Positions 1 through 64,000 of a stretch of 64,000 nucleotides of DNA are shown here, one piece after another. A program made the position numbers and the translations under genes. Origin of the DNA: Nesterenkonia populi (lineage in GTDB: Bacteria; Actinomycetota; Actinomycetes; Actinomycetales; Micrococcaceae); NCBI RefSeq assembly GCF_007994735.1, contig NZ_VOIL01000001.1, positions 744,001-808,000 on the forward strand, given 5' to 3'. Numbering within the stretch: the stretch's first letter is position 1; each line of letters starts with the position of its first letter. A model generated the notes under the pieces. The model was given only the letters and a program-made list of their open reading frames with translations, ran no database searches and was not told the origin of the DNA.

Positions 1-267
1 CACGGTGACGTGCTCCTGCGCCTGCTGGAGCCAGCGGCGGAACTCCTGCTCCCGCTGCGGGTAGTCCCAGGGGGAGCGCAGCACCAGCAGGCTGAACCGC
101 GCGGCGTCCTCAGCATCAGCCGGCCACCGGTGCCACACCACAGGCTCCGCAGAGACGCCGCGCTCCTCCAGGGCCCGGATCAGCGGGCCGGTGTCGTTGT
201 CCTCATCGTCGGGCCGGTATCGGTCGGTCACGACGATGCCCACCTGCACAACGCTCACACGCCTCAT
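1..267 (-). CDS. ATP-grasp-like protein, N-terminal part (runs off window edge)
   Basis: The reading frame begins at an ATG complementary to 265-267 and stays open for 89 codons to the window edge, so the C-terminal part is missing. The visible protein starts with a short hydrophobic strand (VSVVQVGIVV), and near residue 70 it has LLVLRSPWDYPQREQEF followed by a tryptophan. That RS-x-WDY-x(5-6)-F-x-x-W pattern is typical of a family of RimK/glutathione-synthetase-like ATP-grasp proteins, which form peptide-like bonds with ATP. The ATP-binding core itself lies outside the window, so the call rests on the N-terminal motif only. It is transcribed away from the TetR-regulated operon that starts at 378, and the two may share the 110-bp spacer. 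Confidence 0.55.
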   Translation of the reverse strand, partial: MRRVSVVQVGIVVTDRYRPDDEDNDTGPLIRALEERGVSAEPVVWHRWPADAEDAARFSLLVLRSPWDYPQREQEFRRWLQQAQEHVTV

Positions 268-355
268 CCCTTCGCTGTTCTTCGTCGGCGCCGTCGGAGC
301 CGGGCCCCAGGCTATCCCTATCTCCGCGCAGCGAAGCTCAAGCGCCTCATTTTGT

Positions 356-369
356 ACTGACCGGTCAGT
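356..369. promoter_or_regulatory. Perfect 14-bp palindrome, probable TetR-family operator
   Basis: ACTGACCGGTCAGT is a perfect palindrome ending 8 bases before the ATG at 378. No Shine-Dalgarno sequence precedes that ATG, so the transcript may be leaderless and the palindrome would then sit on the promoter. The last gene of the downstream operon is a TetR-family regulator (3187-3798), and this family often binds palindromes of the TGAC-CG-GTCA type. The simplest reading is autoregulation of the three-gene operon. Confidence 0.7.
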
Positions 370-377
370 TCAGTAAC

Positions 378-974
378 ATGGCGGCCATGTTCAAACTGGT
401 GGATGCAGGGGTGGAGGACCACCACGGGGTTCTGCTGAGCGATGTCAGCGTGGAGCTCGGCAGCGCTGAGGCGGGCACCGTCGTCGTCCCCTCGCCGCTG
501 GGCCGGAACGCCCTGGGGCTGGTGGCCTCCGGCCGGATGGTGCCCGATGCCGGGCTGGTCCTCATCGATGAGCAGGAGGACCTCGCCGCTCTGCGCCGGG
601 CATCTGCGCTGGTGGACGCCCCGGGGCTCACCGCGGCCGAGCACCACATGAAGGTCAAGGACCTGGTGGCCGAGACGCTCGGCCTCCAGCCGCGCTCCCG
701 AAGGCACAGGCGCCCCTCTGCCGCTGAGTGGCTGAAGCAGCACGACGCCGCAGACCTCGCCGGGGAGCCCGTCGAAGCGATCGATGCGCAGCTGCGGCTC
801 TGGCTGCTGACCGAGCTCGCCTTCAGCGACCCAGCCGTGCGTCTCGCCGTCGTCGAGTCTCCGGACCGGCGCGGCCTGCCCGGCACTGAGCTGGCGGAGA
901 CTCTGCACGGCGCCGCAGGTGAGGGCAGAGCCGTTCTCGCGATCCTCAGCGACGCCCCCGAGGTGCCCCTGTGA
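378..974 (+). CDS. ABC-ATPase-like protein without a Walker A motif, partner of YhgE
   Basis: 198 residues. The layout follows the start of an ABC ATPase: a VSVEL strand, then TVVVPSPLGRNALGLVASGR where the P-loop should be, then PDAGLVLIDEQ like the usual 'G-x-I-x-I-D-G' strand. The GxxGxGKS/T motif is absent and no clear LSGGQ signature is seen, so ATP hydrolysis is unlikely. The next gene, a YhgE/Pip membrane protein, starts inside its stop region (4-bp overlap), indicating translational coupling. A role as a non-hydrolysing accessory or regulatory subunit of the YhgE exporter is inferred from position. Another in-frame ATG at 387 is possible; neither start has a clear ribosome-binding site. 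Confidence 0.75.
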   Translation: MAAMFKLVDAGVEDHHGVLLSDVSVELGSAEAGTVVVPSPLGRNALGLVASGRMVPDAGLVLIDEQEDLAALRRASALVDAPGLTAAEHHMKVKDLVAETLGLQPRSRRHRRPSAAEWLKQHDAADLAGEPVEAIDAQLRLWLLTELAFSDPAVRLAVVESPDRRGLPGTELAETLHGAAGEGRAVLAILSDAPEVPL

Positions 975-3190
975 GCCTGTTCGCCCACCCGCTGTCCGAG
1001 GTCAAGCGCCTGCTCAGCGGGCTTGACCCCATCAAAACCGTCATCGGCCTCGCTGTGATCCCAGTCCTCTACGGCGCCGTCTACCTCTACGCGAACTGGG
1101 ACCCCTACGGGAGCATGGAGGACGTCGACGCCGCCGTGGTGAACCTCGACGCCGGTGCGGAGTTCGACGGCGAGCATCGGGTGATCGGCGATGAGGTCGT
1201 TGAGGACCTCTTCGAGGACGCCTCCTTCGGCTGGCAGGCCGTCGAGACCGAGGAGGCCGCGGAAGCCAGCACCTACCGCGGGGACCACCAGTTCGCGCTC
1301 ATCATCCCGGAGGGCTTCTCCGAGGCGCTCGCCTCGCCGGAGGATCTTGAGTCGGCCGAGCAGGCCGAGCTGGAGATCCTCGTCAACGAGGCCAACAACT
1401 ATCTGCTCTCCAGCGTGGTGGAGGTCTTGGCGGGGGAGCTGCACGAATCGATCAGCGAGGAGGTCGGCCGAGAGACCGCCGACCAGATCCTCACCGGATT
1501 CGGCCGCATCCGCCAGGAGCTGCTCGACGCGGAGGAGGGGGCCGGCGAGCTGCACTCCGGCAGCGAGGAGCTTGAGGAGGGGACCGCTGAGCTGCGTGAG
1601 GGTGCCGCAGAGCTCACCGAGGGCACCAGCGAGCTCGACGAGGGCGTGGGCGAGCTCAGCAGCAGCCTCGTCACCCTCCGCGATGCCGCAGGCGCGCTCG
1701 AAGACGGGGCGGAGGAGCTTCAGACCGGTGCCGGTGAGCTCCACACCGGGCTCGGGGCCGTCAGCACCGGCGTCGGAGAGCTTCAGGAGGGAGTCGGTGA
1801 GCTCGCCGAGGGCGCGGAGGAGCTCGACGAGGGACTCGGTGAGCTGAGCACCGGCGCCGAGCAGGTCGCCGAAGGCAACGAGCAGCTCGCTGACGCGTCC
1901 CAGGAGGCCGCAGAGACGCTCCAGGAGGTGGAGGGCGCCGCCGCAGACCGCGCGGAGGACAGTGCGCAGAGTCTCATCGACGCAGGGGTCATCGAGGAGG
2001 AGCAGCGCGACGAGGCCGCCGAGGCGTTGGGCGACACCCTCGACGACTCGGAGCTGGCCGCGCGCGCCGAGTCAGCCCGGACCGGCCTGACGGAGGCACA
2101 GCAATCGGTGGATGAGCTGGCCTCAGGCGCCCGCGAGGCGGCAGATGGTGCCGCGGAGCTCGCCTCGGGCAGCTCCGAGCTGACCTCCGGTGCCTCAGAG
2201 CTCGCCGATGCCCTGCCCGAGCTGTCCTCCGGGGTGGGGGAGGCTCTCTCCGGCGCGGGCGAGCTCAGCGAAGGCGCGGAGGAGCTCTCCGAGGGGGCTT
2301 CCGCCGTCGACGACGGGGTCGGCGAGCTGCAGGACGGCGTGTCCGAGATGTCCGAAGGCGCCTCAGACCTTGATGAGGGAGCTGGGGAGCTCCTCGACGG
2401 GCTGATCGAGGCGCAGGACGGTGCCGGTGAGCTCGCCGAAGGCTCGCAGGAGCTGAACGAAGCCCTGGGCGACGGCGCCGAGGAGGTGCCCAACCCTGAC
2501 GAGGGGGAGCGCGCCGAGGTGAGCGAAGTCATCGGCAACCCTCTGAACGTGAATCAGTCCGCCCAGTCGGAGGCCGGCTCCTACGGCGCAGGACTGGCGC
2601 CGTTCTTCATGGGGCTGGCCCTGTGGATCGGGACGCTGGTGATGATGCAGGTGCTGCGCCCCACCTCAGCCAGGGCGCTGCTCTCGAACGCCTCCAGCCT
2701 GAAGGTCGCCCTCAGCTCCTGGCTGCCGTTCCTGGCCCTGGGGGCGGTGCAGGCGCTGCTGCTCTACGGCGTCGTCGTCTTCGCAGTGGGCCTGCAGCCG
2801 GTGCACCCGATGCTGACCCTGACCGTGCTGCTGGCCGCCTCGGCCGCGTTCACCGCCCTGGTCCAAGGGGTGGTGATGCTGCTGGGCAACCCCGGGAAGT
2901 TCGTCATCATCGTGCTGCTGGTGCTGCAGCTGGTCGCCGCCGGAGGAACCTTCCCCGCCCAGACCCTGCCCGGTGCGCTGGAGCTCCTCCATCCGGTGCT
3001 GCCGCTGACCTATGTCACCGACGGGCTGCGGCACGTCATCTATGGGGCCGACGCCGGGGCGGTCGTCGGAGCTCTGGCGGCGATGGGCGTCACCGCCGCG
3101 GTCGGACTGGCCGTTCTGTGGCTGGCGGTGAAGAAACATAGGATGTGGGACCTGGAACGCCTTCGTCCGCCGATCGAGGAGCTTGCATGA
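971..3190 (+). CDS. YhgE/Pip-family membrane protein (phage-infection-protein/ABC-2-like exporter)
   Basis: 739 residues with the YhgE/Pip plan: one N-terminal membrane helix (about residues 20-41), a long extracytoplasmic region, then five to six C-terminal helices from about residue 540. The outer region (about residues 180-500) is built of degenerate heptad-like units of the form G-A-x-E-L-x-x/E-G repeated dozens of times, predicting a long helical stalk or coiled coil. Related proteins include Lactococcus Pip (phage receptor) and Bacillus YhgE/YueB; MmpL-like or ABC-2-like export is often proposed. It begins with GTG overlapping the ATPase-like gene by 4 bases, and its stop overlaps the TetR ATG, so the three are co-translated. 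The repeats make the DNA internally repetitive, but they are protein-coding. Confidence 0.9.
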   Translation: MSLFAHPLSEVKRLLSGLDPIKTVIGLAVIPVLYGAVYLYANWDPYGSMEDVDAAVVNLDAGAEFDGEHRVIGDEVVEDLFEDASFGWQAVETEEAAEASTYRGDHQFALIIPEGFSEALASPEDLESAEQAELEILVNEANNYLLSSVVEVLAGELHESISEEVGRETADQILTGFGRIRQELLDAEEGAGELHSGSEELEEGTAELREGAAELTEGTSELDEGVGELSSSLVTLRDAAGALEDGAEELQTGAGELHTGLGAVSTGVGELQEGVGELAEGAEELDEGLGELSTGAEQVAEGNEQLADASQEAAETLQEVEGAAADRAEDSAQSLIDAGVIEEEQRDEAAEALGDTLDDSELAARAESARTGLTEAQQSVDELASGAREAADGAAELASGSSELTSGASELADALPELSSGVGEALSGAGELSEGAEELSEGASAVDDGVGELQDGVSEMSEGASDLDEGAGELLDGLIEAQDGAGELAEGSQELNEALGDGAEEVPNPDEGERAEVSEVIGNPLNVNQSAQSEAGSYGAGLAPFFMGLALWIGTLVMMQVLRPTSARALLSNASSLKVALSSWLPFLALGAVQALLLYGVVVFAVGLQPVHPMLTLTVLLAASAAFTALVQGVVMLLGNPGKFVIIVLLVLQLVAAGGTFPAQTLPGALELLHPVLPLTYVTDGLRHVIYGADAGAVVGALAAMGVTAAVGLAVLWLAVKKHRMWDLERLRPPIEELA

Positions 3191-3798
3191 GCGTCACAGC
3201 AGCTGAGCCCAAGGCCTCCGCGCGGGTTCGGATCCTCCGCGCGATGATGGCCCTGGATGATCATCGCAGCGTCCAGGAGCACACGGTGGAGGAGATCGCC
3301 CGCCTGGCCGGCGTCGCCAAAGGCTCGGTGTACTACCACTTCTCCTCGAAGGAGAGCCTGGTCCGGGAGATCCTGGTGCACGGCGCAGCAGAGATGAAGG
3401 AGCTGATGGACGGCCTGCAGGGGGAGGGTCCCACCCCGGAGGACGCTCGGGAGGCTTTCCGCACCCAGGTGGCCGCCGCATTCCGCTTCCTCGAGGACCA
3501 CTCTTCGTTCACCGGGCTGGTGGCCTTCGCGCTCGCCCAGCGGGAGGGCGACGAGAGCCACCAGCTGCGCGCGGAGAAGGAGGCGATCGTCTCCCTGCTG
3601 GCCGACCGGATCGAGCACCTTGAGCGGAGCAGGGCTGCCGGGGAGAGCCTCACCCCTCGCCACACCCTGGAGATCGCGGCCACCGCGCTGCTCTCCGCGG
3701 CCGTGACGCTGAGCATCGAACGGATGACTGTGCATCCGGACTGGAGCGCGGAAGCCTGCGTGGATGCCCTGCTGCGCATCGCCACCAGCGGCCCGTGA
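3187..3798 (+). CDS. TetR/AcrR-family transcriptional regulator
   Basis: 203 residues from the ATG at 3187, which overlaps the preceding stop (ATGA) and has a GAGGAG ribosome-binding site. An upstream in-frame start at 3145 would lie inside yhgE and is not favoured. The N-terminal helix-turn-helix reads EEIARLAGVAKGSVYYHFSSKE, cut here into the classic TetR pieces EEIARLAGVAKG and SVYYHFSSKE. The C-terminal ligand domain (about residues 70-200) is divergent, so the inducer is unknown. As the last gene of the ABC-like/YhgE operon with a perfect palindrome before its first gene, it most likely represses its own operon and responds to a membrane-active or exported compound. Confidence 0.9.
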   Translation: MSVTAAEPKASARVRILRAMMALDDHRSVQEHTVEEIARLAGVAKGSVYYHFSSKESLVREILVHGAAEMKELMDGLQGEGPTPEDAREAFRTQVAAAFRFLEDHSSFTGLVAFALAQREGDESHQLRAEKEAIVSLLADRIEHLERSRAAGESLTPRHTLEIAATALLSAAVTLSIERMTVHPDWSAEACVDALLRIATSGP

Positions 3799-3955
3799 GC
3801 CTCCCGCCGCATTCATCCCTGCGCTGTTGGATCATCTGCTGAGCATAGGACGCGGATAAGTCAGCAGCGCTGGATTTTTCGACGGACGCCTGTTTCGGCC
3901 TGGGCCGCGTCGGAGTAGAGTCCTCAGCGCCGCAATTCTTCTGCAAGGAGGCTCA

Positions 3956-5035
3956 ATGCCGAGTCGTCTGATCCGCTCCCGGCTGCCGATCGTGGCAGCG
4001 CCGATGGCCGGCGGCCCCACCGGACCGGCCCTGACCGAGGCGGTCGCTGACGCCGGGGCGCTCCCCTTCCTCGCGGGCGGCTACAAGACCCCTGAGGCGC
4101 TCAGCGGCGAGATGGAGGCAGCGCGGCGCCTCGGCGCCCAGTTCGGAGTGAACCTGTTCGTGCCCGAGGGGCGCACCCCTGATCCGGACGCCTTCCGCGC
4201 CTACGCGGCCGAGCTTCAGCCGGAGGCCGCGGCCTATGGGCTCACCCTTGAGTCGGAGCCGGTGACGGACGATGACCACTGGGACGCCAAGCTGAAGCTG
4301 CTCATCGAGCACCCCGTGCCGCTGGTCTCCATGACCTTCGGGATCCCTCGGCCCGCAGAGATCGCCGCCCTGCAGGAGGCAGGATCACGGGTGCTGATCA
4401 GCGTCACGACCCCGGGAGAGGCTCAGGCCGCGCGGGATGCCGGCGCCGACGGTCTGGCGGTCCAGGGGGCACGAGCCGGCGGTCACAGCGCCGCCCACGA
4501 CCCGTTCCGCACTCCGAGGCCCAAGGAGACCGATGAGCTGGTGCGGGAGGTCCTCGACGCGGTGGACCTTCCGGTGATCGGCGCTGGCGGAGTCGACGGG
4601 CCCGAGGCGGTGCTGCGGATACTCGAGGCCGGGGCTGAGGCCGTCGCCGTCGGCACTCTGCTGCTGCGCACGGATGAGGCCGGCACATCCGCCGCCCACC
4701 GGGCTGCCCTGGCTGACCCCCGCCGTGAGGAGACGGTGCTGACCCGGGCGTTCACCGGTCGTCCCGCCCGTGCCCTCCGCAACGGCTTCATCGATCGGCA
4801 CCAGGATTCGGCGCCCACCGCCTACCCGGCCCTGCACCACCTGACCAAGCCCCTCCGGGCCGCAGCGGGACAGGCAGGTGACTCCGAGCGGCTTCACCTC
4901 TGGGCCGGCACCGGGTACCGGCAGGCCCCGGAAGGGCCCGTCGCGCGCGTCATTGATGGGCTCGCGGCCGGTGCGTCCGCGGGTCAGGACTGGTCGGTGA
5001 GGAGATTCAGCAGGTCGCGGCGCAGTGCGAGATAG
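3956..5035 (+). CDS. Nitronate monooxygenase family flavoprotein
   Basis: 359 residues with an AAGGAGG site before the ATG. The TIM-barrel of 2-nitropropane dioxygenase/nitronate monooxygenase is recognisable: PIVAAPMAGGPTGPAL at the N-terminus, a GVNLFVPEG strand, VSMTFGIP, GADGLAVQGARAGGHSA with the FMN-site Gly-rich loop and catalytic-type His near residue 180, and VIGAGGVDGPEAV followed by VAVGTLLLRT for FMN phosphate binding. These enzymes oxidise alkyl nitronates to carbonyl compounds and nitrite using FMN and O2. A weak promoter (TTTCGG, 17 bp, TAGAGT at about 3916) precedes it. Its 3' end overlaps the convergent ABC ATPase gene by 52 bases. It may act with the neighbouring NrtABD-type importer, but this is only positional. 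Confidence 0.88.
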   Translation: MPSRLIRSRLPIVAAPMAGGPTGPALTEAVADAGALPFLAGGYKTPEALSGEMEAARRLGAQFGVNLFVPEGRTPDPDAFRAYAAELQPEAAAYGLTLESEPVTDDDHWDAKLKLLIEHPVPLVSMTFGIPRPAEIAALQEAGSRVLISVTTPGEAQAARDAGADGLAVQGARAGGHSAAHDPFRTPRPKETDELVREVLDAVDLPVIGAGGVDGPEAVLRILEAGAEAVAVGTLLLRTDEAGTSAAHRAALADPRREETVLTRAFTGRPARALRNGFIDRHQDSAPTAYPALHHLTKPLRAAAGQAGDSERLHLWAGTGYRQAPEGPVARVIDGLAAGASAGQDWSVRRFSRSRRSAR

Positions 5036-5802
5036 TTCTGGCTCGCCTGAATGCTGTCCCGGTCACGGGGCCGGTCGAAGGGCACCCGGACATCACGGAC
5101 GATCTTCGCCTCCGGGCCGGGGGAGAGCACCAGGATGCGGTCGGAGAGCAGCAGCGCCTCGTCCACATCATGGGTGACCAGCACGGAGGTCCGCTTCTCC
5201 TGCTCGGAGAGGTGCAGAAGCTGCAGCTGCAGGGCGTGCCGGGTCAAGGCGTCGAGTGCGCCCAAGGGCTCGTCGAGCAGCAGCACCTCCGATTCGAGCG
5301 CGAAGGCGCGGGCGATCCCGACCCGCTGCTGCATGCCTCCGGAGAGCTGCCCCGGCTTCATGTCCTTCGCCTCGGAGAGCTGAACCAGCTCCAGCCAGTA
5401 GTCGGCGAGCTGCTCCTTGTCCTTCGCGGAGCGCTCGGAGGAGCCGTCGGCGTCGAGCGCGAACAGGACGTTCTGCTTGGCGGTCATCCAGGGCAGCAGA
5501 ACGTGCTGCTGGAATACGACGCCGAGGCGCCGGCTGGGCCGGGTGACAGGCTCGCCGGTGAGCCGGATGGTGCCTTCGTCCGGGCTCTCCAGGCCCGCCA
5601 GCAGCTTCAGAAGTGTGGACTTCCCGGATCCGGAAGCTCCGATGATAGTGACGAACTCGCCCTTCTCAATGGTGAAGGAGGTCTCGCCCAGCACGGGCTG
5701 GAAGCCGCGCTTACGGTGCGGGAAGCCTTTGGTGACGCCTTCGACGGCGAGCGCGGGGACGGAAGCCTCGGGGGCTGCGGTGTCTGGAGCAGTGGCAGTC
5801 AT
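4984..5802 (-). CDS. ABC transporter ATPase, NrtD/SsuB/TauB type
   Basis: 272 residues from the ATG at 5802, chosen because GGAAG lies about ten bases upstream and homology begins after it. Walker A is GASGSGKST, the Q-loop region reads VVFQQHVLLPWMTAKQN, the signature is LSGGMQQR, and Walker B is VLLLDEPLGALD followed by the H-loop VTHDVDEAL. LPWMTAKQN is typical of nitrate/sulfonate/taurine importers. It is the last gene of a three-gene operon (binding protein, permease, ATPase), 14 bases after the permease stop. Its 3' end overlaps the convergent nitronate monooxygenase gene. Confidence 0.92.
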   Translation of the reverse strand: MTATAPDTAAPEASVPALAVEGVTKGFPHRKRGFQPVLGETSFTIEKGEFVTIIGASGSGKSTLLKLLAGLESPDEGTIRLTGEPVTRPSRRLGVVFQQHVLLPWMTAKQNVLFALDADGSSERSAKDKEQLADYWLELVQLSEAKDMKPGQLSGGMQQRVGIARAFALESEVLLLDEPLGALDALTRHALQLQLLHLSEQEKRTSVLVTHDVDEALLLSDRILVLSPGPEAKIVRDVRVPFDRPRDRDSIQASQNYLALRRDLLNLLTDQS

Positions 5803-5816
5803 GTGCGGTGGTCTTC

Positions 5817-6656
5817 CTAATTCTTCGGGGTGAGCCGGTGCAGCTGGGCGATGGAGCGGTCCAGGACGAATCCGACGACGCCGATGATGAGGATCGCGAC
5901 GACGATGCTGTTGATGTTCATCGCGTTCCACTCCGTCCAGACGAAGGTGCCCATCCCTCGGTTGCCGACGATCATCTCCGCGGCCACGATCACCAGCCAG
6001 GCGGTGGACAGTGCGGTGCGCAGACCCGTGACGATGCCGGGCAGGGTGGCCGGCAGCAGGATCTTCAGGGTCCTGTTGGCGGAGGTCGCCTCCAGGGTCC
6101 TGGCGAGGTCAAGGTAGAGGGGATTGACCCGCCGCACCCCGTCGATCGTGTTGATCAGGATGATCCACAGACTGGCCATGAAGATCACGAACACGGCGGT
6201 GCCCTCAGCGTCGCGCAGCAGGGCCAGGCCGATGGGCAGCCAGGCCAGCGGAGAGACGGGACGGAGCACCTGGATGAACGGGTCCAGGGCAGCGTTGATG
6301 GTCTTGCTGGTTCCCAGCAGCAGTCCCAGCGGGATCGCCGCCAGCGCGGCGAGGCCGAACCCGAGGATCACGCGCTGCAGGGACGCCAGCAGGTGGAAGA
6401 GGATGCCGACGTCGTTCGGAGGATTATGGGTGAAGGCGCCGGCGAGAACCTCCACCAGACGCTCCCAGCTGGCGGCGGGGGTGGGGGCCAGCCCACCGTC
6501 GTCGTACCCGGTGGTCAGCAGCTGCCAGCCTCCGATGAAGACCGCGAAGGCCACGACGAACAGTGCTGCGGCCCGCAGACGGTGCTGTGTGCGCTCGCGC
6601 CGGGCGGCGTCCTGCAGCGCCTGCGGGGATGCTTTCTTCTCTGAGGCGGTCGTCAT
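5817..6656 (-). CDS. ABC transporter permease, NrtB/SsuC type
   Basis: 279 residues from an ATG that overlaps the stop of the binding-protein gene (ATGA). About six membrane helices are visible, beginning with LRAAALFVVAFAVFIGG. The BPD_transp_1 loop includes LPATLPGIVTGLRTALSTAW, followed by LVIVAAEMIVGNRGMG and VWTEWN. The AWLxIVAAEM...WxEWN wording is closer to nitrate-type NrtB/CmpB permeases than to SsuC, although both belong to one family. It would form the membrane channel for the substrate captured by the lipoprotein encoded upstream. Confidence 0.92.
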   Translation of the reverse strand: MTTASEKKASPQALQDAARRERTQHRLRAAALFVVAFAVFIGGWQLLTTGYDDGGLAPTPAASWERLVEVLAGAFTHNPPNDVGILFHLLASLQRVILGFGLAALAAIPLGLLLGTSKTINAALDPFIQVLRPVSPLAWLPIGLALLRDAEGTAVFVIFMASLWIILINTIDGVRRVNPLYLDLARTLEATSANRTLKILLPATLPGIVTGLRTALSTAWLVIVAAEMIVGNRGMGTFVWTEWNAMNINSIVVAILIIGVVGFVLDRSIAQLHRLTPKN

Positions 6657-7900
6657 GATGCGGTCTGCTCGCTCCACTCAAGGGGGTTATGGGGGTCGAA
6701 GGTCCGGCCGAGGACGGACTCGGCGCTGCGCTCCTCGGTGACGCTGCCGAGCTCCTCGAGCACCTCAGCGGCCGACGCCGAGTCGAACACGTCAGCCACC
6801 GCGGCGGAGTGCTCGGCGCCCGTGGTGAACTGCTGCCCGCCGGTGAGCTCCCAGCGCTGCAGGGCGTCGAGAATCCAGGTCCCATAGGACTCATGCGGGT
6901 AGGGCTGGAAGCCGATGCGGTCCGGAATGGAGTGCTCCTGGCCGGTGCCGTCCGGGAAGTTGCCCGTCAGCACCGCGGTGAGCACGGGCTCCGGCAGGCC
7001 CAGGTAGGCGGGCTGAGCCATCAGCTCCGCGGTCTGGGCCCGGTGGTCGTGGTCGTCGATGAACAGGGCGGAGTCTCCGATGGCGCGCAGCAGGGCTGTG
7101 TATGTGTTGGGGTTCGCCGCGGCGAAGTCCTCCCCGACGGCGAAGCTGCAGCACGGATGGTCCTCCCACAGGTCCTTGGTGAGCGTGTGGATGTAGCCCA
7201 CCCCTTCAGCGACCGCGCGCTGGTTGAACTGGTCCGGGAGGCAGAAGGCGTCGATCTGGTCCACCGAGAGAGCCGTGACCATGTCTGCGGGGCGCATGAT
7301 GCGCAGGTCGACGTCGGAGTGCGGGTCGAGGCCCCCGGAGGACAGGTAGTCCATGGTCAGCAGGTAGTGCACCGAGTACTCGAACGGCAGCCCGATCCTC
7401 AGGCCCCTGAAGTCCTCTGGGCCGTTGACCTGCCCGGCCAGCCGCTGTGAGACGGTGATGCCGTTTCCGTTGATGTTGGTCACATACGGCAGTCGGATGT
7501 TCCGCTGGCCGGAGGCGAAGCCGTGGTGGATGGCCAGCGGCATGGGTGCCAGGAACTGTGTGGCGTCCAGCTCGCCGGCCACGAAGGCGGTCCACAGCTC
7601 ACCCCAGCCGGTGTAGCGTCTCAGGGTGACGTTGAGGCCGTAGTGGCTGTAGATGTCCAACGCCGCGGCGTTGACGATCGGGGAGGCGCAGGTGATCGGC
7701 ACGAAGCCGACGGTGATGTCAGTCTGCTCCAGGTTCTCGGGCGCGGACAGGCTCGGCTCGAAGGCGGCACCGCCGCCTCCGCCCCCGGCGGGCTCCTCGG
7801 CATCGGGGGAGCATCCGGCCAGCAGCGCGGCCGCGGAGGCGCCGACGCCCAGGCTCAGCAGGCGGCGCCGGGTGAGGGCACGGCCGGGGTGATTGTCCAT
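6653..7900 (-). CDS. ABC substrate-binding lipoprotein, NrtA/CmpA-like, Tat signal
   Basis: 415 residues from the ATG at 7900. The N-terminus has a twin-arginine motif (LTRRRLLSLG), a hydrophobic stretch and the lipobox LLAGC with Cys30, predicting Tat export and lipid anchoring. Sequence features match NrtA/CmpA-type proteins: FVAGELDATQFLAPMPLAIH, NINGNGITVS and MVTALSVDQIDAFCLPDQFN. That family binds nitrate, nitrite, bicarbonate or related anions; sulfonate and taurine proteins are more distant. Nothing in the sequence fixes the ligand. An upstream start at 7927 is possible, but a TAGCAT -10-like box at about 7911 suggests a leaderless start at 7900. A 6-bp inverted repeat lies at 7941-7960. 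Confidence 0.85.
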   Translation of the reverse strand: MDNHPGRALTRRRLLSLGVGASAAALLAGCSPDAEEPAGGGGGGAAFEPSLSAPENLEQTDITVGFVPITCASPIVNAAALDIYSHYGLNVTLRRYTGWGELWTAFVAGELDATQFLAPMPLAIHHGFASGQRNIRLPYVTNINGNGITVSQRLAGQVNGPEDFRGLRIGLPFEYSVHYLLTMDYLSSGGLDPHSDVDLRIMRPADMVTALSVDQIDAFCLPDQFNQRAVAEGVGYIHTLTKDLWEDHPCCSFAVGEDFAAANPNTYTALLRAIGDSALFIDDHDHRAQTAELMAQPAYLGLPEPVLTAVLTGNFPDGTGQEHSIPDRIGFQPYPHESYGTWILDALQRWELTGGQQFTTGAEHSAAVADVFDSASAAEVLEELGSVTEERSAESVLGRTFDPHNPLEWSEQTAS

Positions 7901-7940
7901 GCGGTGGATGCTAGAGACTGCGAACATCGGCGCACCAGCT

Positions 7941-7960
7941 GTCTCGTAATGTGGCGAGAC
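7941..7960. promoter_or_regulatory. Inverted repeat between divergent importer and OsmC operons
   Basis: GTCTCG and CGAGAC are perfectly inverted around an 8-base AT-rich spacer (TAATGTGG), 40 bp upstream of the binding-protein start and 75 bp upstream of the osmC-like start. A dyad in this place could control both operons. No regulator gene is adjacent, so the cognate protein is unknown. Confidence 0.5.
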
Positions 7961-8035
7961 ATTTCCCCCGGAGTCTCCCGCCGGTTAGCATTCCGGGCAA
8001 AGATCAGCACCACCATCACCTCAGGAGTACAGCTG

Positions 8036-8620
8036 ATGACCGAGACCTCTGTGACCGGCACTTTCAACGGAATCGACTCCCAGGGCCTGGACAGCCTGGC
8101 TGCCAAGAACATAGAGCAGCCGGAGCACGGCCATAAGGTCGTCAAGTCCAAGACCGTGCTGGACTCCGGCTTCCGGAACTACAACTACGTCCGTGACCAT
8201 GAGGGCTACCTGATCTCTGAGCCGCACAAGCTGCTCGGCGACGACGAGGCCCCCAACCCCACCGAGATCGCCCTGGGCGCCCTGGGCTCCTGCGTCTCCG
8301 TGGGCCTGGTCGCCAACGCCACCAAGCGCGGGGTGAAGCTCACCAAGGTCGAGGTGGAGCTTGAGGGCAGGATCGACATCTCGGCTGCGTGGGGCGTGGG
8401 CGACCTCGCCGAGGACAAGGTCCTCGGCGTCTCCCACGTGGACATGCACGTCTACTTGGACGGCGACGCCGACGAGGAGACTCTCCAGGCCATCACCGAC
8501 AGCGCCATCAAATGGTCCCCGGTGGTCAACACCTTCTCCCGCCCTGCCACCTTCGAGACCAGCCTCAAGGTGGGAGCCGGTCATGCCGAGGCCGACGGCG
8601 ACGCCTCCTCCCACGGCTGA
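8036..8620 (+). CDS. OsmC-family protein lacking the second (resolving) cysteine
   Basis: 194 residues from the ATG at 8036, with AGGAG nine bases upstream. The OsmC/Ohr fold is shown by NPTEIALGALGSCVSVGLVA around Cys86 (written here as NPTEIALGAL and GSCVSVGLVA) and by KWSPVVNTFSRP near residue 160. In Ohr/OsmC peroxidases a second cysteine stands where this protein has Ser161 (W-S-P instead of x-C-P), so the usual two-cysteine peroxide cycle is unlikely. OsmC-like proteins without that cysteine are often found next to transport or desulfurisation genes. It is followed after 5 bases by an acyl-CoA-dehydrogenase-like gene and is divergent from the NrtABD-type importer, suggesting a shared pathway. 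The substrate is unknown. Confidence 0.85.
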   Translation: MTETSVTGTFNGIDSQGLDSLAAKNIEQPEHGHKVVKSKTVLDSGFRNYNYVRDHEGYLISEPHKLLGDDEAPNPTEIALGALGSCVSVGLVANATKRGVKLTKVEVELEGRIDISAAWGVGDLAEDKVLGVSHVDMHVYLDGDADEETLQAITDSAIKWSPVVNTFSRPATFETSLKVGAGHAEADGDASSHG

Positions 8621-8625
8621 TTCGG

Positions 8626-9717
8626 ATGGCTCAGCCCGCACTTGAGCAGCCCCTGGCTGCGGTCGAGGTGCCCGCGGAGGCGCTCGCCTCAGCCAAGGAG
8701 AACGCCCTGGCCGTGGACCAGGGGGAGGCCTTCGCCCGCGAGATCTTTCCGGCTCTCGGACGGGCAGGTCAGCTGGACCTGGGCGCGCCCGCCAACACGG
8801 GAGGCCGGCTGCTGGACCAGGCTGCGGTCGTCGAGGCGCTCGCGGAGCGGTCGCTGGCCAGCGGCTTCGCACTCTGGGGCCACCGCATGGGCATCGAGTA
8901 CCTGGCGGCGGCCGACACCGAGTGGGCGCGCTCCGTCCTGCCGCGGCTGCGCACCGGCTCCGTGCCCGGAGTCTCGGGCATGGCCTCTGCCTTCAAGACC
9001 TTCGCCGGCGCGGGCACCCTGGACCTCAGCCTGGTGCGTGAGGGCGACGACCTCGTGATCAGCGGGCGCCTGCCCTGGGCCTCCAACCTCTACGAGGATG
9101 CCCTCGTCGTCTCCGCTGCCTGGGACAAGACCGAGGGCTCCGAAGACGCTGTTCCCACCATCGTCGCGTTCTGGCTCAGCAGCGACGGCGTGGAGGTCGG
9201 CAAGGATCTGGACCTGCTCGCGCTGCAGGGGACCGCCTCCACCTATGTGAAGGTTGAGGACCTGCGCATCCCTGAGGAGCAGGTCCTCTCCACGGACTTC
9301 TACGGATTCCTGGGCCGGTGCCGTCCCACGTTCGCCATCCTGCAGTCCGCCTTCTGCATGGGCCTGGCCACCGCCAGCTTCCGGATGGCGCGGGCCAACC
9401 TGCCCGGCCTCAACGAGGTCTTCTTCGATGAGTTCTGCCAGCTGAAGGACGAGCTGGAGGACGCCAAAGAGACCCTGCGAGGCTTTGCCCGCTCCGTGGG
9501 CACCGACAGCCCGGCGGAGCGCAAGGATGTGCTTCGGCTGCGTCTGAAAGCCGGGCAGCTGGCCGTCTCCCTGGCAGCGCTGGAGGGAAAGACCTCCGGC
9601 GGCAGAGGGTACGTGGTCACCTCTGACGCCAACCGCCGCCTGCGCGAGTCGCTGTTCCTTCCGGTGCAGTCGCCCTCAGAGGCTCAGCTGCGCTGGGAGA
9701 TCGCCAAGGGCCGCTGA
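8626..9717 (+). CDS. Acyl-CoA-dehydrogenase-like flavoprotein (SfnB/DszC-type)
   Basis: 363 residues from an ATG five bases after the osmC-like stop; an internal upstream start would fall inside osmC. The three-part acyl-CoA dehydrogenase plan can be followed: N-terminal helices with an SGFALWGHRMGIEYL segment, a central beta domain (VISGRLPWASNLYEDALVV), and a helical C-terminus ending RESLFLPVQSPSEAQLRWEI. It is short for the family (usually 380-400). Canonical acyl-CoA dehydrogenases carry a catalytic Glu that I cannot place here. Relatives beside sulfonate or nitrate-type importers include the FMN/FAD monooxygenase-like SfnB and DszC groups. Oxidation of the imported compound is a reasonable inference, not shown. 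Confidence 0.8.
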   Translation: MAQPALEQPLAAVEVPAEALASAKENALAVDQGEAFAREIFPALGRAGQLDLGAPANTGGRLLDQAAVVEALAERSLASGFALWGHRMGIEYLAAADTEWARSVLPRLRTGSVPGVSGMASAFKTFAGAGTLDLSLVREGDDLVISGRLPWASNLYEDALVVSAAWDKTEGSEDAVPTIVAFWLSSDGVEVGKDLDLLALQGTASTYVKVEDLRIPEEQVLSTDFYGFLGRCRPTFAILQSAFCMGLATASFRMARANLPGLNEVFFDEFCQLKDELEDAKETLRGFARSVGTDSPAERKDVLRLRLKAGQLAVSLAALEGKTSGGRGYVVTSDANRRLRESLFLPVQSPSEAQLRWEIAKGR

Positions 9718-9766
9718 GCTGGATCAATCATGCGGCGCTCAGCCGCTGCGGCTGCCGCAGGGCTTC

Positions 9767-11239
9767 TCAGCCTCGCTTGGCGTAGAGATGGCGGCGGCTG
9801 CTGTAGATCTCACGGAGGCCGAGGGTGGGCTCGGCGGTGAAGGTCTGCAGGGGGGAGACATTCCACGAGGGCGGCTGCTCGGCTCCGGAGAGCACCCAGG
9901 CTGCCTGCCGTGCGGCACCGTCGGCGACGTACTCGCCCGGCTCCGGCACCAGGATCTCGCGTCCGAAGACAGCAGGTGCGATCTGCTGGACCGCCGGGGA
10001 GCGGGCCGCCCCGCCGATGAGCTGGATCGAATTCACCGGGACGCCCAGCCTGGTCTGGGCCTCCAGGCCGTCGGCCAGCCCGCAGAGCAGGCCCTCCACG
10101 GCGGCGCGGGCCACGTCGGCCGGGTTCATCGATGTCAGCGACATGCCCACGAACGAGCCGGTGGCCTGCGGGAGGTTCGGGGTGCGCTCACCCTCCAGGT
10201 AGGGAATCATGGTCAGGCCGTTGGCGCCCGGGTTCGCTGAGAGCGCCAGCTGGGCGAACTGGTCGTGGTCGACGCCGAGCATCCGGGCCGTCCCGTCGAG
10301 CACCCGCGAGCCGTTCAGGGTGACGGCAAGCGGGAGGTGCTCCCCGGTCGCGGAGGCGAAGCCGTTGATCAGTCCTGTGGGGTCCTGGATCGGTTTCGGG
10401 GAGACTGCGGCGACCACTCCGGAGGTGCCGATGGAGATCGAGACGTCCCCGGTCCCCATATTGATGCCGAGGGAGGCGGCGGCGTTGTCCCCGGCTCCGG
10501 GGCCCAGCACCATCCCACCCCAGCCGCGGCTGGGGTCTCCGGCGCCGGCCGCCTCGTGGGGGCCCAGCACCCGCGGCAGGACGATCGCCCGGGCGGCGTC
10601 CTCGGTGACCCGCAGCGCCTGGGCGAGCAGATCGTAGCGGTACCGGCTGCGTGCGGTGTCCCAGTAGCCGGTGCCGGAGACCTCGGAACGGTCTGTGGCG
10701 AGATCCTCCAGGGCCTTCGAGCCGGAGAGCTTCCAGGTCAGCCAGTCGTGGGGGAGCGCGACGGCGGCGACCCTCTGCGCGTTCTGGGGCTCGGCATCAG
10801 CCAGCCAGCGCAGCTTGGTCACCGTCAGGGAGGCCACGGGCACCGAACCGGTGGCCTCAGCCCAGGCGGCGGCCCCGTTGATCAGGGCGTTGGCGGTGTC
10901 GGAGCCCTCCACCACGTGCCCGCGCTCAGCGATCAGGGCCTCAGCGGCGTCGGCGGAGCGGATGTCGTTCCACAGCAGAGCGTCGCGGATGACGCTGCCG
11001 TCAGCGTCGAGCGCCACCATGCCGTGCTGCTGGCCGCCCACCGACGCGGCGGCGACGTCGTCGAGCCCCCCGGCCTGCTCGATCGCTGCCAGCAGCGCGT
11101 CCCACCAGGCCTGAGGGCTCACCTCAGTGCCGTCGGGGTGCTTGGCGGAGCCCTGGCGCACCAGCGCGCCGGACTCGGCGTCGCGGATGACGACCTTGCA
11201 GGACTGGGTGGAGGAGTCGATGCCTGCGACCAGAGTCAT
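9767..11239 (-). CDS. xylB: Xylulokinase
   Basis: 490 residues. FGGY-family kinase that phosphorylates D-xylulose to xylulose 5-phosphate, feeding the pentose phosphate pathway. N-terminal phosphate-binding strand [15 protein letters not shown], then [14 protein letters not shown] and LLWNDIRS (the WxDxR/WNDxR substrate region); the C-terminal domain shows [17 protein letters not shown] and the adenosine-site [16 protein letters not shown]. Length is typical. It follows xylA by 17 bases on the same strand, so the two form an operon read from a promoter upstream of xylA. It converges with the acyl-CoA-dehydrogenase-like gene across a 49-bp spacer without a convincing terminator. Confidence 0.95.
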
Positions 11240-11256
11240 GCGCTCAGCCTAGATGG

Positions 11257-12438
11257 TCAGCCCACCAGATGGCGCAGGGCCAGCTGGTTGAGCTTCACGA
11301 AGCCGAAGTTTCGCTCGGCCGCCTTCTCGGCGTCGAACTGCTCGTAGGCGGACTCGTCCGCCAGCAGGTCGGAGACGGATTCGCCGGCGGCCAGGGTGGG
11401 CTCGGCGAGCTCGTGGATGCCGGCTGCCTCGAACGCCTCCTGGACCTCCGGGTCCGCCCGGTAGGCCTTTGCCTTCTCGGCCAGCAGCGTGACCATCTCG
11501 ACGTTGGCGGCCGCGGAGTCCCAGATGCCCTGCAGGTAGTCGGTCCGGGAGGGCTTGTAGTCGAAGTGCAGCCAGCCGTCGTACGTGGGGCCGCCGTTGG
11601 GGAAGCCGTTGACGAGCAGGTCCACGGTGAAGAACGCTGAGATCAGGTCGCCGTGGCCGAAGACGAGGTCCTGGTCGTACTTGATGGAGCGCTGGCCGTT
11701 GAGGTCGATGTGGAACAGCTTGCCGGCCCACAGTGCCTGGGCGATGCCGTGGGTGAAGTTCAGGCCCGCCATCTGTTCGTGCCCGGTCTCCGGGTTCAGG
11801 CCGACGATGTCGCCGTTCTCCAGCTCGGCGATCAGGCCCAGGGCGTGGCCGATGGTCGGCAGGAAGATGTCGCCGCGGGGCTCGTTGGGCTTGGGCTCCA
11901 GCGCGATGCGCAGGTCGTAGCCCTTCTCCTTGATGTAGCCGGCGATGGTGTCGATGCCCTCGGCGTAGCGCTCGTGGGCGGCGTGGAGGTCCTTGGCGTT
12001 GTCATACTCGGAGCCCTCGCGTCCGCCCCACATCACGAAGGTCTCAGCGCCGAACTCGGCGGCGCGGTCCACGTTGCGCAGCAGCTTCCGCAGGCCGAAG
12101 CGGCGCACGGAGCGGTCATTGGAGGTCAGGCCGCCGTCCTTGAAGACAGGGTGGGAGAAGGTGTTCGTGGTGAGCATCTCCACCTTCAGGCCGACCTCAT
12201 CGGCGACCTGCTTGAACTTGGAGAAGTGCTTCTCCCGCGCGGCGTCGTCGGTGCCGAAGGGCGCCACGTCGTCGTCGTGGAAGGTCACGCCGGAGGCTCC
12301 GGCCTCTTTGAGCTTGGGGAGGTACTCCCAGGGCTCGAGCTCAGGGCGGGAGGCCTCGCCGAACTGATCGCGGGCGGTCCAGCCCACGGTCCACAGGCCG
12401 AAGGAGAACTTGTAGTCGGATGCTGGCGTCGTTGCCAT
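11257..12438 (-). CDS. xylA: Xylose isomerase
   Basis: 393 residues, the length of the compact actinobacterial (class I) enzymes. It interconverts D-xylose and D-xylulose with two divalent metals. Diagnostic pieces: [18 protein letters not shown] at the N-terminus, [13 protein letters not shown] with the catalytic His, [12 protein letters not shown] with metal-binding Glu and Lys, and [16 protein letters not shown] with Glu/His, then LFHIDLNGQ and QDLVFGHGD. The start at 12438 is preceded by GGAGGAACC. It is the first gene of xylAB and is divergent from the ROK repressor gene; a nested inverted repeat (12522-12539) lies in the shared spacer. Confidence 0.97.
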
Positions 12439-12521
12439 CGGTTCCTCCGAGGGATCGTGTCAGGGATGTGGTGGGATCAGCGGGTGTCCGCGGTGCCGGG
12501 GTGTGATTGCCGACTCATTTT

Positions 12522-12539
12522 GTTTCTAGGTGAAACCTA
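12522..12539. promoter_or_regulatory. Nested inverted repeat, probable XylR operator
   Basis: Two dyads overlap: GTTTC (12522-12526) with GAAAC (12532-12536), and TAGGT (12527-12531) with ACCTA (12535-12539). The site lies in the spacer between divergent xylA and the ROK-type regulator gene. AT-rich palindromes with AAAC/GTTT arms are usual XylR targets, so xylose-relieved repression of both directions is the likely use. Confidence 0.6.
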
Positions 12540-12566
12540 AATGCTGCAGGAGCTAAGATCAAGTCC

Positions 12567-13985
12567 GTGATTCAGGGCACGGCGACCAGCGACGAGCCGC
12601 ACACGGCAGTGCGGGACGACACCGCTGCGCGCCCCGCCGCCGCGCCGGTTCCCGGCGAGCTTGCCCGACTGGGGCGGAGGTCCTTCTCCCGCGGGCTCGT
12701 CGCCGAGACCCAGGAGAGCGGCAAGAACGACTTTGCCCGCCCCCAGCGCCGCGACCGGCCCCGCAACGGCGAAGCGCTCCGCCCCGGCGCCCGCCAGGAG
12801 ACCCTCCGGGAGGCCAACCTGCTGGTCCTCACCGAAGAGATCTTCGCCGCCGCCGAGCCTCTCTCCCGGGCAGACCTCAGCATCCGCACCGGAATGACCC
12901 GCTCCACGGTCTCCCGTCTGGTGGACGAGCTGCTGGCCGCCGGGATCGTCCGCGAAGGATCCCCCGTCGTCGGGGGCGCCCGCGGCCGGCCCGCAGTGCC
13001 GCTGACCCCCGCCCGGAAGACCCTCGCGGGCCTCGGGGTGGAGGTCAACGTGAACTTCATGGCCGCCCGAGCCCTGGATCTCACCGGGGCGGTGCTGTCC
13101 GAGGAGATCATCGAAGGCGACTACCGCGACTCCGACCCCGCCCAGGTGCTGGGCAGCGCCGGCGCGCTCGCCGGCCGGGTCGCCGCCGCAGCCCAGCAAA
13201 CCGGCGCACGGGTGGTCGGCACCGTCGCAGCGATCCCCGGCCTGGTCGCCGGCGACGAACGCTCCCTGCTCTACGCCCCCAACCTTGGGTGGAAGTCCGT
13301 GGACGTCATCGACGCGTTCGGGGCAGGCTGGCCGGAGCGCCCGGGGTTCGCCCTCGTGGTCAATGAGGCCAAGCTCGCCGCGCTCGCCGTCGCCGAGGAG
13401 CTCACCGCCGAGGACCTCACTGAGCAGACCTTCATCTACCTCTCCGCCCAGGCTGGGATCGGCTCCGCGGTGGTGGTGGACGGGCTCGTCGACCCAGGCC
13501 CCCACGGCTGGGCCGGGGAGATCGGCCACCTCACCGTGGAGCCCTCCGGCCCCCAGTGCAGCTGCGGCTCCACCGGCTGCCTGGAGGTCTACGCCGGCAA
13601 GCACAGCCTGCTGCAGGCCGCCGGGCTCAGCCCCACGGGCACCGCTGAAGATCTCGTCTCACTGACCGAGGGCGACGACGACGCCGCAGCTCAGGCCCGC
13701 GCCGCCGTCGCCCAGGCGGGGGAAGCTCTCGGGGTTGCGCTCTCCGGGGCGGTGAACCTGGTGGACGTGCACGACGTCGTCCTCGGCGGCGAGTTCGCTC
13801 CGCTCACCGATCTGCTCCGCTCCTGCATCGAAGCTCAGCTGCGGCAGCGGGTCCTGGCCGCCGAGTTCTGCGAGTTCCGTGTCCGCGAATCCCGCAGCGG
13901 GCTCTCCCCCGCAGCCAGCGGCGGCGCCCTCCGTGCCCTCCGCGCTGTCATCGAAGCACCCCAGGACTGGGTGCCGGCCGCATAG
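12567..13985 (+). CDS. xylR: ROK-family transcriptional repressor, probable XylR
   Basis: 472 residues from a GTG at 12567. A winged helix at about residues 80-130 contains LSIRTGMTRSTVSRLVDELL. A ROK sugar-kinase-like domain follows, with the zinc/ROK signature CSCGSTGCLEVYAG near residue 335 and EIGHLTVEPSGPQC before it. ROK repressors of this kind control xylose genes in actinobacteria and Bacillus. The first 70-80 residues (rich in Pro, Arg, Gly) precede the DNA-binding domain and are longer than usual, so the true start could be internal. It is divergent from xylAB with a palindromic site in between. Confidence 0.88.
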   Translation: MIQGTATSDEPHTAVRDDTAARPAAAPVPGELARLGRRSFSRGLVAETQESGKNDFARPQRRDRPRNGEALRPGARQETLREANLLVLTEEIFAAAEPLSRADLSIRTGMTRSTVSRLVDELLAAGIVREGSPVVGGARGRPAVPLTPARKTLAGLGVEVNVNFMAARALDLTGAVLSEEIIEGDYRDSDPAQVLGSAGALAGRVAAAAQQTGARVVGTVAAIPGLVAGDERSLLYAPNLGWKSVDVIDAFGAGWPERPGFALVVNEAKLAALAVAEELTAEDLTEQTFIYLSAQAGIGSAVVVDGLVDPGPHGWAGEIGHLTVEPSGPQCSCGSTGCLEVYAGKHSLLQAAGLSPTGTAEDLVSLTEGDDDAAAQARAAVAQAGEALGVALSGAVNLVDVHDVVLGGEFAPLTDLLRSCIEAQLRQRVLAAEFCEFRVRESRSGLSPAASGGALRALRAVIEAPQDWVPAA

Positions 13986-14069
13986 GAGGCGGCACAGCAG
14001 GAAGGGTGCACTGGACTCGCCATGACGGGCACCCCTGGCGAGCCGTCCCGGAGCGGCTCTCCGGCCCTC

Positions 14070-15158
14070 TCACATGGGCAGACCGTGGGCCGCCGCCACT
14101 TCCCGGCTCCGCAGCACGCCGTGTGCGGTGCTGAGGCCGCTCGCCAGTCCGGGGTCGGTCTCGACGGCCTTTTCCCACCCGTGCTGGGCCAGCTTCAGCA
14201 CGTAGGGCAGGGTCGCGTTGGTCAGTGCGGCGGTAGAGGTCGCCGGAACGGCCCCCGGCATGTTGGTGACGCAGTACATCACCGCATCGCCGAGGGAGAA
14301 GGTCGGTGCATCGTGCGTGGTTCCGACGGAGCCTTCGAAGCAGCCGCCCTGGTCGATGGCCACGTCCACGAACACGGTCCCCGGCTTCGCGCTGCTGATC
14401 ATCTCCTTGGTGACCAGCTTGGGGGCTGCCGCGCCCGGGATGAGCACAGATCCGACCACGAGATCTGCGTCCGCAACCTGTTCTGCGATCTCGTAGGCAG
14501 TGGAGAGCCGGGTCTGGATCGCTCCGCGGTACCGTGCATCAAGCTCCCGGAGCCGGGAGGGGGAGATGTCGAGCACCGTCACCTCAGCCCCGAGCCCCTG
14601 GGCGACCCGGGCTGCGTTCTCCCCGGCGACGCCTCCGCCGATGACCACAGCTTTTCCAGGCGCGGTACCGGGGGCCCCGGAGAGCAGGATGCCCCGTCCG
14701 CCGGCGGCAGCTTTGAGGTGCGCTGCTCCCTCGAGAGCGGCAAGCCTGCCGGCGACTTCGCTCATGGGGGTCAGCAGCGGCAGCAGTCCGTTCTGGTCCC
14801 GCACGGTCTCGTAGGCGATAGAGGTGGTCTCAGCGTCCAGCAGCGCTGAGGTCAGGGGCTTGTCAGCGGCCAGGTGGAGGTACGTGAAGAGCAGCAGTCC
14901 AGGACGCAGGAATCCGTACTCCTCCCGGACCGGCTCCTTCACCTTCAGCACCATGTCCGCCGCCCACGCCTGTTCCGCTGAGGGGACGATGTCCGCCCCG
15001 GCTGCCGCGTAGTCCTCGTCTGCGCAGCCGGACGCTCTGCCGGCCTCAGACTGCACGACGACTTCGTGCCCGCTCCTCCTCAGCGCGTCAACGCCAGCCG
15101 GAGTCAGCCCCACACGGTATTCGTGGTTCTTCACCTCTGCCGGAATCCCTACTCGCAT
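14070..15158 (-). CDS. ald: Alanine dehydrogenase
   Basis: 362 residues from the ATG at 15158, selected over 15170 because GGAG lies seven bases upstream. NAD-dependent interconversion of L-alanine with pyruvate and ammonium. Features: MRVGIPAEVKNHEYRVGLTP at the start, substrate-binding Lys in VLKVKEPVREEY, catalytic His in LFTYLHLAADK, the Rossmann loop VVIGGGVAGENAARVAQGLG, and MPGAVPATST near the C-terminus. Slightly shorter than the usual 371 residues. It diverges from an Lrp/AsnC-type regulator gene (15294), the standard arrangement for AldR-controlled ald. Confidence 0.95.
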   Translation of the reverse strand: MRVGIPAEVKNHEYRVGLTPAGVDALRRSGHEVVVQSEAGRASGCADEDYAAAGADIVPSAEQAWAADMVLKVKEPVREEYGFLRPGLLLFTYLHLAADKPLTSALLDAETTSIAYETVRDQNGLLPLLTPMSEVAGRLAALEGAAHLKAAAGGRGILLSGAPGTAPGKAVVIGGGVAGENAARVAQGLGAEVTVLDISPSRLRELDARYRGAIQTRLSTAYEIAEQVADADLVVGSVLIPGAAAPKLVTKEMISSAKPGTVFVDVAIDQGGCFEGSVGTTHDAPTFSLGDAVMYCVTNMPGAVPATSTAALTNATLPYVLKLAQHGWEKAVETDPGLASGLSTAHGVLRSREVAAAHGLPM

Positions 15159-15201
15159 CAGTATCTCCAAACAATCGACGATAAGACCCTCTAATCATGG
15201 T

Positions 15202-15248
15202 TGATAGTCCAGCCGAATGGTGGGTCAGCAGAATAATCTGCGCTATCA
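15202..15248. promoter_or_regulatory. ald/Lrp intergenic control region with TGATAG/CTATCA inverted pair
   Basis: The 135-bp spacer between ald and the Lrp-type gene is more AT-rich than its surroundings. It has TGATAG at 15202-15207 and its inverse CTATCA at 15243-15248, with further TGAT/ATCA elements nearby. Lrp-type proteins bind several degenerate sites over such spacers. The individual sites are my inference. Confidence 0.35.
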
Positions 15249-15293
15249 TCACTAAAATTTCGTTGATCGTCCTGAACGAGGAGTGTGTAAGCT

Positions 15294-15779
15294 TTGCCGG
15301 CCGCTGATCATGAGCCGATGCTGGACCTCACAGACCGTCGGATCCTGGAGGAGCTCAACTCCAATGCGCGCATCCCGAACGCAGAGCTTGCTCGAAAGGT
15401 AGGGCTGTCTCCCAGCGCGTGCTCAGCCCGCGTGCGTGCGCTGAAGGACAGGGGCATCATCTCCCGCTTCACGCTCGACGTGGACCCCCGCGTGCTGGGC
15501 TATCACCTTCAGGCGCTCGTCAGCGTTCGTCTCCGGCCGGGCGCACGGCATCTCATGGAGCAGATGTCAGAGGAGCTGAGGGAGCACCCAGAAGTCACCC
15601 AGCTTTTCATCCTGGGAGGCACGGAGGACTTCCTGATCCACGTGCAGGTGCGCGACGCCGAGCATGTCAGGACATTCGTCATCGAGCGGCTCTCGTCCAA
15701 CCCTGCCGTTGCTCTCACAGAGACGAACCTCGTCTTTGAGCACCACACGGCGCGGGCCGGGCTGCCGTTCATGGACTAG
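15294..15779 (+). CDS. Lrp/AsnC-family regulator, probable AldR
   Basis: 161 residues from a TTG at 15294 with GAGGAG ten bases upstream; an ATG at 15318 is an alternative. The N-terminal helix-turn-helix is DLTDRRILEELNSNARIPN then ELARKVGLSPSACSARVRAL. The C-terminal RAM domain follows from about residue 75 (VSVRLRPGARHLMEQM) and holds the effector-type glycine region LFILGGTEDFLIHVQV. These proteins form octamers and sense amino acids. The divergent neighbour is alanine dehydrogenase, so alanine-responsive control of ald is expected, as for AldR in mycobacteria. Confidence 0.9.
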   Translation: MPAADHEPMLDLTDRRILEELNSNARIPNAELARKVGLSPSACSARVRALKDRGIISRFTLDVDPRVLGYHLQALVSVRLRPGARHLMEQMSEELREHPEVTQLFILGGTEDFLIHVQVRDAEHVRTFVIERLSSNPAVALTETNLVFEHHTARAGLPFMD

Positions 15780-15888
15780 GAGCGCCAGCCCGGCGAGGCA
15801 TGCCGTATGAGCCGGACGCAGAGAGCGGCCGGCCGTGGTCGTGAATGCTTCGCCCGGCTCTCGCCCGTGAAGGGCTGACGCCCGGCGG

Positions 15889-17283
15889 TCAGGTCAGCTG
15901 GAACTCCAGGGCGAAGTTGTTGAGAAGCCCGGGGAGGTTTCCGGGCTCGAGGTCGTGGCTGGTCAGGGACACGTCCTTCGCGCTGATGATCTCGGCGAGG
16001 AAGCTGCTGGTCAGCAGCAGCACCAAGTGACGGCCGGGGCAGATTCCGGTGCCCCCGGAGAACGGCAGCAGCGGCCAGTCGTCCCGGGTGCGGGGCTCCT
16101 CCCAGATCTCGGGAGAGAAGCTGTGGGCGAAGTCGAGGTTGCGGTCGTCGCGGTGGAAGAACGGGGCGAAGATGAGCACGGTGGTGCCCGCGGGCATCAC
16201 TCCGTGCTCGAACTCGACCTCCTGGGTGGTTTCCCGCAGGATCATCGGCGTCGTCGCCCACAGGCGCAGAGACTCCAGGACCGAGCCGCGCAGCTGCTGG
16301 AGCATCGGAGCGGTCTCGTCGCCCTCTGCGGCGATCTGCTTGCGGGCCTTGGCCATCTCCTGCGGATGCTCGGCGAGCAGGGCGAGGGCGCGTGCGGTGG
16401 CCATGCCTGCGGGGTCGAACGCGAAGAGCCACTGCGGGATCTGTTCGGCCGGCTGGTCCTCGGAGCCGAAGTCCATGTCCCGCATGAAGGCGGCGATGCT
16501 TCCGGGCTCACCCTTGTCCAGGGCGGCGTGGAGCTGGTCCAGCAGGTCCTGCCGGCCTGACTTGTCCACCGGCTTGAGGAATGCCCAGTTGCCGTCGGCG
16601 CGCAGCTTCTCGATGAGCTCGGTGAGCTGCTTGTCGTCCCGGTAGGAGTCCCCGAGGACCACCCGGCGGACCACCCGGAACCAGGCGTCGAGGAGGTCCA
16701 TGTACTTCAGGGTGCCGCCCTGGGCGTCGACGTCCCGCAGCAGAGCCTCCGCCTCTTCGCGGACGGCAGGCATGAAGGTCTCGGCCATCCGGTGGATGGG
16801 ATGGTTGTTGTCGAGGGCGGACTCATTCATGCGGCGGCGCTGGGTGCGCTCCTCGTCGTGAGAGATGAGGGCGACCTTGGGCTCGAAGTGCTTCAGGGCG
16901 TGCCGTTTGAGGGTTTCGGCGGGGGCGAAGGGCTCGGGCGAGGCGTCGAGGATGCGGTGGACATGCTCAGGGTCGAGCACTGTGGCCATGTTCTTGGGCA
17001 GGGAGAGCATGAGGGGGCCGGAGCCGTAGCGGCCAGCGATGGTCTGCATGCGTCTGACGGCCCGGGCCTCGAAGCCGGTGCGCTCCACGAGGCCGACCAC
17101 TTTGGGGCGGCGGATGATGGGGCCCTTGGCGATCATGGGCAGTTCGACGTCCCGGAGGATCTGGAGGGTCTCCAGGGGGTTGGCTCGGGGCAGCGGGTTC
17201 TGCCGGGCATCGGGCTCCGCGGAGAAGACGGATTCCACACGGCGGCGTGCGGGCGGGGCTTTGTCGGGAAGAGGCTCAGACAT
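15889..17283 (-). CDS. Cytochrome P450
   Basis: 464 residues from the ATG at 17283 (GGAG ten bases upstream). The heme-binding loop PFSGGTGICPGRHL has the full FxxGxxxCxGR pattern, and the K-helix ExxR is ESLRLW. The I-helix reads FAFDPAGMATARALALLAEH, where the usual acid-threonine pair (AGxD/ET) is AG-M-A-T, so the acid normally used in O2 activation is missing. The substrate is unknown. No ferredoxin or reductase gene is adjacent. It is divergent from the CstA-family carrier and convergent with the Lrp-type gene. Confidence 0.92.
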   Translation of the reverse strand: MSEPLPDKAPPARRRVESVFSAEPDARQNPLPRANPLETLQILRDVELPMIAKGPIIRRPKVVGLVERTGFEARAVRRMQTIAGRYGSGPLMLSLPKNMATVLDPEHVHRILDASPEPFAPAETLKRHALKHFEPKVALISHDEERTQRRRMNESALDNNHPIHRMAETFMPAVREEAEALLRDVDAQGGTLKYMDLLDAWFRVVRRVVLGDSYRDDKQLTELIEKLRADGNWAFLKPVDKSGRQDLLDQLHAALDKGEPGSIAAFMRDMDFGSEDQPAEQIPQWLFAFDPAGMATARALALLAEHPQEMAKARKQIAAEGDETAPMLQQLRGSVLESLRLWATTPMILRETTQEVEFEHGVMPAGTTVLIFAPFFHRDDRNLDFAHSFSPEIWEEPRTRDDWPLLPFSGGTGICPGRHLVLLLTSSFLAEIISAKDVSLTSHDLEPGNLPGLLNNFALEFQLT

Positions 17284-17366
17284 GAGGGTGCAGCTCCGTT
17301 GTCGCTGGGGTGCGGATGCCCTCCCCAGGCAACCAAGCTGACCTGAGCGTTCGCTGGTACTATGAT

Positions 17367-17390
17367 CTGCGCCACAGTAAGCTGCGTCAC
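17367..17390. promoter_or_regulatory. Direct repeats between P450 and CstA-family genes
   Basis: CTGCGCCAC (17367-17375) and CTGCGTCAC (17382-17390) recur with a 15-bp period in the 130-bp spacer between divergent genes. The spacer also holds TACT/AGTA arms. The repeats may be a binding site; the protein is unknown. Confidence 0.35.
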
Positions 17391-17413
17391 ATTTTAGTCG
17401 AGGAGCGCTCACC

Positions 17414-19147
17414 ATGGACGGCATGAACTCACTGGTGCTGGCAGGCATCGGCAGCGCCATGATGCTCGGCGGCTACTTCCTGTACTCCCGCTTCCTGGCT
17501 CGCCGGGTGTACGCGCTCAGCGCCGACTTCAAGACACCCGCCCACACCCAGTACGACGGGGTGGACCACGTCCCCACCAACAAGTATGTCCTCTGGGGCC
17601 ACCACTTCACCTCGGTGGCAGGGGCGGCACCGATCGTCGGGCCCGCGGTCGCGGTGATATGGGGCTGGCTGCCGGCGTTCCTCTGGGTGACCATAGGCAC
17701 CGTCTTCATAGCCGGCATGCACGACCTCGGCGCGCTCTGGGCCTCCCAGCGGAACAGAGCCCAGTCCATCGGCACCCTCTCCGGACGCTACATCGGCCCG
17801 CGGGGACGGAACCTGTTCATCGTGGTGGTCTTCCTGCTGCTGCTGATGGTGATCTGCGCCTTCGCCGTCGTCATCTCCGATCTGCTCGTCGCCCAGCCGA
17901 CCTCAGTGATCCCCGTCTGGGGCGCCCTCGGCGTCGCCCTGATCATCGGCCAGCTGATCTACCGGATGAAGTGGAGCCTCCCGCTGGTGACCGTCTTTGG
18001 CGTCGCGGCGCTCTACGGGCTGATCATCGTCGGCGACCGCGTCCCCGTCAGCCTGCCGGAGACCCTCCTCGGCCTGAACCCGAACGGCCAGTGGATCGTG
18101 CTGCTGTTCATCTATGCCGCAGTCGCCTCTCTGCTGCCGGTGTGGGTGCTGCTGCAGCCGCGCGACTACATCAACGGCGTCCAGCTCTTCATCGGCCTGG
18201 GAATCCTCTACGGAGCGGTGCTGATCGCCACCCCGACGATCGTCGCCCCCGCGGTGAACACCAGCACCCCCGACGGAACCCCCGGCCTGGTGCCGCTGCT
18301 CTTCGTCACCATCGCCTGCGGCGCGATCTCCGGATTCCATGGGACCGTGGCCTCGGGAACCACCTCGAAGCAGCTGGACAAGGAGACCGACGCCAGGTTC
18401 GTGGGCTACTTCGGGGCCGTCGGCGAAGGGCTGCTGGCCCTCGGCGCGATCATCGCCACCACCGCCGGGTTCCAGACCCTCGCCCAGTGGGAGGACGTCT
18501 ACAGCAGCTTCAACGAGGGCCCGGTCGCGAACTTCGTGGCCGGCGGCAGCACCATCGTCAACGCCGGCCTGGGCATCCCGGAGTCCCTCTCCGCGACGAT
18601 CCTCGCCACTATGGCGGTGCTCTTCGCAGCAACCACCATGGACACCGGCATTCGGCTGCTGCGCTTCGTGGTCCAGGAGATCGGCGAGATCGGCAACGTG
18701 CGGATCAACATCTTCGCCGCCACCGGCATCGCCGTGGGCGTGGCCGCGGCCCTCACCTTCTCCCAGGGGGCGGACGGCTCCGGGGGAATGCTGATCTGGC
18801 CGCTGTTCGGCACCACCAACCAGCTGCTGGCCGCCCTGACGATGGGCATCATCACCGTGATGCTGATCCGTCGGCGCCGACCCTTCCTGCCCGTGCTGAT
18901 ACCGATGGGCTTCGTGCTGGCCATGAGCCTCTTCGCCGCCGTCGTGCAGCTGGGCGACTTCTACGCCGACGGCAACTGGCTGCTGCTGACCCTCAACGCC
19001 ATCATCCTGGTGGCCGGCACCTGGGTGCTGGTCGAGTCGATCATCGCGATGCTCGCCGCCCGGAGGAGCCCCGACGGCGACGACGCCGAACTCACCGGCG
19101 TCGGAGGAAAGCGCGACCCGTTCGACGACGTCAGCAGCTGCTGCTGA
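17414..19147 (+). CDS. CstA-family carbon-starvation/peptide or pyruvate carrier
   Basis: 577 residues with about 13 to 15 hydrophobic segments. The N-terminal CstA hallmarks are present: YDGVDHVPTNKYVLWGHHF, SVAGAAPIVGPAVAVIWGW and GTVFIAGMHDLGALWAS. CstA proteins take up peptides or pyruvate when carbon is short (E. coli CstA, BtsT). This one is shorter than the 690-720 residues of E. coli CstA, and matches the shorter family branch. A GAGGAG site lies ten bases upstream of the ATG. It ends in DDVSSCC. The gene stands alone, divergent from the P450 gene and convergent with a HAD phosphatase. Confidence 0.92.
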   Translation: MDGMNSLVLAGIGSAMMLGGYFLYSRFLARRVYALSADFKTPAHTQYDGVDHVPTNKYVLWGHHFTSVAGAAPIVGPAVAVIWGWLPAFLWVTIGTVFIAGMHDLGALWASQRNRAQSIGTLSGRYIGPRGRNLFIVVVFLLLLMVICAFAVVISDLLVAQPTSVIPVWGALGVALIIGQLIYRMKWSLPLVTVFGVAALYGLIIVGDRVPVSLPETLLGLNPNGQWIVLLFIYAAVASLLPVWVLLQPRDYINGVQLFIGLGILYGAVLIATPTIVAPAVNTSTPDGTPGLVPLLFVTIACGAISGFHGTVASGTTSKQLDKETDARFVGYFGAVGEGLLALGAIIATTAGFQTLAQWEDVYSSFNEGPVANFVAGGSTIVNAGLGIPESLSATILATMAVLFAATTMDTGIRLLRFVVQEIGEIGNVRINIFAATGIAVGVAAALTFSQGADGSGGMLIWPLFGTTNQLLAALTMGIITVMLIRRRRPFLPVLIPMGFVLAMSLFAAVVQLGDFYADGNWLLLTLNAIILVAGTWVLVESIIAMLAARRSPDGDDAELTGVGGKRDPFDDVSSCC

Positions 19148-19166
19148 GATCGTTGGGCGTTCGCGC

Positions 19167-20045
19167 CTAAAGGACGGACTGCAGCACTTCGGCGAGGCCG
19201 TCCTGGTAGACGCTGCCGGCGACATCGTCGGCGGCGTCCTTCACCTCATCGATCGCCTGCCCCATCGCCACGCCCCGGTGCGCCCAGCGCAGCATCTCGA
19301 CGTCGTTGAGCCCGTCGCCGACCGCAATCGTCGCCTTGTGCGGGGCGTCGAGGCGGTTCCGGAGCACCTCCAGGGATGAAGCTTTGGTGACGCCCTGGGC
19401 GGCGACGTCCAGCCATGCGGACCAGCCCACCGCGTAGCTGACCCCCTGCAGGCCGATGCTGCGGACGGCGTCGGCGAATTCCTGGGCGGTGGAGTCGTCC
19501 GAGTTGACCACCAGCCGGACCGCCTCGGAGCGCTTCATGTCCTTGAAGCTGACCGGTTCCGCGACCAGCCCGAAGCTGCGGTCCTCGAACCGTTCGGTGG
19601 CGATGAAGCGGCCAGCGGAGGTCTCGATCGCGAAGCGGGCGGTGGGCAGCCGCTCGGCGAGGGTCTCCAGGGCCTCGGCCGGGTTGAACACCTGCCGGTC
19701 GATGACCTCGTAGTTGTCCAGCAGGGACGTGTCGATCCGGAGAGTGACTCCGCCGTTGGAGCAGACCGCGTATCCGTGGGTGATGCCGAAGGTCTCGATG
19801 ATCGGCAGGGTCGCCAGCAGGGAGCGGCCGGTGGATATCACCACGGTGTGGCCCTCGGCGACGGCGGCGCGGCCGGCGTCGCGCACGGCCTCGGTCATGT
19901 GTCCGTCGTGGTCAACGATGGTGCCGTCCACGTCGAGGCACAGCATCCTGGTGCCGTCTGCGAAGTCGAAGCTTCCGCCTTCGCCCGCCGCAGGGACGGA
20001 GAAGTCAGCGGGGCGCGCGGGGTCGGTCATTTCAGTCGGTCTCAT
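19167..20045 (-). CDS. HAD-superfamily hydrolase, Cof type
   Basis: 292 residues from the ATG at 20045, with other starts at 20084 and 20030. HAD motif I is MLCLDVDGTIVDHDG, motif II is VVISTGRSLLAT, and the late motifs are TKASSLEVLRNRL and AVGDGLNDVEMLRWAHRGVAMGQA (shown here as AVGDGLNDVEML then RGVAMGQA). The C2B cap places it in the Cof/YbjI group of small sugar-phosphate or nucleotide phosphatases. A TAGATT -10-like box eight to nine bases before the ATG and the lack of a ribosome-binding site suggest a leaderless transcript. It is divergent from the aldose-epimerase-like gene. Confidence 0.88.
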   Translation of the reverse strand: MRPTEMTDPARPADFSVPAAGEGGSFDFADGTRMLCLDVDGTIVDHDGHMTEAVRDAGRAAVAEGHTVVISTGRSLLATLPIIETFGITHGYAVCSNGGVTLRIDTSLLDNYEVIDRQVFNPAEALETLAERLPTARFAIETSAGRFIATERFEDRSFGLVAEPVSFKDMKRSEAVRLVVNSDDSTAQEFADAVRSIGLQGVSYAVGWSAWLDVAAQGVTKASSLEVLRNRLDAPHKATIAVGDGLNDVEMLRWAHRGVAMGQAIDEVKDAADDVAGSVYQDGLAEVLQSVL

Positions 20046-20137
20046 AGGTACTAATCTATCGGGGGAGAACACTTCACCTCTCACGCTGGGCGCTGCCGGC
20101 GCCGGGTGAGGAATGGTCCCGATCAGAGGAGCTTCAC

Positions 20138-21040
20138 ATGTCGAGGATGGCGAAGACGGTCACCATCACTTCCGGCGACTACACCGCAGAGGTCGGCCTG
20201 CGCGGAGGACAGCTGCTGTCGCTGAGCAGCGGCGAGGACGACCTGGTGGTGCCTGCGGAGAGCGCTCAGGGCGCCTTTGCCGGAGCTCCCCTGGCGCCAT
20301 GGCCCAACCGGGTCGCCGGTGCCAAGTACCTTCACGAGGGCCAGAAGATGCACCTGGACATCACGGAGCCGGAGACGGGCTCCGCCATCCACGGGCTGCT
20401 CTCCAGCGTGCGGTTCGACATCCTGCTGCGGCGGGCCTCCGAGGTCCACCTGCGGGGATTCGTCGAGCCCACCGAGGGGTATCCGTTTCCGCTGGAGGTG
20501 GTGCTGGTCTACCGGGTGGGTGCTGGGTTCGGGCTGGCGGCCACCCTGATGGCCCGCTACACCCCGGGGAGAGGACGCGCTCAGGTCTTCGAGACGGCGC
20601 CGTTCGGCGTCGGCTTCCACCCCTATCTGACCGCCGGCGGCGCGCCGCTGAAGGAGTGCCGGCTGCGTCTGCCCGCCCGCTCCGTGGCGAAGACGAAGCC
20701 CTCCGGCAAGGTGGTGGACCGGGTGCCGGTGTCCGGTGACCTGGACCTCAGCGGAGGGCCGCTGCTGACCGGCCGCAGCATCGACCACGCCTATACGGGT
20801 CTGCCCAGCAAGGGGTGGACCGCGGAGCTCACTCACGGGCCCTCCGGGTTCGTCGTGCGGCTGATCTCTGACACGCCTTGGGCGCAGGTCTATACCGGTG
20901 ACCAGATCAATCGTGCCGGGGTGGCCGTGGAGCCCATGACCTGCCCGCCCAACGCGTTCAACTCCGGGGAGGACGTCGCCTTCCTCTCCCCGGGCCAGTG
21001 GACCAGGACCGGCTACTCCATCGAAGCCATCCGTCGCTGA
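20138..21040 (+). CDS. Aldose 1-epimerase family protein
   Basis: 300 residues with AGAGGAGC before the ATG. The galactose-mutarotase-like beta-sandwich is shown by LAPWPNRVAGAKY, the histidine in SAIHGLLSSVRF, GVGFHPYLTAG with the second catalytic-type His, and AVEPMTCPPNAFNSG, whose Glu is the expected base. These enzymes interconvert alpha and beta anomers of aldoses. The specific sugar is not evident. It stands alone, divergent from the HAD phosphatase gene. Confidence 0.9.
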   Translation: MSRMAKTVTITSGDYTAEVGLRGGQLLSLSSGEDDLVVPAESAQGAFAGAPLAPWPNRVAGAKYLHEGQKMHLDITEPETGSAIHGLLSSVRFDILLRRASEVHLRGFVEPTEGYPFPLEVVLVYRVGAGFGLAATLMARYTPGRGRAQVFETAPFGVGFHPYLTAGGAPLKECRLRLPARSVAKTKPSGKVVDRVPVSGDLDLSGGPLLTGRSIDHAYTGLPSKGWTAELTHGPSGFVVRLISDTPWAQVYTGDQINRAGVAVEPMTCPPNAFNSGEDVAFLSPGQWTRTGYSIEAIRR

Positions 21041-21116
21041 CCCGGGCTGGCCCCGACGCCGTCAGTCCCGTTCCGCGGCGCGAATGCTGTCACACGCGGG
21101 GAGCATGCCGCGCTCT

Positions 21117-21143
21117 GTTCACCTGATCGTCATATTCTGTTCA
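21117..21143 (+). promoter_or_regulatory. Triple 11-bp repeat resembling a PHO box, over the PAP2-gene promoter
   Basis: GTTCA (21117), CGTCA (21128) and GTTCA (21139) are spaced exactly 11 bp, the layout of actinobacterial PhoP direct repeats. TATTCT (21133-21138) could be a -10 box for a leaderless message starting at the ATG at 21145. The spacing matches the pst and pit sites in this window, but the middle unit is weaker. Confidence 0.45.
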
Positions 21144-21144
21144 G

Positions 21145-22233
21145 ATGCCTTCTGCTCAGAAGTGGCCGTACGCCTTCATCGGCATTGTGGCGGTCCTGAC
21201 CGCTGCTGCGGCCATCGCAGCCTCCGTATACACCGGGGTTGGGCTGCGCGACCCGGAGGGTTTCCTGGGCCCCGCCTATATCCGGCTGCCGCTGCTTGCT
21301 GTCCTGATGTTCGTGGCGGGTCTGATCCCGGCGGCCATCCGCCGCTGCGGGTGGAAGCAGGTTTCCCGCGGCGTCGTCGAGGTGATCAGGTACGAGTGGA
21401 CCCTGCGCCGGGTTCTCTGCATCTGCACTGGGCTGCTGGTGTTCTATGTCTGCTATGTGGGCTACCGGAACCTGAAATCGGTGCTCCCTATCCTCACGGG
21501 CGAAGTCCTGTGGGACACGGAGCTGGCCGTTCTGGACCAGTGGATCTTCGGAGATGTGAACCCTGCCTTCGTCTTCCAGGACATATTCGGCACCGGTTTC
21601 TCCGCGGCGTTCCTGTCCTTCGTCTACCTGATCTACCTGCCGGTGGTGCCGATCAGCCTGGGCGTGGTGCTGGTGTTCAGCCGGGACCTCACAGTGGGCG
21701 CCTGGTACGCCACTGCGATGAGCCTGAACTGGATCGTCGGAACGGTCAGCTACTACCTGCTGCCTGCCGTCGGGCCCATCTACTACGAGGGGACCGCCGC
21801 CGCCTACAACGCTCTCCCGGAGACCAATACCTCTGCGCTGCAGGATGCCCTTTGGCAGAATCGTGAGACGTTTCTGGCGGACCCGGTGAACGCGGATGTC
21901 ATTCACGGAGTGGCGGCGTTCGCCTCCCTGCACTGCTCGGTGACGTTTACGATGGCGCTCTTCGCACACCTGGTCATCAGGAACAATATTCTGCGGTTTG
22001 TCGGCTGGGCGTTCTTCGGCCTCACATTCCTGGCGACCCTCTACTTCGGCTGGCACTACCTGGTGGACAGCTTGGCCGGGGTCCTCATCGGCTGGCTGTG
22101 CGTGGCGATCGGCGCCTGGGCCACGGGCAACTGGCGGACGAGGCGCCGCACCCTGGAGTCTGACCTGACAGCGGATGACGATGACGCGCCCCGGGGCCCG
22201 GCCGGCGCCCGGCTGCCTGCCAGCACGGTCTGA
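21145..22233 (+). CDS. PAP2-superfamily membrane phosphatase/inositolphosphotransferase-like protein
   Basis: 362 residues with six to eight membrane segments. The PAP2/Aur1-like motifs sit in the second half: a basic/aromatic lead-in, then FASLHCSVTFTMALF (phosphatase His) and YFGWHYLVDSLAGVLIGW (His and Asp of the last motif). This order matches the PAP2_3 group, which includes inositol-phosphoceramide synthase-like and membrane phosphatidate-type enzymes. The C-terminal tail is cytoplasmic and charged. No ribosome-binding site is visible, suggesting leaderless translation, and a PHO-box-like triplet overlaps the promoter. A lipid-phosphate role under phosphate limitation is inferred. Confidence 0.82.
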   Translation: MPSAQKWPYAFIGIVAVLTAAAAIAASVYTGVGLRDPEGFLGPAYIRLPLLAVLMFVAGLIPAAIRRCGWKQVSRGVVEVIRYEWTLRRVLCICTGLLVFYVCYVGYRNLKSVLPILTGEVLWDTELAVLDQWIFGDVNPAFVFQDIFGTGFSAAFLSFVYLIYLPVVPISLGVVLVFSRDLTVGAWYATAMSLNWIVGTVSYYLLPAVGPIYYEGTAAAYNALPETNTSALQDALWQNRETFLADPVNADVIHGVAAFASLHCSVTFTMALFAHLVIRNNILRFVGWAFFGLTFLATLYFGWHYLVDSLAGVLIGWLCVAIGAWATGNWRTRRRTLESDLTADDDDAPRGPAGARLPASTV

Positions 22234-22265
22234 GCCGCCCGCGGGCTCGGCGGTATTGTCTGTCC

Positions 22266-22976
22266 ATGGCCGCACAGTTCCAGGTCCGCACAGACGACCC
22301 GTCCCAGACGCTCGAGGAGATCTGGCCCGCCTTCGGGCTGCGCATCGAGTCTCCCCGACTGGTGCTGCGGGTACTGCGCGAAGCGGACTTCCCGCAGTAT
22401 CTTGCCGCCGCGTCCTCCGGTGTGACGCACACCGAGCAGAATCCGTTCTCCGCCCCCTGGAATGAGAAGCCGCCTGCGGAGATGGCTAGGAACTCGCTGC
22501 CGTTCATCTGGTCCACCCGCGGTCTGGTCACCGCAGAGCATTGGCATCTGCCGCTCGGCGTATTCCTGAAGGACGGTGACACTGAGGGGCCGGTCATCGG
22601 CATGCAGGACGTGTTCGCGAAGGATTGGGCCGTGCTGCGGACGGTCGGCTCCGGAAGCTGGCTGCGAGCCGATCACCACGGGCACGGCTACGGCACTGAG
22701 ATGCGGGCGATGATGCTGGCATGGGTTTTCGACCACTTCGGCGCCGAGTACGCGGAGTCGGACGCCTACGAGTGGAACACCGCCTCCCGCCGGGTCTCTG
22801 AGAAGCTCGGCTACACGCCGTGCGGGAGCCGCCGGGCCCCGGACGCGCACCGCCGCAGTGCGGAGCAGCTCGATCTCTTTCGGCTTTCCCCCGAAGACTT
22901 CCAGAAGCCCGAATGGCCCGTTGAGGTGGAGGGCAGTGACAGGCTGCGCGCCTTCCTCGAGAGCGGAGGGGCCTGA
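22266..22976 (+). CDS. GNAT-family N-acetyltransferase (RimJ/RimL-like)
   Basis: 236 residues. The protein begins with LRIESPRLVLRVLREADFPQ, typical of RimJ/RimL/SpeG-type enzymes, and the acetyl-CoA site is GSWLRADHHGHGYGTEMRAM (a variant of the R/Q-x-x-G-x-G/A loop). SDAYEWNTASRRVSEKLGYT completes the fold with the Asn that normally packs on CoA. It transfers acetyl from acetyl-CoA to an amine; the acceptor is unknown. It ends two bases before a YcaQ-family gene on the same strand, so both are probably on one transcript. Confidence 0.88.
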   Translation: MAAQFQVRTDDPSQTLEEIWPAFGLRIESPRLVLRVLREADFPQYLAAASSGVTHTEQNPFSAPWNEKPPAEMARNSLPFIWSTRGLVTAEHWHLPLGVFLKDGDTEGPVIGMQDVFAKDWAVLRTVGSGSWLRADHHGHGYGTEMRAMMLAWVFDHFGAEYAESDAYEWNTASRRVSEKLGYTPCGSRRAPDAHRRSAEQLDLFRLSPEDFQKPEWPVEVEGSDRLRAFLESGGA

Positions 22977-22978
22977 TA

Positions 22979-24121
22979 ATGCCGGCGCAGGTGAGCGCCG
23001 AATGGGTGCGGGGCGCCGTCGTCGCCGCTCAACGCATTCCGCCTCCGGCCGGGCCGGCCGAGTACGAGGACGCGGCCAGTGTGCTGCGCGGGATGGGGCT
23101 GATCCAGCTGGACCCGCTGACCAGGGTCTCCACGGCCCAGCGGCTCACCTGCCTCACACGGCTTCCGCGGCAGGCCCGGGCTGAGGATGTTGACGCGTCT
23201 CTCTGGCCCGCTGATCACCCGGTGTCCTTTGAGGCGTTCACGAAGGTGGCGTGCGTGTTTCCGCTCGAGGACTGGCCGCTGCTGCGACTGCGCCGTGAGG
23301 CAGTCCGGGAGCGGCATGGCCACAAGGTCGAGCCGCATGTGCGCGAACGCATCCTGGAGCTCGTCTCCGCCCACCCAGGCGGCGCGGCAACGGGAACCAT
23401 TGAGGCCGAGTTCGGCCCGGAGCGCACCACCGGCTGGCACTGGTCCCAGGTGAAGAAGGCCACGGAGCTGATGGTGCGCATGGGTGACCTGGTGGTGACC
23501 GCCCGCCGCGGCGTCGTACGTCTCTTCGATCTGCCGGAGCGAGCGCTTCCTGCCGCGGTCCACGAGGCCGAGCACCTGCCGCCGGATGAGCTGCGGGCCG
23601 GCCTGGCGCGCCGCGCCGCGGGAGCGCTGGGCGTGATGAGCGTGGCGGACTTCGCCCACCACTACCACCTGAGCAAGGGGGATGCCGCGCACGGTGTGGA
23701 GCTGGCGGACCTGGTCCCGATGGAGGTCGAAGGTTGGCGGGAGACTGTCTACGTGCTTCCGAGCGCCTTAGAGCATGAGATCGACGAGGCGGGGCTGGGG
23801 CCGGTGCGGGAGGCGAGGCTGATCGGCCCGTTCGACCCGCTGCTGAGGGACCGGCGTCGTGCGCAGCGGATCTTCGGCTTCGACTACACGTTCGAGGCGT
23901 ACGTGCCGAAGGCCAAGCGCGTCTACGGCCACTACGTGATGGGTGTGCTCTCGGGGAACCAGCTGATCGGCCGGGCGGATCTCTGGCGGAGCAGGGGTGA
24001 ACTGGTGGTCAACCAGATGTGGCCCGAACCGGGCTTCCCGCGCCGCAGCGCAGAAGCCCGCACCACAGCAGCAGCCAAAACCCTGGCCCGCCAGCTCGGC
24101 ACAGACCTTCGCCTGCCGTGA
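22979..24121 (+). CDS. Winged-helix DNA glycosylase, YcaQ/AlkZ (HTH_42) family
   Basis: 380 residues. The HTH_42 fold begins with a helical domain containing LRGMGLIQLDPLTRVSTAQR. Residues 43-45 (Q-L-D) match the QxD catalytic motif of YcaQ-type interstrand-crosslink glycosylases; AlkZ proteins of antibiotic clusters have QxQ instead. Further family landmarks are EAFTKVACVFPLEDWPLL and LIGPFDPLLRDRRRAQRIFGF near the C-terminus (here LIGPFDPLLRDR then RIFGFDYTFEAYVP). The reaction would be excision of crosslinked or alkylated purines. Translation is probably coupled to the preceding acetyltransferase gene (2-base gap). Confidence 0.87.
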   Translation: MPAQVSAEWVRGAVVAAQRIPPPAGPAEYEDAASVLRGMGLIQLDPLTRVSTAQRLTCLTRLPRQARAEDVDASLWPADHPVSFEAFTKVACVFPLEDWPLLRLRREAVRERHGHKVEPHVRERILELVSAHPGGAATGTIEAEFGPERTTGWHWSQVKKATELMVRMGDLVVTARRGVVRLFDLPERALPAAVHEAEHLPPDELRAGLARRAAGALGVMSVADFAHHYHLSKGDAAHGVELADLVPMEVEGWRETVYVLPSALEHEIDEAGLGPVREARLIGPFDPLLRDRRRAQRIFGFDYTFEAYVPKAKRVYGHYVMGVLSGNQLIGRADLWRSRGELVVNQMWPEPGFPRRSAEARTTAAAKTLARQLGTDLRLP

Positions 24122-24156
24122 GCGGACGGGGAAGAAGCCCCTGGGGAGTGATCTTG

Positions 24157-24537
24157 ATGCATGAGTTGAACCGATACGCCACCGCGCCCTTGATGGAGCA
24201 TAAGCGGGTGCGGCTTGAGCCCTTGGCGCAGGCGCACTCTGCTGGCCTTGCTGGGGCGGTGAAGCCGGGAGAGCTTTGGCGAACCTGGCACGCCTCTGTT
24301 CCTTCTCCGGAGAAGATGGAGGAGGAGGTCGCCCGACGGATTCAGAAGCAAGCGGATGGGGAGATGGCGGCATGGCGGTCGTCGACGCTCGTTCTGACAC
24401 GGCAGTGGGGATGACGGCCTACCTGATCTCGACCTGGCTCATCGCCGCCTTGAGATTGGATCCACGTGGCTCGGGCAAGAGGCACAGGAGACCGGCACCA
24501 ATCCCGCGATGAAAGCGAGTCTCCTCCACTGTCTCAG
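24157..24537 (+). pseudogene. Decayed GNAT acetyltransferase, two frameshifts, 3' end missing
   Basis: Three frames together give a RimL-like acetyltransferase. Frame 1 from the ATG at 24157 reads VRLEPLAQAHSAGLAGAV, GELWRTWHASVPSPEKMEEE and GEMAAW. Near 24370 the sense moves to another frame (AVVDARSDTAVGMTAYLI), and near 24443 to the third (RRLEIGSTWLGQEAQETG then NPAMKASLL). The usual continuation with the acetyl-CoA loop is absent because the sequence runs into the end of the convergent XRE gene. Two frameshifts and a missing C-terminal half indicate a dead gene. A reasonable ribosome-binding site (GGGGAG) still precedes the ATG. Confidence 0.8.
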
Positions 24538-24764
24538 CGGACGGTGAAGAGATCTCCTGGCTGGCAGTCCAGGACTTGGCATAGGGCGACGAGGGTGCTG
24601 TAGCGGATCGCTTTGGCGCGGTTGTTCTTCAGCACTGACAGGTTCGCGTAGGTGATGCCCACCTGGGCGGACAGCTCGGTCAGGGTCATGCTTCGCTTCT
24701 GGAGCAGCGCATCCAGGTGGCAGGCAACCTGCGGTTCGGCCGTTGCAGGCTTCTCGGGGCTCAT
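24534..24764 (-). CDS. Small XRE-family regulator (YozG-like, HTH_26)
   Basis: 76 residues, essentially one helix-turn-helix domain: LDALLQKRSMTLTELSAQVG, then ITYANLSVLKNNRAKAIRYS and LVALCQVLDCQPGDLF. This is the Cro/CI-like YozG group that is typically encoded next to a DUF2975 membrane protein, as in Bacillus YoaS/YozG. Its ATG overlaps the stop of that gene by one base (TGATG), showing co-translation. It probably binds the AT-rich repeats upstream of the operon (25418-25465). The signal that it senses is not known. Confidence 0.88.
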   Translation of the reverse strand: MSPEKPATAEPQVACHLDALLQKRSMTLTELSAQVGITYANLSVLKNNRAKAIRYSTLVALCQVLDCQPGDLFTVR

Positions 24765-25381
24765 CAGACGAGTCCCTCAAGCTCGTCCTGATTGCGCTTC
24801 CCCTGGCGGAGCGTCTCAGTAAAGATGACCAGGGCGAGGAGCACCAGAACCCCGTACATGAAATCGTCGCTGCCCCAGAGGCCCGAGGCGCTCTCGCCTG
24901 ACAAGTCCAGGTCGCGCAGAATCATATTCGCGCCGAAGTGCACCATGGCCTGGTAGGCGAACCAGCTTGCCAGGCCGAGGGCATAGAGCTTGGTCAGGCA
25001 GCTGATGGTGCCGACGGTGAAAGCGTCGCCACGGCTCAAGCGGCCCAGGGCACGCCATATCAGCACCGTACCGACGGCGAGGCCGAGAAGCAGGACCCCT
25101 CGAGCTCCGATGACCATTGCGAGCGTTCCGCCCGCCAGCTCGTCCGTCGGCACAATGACGGGCACCTGGTCCTGCAGCGGCAATGATGTGTCCTCAGCGA
25201 CGGCGATCTCAGGCTCCTCGTCAGGGAGGCTGATGGCGATGGCGGTCTCCCCGTCGAAGATGCTCCTATGGAGCTCCTCGATCAGTCTTGTCCCGAGGAA
25301 TGTCCACAGGAGGATGAGCACCCCCACGTGCCCTAGGCGCCCCAGTCCGCTGTCAGCCGAAGGTGTCTTCTCTGCGCTCAT
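24764..25381 (-). CDS. DUF2975 membrane protein
   Basis: 205 residues with four hydrophobic segments: VGVLILLWTFLGTRLIEEL near the start, VIGARGVLLLGLAVGTVLIW, ISCLTKLYALGLASWFAYQA and FMYGVLVLLALVIFTETL. The first loop (about residues 45-85) is acidic and probably extracytoplasmic. This is the usual DUF2975 layout, and it is paired with a YozG-like regulator encoded immediately downstream. The family has no established biochemical role; a membrane sensor for, or partner of, the XRE protein is often proposed. The upstream region is unusually AT-rich for this genome. Confidence 0.85.
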   Translation of the reverse strand: MSAEKTPSADSGLGRLGHVGVLILLWTFLGTRLIEELHRSIFDGETAIAISLPDEEPEIAVAEDTSLPLQDQVPVIVPTDELAGGTLAMVIGARGVLLLGLAVGTVLIWRALGRLSRGDAFTVGTISCLTKLYALGLASWFAYQAMVHFGANMILRDLDLSGESASGLWGSDDFMYGVLVLLALVIFTETLRQGKRNQDELEGLV

Positions 25382-25417
25382 CGCCCTGCTCCCGTCATCG
25401 GAGATGCCCTCTTCGTG

Positions 25418-25465
25418 TATCGAAAATCAGTATATCGCTATTCGATATTCTATTGATCTTCGATA
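25418..25465. promoter_or_regulatory. AT-rich region with three TATCGAA/TTCGATA elements
   Basis: TATCGAA at 25418-25424, and its inverse TTCGATA at 25441-25447 and 25459-25465, lie in about 60 bp of AT-rich sequence just upstream of the DUF2975/XRE operon. The first two form an inverted pair with a 16-bp spacer. It is the obvious candidate operator for the XRE protein and also lies upstream of the divergent pyrophosphatase gene. Confidence 0.5.
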
Positions 25466-25564
25466 TATGTCAAGGCATCCAGCGTCACTCACCTGCACGG
25501 GGCAGATCTTCCGTGCGTTGTAGGCTGAACTTTGAGTCTTCAGACCAGCGACCAAGGAGGAACC

Positions 25565-26050
25565 GTGGCGATTGTCCGCGACGTGACCATCGAGATCCCC
25601 GCCGGATCCCGCGTGAAGTACGAGATCGACCATGAGACCCACCGGCTCCGCCTGGACCGGGTCCTCTACACTCCCATGCAGTACCCCACTCACTACGGGT
25701 ACTTCGACGACACCCTCGGCGAGGACGGCGACCCGCTCGACGCGCTCGTCTACATCCCTGACGTGGACCTGTTCCCCGGCGTCGTCGTGGAGGCACGCCC
25801 CATCGGCGTGCTGAACATGACCGACGACGGCGGCGGCGACGCCAAGCTGATCTGCGTCCCCGACGACAAGCGGTTCGACGACATCACCGACCTCTCCGAC
25901 CTCAACGACTTCCTGGTCAAGGAGATCGAGCACTTCTTCACCCGCTACAAGGACCTCGAGCCCGGCAAGTGGGTCAAGATCGAGGGCTGGGCCGGTCGTG
26001 AAGAGGCCGAGGCCGAGCTGCAGCGCAGCATCGACCGCTACAAGGGCTGA
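25565..26050 (+). CDS. ppa: Inorganic pyrophosphatase, family I
   Basis: 161 residues from the GTG at 25565, chosen because AAGGAGG lies five bases upstream; an earlier in-frame start at 25532 lacks one. The enzyme hydrolyses pyrophosphate to two phosphates. Active-site pieces are [13 protein letters not shown] (Glu and Lys), [20 protein letters not shown] (Tyr and Asp), [11 protein letters not shown] (the D-x-D-P-x-D region) and [11 protein letters not shown]. Length matches actinobacterial Ppa. A strong hairpin terminator follows at 26063-26106. Confidence 0.97.
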
Positions 26051-26062
26051 CACCCGCCTCGC

Positions 26063-26106
26063 GCAGAAATGCCCCTCAGCCTCAGAGAGGCGAGGGGCAT
26101 TTCTGC
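26063..26106. terminator. Bidirectional hairpin terminator between ppa and oligopeptidase B genes
   Basis: GCAGAAATGCCCCTC (26063-26077) pairs perfectly with GAGGGGCATTTCTGC (26092-26106), a 15-bp stem with a 14-base loop. The AAAT/ATTT ends give short T-runs on both strands. It sits exactly between two converging genes. Confidence 0.85.
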
Positions 26107-26114
26107 ATCTCAGG

Positions 26115-28301
26115 TCAGCTGCTGCGCTCAGCGGCCCCCAGATGGTGGGCGAGGAACGCGTAGTCCCAGGCTCGCTCCTTCCACTGCTCGTACCGGCCGG
26201 AGGCTCCGCCGTGCCCGCCGTCCATCTCGCATTTGAAGACGATCGGGGCGTCGGACTGCTGGTGCTCGCGGAGCTTCTGCACCCACTTGGCGGGCTCCAC
26301 GTAGAGCACCCGGGTGTCGTGCAGGGAGGTGACTGCCGCGATCGCGGGGTATTCGGCGTCGTGCACGTTCTCGTAGGGGGAGTAGGACTTCATCAGCTGG
26401 TAGACCTCAGGGTCCTCGATCGGGTTGCCCCACTCCTCCCACTCGAGCGCGGAGAGCGGCAGGTTCGGGTCGAGGATGGTGGTGAGGTTGTCCACGAACG
26501 GCACCTGGGCAAGGATCGCCCGGTACTTCTCCGGGGCCATGTTCGCCGCCGCGCCCATCAGCAGCCCGCCGGCGGAGCCGCCCAGGGCCGCCACCCGGTC
26601 CGGGGCTCCCCAGCCCGCGGCGACCAGGTCGTCGGTGACAGCGATGAAGTCGGAGAACGTGTTGGTCTTTGCGAGCTTCTTGCCGGCCTCGTACCAGGCG
26701 CGGCCGAGCTCGCCGCCGCCGCGGACGTGCGCGACGGCGAACACCACACCTCGGTCCAGCAGGCTCAGCCGGGCGATCCCGAACATCGGGTCCATGCTGA
26801 TCTCGTAGGAGCCGTACCCGTACACCAGCAGCGGGTTGGTCCCGTCGGGGGCGACATCATGGTGGTGCATCACGGTGACCGGCACCTCGGTGCCGTCCTC
26901 CGCGGTGGCCCACACCCGGTGGGCCCGGTAGGCGGAGAGGTCCACGTCGTTCACCGGTGTCTCCCGGCGCAGCACGGGAGCCGAGACATCGCTGTGCGGG
27001 ATGTCGTAGACCCTCGGCGGGGTCAGCCAGGAGGTGTAGACCACACGGAAGAGGGGTGCCTCATACTCGGCGGAAGCCAGGCTGAGGGTATAGAGCTCCT
27101 CCTGGAACTGCGGGGAGGCCAACGAGGACGGCGGCGCCGGTGCTCCACCGTCGCGCACCTGCCGGATGGTCTCCAGCGGCAGCAGGAACACCGACTCCAC
27201 CGTATTCGCCCGGGCGGTGACCAGAACCTGGGAGGCGGTGACCACCAGGTTCTCGTCCACCTTGACCGTGTCCTCATGGGTGAGCAGCGGTGCGCCCGGG
27301 TCGAACGCCTCGGCGTCGGCCTGTGCGGCCAAGGCGTCCGCGCTGGTCAGCGAGACCGAGTTGTTCGGGCCCTCGGCGTTGTGGGCAAGCAGGATGAGGC
27401 GCTCGCCGTCGAGCTCGATGGGCTCCGCGCTGTGCAGCAGCCGGCGAGACTCGGGGATCAGCAGCCGGGGCTCGGCCTCCGGGTCCGTGACATCGAGCAG
27501 CCGGGTGGCGTTGTACTCCGAGTTTCCGGAGACGATCACCAGCTCCTTCTTGTCCGCGGAGAGCCCGACGCCGGTCCACAGCTGCTCATCGGTGATCTCC
27601 AGCAGCAGCCGGTCCTCAGAGGCGGAGGTGCCCACAGTGTGCTGATAGAGCCGGTAGGGCCGCCAGGCGGCATCGGCCACCATGTAGTAGACCCGCTGCC
27701 CTGCGGGCTCGAGGATCCCGCCGCCGTGGACGTTGTCGACCTGCTCGGGGAGATTCTCCCCGGTGCTGAGGCTCCGCAGGCGCAGCGTGCAGTGCTCGTC
27801 GCCGCTGGTGTCCTCGGAATAGGCGAGCAGGCTGCCGTCAGCGCTGATGGAGAGCCCGCCGATGGAGTAGAACGGGTGCTTGGCAGCCTCCGCGTTGGTG
27901 TCGAAGTACACCTGTTCGCCGTCGAGCTCCTCGCCTGCCTCCACCTGCGGCGGCTCCCAAGACTCAGGGTCCTGCACCGGAACCCTGCAGAAGATGGGGT
28001 GCTGCTCGCCTTCAATCGTGCGCGAGAAGTACCAGAACCCGCCCCGGCGGGACGGAACGGAGAGATCAGTTTCCACGGTGCGGTGCTTGATCTCCTCGAA
28101 AATTGCGTCCCGCAGCGGCTGCTGCTCAGCGGTGACCGCCTCCGTGTAGGCGTTCTCCGCATCCAGGTGCGCGCGGACCTCGGGGGAGTCCTTCTCGCGC
28201 AGCCATTCGTAGGGGTCGGTGAACGTGTTCCCGTGGTGGGTGCGCTGCACGGGCACCTGCTTGGCCTGCGGGGCGGTGGGCGTCGTCGTCATGGGGCCCA
28301 T
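26115..28301 (-). CDS. ptrB: Oligopeptidase B (S9 prolyl-oligopeptidase family)
   Basis: 728 residues, full length for oligopeptidase B. The N-terminal beta-propeller domain starts with FTDPYEWLREKDSPEV and GGFWYFSRTIEGEQHP. The C-terminal alpha/beta-hydrolase domain contains VFAVAHVRGGGELGRAWYEA, the nucleophile elbow AALGGSAGGLLMGAAANM, and the catalytic His in EMDGGHGGASGRY. It cleaves short peptides after basic residues in the cytoplasm. The start may be 28301 or 28292; neither has a good ribosome-binding site. It lies 33 bases downstream of the response-regulator gene on the same strand. Confidence 0.93.
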   Translation of the reverse strand: MGPMTTTPTAPQAKQVPVQRTHHGNTFTDPYEWLREKDSPEVRAHLDAENAYTEAVTAEQQPLRDAIFEEIKHRTVETDLSVPSRRGGFWYFSRTIEGEQHPIFCRVPVQDPESWEPPQVEAGEELDGEQVYFDTNAEAAKHPFYSIGGLSISADGSLLAYSEDTSGDEHCTLRLRSLSTGENLPEQVDNVHGGGILEPAGQRVYYMVADAAWRPYRLYQHTVGTSASEDRLLLEITDEQLWTGVGLSADKKELVIVSGNSEYNATRLLDVTDPEAEPRLLIPESRRLLHSAEPIELDGERLILLAHNAEGPNNSVSLTSADALAAQADAEAFDPGAPLLTHEDTVKVDENLVVTASQVLVTARANTVESVFLLPLETIRQVRDGGAPAPPSSLASPQFQEELYTLSLASAEYEAPLFRVVYTSWLTPPRVYDIPHSDVSAPVLRRETPVNDVDLSAYRAHRVWATAEDGTEVPVTVMHHHDVAPDGTNPLLVYGYGSYEISMDPMFGIARLSLLDRGVVFAVAHVRGGGELGRAWYEAGKKLAKTNTFSDFIAVTDDLVAAGWGAPDRVAALGGSAGGLLMGAAANMAPEKYRAILAQVPFVDNLTTILDPNLPLSALEWEEWGNPIEDPEVYQLMKSYSPYENVHDAEYPAIAAVTSLHDTRVLYVEPAKWVQKLREHQQSDAPIVFKCEMDGGHGGASGRYEQWKERAWDYAFLAHHLGAAERSS

Positions 28302-28334
28302 TCAATCAGGTGGCGACGCCGCCGCTGAGGCGGC

Positions 28335-29000
28335 CTATTCGAGCAGGTCGAGTCGGGCCTGGGCCACCAGCACGGCCAGTTGGGCGCTGGAGTCCACACC
28401 GACGGCGCTCATGGCGCGGCTGAGGGTACTTTTGACGGTGCTGGGAGAGATGAACAGGTCCTGGGCGATGTCGCTGTAGGTCTTGCCTGCCCCCACCAGC
28501 TGGGCGACCTGGATCTCCCGGGGAGAGAGGCGCTCCGCCTGTTCCCGAGCCTGGGCGCAGACCGGGTCTGTGCGCGGGGCGATGTAGCTGGAGATCAGCC
28601 GGGAGGTCAGGGTCGGGGAGATCATGGGATCCCCGGCGTGGGCCATGCGGATGGCTGAGGCGAGCGAGTCGGCGGCGTCGTTCTTCAGCAGGAACCCGGT
28701 GGCGCCCGCCTCCAGGGCCCCGCGCATATATACCTCAGCGTCAAAGCTGGTGACGGCCAGCACCGCGGGCGGGCTCAAGGAGCTGCGGGTGCGGCGGGTG
28801 GCTTCCACGCCGTCCATCTCGCCCTGAAGCTGCAGGTCCATGAGCATCACGTCGGGGCGGGTGCTGCGCATCAGCTGGAGAGCCTCGGCGCCTGTGGCGG
28901 CGGTGCCCAGGAGGGTGAGGTCGTCGTGCTGGGCGAGGATCCGCTTCAGCGACTCGAGGACGAGGGCGTCGTCGTCGACCATGACCACCGTGATCTGCAC
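28335..29000 (-). CDS. NarL/LuxR-type response regulator
   Basis: 221 residues. Receiver domain with acidic pocket VVMVDDDALV, phospho-acceptor Asp55 in DVMLMDLQL, Thr/Ser in LAVTSFDAEVYM and Lys in GFLLKNDAAD. A C-terminal LuxR helix-turn-helix follows: LSPREIQVAQLVGAGKTYSD then IAQDLFISPSTVKSTLSRAM. It is paired with the histidine kinase gene 44 bases upstream on the same strand. The target genes are not evident; the palindrome at 30350-30365 upstream of the kinase is one candidate binding site. Confidence 0.93.
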   Translation of the reverse strand: MQITVVMVDDDALVLESLKRILAQHDDLTLLGTAATGAEALQLMRSTRPDVMLMDLQLQGEMDGVEATRRTRSSLSPPAVLAVTSFDAEVYMRGALEAGATGFLLKNDAADSLASAIRMAHAGDPMISPTLTSRLISSYIAPRTDPVCAQAREQAERLSPREIQVAQLVGAGKTYSDIAQDLFISPSTVKSTLSRAMSAVGVDSSAQLAVLVAQARLDLLE

Positions 29001-29044
29001 GGCAGGCAGTCTATCGGCCCGGCTGGGCGCCTGCCGGCACCGGG

Positions 29045-30292
29045 TCAGCTCGGGGCTGCCGGGTGGTCCCCGGAGGGTTCGGGGGATGCCCAGGGAAGGC
29101 GAACGCGGAGGGTGAACTGATCGTCGCCCTGGTGAGCCTCTGCGCTTCCGCCCAGCAGCTCGGCCCGCTCCCGGACGCCGACCAGCCCGGTCCCGGAGCC
29201 GCCGGCGAACTGGGACTGCCCGGTGCTGCGGTTGCTGAACTCCAGGCTCATGCCCCGCTGCGGGTCTCCGCCGATGCGGACGCTGACGGCCCGGTCAGCA
29301 CTGTGCCGCAGGGCGTTGGTGAGCGCCTCCTGGGTGATGCGGAAGACGGCCCGCTGCAGGGCCGCGGGGGCGGAGGAGTAGCCGTCGAGGAGAATGTAGG
29401 GCCGGATCTCCAGGCCTGTCGCGGTCGAGTCGTCGAACAGGTCCTGCAGGTCCTGGGCGCCGGCGGGGGCTTTGGCCGGGGCGGAGGGTGCGACGCCGCC
29501 CTCCCGCAGCGAGGTCAGCAGCGTCCGGAGATCCAGGAGCGCCTGGTCGGCGTAGCTGCGGGTGGTGCGCAGCGCCTCGTCGAGCTGCTCCGTCTCACCG
29601 CGCTGGGTGGTCTTCTCCAGGCTGCCGACCTGCAGGGAGAGCCCGGAGAGCCGGCTGGCGAGAGTGTCGTGGACCTCCCGGGCGAGGTCGTGGCGCTCCC
29701 GCTGCCGGGTGAGCTCGTCGGTGAGTTCCCCCGCACTGTGCTGGGCGGCCTGTGCCTGGACTTTGGCCTGTTCGGCGGAGCGCCGCTGCCGGGCCCAGAA
29801 GGAGATGCCCAGCACCAGCCCCAGGCAGATCATGGTCAGCGCAGCGACCAGCAGCTGTCCGGTGCGCTGGTAGTCCTCATCGGGCCAGTGCTGCAGGGCG
29901 CTGAGGTGGATGGCGGCGTTCACCAGGATGGCAGCGAACCCGGCTCCGGCCACCGCCCAGTGCCAGCGCTGACGGCAGCGAGCGATCCACACGGCCAGGC
30001 CCACAGCCAGCACGTACGGGTCAGCCTGCACGATGACTGCGTTCGCCGCGCCGACGGCCAGCAGCAGAGAGGGCAGCCGTCGGTACCAGGGCAGGGTCAG
30101 CAGCACGAGCATTCCCAGCATGAATTGGACGACGCCGAAGTCGGTGATCTCGTCCGTGCCAGGGTCCAGGGCCCGGGGGGACGTCATCATCGCGCTGGTG
30201 AGCACCAGCATCCCGACGAACATCATCAGCACGACGGCGGCGCAGGAGGCCAGCAGGTGCAGTACCGGCCGCTGCCGGTTTCGGGGGGTCAT
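29045..30292 (-). CDS. Sensor histidine kinase, DesK/NarX-like (HisKA_3)
   Basis: 415 residues from the ATG at 30292; an upstream start at 30319 is possible. Five to six N-terminal membrane helices (for example LASCAAVVLMMFVGMLVL) are followed by a helical linker and the dimerisation domain HDLAREVHDTLASRLSGLSL, with the phospho-accepting His in REVHDTLA. The ATPase domain has ITQEALTNALRHS (N-box) and GTGLVGVRERAELLGG (G-box). No large extracytoplasmic sensor domain is present, so it probably senses membrane state or an antibiotic-like stress. A TAGACT box eight bases before the ATG suggests a leaderless start. Confidence 0.92.
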   Translation of the reverse strand: MTPRNRQRPVLHLLASCAAVVLMMFVGMLVLTSAMMTSPRALDPGTDEITDFGVVQFMLGMLVLLTLPWYRRLPSLLLAVGAANAVIVQADPYVLAVGLAVWIARCRQRWHWAVAGAGFAAILVNAAIHLSALQHWPDEDYQRTGQLLVAALTMICLGLVLGISFWARQRRSAEQAKVQAQAAQHSAGELTDELTRQRERHDLAREVHDTLASRLSGLSLQVGSLEKTTQRGETEQLDEALRTTRSYADQALLDLRTLLTSLREGGVAPSAPAKAPAGAQDLQDLFDDSTATGLEIRPYILLDGYSSAPAALQRAVFRITQEALTNALRHSADRAVSVRIGGDPQRGMSLEFSNRSTGQSQFAGGSGTGLVGVRERAELLGGSAEAHQGDDQFTLRVRLPWASPEPSGDHPAAPS

Positions 30293-30349
30293 TTCCGCAA
30301 GTCTACTGAGCGCCCACACGCCTGAGCAGGGCGGATGGGGGCATCAGGA

Positions 30350-30365
30350 ATGCCCGATCGGGCAT
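30350..30365. promoter_or_regulatory. Perfect 16-bp palindrome upstream of the two-component operon
   Basis: ATGCCCGATCGGGCAT is perfectly self-complementary. It is 57 bp upstream of the histidine kinase start and 104 bp upstream of the divergent membrane-protein start. It could be a binding site for the LuxR-type regulator, or a rho-independent-like hairpin without a T-run. Confidence 0.45.
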
Positions 30366-30469
30366 GCGGGTCCGCCTGATCGCCCGTCGAACGCAGGCCC
30401 GGCGCCGGGAAGGCTGAGCATCAGCGCAGAACCGCGCATCACTCGTTCCCGACGAAAGACAGGTACACC

Positions 30470-31297
30470 GTGACAGCCCCGCACCAGCCCGCCGCCTCGG
30501 AGATCACCAGCGACAGCCCCAGCAGGAGGAACATCCTGGGCATCACCGCCCTCGTCACCGCGGTCGTCGGTGCCGTCTTCGCCTGCATCCCGGGCGCCCT
30601 CATCGTCGGATGGGTGCTGCTGCCCATCGCGTTCATCCTGGGACTGGTCTCCCTGTTCCTGAAGGGCAGAGGTCGCGGCACCGGCATTGCTGCGGTCATC
30701 ATCTCCGTGGTCGGCACTGTCATCGGCTTCATCGTGTTCTTCGCCGTGGTGGCCGGCGCCATCGACGAGAGCTTCAACCAGGACACCGCCGCCGAGACTC
30801 CCGAAGAGTCCGACGACGCTGCCGGGGAGGGCGAGCAGGCCCCGGCCGAGGATGAGGAGCCCGCGGAGGAGGGCACCCGCGAGAATCCCTACCCGCTGGG
30901 CACCCGGATCTCCAGCGGCGACTGGGCCGTGACCGTCAACAGTGTGGACCTCGACGCTGAGGACGCAGTGCTGGCCGAGAACCAGTTCAACGAGCCCCCC
31001 GAGGACGGCAGCACCTACATCCTGGTGAACATCACCGCCGAGTACACCGGCAGCGATGCCGAGGGCGACATGCCCTGGGCCAGCGTCGAATACGTCTCCT
31101 CGGAGGGCAGCACCTTCACGGAGGCAGACGTGACGGCCGTCGCCCCGGACGCCTTCGACTCCCTCACCACCCTCTACGAGGGCGCCTCCGAAACCGGAAA
31201 CATCGCCCTGCATGTTCCCGCCGACGATGTCACTGACGGTACGCTCGCCGTCACCCCGGACATGCTCGGCGACACTGTCTTCGTCGCCTTGGACTGA
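30470..31297 (+). CDS. DUF4190/DUF4352-type membrane-anchored exported protein
   Basis: 275 residues from a GTG. Two N-terminal membrane helices (LGITALVTAVVGAVFACIPG and IAAVIISVVGTVIGFIVFF) flank a short loop, then a very acidic, Pro/Glu-rich linker (about residues 105-140). A beta-rich domain from about residue 145 has YPLGTRISSGDWAVTVNSVD and TYILVNITAEYTG, the pattern of DUF4352 (telomeric-repeat-like/immunoprotective extracellular) domains. It is divergent from the sensor kinase gene and may be part of the same envelope response. The function is unknown. Confidence 0.82.
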   Translation: MTAPHQPAASEITSDSPSRRNILGITALVTAVVGAVFACIPGALIVGWVLLPIAFILGLVSLFLKGRGRGTGIAAVIISVVGTVIGFIVFFAVVAGAIDESFNQDTAAETPEESDDAAGEGEQAPAEDEEPAEEGTRENPYPLGTRISSGDWAVTVNSVDLDAEDAVLAENQFNEPPEDGSTYILVNITAEYTGSDAEGDMPWASVEYVSSEGSTFTEADVTAVAPDAFDSLTTLYEGASETGNIALHVPADDVTDGTLAVTPDMLGDTVFVALD

Positions 31298-31367
31298 GGA
31301 AGCCGATCGGGCGGCCTGCCGAGTGGCGTCGGCGGCGTGAGGCTGCGGCCGTTCTACCCTGAGGGGC

Positions 31368-32024
31368 ATGAGCAGCCCGCGCCGTCCTTCGCCCCAGGTG
31401 GCCCGCCGCCGCCGACTGGTGGCCGCGATCCTGGGCGTGCTGCTGCTCGCCCTGGTGATCTGGGGCGTCCGAGGGTTGATGGAGGCTTTCTCCGACGACG
31501 ACGCCGAGGAGGGCTCGCCTGATCAGGGCCAGCAGCAGGACGAGGACATCCCCGCTCCTGAGGAGGGCGAGGATGGGGCCCAGCCAGAGGGCGATGCCGC
31601 TCAGGAGCCGGCTGAGGTCCCGGAGGGGCACTGCAGCCCCGACGACGTGCTGGTCAGCGCGAGCACCCATGCCGAGTCGTACGCCGCCGATGAGGCGGTC
31701 AGGCTGATCATGCAGGTCCGGAACGTCTCAGGGAGCGAATGCACCATCGAGGTCGGCACCGCCGAGCAGACCTGGAGCATCTCCCGGGACGGCACCGAGG
31801 TCTTCACCACCGAGCAGTGCGACATCGATGGTGAGTCCATGGAGCGGGACTTCGCCGCTGGGGAGACAGCCAGGGCGGACCTGAACTGGCCGCGCTCCGA
31901 CTCCTCCGGGGACTGCGGCACCCCCGCGGACCTGCCCGGCGGGGAGTATCAGCTGACCGTAGGGGTGTCCGGAGCCGCCTCTCAGCCCCACACCTTCACG
32001 CTGGAAGGGAACGAGCCCGAATGA
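31368..32024 (+). CDS. Membrane-anchored exported protein of unknown function
   Basis: 218 residues. A basic N-terminus (RRPSPQVARRRR) precedes one membrane helix (LVAAILGVLLLALVIWGV), then about 60 highly acidic residues rich in Glu, Gln and Pro. A beta-type domain of about 110 residues ends the protein and contains four cysteines (HCSPDD, SECTIEV, EQCDIDG, GDCGTP) likely to form two disulfides outside the cell. No family is recognised. Its stop overlaps the start of argA by 4 bases, so the two are translationally coupled although no functional link is obvious. Confidence 0.8.
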   Translation: MSSPRRPSPQVARRRRLVAAILGVLLLALVIWGVRGLMEAFSDDDAEEGSPDQGQQQDEDIPAPEEGEDGAQPEGDAAQEPAEVPEGHCSPDDVLVSASTHAESYAADEAVRLIMQVRNVSGSECTIEVGTAEQTWSISRDGTEVFTTEQCDIDGESMERDFAAGETARADLNWPRSDSSGDCGTPADLPGGEYQLTVGVSGAASQPHTFTLEGNEPE

Positions 32025-32548
32025 GCGAGCTGGACATCGCAGGCCTGTACCGCATCCGTCCTGCGCGCACCCGGGACGTGCGTGCCATCCTGGAGCTCTC
32101 GGCGCCTCTGGTGGAGCAGCGGGTGCTGGTTCCGAAGGACGCCGTCGCCTACTACGAGGGCATCCAGGAGTTCCTCATCGCCGAGGACGCCGAGGGCCGA
32201 GTGATCGGCTTCGGGGCTCTGCACGTGATGTGGGAGGACCTTGCCGAGGTGCGGACTTTGGCAACCAGCCCGGAGGCACGCGGGACCGGGCTGGGCTCCG
32301 CGCTGCTGACGCGGCTGCTGGAGCGTGCCCGGGCACTCGGGGTCGCCCGCGTGTTCTGCCTGACCTTCGAGACGGAGTTCTTCTCCCGGCACGGGTTCGA
32401 GCCGATCAGTGAGGACCGGGCGCCGGTGGACCCGGAGGTCTACGCGGAGCTGCTGCGCTCCCCGGACGAGGGGGTCGCAGAGTTCCTGGACCTCGCCCGG
32501 GTCAAGCCGAACACCCTGGGCAACACCCGGATGATCCTGTCGCTCTGA
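32021..32548 (+). CDS. argA: Amino-acid N-acetyltransferase (short actinobacterial N-acetylglutamate synthase)
   Basis: 175 residues, a stand-alone GNAT domain as in the Mycobacterium tuberculosis ArgA (about 170 residues), without the kinase-like domain of E. coli ArgA. Landmarks: YRIRPARTRDVRAILELSAP, FGALHVMWEDLAEVRTLATS, the acetyl-CoA loop RGTGLGSALLTRLLERA, and VFCLTFETEFFSRHGFEPI. It makes N-acetylglutamate, the first intermediate of arginine biosynthesis. The gene starts in the stop of the preceding exported-protein gene (ATGA overlap). The pst operon begins 230 bp downstream. Confidence 0.88.
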   Translation: MSELDIAGLYRIRPARTRDVRAILELSAPLVEQRVLVPKDAVAYYEGIQEFLIAEDAEGRVIGFGALHVMWEDLAEVRTLATSPEARGTGLGSALLTRLLERARALGVARVFCLTFETEFFSRHGFEPISEDRAPVDPEVYAELLRSPDEGVAEFLDLARVKPNTLGNTRMILSL

Positions 32549-32584
32549 AGGAGCTGCTCCGGCTGAACCGTTTGGTCGCCGGGA

Positions 32585-32606
32585 GTTCATTCTCTGTTCA
32601 CTCCGA
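32585..32606 (+). promoter_or_regulatory. PHO box upstream of pstS
   Basis: GTTCATTCTCT and GTTCACTCCGA are two adjacent 11-bp units starting with GTTCA at 32585 and 32596, the direct-repeat arrangement bound by actinobacterial PhoP. A nearly identical module (GTTGA/GTTCA, with the same CTCTCT joint) precedes the convergent DUF47-pit genes. Activation under phosphate limitation is expected. Confidence 0.75.
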
Positions 32607-32781
32607 AGCTGACTGCTGGACACCTCCCCTCCCTAGCGTGACGTCTGGTTCGCGCCGCGCACCTTGCTCTTGAGGCCTGACCGGCCCGGGGGAGCGGAGG
32701 GGACCAGTGACAGCACCAAAGGACTCCGCGGCGCATCTCTGCAGTGTCTCGGAGACAGAATCCTTCAGAGAGGGACACCAA

Positions 32782-33933
32782 GTGAACGTTTCGAGCTTCG
32801 GCCGCGCTGCGGCCATCCTGTCCGTGGCATCCCTGGCGCTGGTCGCCTGCGGCGACAACGGCGACGTCGACGAGACTGACGAGAACGGCGGCGGCGTCGA
32901 GGAGAACGGCGACAACGGGGAAGCATCCGGCGACGTCGACCTCGCCTCGGTCTCCGGTAACCTCGCCGGCGCAGGCGCCTCCTCCTTCCAGCTGGCCATT
33001 CAGGAGTGGCAGGCCGAGTTCCCGAACATCACCGACGGCGCCAACGTCGACTACGACCCGGTGGGCTCCGGGGACGGTCGCGCCCAGTTCCTCAACGAGG
33101 CTGTGGCCTTCGCCGGCTCCGACGCGCTGATGGACGAGGAGGAGTTTGAGGAGTCCCAGGGACGGTGCGGCGACGACGGCGCATTCCACATCCCCACCGC
33201 CATCCTGCCGATCGCCGTGGGGGTGAATCTTGAGGGAGTGGATGAGCTGAATCTCGACGGGGAGACCATCGCCCAGATCTTCTCCGGCGAGATCACCTCT
33301 TGGGACGACGACGCGATCGCCGAGCTCAACGAGGACGCCGAGCTGCCGTCCGAGACCATCACCGTGGTCCACCGCCAGGACTCATCCGGCACCACTGAGA
33401 ACTTCACCGACTACCTCGAGCAGGCCACCGAGGCCTGGGCCTGGGACGCCGACTCTGAGTGGCCCGGCGACATCTCCGCCGAGACCGGTGACGGCACCTC
33501 CGGCGTGATCGAGGCAGCCCTTTCCGTGGATGGTGCGATCACCTACGCCGACGCCGAGCAGGCCGAGCAGGGCGGCCTGACCTCGGTCAGCCTGGTCATC
33601 GGCGAGGACGCCACCGGACCCAGTCCGGAGGCCGCAGCTGAGGCGGTCGCCTCCTCCGAGCTGCGCGGTGAGGGCGCCGACAATGACATGGGCTTCGACC
33701 TGAACCGCGCCACCGATGAGGAGGGCGCATATCCGATCGTCCAGGTGGCCTACACCATCTGGTGCAACGAGTACTCCGACGAGGAGGAGGCCGAGCTGGC
33801 TCAGGCCTTCGCCGCCTACATCACTTCTGAGGATGCCCAGCAGATCGCCGCCGAGGAGGCCGGCGCCGCCCCGCTGAACGACGAGCTGATGGAGCAGGCG
33901 CAGGAATCCATCAGCCAGATCTCAGCAGGCTGA
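32782..33933 (+). CDS. pstS: Phosphate ABC transporter, substrate-binding lipoprotein
   Basis: 383 residues from the GTG at 32782 (AGAGGG eight bases upstream). An in-frame start at 32707 would add residues before the signal peptide and is rejected. Signal peptide with lipobox LALVAC, Cys23. After an acidic linker comes the phosphate-binding fold: GAGASSFQLAIQEWQ, the family Ser/Asp pattern YDPVGSGDGRAQF, AFAGSDALM, IFSGEITSWDDDAI and VVHRQDSSGTTENFTDYL (Arg and SGTT phosphate ligands). It captures orthophosphate outside the membrane for PstCAB. The PHO box is about 180 bp upstream, leaving a long leader. Confidence 0.95.
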   Translation: MNVSSFGRAAAILSVASLALVACGDNGDVDETDENGGGVEENGDNGEASGDVDLASVSGNLAGAGASSFQLAIQEWQAEFPNITDGANVDYDPVGSGDGRAQFLNEAVAFAGSDALMDEEEFEESQGRCGDDGAFHIPTAILPIAVGVNLEGVDELNLDGETIAQIFSGEITSWDDDAIAELNEDAELPSETITVVHRQDSSGTTENFTDYLEQATEAWAWDADSEWPGDISAETGDGTSGVIEAALSVDGAITYADAEQAEQGGLTSVSLVIGEDATGPSPEAAAEAVASSELRGEGADNDMGFDLNRATDEEGAYPIVQVAYTIWCNEYSDEEEAELAQAFAAYITSEDAQQIAAEEAGAAPLNDELMEQAQESISQISAG

Positions 33934-33970
33934 CCCGTTCCCACCACGCACCATTTCTGAGGGAGACCCG

Positions 33971-34987
33971 GTGACCACCACCGACGAGGAGACCCCCAGC
34001 GGGCCCAGGACCACCGCCCGCCGAGGCGCCGGCGTGAACTCGCTGGCAGCCGGTGACAAGGCCGGCGCCGGCATGGACAGGGCCTTCGCGAACCTGGCGA
34101 AGTTCGCCGGCATCTTCATCCTGATCATCCTCGCCTTCGTCGCGATCTTCCTGTCCTACAACTCAGGAGGCGCCCTCTACCAGGAGGAGGAAGGGCTGGT
34201 CATCGGCCGGTTCCTGGAGTACGCCTGGCCCTTCGTCGTCGGGACGATCGTCGTCGCGCTCCTGGCGCTGATCATGGCGGCGCCGGTCTCCACCGGTGTG
34301 GCCCTCTACATCTCCCACTATGCGCCCCCGAGGGCGTCGAAGACCATCGGGTACGTGGTGGACCTGCTGGCGGCGATCCCGTCGGTGGTCTACGGGGCCT
34401 GGGGGATGTTCGTCCTGGCCCCGGCGATGCTGCCGCTCTACCACTGGCTGAACCAGTGGCTGTACCAGCGGCCCCAGGAGAGCTTCGGCTGGGGGATCCC
34501 GCTGTTTGCGGGGTCCCCGGGCCTGGGGCAGAACCTCTTCACCGCGTCGGTGGTGCTGGCGGTGATGATCCTGCCGATCGCAGCGTCGGTGCAGCGAGAG
34601 ATCTTCATCCAGACTCCCAAGCTGCACGAGGAGGCTGCCCTGGCGCTGGGCGCCACCCGCTGGGAGATGATCCGGATGGCGGTGCTGCCGTTCTCCCGGG
34701 CAGGGATCATCTCCGCGAACATGCTCGCCCTGGGGCGTGCCCTCGGCGAGACGATGGCGGTGGTGATGGTGGTCTCGGGGCTCGGGTTCCAATGGTCGCT
34801 GATCTCCGCCGGCAACTCCACCATTCCGCGCGAGATCGCCCTGAACTTCGGCGAGACCGCGCAGGGCACCGAACGCTGGCACCAGCTGATCGCGCTCGGC
34901 CTGGTGCTGTTCATCCTCACCCTGATCGTCAATCTGATCGCCCGATGGATCGTGTCCCGCCACCAGGAATTCTCGGGAGCCAACTGA
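33971..34987 (+). CDS. pstC: Phosphate ABC transporter permease PstC
   Basis: 338 residues from a GTG with GAGGGAG upstream. Six membrane segments and the EAA-type loop EEAALALGATRWEMIRMAVL, with LAAIPSVVYGAWGMFVLAP before it, identify PstC. It forms the inner-membrane channel with PstA. The stop overlaps the pstA ATG by one base (TGATG), so production of the two permeases is coupled. Confidence 0.96.
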   Translation: MTTTDEETPSGPRTTARRGAGVNSLAAGDKAGAGMDRAFANLAKFAGIFILIILAFVAIFLSYNSGGALYQEEEGLVIGRFLEYAWPFVVGTIVVALLALIMAAPVSTGVALYISHYAPPRASKTIGYVVDLLAAIPSVVYGAWGMFVLAPAMLPLYHWLNQWLYQRPQESFGWGIPLFAGSPGLGQNLFTASVVLAVMILPIAASVQREIFIQTPKLHEEAALALGATRWEMIRMAVLPFSRAGIISANMLALGRALGETMAVVMVVSGLGFQWSLISAGNSTIPREIALNFGETAQGTERWHQLIALGLVLFILTLIVNLIARWIVSRHQEFSGAN

Positions 34988-36231
34988 TGAGTCAGACAGA
35001 CATCCGAACGCCCACCCAGGCCTCCGTGGAGGGGCCCGCCGGCGCCCCGTCATCCGGGGGCAGCCCGAGCCGGCTCATCCGGCCCGACTCGCTGGCCGGC
35101 AACGTGCTTCCCAGGTGGTTCCTGCTGGCCTGCGCGGCAGGCGGGATCGTGATCGGCTTCGCTCTCCAGGCGCTCCTGAGTCTGGGGGCTGAGGAGCTCA
35201 GCATCAGCTGGGGCCTGTGGTTCGTCCTCGCCGCGGCGGCGCACCTCGCCCTGGCCTACGGGATCACCCGCCGGCAGATCGGGCGTCGCAAAGCAGCGGA
35301 CGAGATGGGGCGAAACTTGGTCTACGTGGCCTTCGCCATCGCGATGATTCCGCTGATCTCGGTGATCTGGTCGGTGACCTCCGACGGCGTGCAGGGACTC
35401 ACCAACGCCGGCTTCTTCACGGACGACATGAGCCAGCACAACGCCCAGTCCTCCGAGCGCCGCATCCACGAGGGCGAAGAGCCGATGGGCGGCGGCGTGC
35501 GGCACGCGATCATCGGCTCCCTGATGATCACCCTCACCGCCACTGTGATCTCGGTGCCCATCGGCCTGCTGACCTCCATCTACCTCGTCGAGTACTCTCG
35601 GGGCGGGCCGCTCTCCCGCGGCATCACCTTCTTCGTGGACGTGATGACCGGCATCCCCTCGATCGTCGCGGGCCTGTTCGGCGCCGCCGCTGTCTCCGTG
35701 ATCCTGATGGTCGGCAGCGAGGCGGGCCTGTGGAGCATGGGCGCGGGGCAGTACGGCATGGGCATCACCGCTTCCGCGGCGCTGAGCGTGCTGATGATCC
35801 CCGTCGTCGTGCGCACCACCGAGGAGATGCTCCGCGTGGTCCCCAACGAGCTCCGCGAAGCCTCCTACGCCCTCGGCGTGCGGAAGTGGCGCACCATCCT
35901 GAAAGTCGTCATTCCGACGGCGATCTCCGGCATCGCCGCCGGGGTCACTCTGGCCATCGCCCGGGTCATCGGCGAGACCGCCCCCATCCTGCTCACCGCG
36001 GGCACCCTGACCCGCGTCAACTGGGACATGCTCGACACCTCCGGAATGATGACCCTTCCGGTGTACATCTACCAGACCTTCCAGTACCCCACCGGCACCG
36101 GGGACCTCTCCTACCTCTCCGAGCAGCGAGCCTGGGGCGCGGCCCTGGTCCTGATCACCATCGTGATGCTGCTGAACCTGGCAGCCCGGGTCATCGCACA
36201 CCTGTTCGCCCCCAAGAAGACCGGCCGCTGA
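34987..36231 (+). CDS. pstA: Phosphate ABC transporter permease PstA
   Basis: 414 residues from the ATG overlapping the pstC stop. Two extra N-terminal membrane helices ([20 protein letters not shown] and [17 protein letters not shown]) make it longer than E. coli PstA (296). The conserved part starts near residue 110 and contains [33 protein letters not shown] and the EAA loop [20 protein letters not shown]. The extra N-terminal pair is common in actinobacterial PstA. pstB follows after 16 bases. Confidence 0.95.
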
Positions 36232-36247
36232 GGAGCCAGAACCTGCC

Positions 36248-37027
36248 ATGTCCAAGAGCATCACCGCCAAAGACCTCAACGTCTACTACGGGGACTTCCT
36301 CGCCGTCGAAGGCGTCAGCATCAGCATCGCCCCCAAGTCGGTCACCGCGTTCATCGGCCCCTCCGGGTGCGGCAAGACCACCTTCCTGCGCACCCTCAAC
36401 CGGATGCACGAGGTGCTCCCCGGGGCTCGGGTGGAGGGCGAGCTGCTCCTGGACCAGGACAACATCTACGGCCCCGGCGTCGACCCCGTCACCGTCCGCT
36501 CCATGGTCGGGATGGTGTTCCAGCGGCCCAACCCGTTCCCCACTATGAGCATCCGGGAGAACGTCCTGGCCGGCTACAGGCTCAACGGCGCCCGGCTGTC
36601 CAAGTCCGACGCGGAGGACATCGCCGAGAAGGCCCTGCGCGGCGCCAACCTCTGGAACGAGGTCAAGGACCGACTCGACAAGCCCGGCTCCGGCCTCTCC
36701 GGGGGTCAGCAGCAGCGCCTCTGCATCGCCCGAACCGTGGCTGTGGAGCCCGACGTCATCCTGATGGACGAGCCCTGCTCCGCCCTCGACCCGATCTCCA
36801 CCCTCGCCATCGAAGATCTCATCGCGGATCTGAAGAACGAGTACACCGTGGTGATCGTCACCCACAACATGCAGCAGGCCTCCCGGGTGAGCGAGAAGAC
36901 CGCCTTCTTCAACATCGAAGGCACCGGAAGGCCCGGCAAGCTGTTCGAGTACAACGACACCCGCACCATCTTCAACAATCCTGACAGCCCTGAGACCGAG
37001 CGCTACGTGACGGGTCAGTTCGGCTGA
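36248..37027 (+). CDS. pstB: Phosphate ABC transporter ATPase PstB
   Basis: 259 residues. Walker [11 protein letters not shown]-loop [20 protein letters not shown], signature [14 protein letters not shown], Walker [17 protein letters not shown] and H-loop [28 protein letters not shown] at the start is typical of PstB. It energises PstCA and, with PhoU-type proteins, also signals phosphate status. No phoU follows; instead the convergent Pit transporter ends 16 bases downstream. Confidence 0.97.
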
Positions 37028-37043
37028 TCGGCTCAGGCTCAGG

Positions 37044-38057
37044 TCACAGCAGGTGGCTGAGGCCGAACGTGAGGGCGGCGGCAGCCACGACTCCGACCAC
37101 CGGGGTGGCCGCCCAGTAGAGCGCGATGCGGCGGAACTGGCGCCAGTTCACCGTGGCGAACCGCTGGTTGGAGCCGGCGCCCATGATCGCTGAGGCCGCG
37201 GTGAATGAGGTGGACAGCGGCAGAGCCGCCACCAGGGAGCCGAGCACGAGCAGGCCTGCTGTCGTCGTGGTGCTGACCATGCCGCGCAGCGGGTCCATCG
37301 CCACGAGCCGGTGCCCCAGCACGTGCCCGATCCGCCACCCGCCGTTCAGGCACCCCAGGGCGATGACTCCTGCGCAGAGCACCGCCCCCAGCCCCAACCA
37401 CAGGTCGCCGTCGGGCACGCCGGCGGCGGTCAGCGCGATCAGCGCGACCATCAGGAACCGTTGCCCCTGCTGGATGCCGGTGCCGAAGCTCGTCAGCCCC
37501 ACGCTCACGCACTGCGCCATCCGGGAGGTCCGGTTGATCTCCTCGGCCTCCTCGCCGCGCACCAGCCGGGCCGCCAGGAACACCAGCAGGTAGGCGACCA
37601 GGAAAGCCGCCACCGGGGAGACGAGCAGCGGCAGGATCGGAGTCATCCACGGCATCCCCAGAATGTCCTGCCCCTCGGCCCCCGAGACGACCGCGGCCGC
37701 CAGGGTCGCGCCCAGCAGCGCCGAGAGCAGGATGTGGGTGATGGAGGTCGGCATCCCCTGGAAGTAGGTGTGCAGGCTCCAGCCCAGGACCGTCAGCAGC
37801 GACACCAGCACGACCAGCAGGGTCAGCTCCGAGCTCATTGAGGGGAAGTCGAACCAGGTGTAGAGATACAGGCCCACGGGCAGTGCGGAGAGCACCCCCG
37901 CCGCGGTGCAGGCGGCGGCCAGGCGGGTCGCGGCCCGGGCGGTCAGGGCGCGGGTGCGGACCGGAATGGCAATGGCGTTCGGCACATCATGAAGGCCCGA
38001 CAGATACAGGGTCGGCACCAGGACCACGACGACCAGGGCCAGCAGAAGCAGCTCCAC
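37044..38057 (-). CDS. pit: PiT-family inorganic phosphate transporter
   Basis: 337 residues with about 10 membrane helices. The PiT signature is SGLHDVPNAIAIPVRTRALT near the N-terminus (G-x-H-D-x-x-N), with the inverted-repeat partner in the second half and ALPLSTSFTAASAIMGAGSN. These carriers take up metal-phosphate by proton symport at low affinity. It starts three bases after the DUF47 gene, the standard pair of a Pit transporter with its PhoU-like partner. A PHO box before DUF47 suggests that this pit operon too is PhoP-controlled. The protein is a little shorter than classical PitA (about 500). Confidence 0.92.
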   Translation of the reverse strand: MELLLLALVVVVLVPTLYLSGLHDVPNAIAIPVRTRALTARAATRLAAACTAAGVLSALPVGLYLYTWFDFPSMSSELTLLVVLVSLLTVLGWSLHTYFQGMPTSITHILLSALLGATLAAAVVSGAEGQDILGMPWMTPILPLLVSPVAAFLVAYLLVFLAARLVRGEEAEEINRTSRMAQCVSVGLTSFGTGIQQGQRFLMVALIALTAAGVPDGDLWLGLGAVLCAGVIALGCLNGGWRIGHVLGHRLVAMDPLRGMVSTTTTAGLLVLGSLVAALPLSTSFTAASAIMGAGSNQRFATVNWRQFRRIALYWAATPVVGVVAAAALTFGLSHLL

Positions 38058-38060
38058 CGA

Positions 38061-38681
38061 TCAGGACTCCCGCACCACGATGGACCCGCATACTGTGGCG
38101 ACGTCGTCACGCAGCGCGTGCACCGCCGCGAGGATCTCCGAGGACAGTTCCGCGTGCTGCAGGGCGACCCCCGGCTGCAGGGTCCCGTCTGTGGAGGTGA
38201 ACCATTCCCGGTGCCCCCGGTTGGCCTGCTTGGTGAGCCGCTGCGTCTGGGACCAGTACTCCTCCAGGTGGTCCAAATCGTCCAGGCGCCGCAGGGCTGA
38301 GGCGGTCAGCTCCACCTGGCGGTCCGCGATCTCCAGCTGCTGGTGCGCCTGCTCCGGCAGGGCCAGCCCGGACCGGGAGATCAGCAGGTCGCCCACCGCC
38401 ACGAGGTGCTCCATCGCACGGTTGAGCCCGGAGGAGATCGCGTAGATATCCTCACGCGGGATGGGGGTCAGGAAGACGCTGCGGATCTGTGTCATCAGCG
38501 CCAGGTGCTTATCCATCGCCCTGCCTTCCAGGGAGAGGAGGTCCTCGCGGTGCGACGGCCGCTCGGAGGAGGCGGTGCCCAGCAGCTCAGCCAGCAGGCT
38601 GGTGCCTGAGCGGAGCTCGTCGGCGATCTCAGCGAGCAGGTTGGCCGGCCCGTCATGGCGCGCCCGGTTCAGAGCAATCAT
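38061..38681 (-). CDS. DUF47 (PhoU-like) partner of the Pit transporter
   Basis: 206 residues from the ATG at 38681; the earlier in-frame TTG at 38717 lies inside the PHO box and is rejected. The protein is predicted all-helical: EGRAMDKHLALMTQIRSVFL, TPIPREDIYAISSGLNRAME and LDHLEEYWSQTQRLTKQANR are typical of the DUF47/YkaA family related to PhoU. Such proteins bind metals and regulate Pit-type phosphate carriers encoded next to them. The gene precedes pit by three bases. Confidence 0.9.
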   Translation of the reverse strand: MIALNRARHDGPANLLAEIADELRSGTSLLAELLGTASSERPSHREDLLSLEGRAMDKHLALMTQIRSVFLTPIPREDIYAISSGLNRAMEHLVAVGDLLISRSGLALPEQAHQQLEIADRQVELTASALRRLDDLDHLEEYWSQTQRLTKQANRGHREWFTSTDGTLQPGVALQHAELSSEILAAVHALRDDVATVCGSIVVRES

Positions 38682-38696
38682 GCGTCCCCACAGCGA

Positions 38697-38718
38697 TAAG
38701 AATGAACAGAGAGTCAAC
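38697..38718 (-). promoter_or_regulatory. PHO box upstream of DUF47-pit
   Basis: On the minus strand, GTTGACTCTCT and GTTCATTCTTA are adjacent 11-bp units (first bases at 38718 and 38707). The arrangement nearly copies the pstS site, including CTCTCT between the GTTSA cores. It ends 15 bases before the ATG at 38681. Confidence 0.7.
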
Positions 38719-38939
38719 TACGGGTTCTGAGTGTATAGCGCAGAGGTGAACGCGTGAGGGGAGAGGGGTGGGTGCCGGGCTGGGAACGCCTCACGGCGCG
38801 TGGCCGCTCGCAGCGGCAAATGGTTGGAGCCCGGGGGTTACCTGCAGCCCGGCACCGCGCGTACAAGTTTGGGGGCTGTGCATGGGGTGCGTCAAGGAGC
38901 GGGGCTCGCCCGATGTGCGGGCGGGCTGCAGCATCCCTC

Positions 38940-40217
38940 TTATTTCACGTAGTGGGTGCCGTTGGCTGCCGGTGGGCGGACCCGGCCCACGAATCCTGCC
39001 ACCGCGAAGATCGTGATGATGTAGGGGAGCATCAGCAGCATCTCCGAGGCTACGGGGGTGCCGATTGCGGAGAGGGTGTTGCCCAGTGAGGTGGAGAACC
39101 CGAACAGCAGGGCCGCCAGCAGTGCGGAGATCGGCCGCCAACGTCCCAGGATCATCGCGGCCAGGGCGATGAAACCCTGGCCCGCGGAGATCTCGGGCCC
39201 GAATGCGAGGCCCTGCCCCACGGTGAAGGAGGCCCCGCCGAGACCGGCGATCGCGCCGCCGAGGATCACGTTGCGCACTCGTGTGCGGTTGACGCTGATG
39301 CCTACTGTGTCTGCTGCTTTGGGGTGCTCGCCCACGGCACGGATCCGCAGCCCCCATCGGGAGCGGAACAGCATGATGTGCAGGATGATGACGACGACGT
39401 ACATCAGGTAGACCAGGATGGTCTGGTTGAACAGCACCGGCCCGAGGATCGGGATCTCGGAGAGGAAGGGGATAGGCAGGCGGTCCAGCTGCTGCCGGGC
39501 GTTCCACACTCCTGCGTTCTCAGTGAGCAGGGTGGAGTAGAAGAAGCTGGTCAGCCCGAGGACGAGGACGTTGAGCACCACACCTACGATGATTTGGTTG
39601 ACCTGGTACTTCACGGAGAAGAACACCAGCAGCGCACCGACCGCTGCCCCGGCGAACGGTGCGGCGATCAGCCCGAAGTAGGCGTTGGTGAGGAGCGACG
39701 CCGCGACGGCTGCCAGGAAGGCCCCGGCGAGCAGCTGCGCCTCGATGGCGATGTTGATGACGCCCGACCGTTCGCCGACGAGTCCGCAGAGCGCGCCGAA
39801 GATCAGGGGGACGGAGAGCGCCAGAGCGCCGGTGAGCATCGTGGTCAGCGGGATGACCGCGCCGCGGCCGGAGCCTGCCCAGATCAGGAATGCGAGCACG
39901 AAGAGGGTGCCGAAGAGGATCGGCACGAACAGCTGGGGTCTCCTGCGCTGGGCTGCCCGCCAGAACGCGTAGCCCGTCAGGCCGGCCAGCAGCACGGCAC
40001 AGACCAGCCCCCCGGCGAGGGAGGGGATGGTGAGCGGCGGGATCTCCACGAAGTCCCGGGCGCTGGCGACCCGGAAGATGGTGGTGCTGCCGCTGGAAAC
40101 CGTCAGCGGGAACAGGGCGCTGAGCAGGAAGAGGATCAGGTAGGTGATCGGGTACTTCCAGCTGATCGGCTGGAGGGGTGCTTCACCGGTCTTGTGCTCT
40201 TGGGCGACCACACTCAT
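38940..40217 (-). CDS. BMP-type (nucleoside) ABC transporter permease, second subunit
   Basis: 425 residues from the ATG overlapping the previous stop (ATGA); a much longer upstream frame is incidental. About ten hydrophobic segments. The family core includes GALCGLVGERSGVINIAIEA and FVALAAMILGR-like text (QGFIALAAMILGRWRPISAL), matching the BPD_transp_2 permeases of the BmpD/NupQ and YufQ type. Together with the previous permease it forms a heterodimeric channel for a ligand bound by the BMP lipoprotein; guanosine, other purine nucleosides and related compounds are the known substrates in the family. Confidence 0.9.
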   Translation of the reverse strand: MSVVAQEHKTGEAPLQPISWKYPITYLILFLLSALFPLTVSSGSTTIFRVASARDFVEIPPLTIPSLAGGLVCAVLLAGLTGYAFWRAAQRRRPQLFVPILFGTLFVLAFLIWAGSGRGAVIPLTTMLTGALALSVPLIFGALCGLVGERSGVINIAIEAQLLAGAFLAAVAASLLTNAYFGLIAAPFAGAAVGALLVFFSVKYQVNQIIVGVVLNVLVLGLTSFFYSTLLTENAGVWNARQQLDRLPIPFLSEIPILGPVLFNQTILVYLMYVVVIILHIMLFRSRWGLRIRAVGEHPKAADTVGISVNRTRVRNVILGGAIAGLGGASFTVGQGLAFGPEISAGQGFIALAAMILGRWRPISALLAALLFGFSTSLGNTLSAIGTPVASEMLLMLPYIITIFAVAGFVGRVRPPAANGTHYVK

Positions 40218-41482
40218 GCGGGGACCTCCTCGGCGCGCTTGGCCCTGCGGCGCGAGATCTTCTTGCCGGGGTTCTCCGGGTCCGGCAGGAAGAAGATGGC
40301 CCGGACCAGCGGGGGTGCGGCGATCAGCAGCACGATGACCGACTGGACCACCAGGATGATGTCGATGGGTGTCCCGGTGGAGGCCTGCATCAGCACGCCG
40401 CCGGCCTGCAGGCCGCCGAACAGCAGGCCGGCCAGGAAGGTGCCCAGCGGCTTGGAGCGGCCCAGCAGCGCCACGGTGATCGCATCGAAGCCCAAGGAGC
40501 CGGCGATGCCGCCGGTCAGTGAGTACTGGGTGCCGAGCACGTGCGCGGCGCCGGCGAGTCCGCCGAGCCCGCCGCCGATGATCAGCACCAGGGCGGTGGC
40601 CTTGGGCACGGAGATCCCGGCCGTGCGGGCGGCTTCGGGGTTCTCTCCGATGGCGCGCATCTCGAACCCGAGGGTGGAGCGCTCCAGCAGCCACCAGACG
40701 AAGAACGTGGCGAGGATGGCCAGCAGGAACCCGGCGTGCAGCCGGAATCCGTCGCCGAGGAGGCCGAAGAGCCGGGCCGACTCATCCACCCCGGTGGAGC
40801 GGGGTTGGTTGGAGCCGGTCTGGACGAACCACTGCTGCTGCAGCAGCCAGGCCAGCAGGTAGAGCGCGATGTGGTTGAGCATGATCGTGACGATCACCTC
40901 GTTCGCGCCGGTGCGTGCTTTCAGCACACCGGCGATGCCGCCCCAGATTGCGCCGCCGAGCAGCCCGCCGAACAGGGCGAACAGCATGTGGATGCCCACC
41001 GGCATGCTCACTGCGTAGCCGAGGAAGCCCGCGGAGGTCGCGCCCAGGATGATCTGGCCCTGGCCGCCGATGTTCAGCATCCCGGACCGGAAGCCGATGG
41101 CGATGCCGAGGCCGCAGAGGATCAGCGGCACCGCGTTGGTCATCGTCTCGGTGAGCGGCCGGACGGATCGGGAGAGGTCCGCGGCCGTCCAGTCGAACAC
41201 GGCGCCGCGGAAGAGGGCGGTGTAGGCCTCGGAGATGGTGGCCCAGCTGGTGGCGAAGAAGTCGCCGGGCTGCGTGAAGAAGTACCCCATGGTGGAGCGC
41301 ACGTTGGGATCCGCAGCGAGGATCAGCAGCGCGCCCACGGCCAGAGCGATCACCAGTGCCAGCAGGGAGACGACTGCGGAGGACTGGCCCATTTCGCGGA
41401 TGGCCCGCGCCAGCTTGGACTCGGCGTCGGCCAGGGCACCCTTCTGCGCGTCCTTGGTCTGGGGGTCTGTGTCTTGGCTCAT
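40214..41482 (-). CDS. BMP-type (nucleoside) ABC transporter permease, first subunit
   Basis: 422 residues. BPD_transp_2 permease similar to YufP/NupP: LILCGLGIAIGFRSGMLNIG, GQGQIILGATSAGF, GGAIWGGIAGVLKARTGANE, and GFDAITVALLGRSKPLGTFL. About ten membrane helices. Its ATG overlaps the ATPase stop (ATGA), and its own stop overlaps the next permease start, so the whole operon is translationally coupled. Confidence 0.9.
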   Translation of the reverse strand: MSQDTDPQTKDAQKGALADAESKLARAIREMGQSSAVVSLLALVIALAVGALLILAADPNVRSTMGYFFTQPGDFFATSWATISEAYTALFRGAVFDWTAADLSRSVRPLTETMTNAVPLILCGLGIAIGFRSGMLNIGGQGQIILGATSAGFLGYAVSMPVGIHMLFALFGGLLGGAIWGGIAGVLKARTGANEVIVTIMLNHIALYLLAWLLQQQWFVQTGSNQPRSTGVDESARLFGLLGDGFRLHAGFLLAILATFFVWWLLERSTLGFEMRAIGENPEAARTAGISVPKATALVLIIGGGLGGLAGAAHVLGTQYSLTGGIAGSLGFDAITVALLGRSKPLGTFLAGLLFGGLQAGGVLMQASTGTPIDIILVVQSVIVLLIAAPPLVRAIFFLPDPENPGKKISRRRAKRAEEVPA

Positions 41483-43047
41483 CCGTCCACTTCCTCATCC
41501 ATCTCGGAGAGCGTGGTCTGGTGCTCGGCGGCGATGCGCTCCGCCTCCTCGGAGGGGACGCCGGCCATCATCAGGCCGAGCACGTCCCGGGAGGTGTGCG
41601 GTCCGACGATGCCGATCACCCGGCCGCGGTACATCACCGCGATCCGGTCGGCGATGTTCAGCGCCTCGTCCAGCTCGGTGGAGACGATCAGGCACGGGGT
41701 GCCCTTGTCGCGCTCCTCGATGATGGTGCGGTGCACGAACTCGATGGAGCCGACGTCGAGCCCGCGGGTGGGCTGCGAGGCCACAAAGAGCTTCAGGTCC
41801 CGGCTCATCTCCCGGGCCAGCACCACCTTCTGCTGATTGCCGCCGGAGAGGGTGCGGATCGGATCGTCCACCGTGCCCATCCGGACGTCGAACCGTGTGG
41901 TCTGCTCCTGGGCGGCGGCTCGCATCACCGCGGGCTTCATCGCTGGGCCGGAGGCGTAGGGAGGCTGGTCGTACATGTCCAGCACAAAGTTCTCCGTGAT
42001 GCTGAAGCCGGCGACCACCCCGTCGGTGGAGCGGTCCTCCGGCACAAAGCCGAGGCCGGAGTTCAGCCGTTCCTTCACGCTCTTTCCCTTCAGGCTTTCC
42101 CCGTTGAGGCGGATATCCCCGGAGGCGGCCTGCCTCACCCCGAGGATCGCCTGGGTCAGTTCGGTCTGGCCGTTGCCGTCCACTCCGGCGACAGCCAGAA
42201 TCTCCCCGGCCTTCACATCCAGGGTGACGCTGTCCAGCGTCACCTTCCCGTTTCCGGACAGGACGGTCAGCCCCTCAATCTCCAGTGCTGCCTCTCCTGG
42301 CTGGGCGGGCTGCTTCTGGGTGGTGAGGCTGACCTCGCGGCCCACCATGAGGCTGGCCAGCTCGGTCTCGGAGGCGGTGGGCTCTGCGGAGCCGACCACC
42401 TCGCCGCGGCGGATCACCGTGATGGTGTCAGCCACAGCTTTCACCTCACGCAGCTTGTGCGTGATGAAGAGGATGGAGGTGCCTGCCTCCTTGAGCTGAC
42501 GCATGATGCTGATCAGCTCGTCCGTCTCCTGGGGTGTGAGGACCGCGGTGGGCTCGTCCAGGATCAGGACTCTGGCGTCCCGCGCCAAGGCTTTGATGAT
42601 CTCGACGCGCTGCTGGGCGCCGACCGGAAGCTCCTCGATGGTCGTGTCCGGGTCGACGTCGAACCCGAAGCGGGCCGAGATCTCCTCAACCCGCTTCCGG
42701 GCGGCGGCGAAGTCGATCATCCCGGCCCCGGAGGTGGGCTCGTAGCCCAGCGCGACGGATTCGGTCACTGAGAAGACCGGGATCAGCATGAAGTGCTGGT
42801 GCACCATGCCGATCCCGGCCGCCACGGCATCGCCCGGGCCGCTGAAGCTCACCGGCTCATCGTCCAGCAGCATCTGCCCCGAGGTGGGGGCGTGCATCCC
42901 ATAGATGGTGTTCATCAGGGTGGACTTGCCGGCCCCGTTCTCACCCAGCAGAGCGTGGATCTGCCCCGGCTCTACGGTCAGGCTGATGCTGTCATTGGCG
43001 GTGAAGGAGCCGAACCTCTTGGTGATGTCTCTCAGCTCAAGTTTCAC
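41479..43047 (-). CDS. BMP-type (nucleoside) ABC transporter ATPase, two ABC domains
   Basis: 522 residues from a GTG at 43047. Two fused ABC domains: the first has Walker A LLGENGAGKST, LPVGAQQRVEI in the signature position and LILDEPTAVLTPQE; the second begins near residue 265, has VAGVDGNGQTE (degenerate Walker A), GGNQQKVVLARE signature and FVASQPTRGLDVGS. This asymmetry is usual for YufO/NupO and RbsA-type ATPases, where only one site hydrolyses ATP well. It follows the binding-protein gene by 50 bases and overlaps the permease by 4. Confidence 0.93.
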   Translation of the reverse strand: MKLELRDITKRFGSFTANDSISLTVEPGQIHALLGENGAGKSTLMNTIYGMHAPTSGQMLLDDEPVSFSGPGDAVAAGIGMVHQHFMLIPVFSVTESVALGYEPTSGAGMIDFAAARKRVEEISARFGFDVDPDTTIEELPVGAQQRVEIIKALARDARVLILDEPTAVLTPQETDELISIMRQLKEAGTSILFITHKLREVKAVADTITVIRRGEVVGSAEPTASETELASLMVGREVSLTTQKQPAQPGEAALEIEGLTVLSGNGKVTLDSVTLDVKAGEILAVAGVDGNGQTELTQAILGVRQAASGDIRLNGESLKGKSVKERLNSGLGFVPEDRSTDGVVAGFSITENFVLDMYDQPPYASGPAMKPAVMRAAAQEQTTRFDVRMGTVDDPIRTLSGGNQQKVVLAREMSRDLKLFVASQPTRGLDVGSIEFVHRTIIEERDKGTPCLIVSTELDEALNIADRIAVMYRGRVIGIVGPHTSRDVLGLMMAGVPSEEAERIAAEHQTTLSEMDEEVDG

Positions 43048-43097
43048 GTCGGCACCCTACGTGCTGCTGGCGTCAGCGTTCGACCCGTGGAGGCTTC

Positions 43098-44228
43098 TCA
43101 CTCGTCCTCTTCGGCCTCGTCCTCGTCGCCAGCCTCGGCGTCGTCCTCGGAGGGAGCGTTGTCGCTCTCGACCACGGTCTCACCGGCAATGATCTCCTCG
43201 GTGATCTGCTCGACGGCCTCAACGACCTCCTCCGGGACATCGTCCTCGAAGTCGTGGAACGGTGCCAGGCCGACACCCTCGTTCTCGAGGTCCCCGACAT
43301 AGGGCTCGTTGCTGAACTCTTCGTTCACACCCTCTTCGATGGTGTCGTACACAGCCTGGGAGATCTGCTTCAGCACGGAGGTCAGGATGATGTCACCGTA
43401 TTCGGTGGACTCGTAGCCGTCGGAGTCAACCCAGATCATCTGGGCGTCGGCGGACTCGATGGCCGGGCCCGCGCCCAGGCCGGCGTTGCCGGCGACCGGC
43501 ATGATGATGTCGGCGTCCTGGGCCAAGAGCTGCTCGGTGACCTGCTGGCCCTGGGTCTGGTCGGAGAAGTCGCCGGAGAAGGAGCCGTTCTGGGCGTCCT
43601 TGTCCCAGCCGACGAGCTCGACGTCTTCGTCGTTGTCCTCGTTGTAGCGGTCCACGCCGTCGGAGAAGCCGTCCATGAACACGGTCACCGAGGGGATCTG
43701 GATGCCGCCCCAGGTGCCCACGGTGCCTGACTCGGTCATGGCCGCGGCCACGTAGCCGCCCAGGTAGGCGGCCTCGGCGGTGTTGAAGACCAGGGGCTTG
43801 GCGTTCTCGTGCTCCTCGGAGAAGACTTCGTCGATGAGGGCGAAGTCGGTGTCCGGGTTGGCCCCGGCGGCAGCGTTCAGAGACTCCTCCAGGAGGAAGC
43901 CGACGCCGAAGACGACGTCGCAGCCCTGCTGGACCATGGCGTCCACGTTGGTGTCGTAGTCAGCCTCGGACTGGGACTCCGCGGTCTGGTCGTCGACGCC
44001 GAAGTCCTCGATGGCGTCCTGGAGACCCTCGTAGGCGGACTGGTTGAAGGACTGGTCGTCCCAGCCGCCCTCGTCGGAGACCAGGCATGCGGTGTAGTCG
44101 ACGTCTTCAGCAGCCTCGCCGTTCTCGCCGTCGCCGTTCTCCTCATCGGGGGCTTCGCCGCAGGCGGAGAGCGTCAGTGCGGCAGCGGCGGCCAGGGCAA
44201 TGCCGGCACGTGAGGTGATGGGCTTCAT
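43098..44228 (-). CDS. BMP-family substrate-binding lipoprotein (copy 1, in transporter operon)
   Basis: 376 residues from the ATG at 44228 with GAGGAG upstream; a longer frame from 44294 is rejected. Lipobox LTLSAC, Cys23, followed by acidic linker. The BMP/PnrA fold is shown by CLVSDEGGWDDQSFNQSAYE, QGCDVVFGVGFLLEES, DTDFALIDEVF, GYVAAAMTESGTVGTWGGIQ, VFMDGFSDGVDRYN and ADIIMPVAGNAGLGAG. Known members bind purine nucleosides. The very acidic C-terminal tail (about 25 residues, mainly Asp/Glu) is unusual and fits a salt-adapted cell surface. A close paralogue lies at 62737-63825 and shares leader sequence. Confidence 0.92.
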   Translation of the reverse strand: MKPITSRAGIALAAAAALTLSACGEAPDEENGDGENGEAAEDVDYTACLVSDEGGWDDQSFNQSAYEGLQDAIEDFGVDDQTAESQSEADYDTNVDAMVQQGCDVVFGVGFLLEESLNAAAGANPDTDFALIDEVFSEEHENAKPLVFNTAEAAYLGGYVAAAMTESGTVGTWGGIQIPSVTVFMDGFSDGVDRYNEDNDEDVELVGWDKDAQNGSFSGDFSDQTQGQQVTEQLLAQDADIIMPVAGNAGLGAGPAIESADAQMIWVDSDGYESTEYGDIILTSVLKQISQAVYDTIEEGVNEEFSNEPYVGDLENEGVGLAPFHDFEDDVPEEVVEAVEQITEEIIAGETVVESDNAPSEDDAEAGDEDEAEEDE

Positions 44229-44297
44229 GTAGGGGCTCCTCAGAGATGCGATGTGAGTGAAAGCTGCGTCGTTCCTCGCAGCATTGGAGAGCATCTT

Positions 44298-44309
44298 ACG
44301 TCCGGACGT
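44298..44309. promoter_or_regulatory. 12-bp palindrome and -10 box of the bmp operon
   Basis: ACGTCCGGACGT is a perfect palindrome. On the minus strand it is followed at once by TAAGAT, a good -10 box about 70 bp before the binding-protein ATG. A repressor bound here would block the promoter. The paralogue at 63825 has an aligned TAGAGT box but not the palindrome. Confidence 0.5.
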
Positions 44310-44374
44310 GTTTCTTCTGTGTATCTCACCATTGTCCGCATCATTGTGGCAACGGATCGTGCGGTGAGGGCGGC

Positions 44375-45001
44375 TCAGTCCAGGGTGCCTGCTCTATATG
44401 AGCGTGCCGAGCGCTCGAGCTCTTCAGCCGTACGGACCAGCTGGTTGGCCCGGGAGGTCAGCTGGCGTGCATCCTCCTTGGAGAGGCGCTGCCTGTCCGT
44501 CCAGAGGGCCTGTCCTCGCGCGATGACCCGGCAGAAGGCCGCGGCCCGGTCGAACGCGACGTCGATGTCGCCGTCGTGCATCCCGCTGAGCACCCGGTCT
44601 GCCAGGCGTGTCATCTCTTCGGCGGTGGGCGGCTCCGCGATTCCGGCGATGACGTGCGGGGCGGAGTCGGAGCGGCCCAGCTGGTAGTACTCGCTCATCC
44701 GTTCGGGGGAGGAGTGGACCGCGGTGCGCAGCGCGTAGATGCGCCAGAGGGAGCCGGCCAGCGAGTGGGCCGAGGAGTGTGCCCACAGTCCGGCGACGGC
44801 GTCGATCCCCTCGGTCTCGGCGAGCCGGACGAACCGTGCGGTCAGATCGGGGTCGCCGGCGCTGCGCCCGGCGTCGACCAGTGCGTGGGCGGAGTCGTGG
44901 GCCGCTTGGGAGATCGCGGCAGGGTCGGCTCCGCCTTCGCGGCGGTCAAAGCTGGCGGGGTCGTTGTAGGCCGGGCGGCGGAAGCGCGGAGCATCGCTCA
45001 T
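44375..45001 (-). CDS. Conserved actinobacterial helical protein, function unknown
   Basis: 208 residues from the ATG at 45001; a longer frame from 45040 exists. Predicted mostly helical and cytoplasmic. Recognisable conserved-looking stretches are LWAHSSAHSLAGSLWRIYAL and ADRVLSGMHDGDIDVAFDRA, which resemble a family of uncharacterised actinobacterial proteins sometimes mislabelled as RNA polymerase subunits. No catalytic motif, signal or membrane segment is visible. It stands alone between the bmp operon and an oxidoreductase gene on the same strand. Confidence 0.72.
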   Translation of the reverse strand: MSDAPRFRRPAYNDPASFDRREGGADPAAISQAAHDSAHALVDAGRSAGDPDLTARFVRLAETEGIDAVAGLWAHSSAHSLAGSLWRIYALRTAVHSSPERMSEYYQLGRSDSAPHVIAGIAEPPTAEEMTRLADRVLSGMHDGDIDVAFDRAAAFCRVIARGQALWTDRQRLSKEDARQLTSRANQLVRTAEELERSARSYRAGTLD

Positions 45002-45117
45002 ATGATGCGAGGATACGCGCCAGCTTCGGTGCGGCACCACCGCCGCTGTGGGAGAGCAGCCTTCTGTCCTGGGTGCGGATCGACGGGCGCAGGGGGCGTC
45101 TCCCTCAGCTGCCTGTT

Positions 45118-45951
45118 CTACGGGTGGTGCGTCTGCCTCTCAGCAATGAGCTGGCGGTAGCCGTCCTGATAGCTCGGAAACTGCAGCTCGCCGAACCAGC
45201 CTGAGAGTCGTGAGCCGTCGAAGACGTTGCCGCTCGGTTCCTCGGGGGTGATTCTGGGCGGGGGACTGAGGGCGAGCAGATCGGCGATGAACGTGACCAC
45301 TTCACCGAGCGGGGCCGGGTGCTGGTCGACTGCGTGCAGCAGCTCAGGCGGTGAGGGGTGGGTGAGCATCGCGTGGAGGATGCTGACCAGGTCCGTTTCG
45401 TGGATCCGGTTGGTTCGTCTGGCGTACTGCACGGATTCGCCGCTGAGAACCTTGCGCAGCCGCATTCCACGCCCCGGGCCGTAGATGCCCGCTGGACGCA
45501 CGATGTGGGCGCCGAAAAGCTGCTTGGCCAGTGCTTCGCCTTCGAGGAGCCTCTCGGCCCGTGGTGTGACAGGAGCTGCCGGGTCTGCTTCTGAAATCGG
45601 TTCTGCCCGCCCCGGGCCGTCGAAGATCCCGGTCGAGGAGACCATCACTGTCCGTTCCGGGGGTGAGGGGAGCGCCTCTGCCAGATGCTTGAGGGCGGTC
45701 GCATAGCCGTCGGGGTGATCTGAGCCGCCGATGCTGGGGGTGATGGTGATGACCATTGTGTCCACCTGCGGCAACGAGACAGGTGGCGGCGAGAGAAGGT
45801 CAACAGCCAGAGGGATGATGCTGGAGGGCAGCGAGGCGGTGGTGCGCCGCAGCCCAAATGCCTCCCCACCGTCGGCGATGAGGCGCTCGGCCAGGCGGGT
45901 GCCTACTTTTCCGCACCCGACCAGCAGTGTTCGGGAAGCGAGGGTGCTCAC
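45118..45951 (-). CDS. NAD(P)-dependent epimerase/oxidoreductase (YeeZ-like)
   Basis: 277 residues. Rossmann fold with TLLVGCGKVGTRLAERLIAD, in which GCGxxGxxL is the dinucleotide-binding loop. Then VDTMVITITPS, MVSSTGIFDGPG with the Ser-Thr of short-chain enzymes, and IVRPAGIYGPGRGMRLRKVL; the YxxxK motif is not canonical here. This is the organisation of YeeZ/WcaG-like proteins, which act on unknown sugar or nucleotide-linked substrates. It lies about 200 bp from the start of the interrupted tRNA gene, divergently arranged with it. Confidence 0.83.
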   Translation of the reverse strand: MSTLASRTLLVGCGKVGTRLAERLIADGGEAFGLRRTTASLPSSIIPLAVDLLSPPPVSLPQVDTMVITITPSIGGSDHPDGYATALKHLAEALPSPPERTVMVSSTGIFDGPGRAEPISEADPAAPVTPRAERLLEGEALAKQLFGAHIVRPAGIYGPGRGMRLRKVLSGESVQYARRTNRIHETDLVSILHAMLTHPSPPELLHAVDQHPAPLGEVVTFIADLLALSPPPRITPEEPSGNVFDGSRLSGWFGELQFPSYQDGYRQLIAERQTHHP

Positions 45952-46040
45952 AGTTGGATCCTTTCAGGGTGACGAAGCGTCATGCTTCACACCTATTCTG
46001 CCGGAGTGCAGATGGGGCGAAGCTGGATACCGCGATGGGA

Positions 46041-46046
46041 TATGAT
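46041..46046 (+). promoter_or_regulatory. Possible -10 box upstream of the interrupted tRNA-Lys gene
   Basis: TATGAT is a near-consensus -10 box 112 bp before the tRNA. No good -35 element can be placed at 16-18 bp. The leader contains an 8-bp inverted repeat, CCAACGAC (46068-46075) with GTCGTTGG (46111-46118). Confidence 0.4.
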
Positions 46047-46157
46047 GAAGGGCGCGTTTCCGCGTGCCCAACGACCCGGGACAGCCTTCTGGGTACCAGG
46101 CGTGCGGAACGTCGTTGGACAATCGAATACACGGATGCCGCCTCATAGCGGCGGCAT

Positions 46158-46448
46158 GGGCCTTTAGCTCAGTTGGTAGAGCATCGGACTTCAAATAGGA
46201 GCGCCCCAGCGGAAACGTTGGGGATGACACCACTCAAAGTCGGGGAACCCTTCCTAGATCATCTAGATGGCAATCCCGAGCCAAGCCGAGACAGCTGTCT
46301 CGGAAGGTGTAGAGACTGGACGGGTGGCACCTACGGCAGACGCTACGGTGAAGGGACAGTCCAGACCACGAACGCCCAGCAGGGCGGCGGCGAAAGCCGA
46401 AGTGGGAGGTTAATCCGCTGGTCGCGGGTTCGAGTCCCGCAGGGCCCA
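46158..46448 (+). tRNA. tRNA-Lys(UUU), interrupted by a group I intron in the anticodon
   Basis: Joining 46158-46191 to 46410-46448 gives a standard 73-nt tRNA. The acceptor stem GGGCCTT/AGGGCCC has a single T-G wobble. The D arm is GCTC-AGTTGGTA-GAGC, the T arm GCGGG-TTCGAGT-CCCGC, and the variable loop is short (TGGTC). The anticodon loop is C-T-T|T-T-A-A, anticodon TTT, so it should read lysine codons AAA/AAG. The short variable loop excludes tRNA-Leu. The intron is between positions 34 and 35, the same place as in the cyanobacterial tRNA-Leu(UAA) intron. Base pair 27-43 is a T/C mismatch. The CCA end is not fully encoded (CCG). A hairpin terminator follows. Confidence 0.93.
46192..46409 (+). 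ncRNA. Group I intron (subgroup IC3-like), 218 nt
   Basis: P1: exon CTT plus intron C pairs with GGAG just before P2, giving the required U-G at the 5' splice site. P2: CCCCAGCG/CGTTGGGG (46204-46211/46216-46223) with GAAA loop. P3: ACACC/GGTGT (46227-46231/46306-46310). P4: TCGGG/CCCGA (46240-46244/46275-46279). P6: CCGAGACAG/CTGTCTCGG. P7: GACTG/CAGTC (46314-46318/46357-46361). P8: CACC/GGTG (46329-46332/46347-46350). P9 region: CGCCC/GGGCG and a CGGC-GAAA-GCCG hairpin. The last base is G46409 (omega-G). Core joining segments resemble the Azoarcus tRNA-Ile intron from memory. No endonuclease gene fits inside. It should self-splice; it is the only RNA intron seen here. Confidence 0.93.
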
Positions 46449-46456
46449 CCGTGAAC

Positions 46457-46497
46457 ACAAAACCCCCAGTCAGTGCGATATGACTAGGGGGTTTTGT
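46457..46497 (+). terminator. Terminator after tRNA-Lys
   Basis: ACAAAACCCCC (46457-46467) pairs with GGGGGTTTTGT (46487-46497), extended inside by AGTCA/TGACT with one bulged A; the loop is short and a T-rich tract is in the descending arm. It is 9 bases past the tRNA end. Confidence 0.88.
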
Positions 46498-46974
46498 CGT
46501 GCGGCATCGGCCGAATCGATGACGTTGTGCGGGGACCACTCGACTCAGCAGCCCTCCTTGGTGGCCGTTTACTGCAACTCCAGGCGGGCAGGGTGCCCGT
46601 GCACATGAGTTCTACCCATCCAAAGTTGCGTCGAGAGCTGCTTTAACCGTCGAGACGCAACTTTCAATGGGTCATCGGAGGGGAAAGAACCGGTGCAACC
46701 CCGTGAGAGTTGCACACGAAGACAAGCGTCATGATGTATCCCGACCTGGGTCTCTAGCCAGCTTCGAGACGATCTCTCTGAGGATGAGGCCACCCATCGT
46801 CGTAGGCCAGGCCGAAATCCGCCGCCATAACAGTCCTCTATGGGATGCGGGGCATTAGCGTCGGACCATTTCGGGACGAGATCGACGGCCTGCTGAAGAA
46901 TGTCGTTCGCGTCGTTCCTGTCGGCGGGGCGACTGTCACCGCTGCTGTGTTCAGAGGCGTCTAAAGTGCAAGTC
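46498..46974. other. Intergenic remnant downstream of tRNA-Lys, no intact gene
   Basis: No convincing coding region was found on either strand in these 477 bases. They hold the long inverted repeat at 46615-46671, a smaller one (GTGCAAC/GTTGCAC near 46692-46715), and then the truncated AbiEi coding sequence begins. The composition and structure suggest debris of an insertion. Confidence 0.5.
46615..46671. repeat. Long imperfect inverted repeat
   Basis: AAAGTTGCGTC (46622-46632) is the exact inverse of GACGCAACTTT (46654-46664), and the dyad continues outward as CCCAT (46615-46619) and ATGGG (46667-46671) across a 2-base mismatch. The inner 21 bases are not paired. It lies upstream of the AbiEi remnant. 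It may be an AbiEi-type operator, an old terminator or the trace of a small mobile element. Confidence 0.6.
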
Positions 46975-47259
46975 ATGAGCGCTCAGCGGGAGGGTCTGCT
47001 GTCGCGAGAGGATGTGAGCAGGGTCGATGGCCTGCCGGTGATGAGGGTAGAGCGCATGATCGCAGACCTGGTGGAGACCAACCAGGACCTCTCGCTGGTG
47101 GGAGACGTCCTCAGCGATGCCCGCCGGGCCGGACTGATTGCCTCGGATGCGAAACTGGCGCACTATCTGGAGCCTCTGGCGCGGCGGAATCAGCGTTCCT
47201 CCGGTACGGACTTGCGAGAGTGCCTCTACGAAGTGGCAGGCGTTTCAACTGGACAGTGA
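46975..47259 (+). pseudogene. Truncated AbiEi-type antitoxin (C-terminal part)
   Basis: 94 residues from the ATG at 46975, corresponding to the C-terminal half of actinobacterial type IV antitoxins: VSRVDGLPVMRVERMIADLV, then DLSLVGDVLSDARRAGLIA and LEPLARRNQRSSG. The winged-helix N-terminal domain (about 90 residues) that binds DNA is missing, as no matching sequence is found upstream in any frame. In intact loci AbiEi represses its operon and neutralises AbiEii. The remnant overlaps the AbiEii remnant by a few bases, the normal order for the pair. Confidence 0.7.
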
Positions 47260-47764
47260 ACAGTACGGCAGCTGGAAGACGTTCTCCGCCGCCTACAAGG
47301 CGGTCGCCAGGAACGATCAGCGGGCAACGGTGGATGCGCATCTGCGCTTCGCCGTCTTCGACCGGTTCCTCTGCCGAGTCTTCGCAGACCAGGAACGCAG
47401 TGAATGGCTGCTGAAGGGCGGAACCGGTCTTCTCGCGCGCGTTCCCGACTTGCGTGCAACCAAGGATGTGGACCTGGTCACCACAGAGAAAGAGCTCCAC
47501 GACGCGCAGGGAGCTCTCATCGACGTGGCTCAGCGGGACCTCGGAGACCACGTGGAGTTCCACTTCAAATCCTCCCAGCCCACAGGCGGGGGAGAGAACC
47601 AGCCGAACGTCCAGGCACGGCAGGTGACCTTCGTCTGTTCGGACGCGGATACCGGCCGGTGGATCGGGGATGTGAAGGTGGACCTGGCCTGGCAGTGCAG
47701 TACTGGCCAGGACCACTCGAGGATGCACAGCCGGCCGAGGACAAGGACTACTGGGCGAACATGA
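47249..47764 (+). pseudogene. Truncated AbiEii-type nucleotidyltransferase toxin
   Basis: In frame from about 47249: SEQYGSWKTFSAAYKAVARN, then FDRFLCRVFADQERSEWLLK and GGTGLLARVPDLRATKDVDL. The GG(T)...DxDL segment is the nucleotidyltransferase motif I of AbiEii toxins, followed by a second acidic motif GDVKVDLAW near residue 150. After this the sequence changes character (TGQDHSRMHSRPRTRTTGRT) and stops at 47764, so the C-terminal half with the remaining motifs is lost. No start codon is found in this frame near the expected beginning. Both points indicate a dead toxin gene next to a dead antitoxin gene. Confidence 0.68.
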
Positions 47765-48068
47765 GGTTCATCCTCTGCTGAGGATCGCCTTCGAGCGGAT
47801 GCGCTGGTGGCATTTCTGCCCGAGACCGAATAGCGCGGACACCCTCAGCAGGCTCCTTGAAGTTACTTCAGCGGGACGGACTCGCTGGCAGGCAGGAAGC
47901 GCTGTCAAGATCGAGCAGAAGAAGGCGCGGCTCGATCAGGACCTTTGACCACTCTGAGGGGATGTTCCGGTACACCCCGGGTGCACCCGAGGGTCGTTTA
48001 CGCTGGGTTTTGACCAGTTCTATCCAACGCACGCCAACGCCCTGATCTGGAGTTTTTCTAAAGCGCCA
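47765..48068. other. Intergenic debris, short unassigned reading frames
   Basis: No full gene is seen. On the plus strand one frame from about 47780 to 47947 encodes about 55 residues ending KIEQKKARLDQDL, without a start codon or recognisable family; it could be the end of a lost gene. The segment leads into the tRNA-Phe-like remnant. Confidence 0.4.
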
Positions 48069-48132
48069 TGCCAGAGCTGGGTCTCGAACGGACTTTCAAT
48101 CCGATGATCTAGACTCAAAGAGACCTCCTGGC
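48069..48132 (-). pseudogene. tRNA-Phe(GAA)-like remnant, 64 nt
   Basis: On the minus strand GCCAGG (48132-48127) pairs with TCTGGC (48075-48070), followed by A at 48069, like an acceptor stem with its discriminator base. GGTC/GATC can form a D stem, CGGA-TTGAAAG-TCCG is a good anticodon arm with U33 and anticodon GAA, and GTTCGAGA matches the T loop. About ten bases, the variable loop and the 5' half of the T stem, are missing, so it cannot be a working tRNA. It is likely the scar of a tRNA-associated insertion. Confidence 0.5.
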
Positions 48133-48191
48133 GAGGCGCCGGCTCAGTCGTCCCGCAGGCAACCGACAGTGCAGTCCATGGGATGGGTCTT

Positions 48192-49715
48192 ATGCCAGTC
48201 TTCGAATATCGGTCCTACATTCCCTTCCCGCGAGAGAGCGTCTTCTCCTGGTACGCCCGCCCCGGCGCGCTCACCCGCCTCCATCCGCCTTTCGCCGGAC
48301 GAGTGGTTCAAGAGCCCTCCAACGGGCTCGAAGAGGGCTCCCAGTCGACTCTGGGGATCAACCTCCCCGGAGTGTGGGGCACGAGCCTGACCGCTGTCGC
48401 CGGGCTGCTGACTTCCCAGCTCGGCATCCCGCTGCGCACATGGATGCACTGGAAGGCGCGGCACACTGACTTCACCGCCGGCTCGGGCTTCTCCGACGAC
48501 ATCGTCTCCGGCCCGCTCTCCGAATGGCATCACGAAAGGGAGTTCTCCGATGAGAACGGCGGAACCCTGCTCACAGAAAAGGTGCACTACGAACTTCCCC
48601 TGCTCCGCCGGGTGCCCTCCGCGGTCTCCGGAGCTGCAGCCTCCCGATTCGAAGCTGAGCTGCGCAGAATCTTCGAGTACAGGGAGCGTCAGACAGCAGA
48701 AGAGCTGGCATTCCACCAGAGCCTCGGCACGCTCGCCTCATCGCCCGAGCCGCCGAAACCTCGTGCAGCGGCAGTCTCCGGAGCCTCAGGGCTGATCGGC
48801 AGGCAGGTCTGCGCCCTGCTGGGCGGTGCTGGAATCGAGGTCAGGCCCATGGTCCGTGCCTCATCGTCCTCATCCAGCACGAACACCGCCGCAGGTCACA
48901 GCGGGCGCGTGATCCCATGGGATCCGCAGGCCCAGAAGCTGGACCCTGCAGAGTTCGAGGACGTCGACGTGGTCATCCACCTGGCGGGCCACCCATTGGC
49001 CGGACGGTTCACCGCCTCGCATAAGCGCAGGGTCAGGGCCTCCCGCGTTGACGGCACGGAGCTGATCGCCCGTGCTCTTGCTCGTGCCGAAGCCTCGGAT
49101 CACCGGGGCCGCGCCCTGGTCAGCGGCTCAGCCGTCGGATTCTACGGCGCGACGCCGCAGGACCGCGCCCACCACCAGCAGGAGATCCTGACCGAAGACC
49201 TACCCGCAGGCACAGACTTTCTCGCGGACGTCTGCCGGCAGTGGGAGAAAGCAACGGCTCTGGCCCGGGACGCCGGAGTCCGGGTCTCCATGGTCCGCAC
49301 CGGCATCGTCCAAACCCCCGCCGGTGGTGTGCTGCAGCAGATGCTGCCGCTCTTCGCCCTCGGAGCGGGCGGCCCGCTCGGATCCGAGCAGTGGCAGAGC
49401 TGGATCAGCATCGATGACATCGCGTCGCTCATTGTTCACGCCGCCCTGCATCCCGCGGTCGAAGGGCCCCTCAACGGCACCGCGCCGAACCCCGTGCAGG
49501 CCAAGGGGTACGCACGGCAGCTCGCCGAAGTGCTTCATCGGCCCGCCGCTGTTCCCGTGCCGAGCTTCGGACCGAAGCTGCTCCTCGGACGCCAAGGCGC
49601 CCGAGAGGTGGCCATGGCCGACCAGCGCGTCAGTGCTGAGCGCGTCCGCGGCACGGGCTTCGGCTTCCGGCATGCCGCCCTCGACGAGGCGCTCCGGCAC
49701 GTTCTGGGCCGCTGA
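48192..49715 (+). CDS. SRPBCC plus TIGR01777-family epimerase fusion
   Basis: 507 residues from the ATG at 48192 (48183 is also possible). Residues 1-170 form a START/SRPBCC-type domain beginning PVFEYRSYIPFPRESVFSWY, and the rest is a TIGR01777 (YfcH/SulA-like) Rossmann domain: AVSGASGLIGRQVCALLGGA, VDVVIHLAGHPLAGRFTASH, VSGSAVGFYGATPQDRAHHQ and RTGIVQTPAGGVLQQMLPLF. It is a common actinobacterial fusion of unknown substrate; nucleotide-sugar-like epimerisation is only assumed. It is followed 148 bases later by another Rossmann-fold gene. Confidence 0.87.
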   Translation: MPVFEYRSYIPFPRESVFSWYARPGALTRLHPPFAGRVVQEPSNGLEEGSQSTLGINLPGVWGTSLTAVAGLLTSQLGIPLRTWMHWKARHTDFTAGSGFSDDIVSGPLSEWHHEREFSDENGGTLLTEKVHYELPLLRRVPSAVSGAAASRFEAELRRIFEYRERQTAEELAFHQSLGTLASSPEPPKPRAAAVSGASGLIGRQVCALLGGAGIEVRPMVRASSSSSSTNTAAGHSGRVIPWDPQAQKLDPAEFEDVDVVIHLAGHPLAGRFTASHKRRVRASRVDGTELIARALARAEASDHRGRALVSGSAVGFYGATPQDRAHHQQEILTEDLPAGTDFLADVCRQWEKATALARDAGVRVSMVRTGIVQTPAGGVLQQMLPLFALGAGGPLGSEQWQSWISIDDIASLIVHAALHPAVEGPLNGTAPNPVQAKGYARQLAEVLHRPAAVPVPSFGPKLLLGRQGAREVAMADQRVSAERVRGTGFGFRHAALDEALRHVLGR

Positions 49716-49863
49716 CCAGGGGTGCCGGACCTTTCCGGTATCAGCCCAAGCACAGTTTCAGGTGGTAGCTATGGACCACGAGCGATAACGCTCCGCAAAA
49801 AAGCGGAAAGCCGCAGCCGCACCGCGGATGGCCGCCAGGCACTGCGACGCTGGAAGGCGGCAC

Positions 49864-51351
49864 ATGGCACACATCGCTGTCACGGGAGCTACGGGCTACA
49901 TCGGAGGGCGCCTGGTGCCCCAGCTGCTGAAAGCAGGGCACACCGTTCGTGTGCTCACCAGGCGCGCAGAGTCGCTGCGCGACGTGCCCTGGCGCGACGA
50001 CGTCGAAGTCCTGGAAGGCAGTCTCGATGAGCTCGAGAGCGCCCGCGCACTGTGCCAAGACGTGAACGTGGTCTACTTCCTCGTCCATTCGATGAGCGGA
50101 GGACGCGATTTTGCCGCCATGGACAAGCGCTGCGCCGAAGCAGTGGGACAAGCGGCCGCCGAGAGCGGCGTACGAAGCATCGTCTACCTTTCAGGGCTGC
50201 ATCCTGAAGGTCAGCTCAGCCCCCACCTGCAGTCCCGGGTTGAAGTCGGAGAGATCCTCGAAGCCAGCGCAGTGCCGACGCTGACGCTGCAGGCCGGGCT
50301 GGTCATCGGCTCCGGCTCCGCAAGCTTCGAAATGATTCGCCACCTCACCGACGTCCTGCCTGCTATGCCATCCCCGCAGTGGGTGCTCAACAGAGTTCAG
50401 CCCATCGCCGTGCGGGACGCCCTGCACTACCTGGCTCATGCGGCGGAGCTGCGCCTTTCGGAGAGTCGCCGGTGCGACATCGGCGGGCCGAACGTCCACA
50501 CGTACGCCCAGCTCATGAAGCTCTACGCCCGCTCCGCAGGGCTGCGTGAGCCCGCAGTCATCCCCCTGCCGGTCCTGACCCCCTGGTTGGCGGCTCAGTG
50601 GGTCAACCTCGTCACGCCGATCCCCCGCTCTCTGGCGATACCCCTCGTGCAGTCCCTCCAGCACGACTGCGTCGTCAAAGAGCGCGGCATCGATGAGCTG
50701 ATCCCCCCTCCTGAGGACGGGGTCACCGACTACGAGACCGCCGTGGAGCTCGCTCTCGACAAGATGTCGGCAGACCGTGTGGAGACCACGTGGGCAGGTG
50801 CTCACCCCCTCGAAGTCCCGTCCGAGCCGCTGCCCTCCGACCCGGAATGGGCCGGTCGGACCGTGCTGATGGATCAGCGCGAAGCGTCCACCACGGCGTC
50901 GCCCGAGGCGGTGTTCAGCGTTGTCGAGGGCATCGGGGGCGAGAAGGGCTACTTCTCACTCTCGAAGGCTTGGAGGCTTCGCGGTGTGGCCGACAAGCTG
51001 ATCGGAGGAGTCGGGCTGGGCCGCGGCCGGCGCAGCAAAGAGGGCCTTCAGCTCGGCGATGCGGTGGACTGGTGGCGGGTCGAGAGCCTGGCCCCCGGAC
51101 GTCTGCTGAGGCTGCGTGCCGAGATGAAGATGCCCGGCCAGGCGTGGCTTGAGTTCTGTGTGAGGCCCGACGGCGATGGTGCGGTCCTGGCCCAGCGCGC
51201 CATCTTCTTCCCCTCGGGGCTGGGCGGACGGGCGTACTGGCTGGCTCTGGCGCCCTTCCATGCCGTGATCTTCCGGAAAATGGTGGCGCGCCTCGCTGCT
51301 GAGGCACAGTCTCGGCAGCGTTCAGGGCATCGCGGGGAGCCTGATGGGTGA
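49864..51351 (+). CDS. NAD(P)H-binding SDR protein with C-terminal DUF2867 domain
   Basis: 495 residues from the ATG at 49864, with GGAAGG upstream; an earlier start at 49828 has no ribosome-binding site. N-terminal dinucleotide loop IAVTGATGYIGGRLVPQLLK, then NVVYFLVHSMSGGRDFAAMD and IVYLSGLHPEGQLSPHLQSR. From about residue 340 a second domain (VLMDQREASTTASPEAVFSV, then EKGYFSLSKAWRLRGVADKL) matches DUF2867, an SRPBCC-like fold. The two-domain form is the mirror image of the preceding gene (SRPBCC after Rossmann). The function is unknown. Both precede the carotenoid cluster on the same strand. Confidence 0.86.
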   Translation: MAHIAVTGATGYIGGRLVPQLLKAGHTVRVLTRRAESLRDVPWRDDVEVLEGSLDELESARALCQDVNVVYFLVHSMSGGRDFAAMDKRCAEAVGQAAAESGVRSIVYLSGLHPEGQLSPHLQSRVEVGEILEASAVPTLTLQAGLVIGSGSASFEMIRHLTDVLPAMPSPQWVLNRVQPIAVRDALHYLAHAAELRLSESRRCDIGGPNVHTYAQLMKLYARSAGLREPAVIPLPVLTPWLAAQWVNLVTPIPRSLAIPLVQSLQHDCVVKERGIDELIPPPEDGVTDYETAVELALDKMSADRVETTWAGAHPLEVPSEPLPSDPEWAGRTVLMDQREASTTASPEAVFSVVEGIGGEKGYFSLSKAWRLRGVADKLIGGVGLGRGRRSKEGLQLGDAVDWWRVESLAPGRLLRLRAEMKMPGQAWLEFCVRPDGDGAVLAQRAIFFPSGLGGRAYWLALAPFHAVIFRKMVARLAAEAQSRQRSGHRGEPDG

Positions 51352-51388
51352 GGTCAGAGGCGCTCGGGCAGTTCGTTCGGTTCGGTAG

Positions 51389-51417
51389 TGTGCATCCTGA
51401 GACTGCACAGTTATGAT
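51389..51417 (+). promoter_or_regulatory. Promoter of the carotenoid operon with an overlapping inverted repeat
   Basis: TATGAT at 51412-51417 is a good -10 box. TGTGCA (51389-51394) stands at the -35 position and is the inverse of TGCACA (51404-51409), a 21-bp dyad covering the -35 to spacer region. Downstream, about 35 AT-rich bases include GCTA/TAGC elements before the idi start. The dyad is a likely repressor or light-regulator site. Confidence 0.5.
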
Positions 51418-51454
51418 TAGCTAAGTTAATTACTAGGCAGGCTAGCTGATTGAG

Positions 51455-52030
51455 GTGCGTGTATTGGAGCCTGAGAAGCCGAGCCAGGTAGTCCTGGTGA
51501 CTCCCCAGGGCGAGCCTCGCGGAACCCTCCTCAAAAAGGATGCCCACACTCCGCACACTCCCCTGCATCTCGGGTTCTCCTGCCATGTGGTCGACGGCGG
51601 CGGCAATGTTCTGGTCACACGGCGCGCACTGAGCAAAAAGACCTGGCCAGGGGTGTGGACCAACTCCTTCTGCGGTCACCCCGGACCGGATGAGCCGTGG
51701 GAGGACGCCGTCAGGCGACATGGGCGCCTCGAGCTCGGATTGGACATCGCCGACGTGTCCGCGGCACTCCCCGACTTTCGATACCGGGCCACCGATGCCT
51801 CCGGCATTGTCGAGAACGAGATCTGCCCCGTCTTCACCGTCACGGTTGACCATCTGCCCCAGCCCAATCCTGAAGAGGTGATGGAGACAGCCTGGGTGGC
51901 CCCTCAGCAGCTCAGAGATGCTGTGGAAGCTGCTCCGTGGGCCTTCAGCCCATGGATGGTGATGCAGATTCCGCAGATGCCTCTCTACGGGGAACGTTCG
52001 CAGCCGCGTGCTGAGGATGAGGTCCTATGA
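51455..52030 (+). CDS. idi: Isopentenyl-diphosphate delta-isomerase, type I
   Basis: 191 residues from a GTG at 51455, although TTG at 51464 with TGAGG eight bases upstream is as likely. Nudix fold with the catalytic Cys loop VWTNSFCGHPGPDE, the HLGFSCHVVDGGGNVLVTRR start, the helix ARRRHGRLELGL-like Nudix box (read VRRHGRLELGLDI) and the acidic pair in IVENEICPVFTV. It interconverts isopentenyl and dimethylallyl diphosphate for carotenoid and other isoprenoid chains. It is the first gene of idi-crtB-crtI-crtYe-crtYf-crtEb, and crtB starts in its stop (ATGA). Confidence 0.94.
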   Translation: MRVLEPEKPSQVVLVTPQGEPRGTLLKKDAHTPHTPLHLGFSCHVVDGGGNVLVTRRALSKKTWPGVWTNSFCGHPGPDEPWEDAVRRHGRLELGLDIADVSAALPDFRYRATDASGIVENEICPVFTVTVDHLPQPNPEEVMETAWVAPQQLRDAVEAAPWAFSPWMVMQIPQMPLYGERSQPRAEDEVL

Positions 52031-52923
52031 CGAGCGCGACCAGCACCACCAATGATCTGAGTCTCTACACCCGCGCTGCGCAGGCGGCGGCATCGCCTGT
52101 CATCGACGCGTACTCGACGTCCTTCGGCATGGCCACCAGCCTGCTGCCCCCCACCACTCGTACGGGGATCCGCAGCATCTACGCCCTGGTGCGGGTGGCC
52201 GACGAGATCGTCGACGGAACGGCTGAGGAGGCCGGGCTGGACAAGGGCCACCAGCGTGAAGTGCTGGACGCCCTCGAGCAGGAGACGCTGGTGGCGCTCG
52301 AACGGGGATTCAGCGCGAACCTGGTGGTGCACGCCTTCGCAGCAGCTGCCCGCTCCGCGGGACTCGAGGCTGCCCTGGTGACGGCCTTCTTCCGCTCCAT
52401 GCGGCGGGACCTCGAACCGGTGCGCTCGCTGAGCCGGGAGCAGTACGCCGCCTACGTGCACGGCTCAGCCGAAGTGGTGGGCCTGATGTGCCTGCGCGTG
52501 TTTCTGGGGGATGCATCGCTCCCGGAGGGGCAGATGGCTGACGCCGAGTCAGGGGCAGCCCGCCTGGGGGCCGCCTTCCAGAAGATCAACTTTCTTCGTG
52601 ACCTCGGTGAAGATGCCGTTCAGCGCGGCCGCGCCTACTTCCCCGGCACGATCCCCGGTGAGATGAGCGAGCCGGAGAAGGCAGCCTTCCTCGCTGAGAT
52701 CGACGAAGACCTGGCGGCCGCGCGCAAAGTCCTTCCCATGCTCCCGCCGGGGCCCCGTCGGGCTACCGCGCTGGCCGCAGGACTCTTCGAGGAGCTGGCG
52801 CGCCGGCTGAGTCAGACGCCGGCCGCCGAACTGCAGAATCGCCGCGTCAGCGTCCCTCGGCGCACCAAGGTGCGGCTCCTCATCGGAGTGCTGACAGCTG
52901 AGGCCGTCAGGAGCCGGCGATGA
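52027..52923 (+). CDS. crtB: Phytoene synthase
   Basis: 298 residues. Squalene/phytoene synthase fold with the first aspartate motif RVADEIVDG and the second NFLRDLGEDAVQRGRAYFP, plus YSTSFGMATSLL near the start. It joins two geranylgeranyl diphosphates to phytoene. No geranylgeranyl diphosphate synthase gene is in the window, so crtE must be elsewhere. It overlaps idi and crtI by 4 bases each. Confidence 0.95.
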   Translation: MTSATSTTNDLSLYTRAAQAAASPVIDAYSTSFGMATSLLPPTTRTGIRSIYALVRVADEIVDGTAEEAGLDKGHQREVLDALEQETLVALERGFSANLVVHAFAAAARSAGLEAALVTAFFRSMRRDLEPVRSLSREQYAAYVHGSAEVVGLMCLRVFLGDASLPEGQMADAESGAARLGAAFQKINFLRDLGEDAVQRGRAYFPGTIPGEMSEPEKAAFLAEIDEDLAAARKVLPMLPPGPRRATALAAGLFEELARRLSQTPAAELQNRRVSVPRRTKVRLLIGVLTAEAVRSRR

Positions 52924-54479
52924 GGCCGCGCACATCGAAGCCTCGCACTGCCGTCGTCATCGGCGGCGGCTTCTCCGGACTGGCCTCAGCCGCCCTTCTG
53001 GCCCGGGACGGCCTCGAGGTGACCCTGCTGGAAGCCAGGGGAGCCTTGGGCGGCCGTGCGGGGGAGTGGCGCGAGCAGGGCTTCCGCTTCGAAACCGGTC
53101 CTTCCTGGTATCTGATGCCGGAGGTCTTCGACCGGTTCTTCCAGCAGATGGGCACATCTGCTCAGGCGGAGCTGGACCTCGTCCCCCTCGACCCCGCCTA
53201 CCGGGTCTTCTTCGAAGGCGAGTCAGAGCCCTTCGACCTGCCGGACCAGGATTCCCTGCAGGCGCTGAAATCCCTGGAGGAGACTCCCGGCTCACTGGAC
53301 GCCTACATGGCCTCAGCCGCAGAGACCTGCCGCCTGGCGACGGACCGCCTGCTCTACTCGACCTACAGCTCACTGCGGGACTTCACGGACCCCGCACTGA
53401 TCCGTCGGCTGCCCAGGCTCCTGCGCCTGCTGGGAGAGCCGCTGGAACGTTTCATCTCCCGGCACACCACCGACCCTCGGGTCCAGAAGATCCTGGGCTA
53501 CCCCGCGGTCTTCCTCGGCACCTCTCCCCGGGCGGCGCCGAGCCTCTATCACCTGATGAGCCACCTCGACATCAACCAGTCGGTGCTCCATCCTCGCGGC
53601 GGGTTCAGCGCTGTCGTCGAGGCAGCTGCTCGGTTGGGCCGGGGCCACGGAGCGGACCTGCGCACTTCGTGCAGAGTTCAGCACATCGCCGCGTCCGCAG
53701 GCCGAGCCGCCGGCGTCCACTTTACCAATGCTGACGGGGACAGGGAGTTCCTGGCAGCGGACGTCGTCGTCAGCAGCGCCGACATGCACCACACCGAGAT
53801 GGACCTGCTGGCCGCCGAGCACCGGACAAGATCCTCGCGCGCCTGGAAGCGCCGAGACCCCGGCCCGGGAGCGGTCCTGGCGCTGCTCGGAGTCAAGGGA
53901 GAGCTCCCCGAGCTCGCGCACCATTCGCTCTTCTTCACGGAGAACTGGCAGCAGGGCTTCGACGAGATCTCCGGCGCCGAGGCCCCTGCTGGCCCGCCGC
54001 GCTCCCTCTACGTCTGCCGGCCCAGCGCCACCGACGCGGTCGCTCCGCCCGGCGACGAGAACCTCTTCGTCCTCGTGCCCACCCGTGCTGATGAGACTCT
54101 CGGGAGCGGCGGTGCAGGCGGTGCGGGCGACGCTCCGGTTGAGCAGATCGTCGACGAATCAATCCGGCAGATCGCCGCCTGGTCAGGCATCAAAGACCTT
54201 GAGGAAAGAGTCTATGTGCGCCGCAGCATCGGTCCGGCCGACTTCGCCCGGGAGTTCGGGGCATGGCGCGGCGGGGCGCTGGGACCAGCCCACACGCTGC
54301 GGCAGAGCGCCTTCCTTCGCGGTCCGATCCGTTCGCCGAAGCTCCGCGGGCTGTACTACGCCGGAAGCACCACCATGCCCGGCATCGGCGTGCCCATGTG
54401 CCTGATCAGCGCAGAGCTGGTCAGAGACTCCCTGCGCCGGGACAGCCGGAACGAGGCTCAGGAGCGTTCGGATGCCTGA
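52920..54479 (+). CDS. crtI: Phytoene desaturase
   Basis: 519 residues. FAD-binding N-terminus AVVIGGGFSGLASAALLARD then EARGALGGRAGEWREQGFRF and ETGPSWYLMPEVFDRFF. The C-terminal CrtI signature is GLYYAGSTTMPGIGVPMCLI. It introduces double bonds into phytoene to give lycopene using FAD. It overlaps crtB by 4 bases and crtYe by 8, showing a tightly packed operon. Confidence 0.96.
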   Translation: MRPRTSKPRTAVVIGGGFSGLASAALLARDGLEVTLLEARGALGGRAGEWREQGFRFETGPSWYLMPEVFDRFFQQMGTSAQAELDLVPLDPAYRVFFEGESEPFDLPDQDSLQALKSLEETPGSLDAYMASAAETCRLATDRLLYSTYSSLRDFTDPALIRRLPRLLRLLGEPLERFISRHTTDPRVQKILGYPAVFLGTSPRAAPSLYHLMSHLDINQSVLHPRGGFSAVVEAAARLGRGHGADLRTSCRVQHIAASAGRAAGVHFTNADGDREFLAADVVVSSADMHHTEMDLLAAEHRTRSSRAWKRRDPGPGAVLALLGVKGELPELAHHSLFFTENWQQGFDEISGAEAPAGPPRSLYVCRPSATDAVAPPGDENLFVLVPTRADETLGSGGAGGAGDAPVEQIVDESIRQIAAWSGIKDLEERVYVRRSIGPADFAREFGAWRGGALGPAHTLRQSAFLRGPIRSPKLRGLYYAGSTTMPGIGVPMCLISAELVRDSLRRDSRNEAQERSDA

Positions 54480-54819
54480 GGCGCTCATCAGTCTTGCCTA
54501 TCTGACCGCCCTGCTCACCTCCCTGGCGTGCATGCTGGTGATCGACCATCGCTTCGAGCTGTTCGTCTTTCGGAGTCCCCTGCGCGCCGCCGCTGTGGTC
54601 CTAGCAGGCCTCATGCTCTTTCTGGCATGGGACTTCGGGGGCATCGCCCTCGGCATCTTCTTCCAAGGCCCCGGCCCCTACATGACCGGCATCATGCTTG
54701 CGCCGGAGCTCCCGCTCGAGGAGATCGTGTTCCTCACCTTCCTCAGTCACCTGACGATGGTCCTCGTGCTCGGAGCCCAGCGCGTGCTCGCACATCGGAG
54801 GTCCAGATGGGCGGACTGA
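54472..54819 (+). CDS. crtYe: C50 carotenoid cyclase subunit A (CrtYe/CrtYg-like)
   Basis: 115 residues, three membrane segments, lycopene-cyclase domain of the CrtYcd/YeYf heterodimer type. The conserved ELPLEEIVFLTFLSH segment carries the PxE(E) motif. Two such small proteins together form the cyclase that closes the rings of C50 carotenoids. Sequence alone does not say whether epsilon (CrtYe/f, decaprenoxanthin) or gamma (CrtYg/h, sarcinaxanthin) rings are made. It overlaps crtI by 8 and its partner by 13 bases. Confidence 0.88.
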   Translation: MPEALISLAYLTALLTSLACMLVIDHRFELFVFRSPLRAAAVVLAGLMLFLAWDFGGIALGIFFQGPGPYMTGIMLAPELPLEEIVFLTFLSHLTMVLVLGAQRVLAHRRSRWAD

Positions 54820-55178
54820 CCTACCTGGCGCTCTGCGCACCCTTCATCGCATTCAGCGTCGTGCTTGCACTGGGCGCCGCGCGCGTCCAGGCGCGCAGAC
54901 GCTCCCAGGCCTCGGCGGCCTCCGAGCCGCAGGCAGGACTGCTGGTGCCTGCGGCCGGGATTGCGGCTCTGGTGCTGATCGTGCTGACCGCAGTCTTCGA
55001 CAACGTGATCATCGGAGTCGGCCTCGTCAGCTACGACGACGAGGTCATCTCAGGGCTGCGCATCGGGCAGGCACCGATCGAAGACTTTGCATATCCCATC
55101 GCCGGCGTCATCCTCCTGCCCGCGGTCTGGGTTCTCCTGCGCCCTCTCGAGACCCGAAGGAGAGCCAGTGATTCCTGA
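54807..55178 (+). CDS. crtYf: C50 carotenoid cyclase subunit B (CrtYf/CrtYh-like)
   Basis: 123 residues from the ATG at 54807, with GGAGG five bases upstream, inside the end of subunit A. Three membrane helices, including GLTYLALCAPFIAFSVVLAL, and the cyclase motif GQAPIEDFAYPIAGVILL. It works with the preceding subunit on the elongated C50 precursor. Its last 11 bases overlap the lycopene elongase GTG start. Confidence 0.88.
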   Translation: MGGLTYLALCAPFIAFSVVLALGAARVQARRRSQASAASEPQAGLLVPAAGIAALVLIVLTAVFDNVIIGVGLVSYDDEVISGLRIGQAPIEDFAYPIAGVILLPAVWVLLRPLETRRRASDS

Positions 55179-56016
55179 GCTGCTGCGCTCTTCGCGTCCG
55201 CTGAGCTGGATCAACACCGCCTACCCCTTCGCGGCTGCCTGGCTTCTGGCCGGCGGCGGCATCGAACCGGCGCTGATCGTCGGGACTGTCTTCTTCCTCG
55301 TGCCCTACAACGTGGCGATGTACGGCATCAACGACGTATTCGACCATGCCTCCGACATGGCCAACCCGCGCAAAGGCGGGGCGGAGGGAGCGCTGCTCGA
55401 CACGTCGCTGCATCGGCCCATGCTCATCGCCAGTGCCGCACTGACCGTTCCCTTCCTCCTGGTGCTGGCGGCCCTGGGCAATCCCGTCTCATGGGCCGTG
55501 CTGGGTCTGAGCATGCTGGCAGTCGTGGCGTACTCCGCTCCGCCGCTGCGCACCAAGGAGATCCCGGTCCTCGACTCGCTGACCTCCAGCCTGCACTTCG
55601 TCACTCCCGCCGCATACGGCATAGCCCTGGCCGGCGGGGAGGTGAGCCTCCTTGTGGCCTGTGCTCTGGGCGCCTTCCTCCTATGGGGTATGGCCAGCCA
55701 TGCTTTCGGGGCAGTGCAGGACATAGGCCCCGACCGAGAAGCCGGCATCAGCTCCATCGCCACAGCGTTCGGCGCACGACGAACTGTTCGGATCGCGCTG
55801 GCCCTTTGGGCGTCGGCGGGTCTGCTGGTGCTGGGCACCGGCTGGCCGTGGGCGCTGGCGGGCCTGCTGGTGATCCCCTACCTTGCTGCAGCCCTTCCGT
55901 ACGCCTCGCTCAGCGATGCTTCGGCCTCACGAGCCCACCATGGATGGAGACATTTTCTGTGGATCAACTACGCCGCCGGTGCGGCGCTGACGATTCTGCT
56001 GCTCTCTGCCTCCTGA
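55168..56016 (+). CDS. crtEb: Lycopene elongase, UbiA-type prenyltransferase
   Basis: 282 residues from the GTG at 55168 (AAGGAG six bases upstream). UbiA fold with seven to nine helices, first Asp motif NDVFDHASD and second DIGPDREAG. CrtEb adds two C5 units (dimethylallyl diphosphate) to lycopene, giving flavuxanthin, the step that defines C50 carotenoids such as decaprenoxanthin and sarcinaxanthin. A long upstream in-frame extension overlapping crtYf is ignored. Confidence 0.92.
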   Translation: MIPELLRSSRPLSWINTAYPFAAAWLLAGGGIEPALIVGTVFFLVPYNVAMYGINDVFDHASDMANPRKGGAEGALLDTSLHRPMLIASAALTVPFLLVLAALGNPVSWAVLGLSMLAVVAYSAPPLRTKEIPVLDSLTSSLHFVTPAAYGIALAGGEVSLLVACALGAFLLWGMASHAFGAVQDIGPDREAGISSIATAFGARRTVRIALALWASAGLLVLGTGWPWALAGLLVIPYLAAALPYASLSDASASRAHHGWRHFLWINYAAGAALTILLLSAS

Positions 56017-56053
56017 CCGATCGCCCCACCCGCTGTATGAAAGGACAGTCACC

Positions 56054-57271
56054 ATGACAGACCCCAGCCCGAGCTCCTCCGCTGCCAGCGGCGGCCCGGA
56101 GACCACCCAGGTTCCCTTCGCAACGGAGGCCTCCATCGGCGGTCCCCGCCACGTGTCAGCGCCTCAGGAGTATGACGCCGTTCTTCTGGCCGGCTTCGGC
56201 GGGCCAGAGGGCCAGGATGACGTCATCCCGTTCCTGCGCAACGTCACCCGCGGCCGGGGGATCCCGGATGAGCGGCTCGAAGAGGTCGCCACGCACTACC
56301 GGCACTTCGGCGGCGTGAGCCCCATCAACGAGCACAACCGGCAGCTGCGCCAAGCGATCGAGGACGAGATGCGACGCCGCGGCCTCGACCTTCCCATCTA
56401 CTGGGGCAACCGCAACTGGGCCCCGTACTTGGAGGACACGGTCAGGGAGGCTGCCGAGGCCGGCCATACCCGCCTGCTGGGGGTGGCGACAAGCGCGTAC
56501 AGCTCGTACTCCTCCTGCCGCCAGTACCGGGAGGACTTCGCCCGGGCGATCCTCGACACAGGGCTTGAAGGCGTGGTGCGGATCGATAAGGTCAGGCAGT
56601 TCTTCGACGTGCCCGGCTTCGTCCAGCCCTTCGCCGAAGGCGTCGCAGATGCTCTGCAGGGCTTCGCCGACCAGGGGGTCGCTCCTGACCAGATCCGGGT
56701 GCTCTTCGCCACGCACTCGATCCCGTCTGCTGATGCTGAGCGTTCGGGCCCTCAGGAGCTCGGCCTGGGCGAAGGCGGCGCCTATGCCGCCCAGCACCTG
56801 GCTGTGGGCGGGCAGATTATGGAGCAGCTGCGCGAAGCGGGCCAGGCCAGTGCCGACACGCAGTGGGAGCTGGTCTACCAGTCCCGGTCCGGGCCGCCGT
56901 CCCAGCCCTGGCTCGAGCCCGATGTCTGTGATCGTATTGCTGAGCTGCCGGACGAGGGGGCGAAGGCAGTTGCCGTGGTGCCGCTGGGCTTCCTCAGCGA
57001 CCACATGGAGGTGCTCTGGGACCTCGATGAGGAAGCCATGGAGGCTGCCGAGGAGGCTGGCCTCCAAGCCGTTCGCACGCCGACCCCAGGTGTTCACGCC
57101 GCCTTCGTCTCCAGCGTGGCAGACCTCATCGAGGAGCGGATGCAGGCGACCCCGGTCGCCGAAAGGCCGCACCTGACAGACCTGGGGCCCTGGTTCGACG
57201 TATGCCGGCCCGGATGCTGCGAGAACGTTCGCCGGGGCTTCAGCCCCGCGGCAGCGGGAGTGAAGCCCTAG
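56054..57271 (+). CDS. hemH: Coproporphyrin ferrochelatase
   Basis: 405 residues with AAGGAC before the ATG. The first 35 residues are a low-complexity extension. Ferrochelatase landmarks: YDAVLLAGFGGPEGQDDVIP, HYRHFGGVSPINEHNRQLRQ, YWGNRNWAPYLEDTVREAA, LFATHSIPSADAE with the catalytic His, and VVPLGFLSDHMEVLWDLDEE with the catalytic Glu. In actinobacteria this enzyme (CpfC) inserts iron into coproporphyrin III. The C-terminal CRPGCCENVRRG supplies cysteines for the [2Fe-2S] cluster of the actinobacterial form. It follows crtEb by 37 bases and is probably on the same transcript. Confidence 0.94.
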   Translation: MTDPSPSSSAASGGPETTQVPFATEASIGGPRHVSAPQEYDAVLLAGFGGPEGQDDVIPFLRNVTRGRGIPDERLEEVATHYRHFGGVSPINEHNRQLRQAIEDEMRRRGLDLPIYWGNRNWAPYLEDTVREAAEAGHTRLLGVATSAYSSYSSCRQYREDFARAILDTGLEGVVRIDKVRQFFDVPGFVQPFAEGVADALQGFADQGVAPDQIRVLFATHSIPSADAERSGPQELGLGEGGAYAAQHLAVGGQIMEQLREAGQASADTQWELVYQSRSGPPSQPWLEPDVCDRIAELPDEGAKAVAVVPLGFLSDHMEVLWDLDEEAMEAAEEAGLQAVRTPTPGVHAAFVSSVADLIEERMQATPVAERPHLTDLGPWFDVCRPGCCENVRRGFSPAAAGVKP

Positions 57272-57273
57272 CG

Positions 57274-57750
57274 GTGCGTCTGTGGTCACTGCATCCTGCA
57301 GCATTGGACCGCCAGGGCCTGATCGCGTGCTGGCGCGAAGCCCTGCTGGCTCAGGCTGTGCTGCTGGGACGAACGCGCGGGTACACGCGCCACCCGCAGC
57401 TGCACCGGTTCCGTGAGCACCCGGAGCCGGTGCGGGCCATCGGGGTCTACCTGCAGGGTCTCCGGGAGGAGGCGGTGCATCGCGGCTACCGGTTCGACGC
57501 CAGTCGAATAGCTCGGCCGCCTGCGGAGGAAGCTCAGCCTGCTGACCTTCCGCGCATCGAGGTGACCACAGGACAGCTGGAGTTCGAATGGCGCCATCTG
57601 CGCAAGAAGATCGAGATGCGGTCACCGTCGGCGCTCGAGACCGCCGAGTCCGTTGCCGCGGGCGAACCCGGCTCGGGCCGCGGCGCGCCCCCCGCGCACC
57701 CGCTGTTCATACCTGTTCCAGGTGAGGCAGAAGCCTGGGAGCGAATGTGA
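57274..57750 (+). CDS. Pyrimidine-dimer DNA glycosylase family protein (T4 endonuclease V-like)
   Basis: 158 residues from the GTG at 57274. The Pyr_excise family pattern is clear: RLWSLHPAALDRQGLIACWR, EALLAQAVLLGRTRGYTRHP, HPEPVRAIGVYLQGLREEA, RGYRFDASRI and the C-terminal TTGQLEFEWRHLRKKIEMRS. T4 endonuclease V and relatives remove UV-made pyrimidine dimers. This family branch is often annotated only by similarity, so activity is inferred. The gene follows hemH by two bases and overlaps the glycosyltransferase start by 4, placing UV repair in a carotenoid operon. Confidence 0.8.
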   Translation: MRLWSLHPAALDRQGLIACWREALLAQAVLLGRTRGYTRHPQLHRFREHPEPVRAIGVYLQGLREEAVHRGYRFDASRIARPPAEEAQPADLPRIEVTTGQLEFEWRHLRKKIEMRSPSALETAESVAAGEPGSGRGAPPAHPLFIPVPGEAEAWERM

Positions 57751-58499
57751 GTGGGGGTGCCGCGGAGCGCCGCCCCACCGTCTCGGTGGTGATCCCCTGC
57801 AAGGATGACAGTGCCTTCCTCGGGGTGTGCTTGGCGGCGCTGAGCCGCCAGACTCGGCGGGCGGACGAGGTGATCGTGGTGGACAATGATTCCTCCGATG
57901 CCTCTGCAGCCGTGGCAGAGGCTGCCGGCGCCGCCGTCGTCTGGTGCGCGGCCCCGGGCATCCCGGCGGCAAGCTCCCGCGGGTACGATGCGGCGGCCGG
58001 GGAGCTCATCCTCCGCATGGATGCGGACTGCATCCCGGGGCCCTTGTGGATCGAGGAGGTGATCGCAGCGTTCGAGGCCCGGCCGGACGTCTCCGCGCTG
58101 ACCGGGCCTGCGCGCTTCTACGACGGGCCGACTGTCCTCCGGACGCCGCTGGCCGCCGCCTACCTCGGCGCCTACGCCCTGGTCTCGGCTGCGGCGCTGG
58201 GACACCGCCCTCTGTTCGGATCTCACCTGGCCATGCGCGCCGAAGCATGGGAAGCAGTGCGCGACTCCGTCCACCGGGAGGACCCAGAGATCCATGATGA
58301 TATGGACCTGTCCTTCCACCTCGGAGGCCGCCACCGAGTGGGATATCTCAGAGGAGGGACGAAGATGGGCATCTCAATGCGCCCCTTCTACGACGTCGGC
58401 GCCCTCCGCAGACGGTTCGTCCGGGGAATCAGGACTGTGACGGTGCATTGGCCGGAGGACTTCCCGCCCTACCGATGGCGGAGGGTCCTCCACAGGTGA
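57747..58499 (+). CDS. Family 2 glycosyltransferase, possible carotenoid glucosyltransferase
   Basis: 250 residues from a GTG overlapping the previous stop. GT-A fold: VSVVIPCKDDSAFLGVCLAA, VIVVDNDSSDASAAVAEAAG, AASSRGYDAAAGELILRMDA with the metal-binding D-x-D (RMDAD), and HDDMDLSFHL. It lacks membrane helices. Glucosylation of C50 carotenoids (CrtX) is known in related clusters, and position suggests it, but the true acceptor cannot be read from sequence. It converges with the ars flavoprotein gene. Confidence 0.85.
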   Translation: MSGGAAERRPTVSVVIPCKDDSAFLGVCLAALSRQTRRADEVIVVDNDSSDASAAVAEAAGAAVVWCAAPGIPAASSRGYDAAAGELILRMDADCIPGPLWIEEVIAAFEARPDVSALTGPARFYDGPTVLRTPLAAAYLGAYALVSAAALGHRPLFGSHLAMRAEAWEAVRDSVHREDPEIHDDMDLSFHLGGRHRVGYLRGGTKMGISMRPFYDVGALRRRFVRGIRTVTVHWPEDFPPYRWRRVLHR

Positions 58500-58565
58500 G
58501 ACCTGCGCGCGGGCGGGATGAGCCCTGGTGCCGTAGAACGGCGCGCAGATCCGCAAGGCGGCTGC

Positions 58566-59789
58566 CTATGCGGAGCAGACCCCGGTCTGGGGCAGGCCGA
58601 GCTCCCGTGGGACGGAGTCCCTTCCGGCCAGATGCGCTGCGATGGAGCGGACCTGCTCGTAGCCCGTTGCCAGAAGGAATGTCGGGGCCCGACCGTAGGA
58701 TTTCGTTCCCGCGATGAAAAGATCCTCCTCCGGATGGGCCAGAGCACCGGCTCCGTGAGCACGGACCGTTCCGCAGGAATGCAGGGCCGGGTCAATCAGA
58801 GGCGCCAATCGGCGCGGGGCCTCGAGAGTGGAGTCCATATCCAGTTGGAGATCGCTCAGAAGGGAGAGATCAGGCCGGAAGCCTGTGGCGGAGATCAGCT
58901 TGTCAGTGCTGAGCGTCCGACCATCAGCGAAGCTGACGAGCAGAGCTTCGGCGTCGGTGCGCAGTCGTTCCACGGCAGCAGAGGTGAGGAGCTCGATCTG
59001 ACCGCCTTCCACGAGCCGGCGAAGCCGCTGTCCCAGGGCGCCCCGTTCGGGCAGCTGGTCGGCGTCGCTGCCCCCGTAGATGGGATCAGGGCTAGTGCCG
59101 CGAATGGCCCACCTGATCTCCGTGGAAGGTGCGTGCCTCTTGAGCGCTGCGAGGTTCAGCAGTGTGTTGACTGCGCTGTGGCCTGAGCCGACCACCAGCA
59201 CGCGCTGCCCTGCCAGCCGTGACCGGTCATTCCCCAGAACATCCGGCAGTGCCCCGAGCAGATGCGGTGCTGCGGCAGGATCATGCTCACCGGAGGCGGG
59301 CGAGCCTGATCTCCCCATCGGGTTCGGCTGATGCCAGGTGCCGGAGGCATCGACCACAGCACGGGCATGAATGCGCCTGGGTCGGCCCTCCTGCTCGACG
59401 TCGACGACGAAGGGTCGAATGCCGTCGGCGCCTTGAGATTCAGCTCGACTGATCCCTGTGGCCCGAGTGCCCACACGAACGCGCTCTCGCATCTCAGGGG
59501 TCTCAGCCAGCGGCTGGAGATAGTGCTCGACGACTTCCGCGCCGGTGGGCAGTGCAGTGGGCCGAGGTGAGGTCCAGCTGGTGGATCTCAGCAGACGGCG
59601 GCAGGCAGCATCAATGTTGTACTGCCAGGGTGAGAACAGCCTGATATGCCCCCACCGGCTCATGGCTGCTCCGACATGGTCACCGGATTCGACGACGACG
59701 GGTTCAAGCCCATGCTCCACAAGGTGGGCGGCCGCGGCCAGGCCGACAGGGCCGCCTCCGATGACGGCGACAGGGAGTTCAGCGGTCAT
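58566..59789 (-). CDS. FAD/NAD(P)-binding flavoprotein of the ars cluster (ArsO-like)
   Basis: 407 residues. Two dinucleotide loops: VAVIGGGPVGLAAAAHLVEH at the start for FAD and VLVVGSGHSAVNTLLNLAAL near residue 190 for NADPH. ATGFRPDLSLLSDLQ and FIAGTKSYGRAPTFLLATGY are typical of ArsO/TrkA-like flavin monooxygenases found beside arsenic genes. It may oxidise organoarsenicals or supply reducing power; no activity can be inferred directly. It lies 42 bases downstream of acr3, on the same strand. Confidence 0.85.
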   Translation of the reverse strand: MTAELPVAVIGGGPVGLAAAAHLVEHGLEPVVVESGDHVGAAMSRWGHIRLFSPWQYNIDAACRRLLRSTSWTSPRPTALPTGAEVVEHYLQPLAETPEMRERVRVGTRATGISRAESQGADGIRPFVVDVEQEGRPRRIHARAVVDASGTWHQPNPMGRSGSPASGEHDPAAAPHLLGALPDVLGNDRSRLAGQRVLVVGSGHSAVNTLLNLAALKRHAPSTEIRWAIRGTSPDPIYGGSDADQLPERGALGQRLRRLVEGGQIELLTSAAVERLRTDAEALLVSFADGRTLSTDKLISATGFRPDLSLLSDLQLDMDSTLEAPRRLAPLIDPALHSCGTVRAHGAGALAHPEEDLFIAGTKSYGRAPTFLLATGYEQVRSIAAHLAGRDSVPRELGLPQTGVCSA

Positions 59790-59831
59790 GTCCGAGGCTC
59801 CTTTGAGGCGGCAGGCAGCTGGATCAGCATG

Positions 59832-60944
59832 TCAGAGCGTTGTGGGCGTCGTGTGGGCGATGATTCGGTCGCCGCGAGCATCTGTCGTGCGGAAGAACTT
59901 TCGGGCCCAGAGGGCGAAGTAGACCAGGCCCACCAGGACAGGGACTTCGATCAGCGGGCCGACGACGCCGGCGAGCGCCTGTCCCGAGGTGGCGCCGAAC
60001 GTGGCGATGGACACCGCAATGGCGAGTTCGAAGTTGTTGCCCGCGGCGGTGAAGGCCAGTGTGGTGGAGCGCTCATACCCCATCCTGAGCATCCAGCCGA
60101 GGGCCATGGAGGCGATGAACGTGACCGTGAAGTAGATCAGCAGCGGGACAGCGATGCGAGCCACGTCCAGGGGCTGGCTGAGGACCTGGTCGCCCTGAAG
60201 GGCGAAGAGCACGACGATGGTGAACAGCAGGCCGTAGAGGGCCCACGGGCCCAGCTTCGGCAGGAGGCGCTCTTCGTACCAGGTGCGGCCCTTGGCGCGC
60301 TCGCCGACGAATCGAGTCAGGAAGCCTGCGGCCAGCGGTATGCCTAGGAAGACCAGGACGGAAAGGGTGATTGTCCAGATGCTGAACTGGGCCGAGGTGG
60401 TCTCCAAGCCGAGCCATGCGGGAAGCAGCTGAAGATAGAACCAGCCCAGAACGCCGAACATGAAGACTTGGAAGATGGAGTTGACGCCCACCAGCACGGC
60501 CGCGGCCTCTCGGCTGCCGCAGGCCAGGTCGTTCCAGATCAACACCATGGCGATGCAGCGGGCCAGGCCCACGATGATCAGGCCTGTTCGGTACTCCGGC
60601 AGGTCGGGGAGGAAGATCCATGCCAGGGCGAACATGAACGCGGGAGCCAGCAGCCAGTTGATCACCAACGAGGTGACCAGGAGTTTTCTGTCCTGCAGCA
60701 CCAGGTGCGCCTCGGAGTAGCGGACCTTGGCCAGCACCGGGTACATCATGACCAGCAGGCCGATCGCGATCGGAACAGAGACTCCCGCCACTTCTGCGGC
60801 ATGCACTGCTTCACCGATGCCGGGAGCAGCGGCGGCGATGATCAGCCCCAAAGCCATGGCCCCGAGAATCCAGGCCGGCAGGAACTTGTCGAGGAGGGAG
60901 AGTCGAGCCACGACGGGTGCGGCATCGGGCGCTGCGCCTTGCAT
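59832..60944 (-). CDS. acr3: Arsenite efflux carrier Acr3
   Basis: 370 residues with ten membrane helices. The conserved Cys of helix 4 is in GLARCIAMVLIWNDLACGSR, and GMxxExA-like text is replaced by YERSTTLAFTAAGNNFELAI in helix 9, with the Glu needed for transport. Acr3 pumps arsenite out of the cell with the proton motive force. It is divergent from arsR-arsC, sharing a 91-bp spacer with the ArsR-type operator. Confidence 0.95.
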   Translation of the reverse strand: MQGAAPDAAPVVARLSLLDKFLPAWILGAMALGLIIAAAAPGIGEAVHAAEVAGVSVPIAIGLLVMMYPVLAKVRYSEAHLVLQDRKLLVTSLVINWLLAPAFMFALAWIFLPDLPEYRTGLIIVGLARCIAMVLIWNDLACGSREAAAVLVGVNSIFQVFMFGVLGWFYLQLLPAWLGLETTSAQFSIWTITLSVLVFLGIPLAAGFLTRFVGERAKGRTWYEERLLPKLGPWALYGLLFTIVVLFALQGDQVLSQPLDVARIAVPLLIYFTVTFIASMALGWMLRMGYERSTTLAFTAAGNNFELAIAVSIATFGATSGQALAGVVGPLIEVPVLVGLVYFALWARKFFRTTDARGDRIIAHTTPTTL

Positions 60945-60992
60945 GGGTGACCGAGCCTCCGTCTATAGATTGATGCCTGTCGATGTGAGAGT

Positions 60993-61019
60993 ATTGATGA
61001 AACATCGAAGTTCGTCAAT
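60993..61019. promoter_or_regulatory. ArsR operator between acr3 and arsR
   Basis: ATTGATGAA (60993-61001) and TTCGTCAAT (61011-61019) are inverted with one mismatch across a 9-base spacer. The ATTGA...TCAAT arms are of the kind recognised by ArsR repressors. The site lies 17 bases before the arsR ATG and covers the spacer to acr3, so one repressor could silence both directions until arsenite binds. Confidence 0.7.
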
Positions 61020-61035
61020 ATTTGGAGGTCGGCCC

Positions 61036-61425
61036 ATGTCGGAGTCAGCCGCTGAGTGCTGCGCTGTTCCCCCCGATTCGGGCAGTCTCAACGACGAGGC
61101 AGCGGTGGAGGCCGCCGCGAAGTTCAAAGCGCTGGCCGACCCCAACAGGCTGGTGCTGCTCTCGCTTGTGGCAGCCGGAGAGAACGCTGAGGCATGTGTC
61201 TGCGACCTCACTGAACCTGTCGGCCTGGGCCAGCCCACGGTTTCGCACCATTTGAAGGTCCTGGTAGACGCCGGATATCTCCATCGCGAGAAGCGGGGAA
61301 CATGGTCCTACTACTCCGTGGTGCCCGGGTCGCTGGAAGGCCTGAGGGAGACTTTGGACCATCTGATGCCTGGTGAGGACGACCAGGACAGCGCCGAACA
61401 TCATGCAGAGGAGACTGTCAGCTGA
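61036..61425 (+). CDS. arsR: ArsR-family arsenite-responsive repressor
   Basis: 129 residues from the ATG at 61036 with GGAGG upstream. Winged helix: LADPNRLVLLSLVAAGENAE, CVCDLTEPVGLGQPTVSHHL and KVLVDAGYLHREKRGTWSYY. Cysteines at 8, 9, 54 and 56 match the arrangement of Corynebacterium glutamicum ArsR1-type sensors (an N-terminal Cys pair plus a helix-4 Cys). It should leave its operator when arsenite or antimonite binds. The gene is coupled to arsC (TGATG overlap). Confidence 0.94.
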   Translation: MSESAAECCAVPPDSGSLNDEAAVEAAAKFKALADPNRLVLLSLVAAGENAEACVCDLTEPVGLGQPTVSHHLKVLVDAGYLHREKRGTWSYYSVVPGSLEGLRETLDHLMPGEDDQDSAEHHAEETVS

Positions 61426-61865
61426 TGAATGAGACCACCCGCGGCGTACTGTTCGTGTGCGTGAAGAACGGCGGCAAGTCCCAGATGGCCTCGGGCCTGC
61501 TCGAGAAGATCCTCGCAGAGCGCGGGCAGCTCCACGCGGTGCGAATCTCCTCTGCCGGCACCCGGGCCGGCAGTTCGGTCAACGCGCTCTCCGCCGAGGT
61601 GCTGGCTGAGGTCGGCGTCGACATTGCGGCACGGGCACCCCGTCAGCTGACCCCCGAGGCGATGCGGGAAGCAGGCCATGTGGTGATTCTCGGCGCAGAG
61701 GCAGAGGTCCCCCAGACTGAGGGCGTCACCATTGAGCGATGGGAGACCGACGAGCCCTCCCTGCGCGGCATCGAAGGCCGCCGCCGCATGGAGCTCATCA
61801 GGGATGACATTCGCTCCCGCGCCCAGGAGCTGGCCGACCGGCTCAGCGCGCCGCGGGCGGCTTAG
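61425..61865 (+). CDS. arsC: Arsenate reductase, low-molecular-weight phosphatase type
   Basis: 146 residues. The P-loop is VCVKNGGKSQMASGLL: catalytic Cys12-x5-Lys18-Ser19, in which the usual Arg of CX5R is Lys. This variant is characteristic of the corynebacterial ArsC1' enzymes that use mycothiol/mycoredoxin rather than thioredoxin. ERWETDEPSLRGIEGRRRME carries the acid of the fold, a D-E-P variant of the usual D-P. It reduces arsenate to arsenite for Acr3. Confidence 0.93.
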   Translation: MNETTRGVLFVCVKNGGKSQMASGLLEKILAERGQLHAVRISSAGTRAGSSVNALSAEVLAEVGVDIAARAPRQLTPEAMREAGHVVILGAEAEVPQTEGVTIERWETDEPSLRGIEGRRRMELIRDDIRSRAQELADRLSAPRAA

Positions 61866-61872
61866 GCTCCGC

Positions 61873-62700
61873 TCAAGCGCTGATGATGCCGAAGCTCAGC
61901 ATGATGTAGACGAAGATGCCGAGCAGTATCCGGTAGCCCACGAAGAGGCCGTAGCTGTTTCTTGAGACATAGGCGAGGAACCAGCCGATGATCACATAGG
62001 CCACTGCGAAGCCCACAGCTGTGGCGAGCATCGTCTGGCCCATCGTGTAGGGACCGGTTTGCTCTCCGAATGCGCCGATCAGCTTATAGAGCCCAGAGCC
62101 GAAGACGGCCGGGATGGCAAGCAGGAAGGAATAGCGAGCCGCAGCCTCACGGGTGTAGCCCATGAGCAGGCCCGCGGTGATGGTGCCGCCGGACCGGGAG
62201 ACCCCGGGCACCAGCGCCAACGCCTGCGCGAAGCCGAAAATGATGCCGTCGCGCACGCTCAGCCGATCCAGAGGTTTGCGCTGGGTGCCGACATGATCGG
62301 CGAAGCCCAGCAGGATGCCGAAAGCGATGAGCATCGTCGCCACCAGCCACAGGCTGCGGAAGGTGGACATGATGAAGTCCTCCAGCGCCAGTCCCAGCAC
62401 GACGATCGGAATGGTGCCGACAATGATCAGCCAGCCCATCCGCGCATCGGGGGAGCTGTGGGAGCCCCGGCCGAGCACCGCTCTCCCCCAGGCGCCCAAG
62501 ATCCTCAGGATGTCGCGCCAGAAGAACACCAGTACGGCCGCCTCGGTCCCGAGCTGGGTGATGGCGGTGAACGCCGCGCCGGGGTCATGGGCCCCCGGCA
62601 GGAACTCTCCGACGATCCTCAGGTGGGCGGAGGAAGAGACGGGCAGGAACTCCGTGAGGCCCTGAACCAGGCCGAGGATGATCGCTTCGATCCATTGCAC
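61873..62700 (-). CDS. uppP: Undecaprenyl-diphosphate phosphatase
   Basis: 275 residues with about eight membrane helices. Signature pieces are [20 protein letters not shown] (the E-x3-(P/S)xSSS region) and [18 protein letters not shown], with the catalytic-type Arg/Ser. It removes one phosphate from undecaprenyl diphosphate to recycle the lipid carrier of cell-wall synthesis, and confers bacitracin tolerance. It ends 8 bases from arsC, on the opposite strand, and follows the orphan BMP-type gene by 36 bases. Confidence 0.95.
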
Positions 62701-62736
62701 CTGCTGAGACTACTCCCGCCGACACCGTGCCGGCGG

Positions 62737-63825
62737 CTACTGCTGGGGGGCGTTCTCACTTTCGAGAACGGTCTCGCCTGAGATGATCTCCTCGCGGAGG
62801 CGCTCCAGGTCATCACTGACCTGCTGAGGCACCTCGTCCTCGAACGTGTGGAACGGAGCCAGGCCTACGCCCTCGTTCTCGAGGTCCCCGATGTATGTCT
62901 CGTTGCTGAACCGGCCTGCCTCACCCTCCTCGATGGTGTCGTACACCGCCTCAGAGATCTGCTTCTTCACCGAGGTGAGGATGACGTCGCCGTAGCGGGT
63001 GGAGTGGTAGCCGTCGGAGTCCACCCAGATCATCGCCGCCTCCGCCTCGACGATCATGTCGCCGGCGCCCAGGCCGGCGTTGCCGGCGACCGGCATGATG
63101 ATGTCAGCGCCCCAGGCCAGCAGCTGCTCGGTGACGAGCTCACCCTGGGTCGTGTCGGTGAAGTCCCCGGAGAAGGAGCCTTCCTGCGTCTCCTTGTCCC
63201 AGCCCACAAGCTCGACGTCCTCACCGTTGTCCTCGTTGTAGCGGTCCACGCCGTCGGCGAAGCCGTCCATGAACACGGCCACCGAGGGGAGCTGAATGCC
63301 GCCCCAGGTGCCCACGGTGCCTGACTCGGTCATGGCCGCGGCCAGGTAGCCGGCCAGGTAGGCGGCCTCACCGGTGTTGAACACCAGGGTCCTGGCGTTC
63401 TCGTGCTCCTCGGAGATGACCTCGTCGATGAGGGCGAACTCAGTGTCCGGCTGAGCCGCAGCTGTGGCGTTGATCGTCTCCTCGAGCATGAAGCCGACGC
63501 CGAAGATGAGGTCGCACTCAGCCTCAAGCATCTCCTCCATATTCGGCTCGTAGTCCCACTCATAGGTGGACTGGGCCTCGTCGTGCCCGATGCCGAAGTC
63601 GTCGACGGCGCGCATCACGCCCTCGTAGGCGGACTGGTTGAAGGATTCGTCGTCCCAGCCGCCCTGATCAGAGATGAGGCAGGCACCGTAATGGGCGTCC
63701 GAGGGGCGTACGTCAACCTCCTCCTCCTCCTCGGGCTCCTCCTCGTTGGCGCCGCCGCAGGCGGTCAGGACGAGGGCGGCAGTCGTTGCCAGGGCCGTTC
63801 CGACACGAGAAAATATGGAGTTCAT
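62737..63825 (-). CDS. BMP-family substrate-binding lipoprotein (copy 2, orphan)
   Basis: 362 residues, paralogous to the protein at 43098-44228. Lipobox LVLTAC, Cys23, then an acidic linker. It shares most of the ligand-binding text of copy 1: SDQGGWDDESFNQSAYEGVM, CDLIFGVGFMLEETINA, GYLAAAMTESGTVGTWGGIQ, VFMDGFADGVDRYNEDNGED and ADIIMPVAGNAGLGAG. No permease or ATPase is adjacent, so it may use the transporter at 38940-43047 with different ligand preference. The acidic C-terminal tail of copy 1 is absent. Its leader shares GGAACGACGCAG with copy 1, so the duplication included upstream sequence. Confidence 0.92.
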   Translation of the reverse strand: MNSIFSRVGTALATTAALVLTACGGANEEEPEEEEEVDVRPSDAHYGACLISDQGGWDDESFNQSAYEGVMRAVDDFGIGHDEAQSTYEWDYEPNMEEMLEAECDLIFGVGFMLEETINATAAAQPDTEFALIDEVISEEHENARTLVFNTGEAAYLAGYLAAAMTESGTVGTWGGIQLPSVAVFMDGFADGVDRYNEDNGEDVELVGWDKETQEGSFSGDFTDTTQGELVTEQLLAWGADIIMPVAGNAGLGAGDMIVEAEAAMIWVDSDGYHSTRYGDVILTSVKKQISEAVYDTIEEGEAGRFSNETYIGDLENEGVGLAPFHTFEDEVPQQVSDDLERLREEIISGETVLESENAPQQ

Positions 63826-64000
63826 TGTGGAGAGGGTCCTCAGTGGTGCGGGAGTGAAGAACTGCGTCGTTCCATCGCAATCCTAAGGAAAAAACTCTAC
63901 CCCCTCCGCGTTGCCGGCGGGTGAACCGGGAACGGCGGGGAAAATCCGGCGTCATAAAGTGCTGCGGCCTGCGCCCGGCAGGTTCCGCCTAGACTCATGC

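What the first reader, a model, noticed from the sequence alone, without database searches (positions are those of the whole stretch)
46158..46448. Group I intron splits a tRNA-Lys(UUU) gene between anticodon bases 34 and 35
Seen: two exons join into a canonical 73-nt tRNA-Lys with anticodon TTT, and the 218-nt insert has all helices P1-P9, a U-G pair at the 5' splice site, P7 GACTG/CAGTC and a terminal G. Known: bacterial tRNA group I introns are reported in tRNA-Leu(UAA), fMet, Arg(CCU) and Ile(CAU), mainly in cyanobacteria and proteobacteria. I do not recall a tRNA-Lys example in an actinobacterium. If the genome has no other tRNA-Lys(UUU), splicing would be needed to read AAA codons.
Basis: partly seen in the sequence, partly recalled or inferred. 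Interest (0 to 1): 0.95.

Follow-up and report, generated by a model that had tools for sequence, protein, structure and literature searches.

The report
Intron-masked rescue tRNA-Lys gene
The only gene found for one lysine tRNA in this bacterium is cut in two by a group I intron predicted to splice itself out, and in related bacteria the same kind of split gene lies between the two halves of a broken host tRNA gene, where it likely replaces the tRNA lost to a mobile element while its intron would hide it from that element's integrase.

Summary
Confirmed: a tRNA-Lys(UUU) gene (46158-46450) is interrupted after base 34 by a 218-nt group I intron. Across 42 introns 98% of helix cells pair and 27 of 56 pairs change on both sides. 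No other Lys(UUU) gene was found in the 99.3% complete genome, so splicing is probably essential. The feature is not unique: 38 public contigs, 37 actinobacterial by title, carry it.
The surprise is the context in relatives. In five other Nesterenkonia genomes the native tRNA-Lys is broken at CTTTTAATCCGCT in its anticodon arm, and the intron-bearing gene is a second, complete copy, in G002 between the halves. Prauserella salsuginis shows the same layout. Gordonia phage Daredevil carries one that a 2024 paper did not see. This matches tRNA-dependent lysogeny (PMC10865867) with a new twist: the intron interrupts the integrase core in the rescue gene. Proposed function: att masking (inferred, untested). 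The window's own genome shows no att halves, so its copy is a leftover rescue gene or an intron gained in place, as in Microbacterium. Against masking: published rescue tRNAs are reported as ordinary genes, and Daredevil makes clear plaques.

The parts
46158..46191 (+). 5' exon of tRNA-Lys(UUU), ends after U34
   Evidence: ARAGORN on joined exons; identical to exon 1 of many empty-site genes
46192..46409 (+). group I intron, 218 nt; no frame of 100 aa or more lies within it (one 101-aa frame on the other strand, 46234-46539, runs through it)
   Evidence: RF00028 28.6 bits; covariation on 42 introns; frames
46410..46450 (+). 3' exon of tRNA-Lys(UUU), starts with U35
46189..46201 (+). P1: exon CTT pairs with GAG of the intron, U.G at the splice site
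   Evidence: possible in 42 of 42 introns
46204..46223 (+). P2 hairpin
   Evidence: 8 pairs, 98.5% of cells paired, 5 with change on both sides
46230..46235 (+). P3 5' strand (3' strand 46322-46327)
   Evidence: 6 pairs, 100% paired, 3 with change on both sides
46240..46307 (+). P4-P5-P6 domain
   Evidence: both-side changes in P4, P5, P5a and P6a; P6 itself never varies
46314..46318 (+). P7 5' strand GACTG (3' strand CAGTC 46357-46361), guanosine-binding helix
   Evidence: 100% paired; one of 5 pairs changes on both sides
46328..46350 (+). P8 hairpin
   Evidence: 100% paired, one pair with change on both sides
46366..46405 (+). P9 (invariant) with P9a and P9b, before the terminal G
46135..46157 (+). 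hairpin abutting the tRNA 5' end (loop TCATAG shared with the Nesterenkonia alba rescue gene); role unknown
   Evidence: read by eye; similarity of the 60-nt leader to rescue leaders passes the 95% shuffle level for 2 of 8 only
46458..46496 (+). terminator-like hairpin after the gene
   Evidence: read by eye
44375..45040 (-). conserved 221-aa gene, no Pfam match; in relatives it borders the native tRNA-Lys or its broken 5' half

Best explanation
The window holds the only tRNA-Lys(UUU) gene found in its genome, cut by a 218-nt group I intron that is predicted to splice itself out, and it most likely descends from a rescue tRNA gene of an integrative element in which the intron would hide the integrase target. 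Shown: in five other Nesterenkonia genomes the native tRNA-Lys gene is broken at a short core in its anticodon arm, and a second, complete tRNA-Lys(UUU) gene with this intron is present, in G002 between the two halves. Shown: Prauserella salsuginis has the same layout. Inferred: the second gene replaces the broken essential tRNA, as demonstrated for other actinobacterial phages (tRNA-dependent lysogeny). Inferred: the intron splits the core CTTTTAATCC as CTT / TTAATCC at the DNA level, so an integrase would not attack the rescue gene, while RNA splicing restores the tRNA. Inferred and least certain: in the window's genome the rest of the element was later lost and the rescue gene became the resident gene.
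For: Sole Lys(UUU): RF00005 gives 46 tRNA genes over the cut-off; ARAGORN on their loci gives one Lys gene, CTT; two patterns for the uninterrupted anticodon arm find none in G000. 20 AAA and 73 AAG codons in 13 window genes. Genus survey (30 genomes): 7 carry the full-length intron; in 5 of these the native gene is broken and both halves are found, ARAGORN seeing no tRNA in either; in the other 2 (G000, G014) no native copy is found. Of 23 intronless genomes 21 have an intact Lys(ttt) gene by ARAGORN; the other two are 65% and 82% complete. G002: 5' half 2262252, intron gene 2273467, 3' half 2290294, one strand. Element ends carry repeated TGGTGGCCATTTTG arms; left ends agree at 82-100% over 131-220 nt in four genomes, G004's only in the arm. 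A tyrosine integrase is present at 88-100% identity in G001, G002, G005, G007 and G014. P. salsuginis: 5' half at 279.6 kb, intron gene at 172.5 kb, 3' half at 159.3 kb, one contig and strand, 10-bp core CTTTTAATCC, no tRNA seen by ARAGORN in either half. Daredevil: integrase, attP core and intron-split tRNA-Lys within 2.3 kb. In G014, where no uninterrupted tRNA-Lys is found, the element copy on C15 ends at CTTTTAATACGC in other DNA; its other end was not found.
Against: No splicing, integration or lysogeny was tested. The window's genome shows no att halves, and its nearest integrase relative (52%) sits in a tRNA-CAT element with an ordinary 45-bp repeat. In Microbacterium the intron sits in the native gene, with more than 1 kb of shared flank on both sides in 6 of 8 loci, so an intron can be gained without an element, perhaps here too. 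Of 47 loci with the pattern only Daredevil's matched any of four integrase queries, and only it and N. alba hold an uninterrupted core. The intron's position follows from its own P1 target, so its coincidence with the core is not independent evidence. Published rescue tRNAs of other phages are reported as ordinary tRNA genes and work (PMC10865867, passages). Daredevil makes clear plaques there, which does not fit a working rescue gene. G025 has the element's 3' junction but no intron found (82% complete). G004 has no full-length integrase hit. No integrase was seen near the P. salsuginis sites (tblastn with four queries, and Pfam on 9 of 20 frames). In G234 the native gene is split at about 25/26, not at the core. 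The Nesterenkonia elements look like one lineage, not five independent events.
Confidence: 0.6

Rival explanations
1. The intron is a plain selfish or neutral group I intron that was gained in the native tRNA-Lys gene, in the window as in Microbacterium, and its presence in mobile rescue genes is hitch-hiking with no masking role.
For: In the genus of Microbacterium sp. MAH-37 11 of 149 genomes have it, and in 6 of 8 loci compared it lies at the native locus with conserved flanks. In the window it lies about 1.1 kb from the gene that borders the native tRNA-Lys in relatives. The insertion point is set by the intron's own P1 pairing. 46 of 47 pattern loci show no match to four integrase queries.
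Against: In Nesterenkonia it occurs only where the native gene is broken or missing (7 of 7) and in 0 of 21 genomes with an intact gene. Rescue copies with this intron occur with barely related integrases: the Nesterenkonia one and Daredevil's are 25% identical.
Confidence: 0.35
2. The native tRNA-Lys was replaced by an intron-bearing gene through homologous recombination of tRNA-flanking DNA, and the elements integrated later into a gene that was already redundant.
For: Two genomes have the intron gene and no att halves (G000, G014).
Against: In G002 and P. salsuginis the intron gene lies between the halves, inside the inserted DNA; by eye, leader and downstream DNA of the rescue genes differ from the native locus.
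Confidence: 0.1
3. The insert is a decayed, non-splicing intron and the tRNA is a pseudogene.
For: RF00028 score is below the curated threshold.
Against: Helices are kept by compensating changes in 42 homologues; the joined exons are called tRNA-Lys(ttt) in all 42; no other Lys(UUU) gene was found although AAA codons are used.
Confidence: 0.03

Closest known systems
tRNA-dependent lysogeny (Guerrero-Bustamante and Hatfull, mBio 2024, PMC10865867; abstract, outline and passages seen)
   Different: Those rescue tRNAs are reported as ordinary tRNA genes; here the gene carries a group I intron that interrupts the core. [quoted passage not shown] one search shows one in Daredevil, split by an intron. 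'Intron' occurs once in its text, in a reference title.
Bacterial tRNA group I introns in tRNA-Leu(UAA), fMet, Ile(CAU), Arg(CCU) (subgroup IC3 recalled; Leu, fMet, Ile and Arg named in passages of PMC5733544, fMet and Ile2 in passages of PMC8450103)
   Same: Small, no ORF, in the anticodon loop, conserved core; about 73% identical to an intron in a plasmid-borne tRNA-Leu(UAA)-like gene.
   Different: Host gene is tRNA-Lys(UUU), in Actinomycetota, partly on mobile elements.
Proposal that tRNA introns block integration (Randau and Soll for archaea, as cited in passages of PMC3293823)
   Same: An intron at an attachment site would stop integrase.
   Different: Archaeal introns are protein-spliced (recalled) and in the host gene; here a ribozyme intron sits in the mobile element's own rescue gene.
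Cyanobacterial tRNA-Lys(CTT) 'group I intron' (PMC5733544, passages)
   Same: Claimed tRNA-Lys intron.
   Different: That paper gives intron lengths of 22-49 nt, far too short for a group I core; another anticodon and phylum.

Membership tests
Group I intron | P3-P8 core with P7 guanosine site | tested here: met
   98.0% of cells paired; both-side changes in P2, P3, P4, P5, P5a, P6a, P7, P8, P9a and P9b; P6 and P9 never vary
Group I intron | U.G pair at the 5' splice site and terminal G | tested here: met
   42 of 42
Group I intron | Rfam RF00028 at gathering score | tested here: not met
   28.6 against 50 bits, E 3.2e-5; 0 at gathering. The score is a curated annotation threshold, not a structural feature
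Group I intron | self-splicing with exogenous guanosine | not testable with these tools
   needs RNA
tRNA-dependent lysogeny, in relatives | short core, native tRNA split and not rebuilt | tested here: met
   G001, G002, G004, G005, G007 and P. salsuginis
tRNA-dependent lysogeny, in relatives | cognate tRNA inside the element | tested here: met
   between the halves on one contig in G002 and P. salsuginis; on the contig and strand of one half in G001, G004 and G005; on a separate contig in G007
tRNA-dependent lysogeny, in relatives | tyrosine integrase | tested here: met
   four of five broken Nesterenkonia genomes and Daredevil; no full-length hit in G004 and none seen near the P. salsuginis sites
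tRNA-dependent lysogeny, in relatives | tRNA required for lysogeny | not testable with these tools
   needs genetics
tRNA-dependent element, the window itself | attL and attR halves of a broken tRNA-Lys | tested here: not met
   none in G000; so the window locus is not filed as an integrated element

The most novel reading that the evidence does not exclude
A self-splicing intron serves as an integrase mask: mobile elements that destroy an essential host tRNA on integration carry a replacement whose attachment core is hidden in DNA by a ribozyme and restored in RNA; the same intron in native tRNA genes of Microbacterium makes the host immune to such elements. Selection for masking then helps explain why bacterial group I introns favour anticodon loops.
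Probability: 0.4. Interest if true: 0.92.

Novelty: new variant of a known kind. Interest (0 to 1): 0.8.

Why it matters
It joins two separate subjects, tRNA group I introns and tRNA-targeting integrases, and makes the old idea that tRNA introns guard against integration testable in bacteria with a short DNA assay. It also shows that a tRNA finder can miss the rescue tRNA of a phage (Daredevil), which bears on how clear-plaque temperate phages are read, and that a probably essential tRNA gene is invisible to ARAGORN in this genome and the element carriers tested.

Tried and rejected
Rfam at gathering score and ARAGORN default found nothing; rejected as evidence of absence. ARAGORN -i called SeC(tca), rejected: a separate SeC gene exists and the 34/35 splice gives a canonical tRNA. 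A first pattern for intact tRNA-Lys had a wrong gap and found 0 of 31 genomes; corrected. Leader similarity between the window and rescue genes was tested: 2 of 8 rescue leaders pass the 95% shuffle level (scores 20 and 19 against 17), native and broken-native ones at most equal it, so it leans to the rescue type but is too weak to prove element origin. The second contig C2 of G000 was checked as the source element: its integrase is related but its target is a tRNA-CAT gene. Of 22 genomes matched, 14 have only 21-32 nt matches and were dropped; 8 have a full-length intron. From, 6 of 44 contigs (Gammaproteobacteria and Pseudomonadales) were dropped from the tRNA-Lys set: the one read in full, L178, is tRNA-Leu-like with the pattern met in the variable arm, the others share its 3' end. 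Whether intron-bearing Microbacterium have fewer elements in tRNA-Lys was glanced at; only 11 carriers, no test made.

Full report
What is there. The window (G000:C1:744001-808000; 2.55-Mb genome, 99.3% complete) holds a tRNA-Lys(UUU) gene at 46158-46450. Exons 46158-46191 and 46410-46450 join to a tRNA that ARAGORN calls Lys(ttt); the 218-nt insert 46192-46409 lies between U34 and U35. Default tRNA search of the window finds nothing. Rfam RF00028 fits at 28.6 bits, E 3.2e-5 on 801 bases, under its curated 50 bits, so both routes used here miss the gene at their default settings.

Is it a real group I intron. Blastn against 97 relatives and the own genome gives full-length copies in 7 genomes of the same genus (8 copies; the 7 outside the window are 91-94% identical to it) and uninterrupted exon pairs in many others. 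In the family 8 of 395 genomes have it full length, in the class 4 of 394 at E up to 1e-20, own genome included. A pattern scan of the genome collection gives 44 contigs, 38 of tRNA-Lys type and 6 judged tRNA-Leu. Named contigs with introns identical to those of G001, G004, G005, G007 and G014 put the genus as Nesterenkonia: N. sedimenti, N. alba DSM 19423, N. sphaerica, N. salmonea, N. alkaliphila F10. The 32 others are, by title, 20 Microbacterium, 2 Tsukamurella, 2 Prauserella, 4 Frankiales or Frankiaceae MAGs, 3 other Actinomycetota MAGs and a Gemmatimonadetes MAG. On 42 distinct introns (these 32, the 8 Nesterenkonia copies, G234 of the same family, and phage Daredevil) 56 proposed pairs are 98.0% paired and 27 change on both sides, against 13.9 in shuffles, 0 of 500 as high; sliding the partners by 1-3 columns drops pairing to 26-45%. 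The structure was drawn on the window's sequence, which favours it over slid versions. P1 with U.G at the splice site and the final G are present in 42 of 42, and spliced products are tRNA-Lys(ttt) in all. Splicing itself is predicted, not shown.

Is it needed. RF00005 finds 46 tRNA genes over the cut-off in the genome; ARAGORN on the fetched loci gives one Lys gene, anticodon CTT, an intact Leu(TAA) and a separate SeC. Patterns for an uninterrupted Lys(UUU) arm find none. AAA codons are used: 20 AAA, 73 AAG in 13 window genes. By established decoding rules (recalled) CUU does not read AAA, so splicing is probably essential.

What the relatives show. In Nesterenkonia the native tRNA-Lys sits beside the same conserved genes that lie at 41.5-45.0 kb of the window. 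In G001, G002, G004, G005 and G007 that gene is cut: its 5' half ends ...GGACTTTTAATCCGCT then element DNA, its 3' half starts at CTTTTAATCCGCT after other element DNA. ARAGORN sees no tRNA in either half, while it finds Lys(ttt) in 25 of 26 control loci picked as intact; the miss, L072, is a second 3' copy. The inserted DNA has repeated TGGTGGCCATTTTG arms near both ends; left ends of G001, G002, G005 and G007 agree at 82-100%, G004's only in the arm. A tyrosine integrase at 88-100% identity is in G001, G002, G005, G007 and G014; G004 gave only short end pieces. The intron-bearing tRNA-Lys is a second, complete gene: between the halves in G002 (2262252 / 2273467 / 2290294; two more 3' pieces follow downstream), on the contig and strand of one half in G001, G004 and G005, on a separate contig in G007. 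G014 and the window's genome have lost the native copy: in G014 the stretch read beside the native neighbour gene lacks the tRNA, and neither genome gives an att half. Of 23 intronless genomes, 21 have an intact gene; G008 is 65% complete, and G025 (82%, 500 contigs) has the element's 3' junction but no intron found, an exception that an incomplete assembly may explain.

Other cases. Prauserella salsuginis (G451:C3, 832,515 bases, the contig of L203) has a 5' half at 279.6 kb, the intron-bearing gene at 172.5 kb and a 3' half at 159.3 kb, all on the minus strand, with a 10-bp core CTTTTAATCC and no tRNA seen by ARAGORN in the halves; no integrase was recognised by tblastn with four queries or by Pfam on 9 of 20 frames in the three stretches. 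G234 (another genus of the family) has a tRNA-Lys split at about bases 25/26, the intron gene 0.15 kb after the 5' part, 24 kb of DNA with CBASS-like and restriction genes, and two tyrosine recombinases beside the 3' part. Gordonia phage Daredevil has integrase gp54, the core ACGGACTTTTAATCCGC and an intron-split tRNA-Lys(UUU) within 2.3 kb; its integrase is 25% identical to the Nesterenkonia one. Against a general link, of 47 pattern loci only Daredevil's own matched any of four integrase queries, and uninterrupted cores occur only there and in N. alba.

Link to the literature. mBio 2024 (PMC10865867; abstract, outline and passages) defines tRNA-dependent lysogeny: short core beginning CTT in tRNA-Lys-TTT, no rebuilt tRNA, a phage tRNA of the same isotype that is required. 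It states that Daredevil integrates at tRNA-Lys-TTT, does not rebuild it, has no tRNA of its own (only its cluster-mate Mollymur does) and makes clear plaques. The first two points fit the att core seen here; the third needs revision; the clear plaques count against that copy working well (its T-loop starts with A instead of T, seen). The authors speculate that plasmids can integrate in tandem using the rescue tRNA as a target, which is the problem an intron in the core would solve. Searches for group I introns with tRNA-Lys, actinobacteria, Microbacterium, tRNA-dependent lysogeny or attachment sites showed no report of this feature in their listings; some searches listed 30 of 213, 17 of 19 and 15 of 46 papers, and most subscription journals are not held. 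The idea that tRNA introns block integration exists for archaea (PMC3293823, passages).

Why masking, and why only moderately sure. The intron leaves CTT followed by intron DNA on one side and TTAATCC preceded by intron DNA on the other. In the genus, intron and broken or missing native gene go together in 7 of 7, and 0 of 21 genomes with an intact gene have the intron. In G014, where no uninterrupted tRNA-Lys is found, the element copy on C15 ends at CTTTTAATACGC in unrelated DNA, as if a secondary site had been used; its other end was not found. Yet the Nesterenkonia elements look like one lineage, the intron's insertion point is fixed by its own pairing, and published rescue tRNAs are reported as ordinary genes. 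In the genus of Microbacterium sp. MAH-37, 11 of 149 genomes have the intron, in the native gene with more than 1 kb of shared flank on both sides in 6 of 8 loci compared (of the others L267 is at a contig end, L264 shares little); so gain in place also occurs. Of 31 non-Nesterenkonia carriers searched (L221 was not held), 29 have no other uninterrupted gene by pattern, the two others being P. salsuginis with its 3' half and the Microbacterium MAG SH_68_12 with an intact one. The window's own copy could be either kind. I favour a leftover rescue gene at about 60:40, since in its genus the intron is otherwise known only from genomes with element-type copies; the leader comparison meant to decide it leans the same way but weakly.

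Noticed in passing
L176:2501-2707 (plasmid pCTX-M3) and 1272 plasmid records: A related group I intron (about 73% identical) splits what reads by eye as a tRNA-Leu(UAA) gene near aac(3)-IId; 1272 plasmid records match, two were viewed, and the gene is not listed there. Described only.
   Followed up: partly
L223 and L224 (IMG/VR contigs): A+T-rich viral contigs carry what reads by eye as a tRNA-Lys(UUU) gene with a related intron, just after a frame that looks HNH-like by eye, untested.
   Followed up: partly
G000:C2 (L237), 87-161 and 13550-13594: The 13.7-kb second contig carries an integrase 52% identical to the Nesterenkonia element's and has a tRNA-CAT gene at one end and a 45-bp repeat of its 3' part at the other: looks like an ordinary tRNA-rebuilding element.
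   Followed up: partly
G003:C1:1837377-1846254 (L173): A second 3' copy of tRNA-Lys 9 kb from the intact gene suggests another element that uses the same tRNA with a long repeat and rebuilds it: the classical solution in the same genus.
   Followed up: no
L155:8865-10109: The last 48 or so residues of the G002 integrase frame match many places in G002 and G004, so an insertion sequence has probably cut its end.
   Followed up: no
window 47138-47764: AbiEii-like frame covering less than half of the Pfam profile, just downstream of the split tRNA, possibly a remnant of defence cargo.
   Followed up: no
window 46560-46574: A TTGGTGGCCGTTTAC resembles the integrase arm repeats of the elements; one of 6 loose matches in the window, so weak.
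   Followed up: partly
window 43152-44280 and 62746-63879: The Bmp-type substrate-binding gene has a second copy in the window, about 78% identical over 1.1 kb.
   Followed up: no
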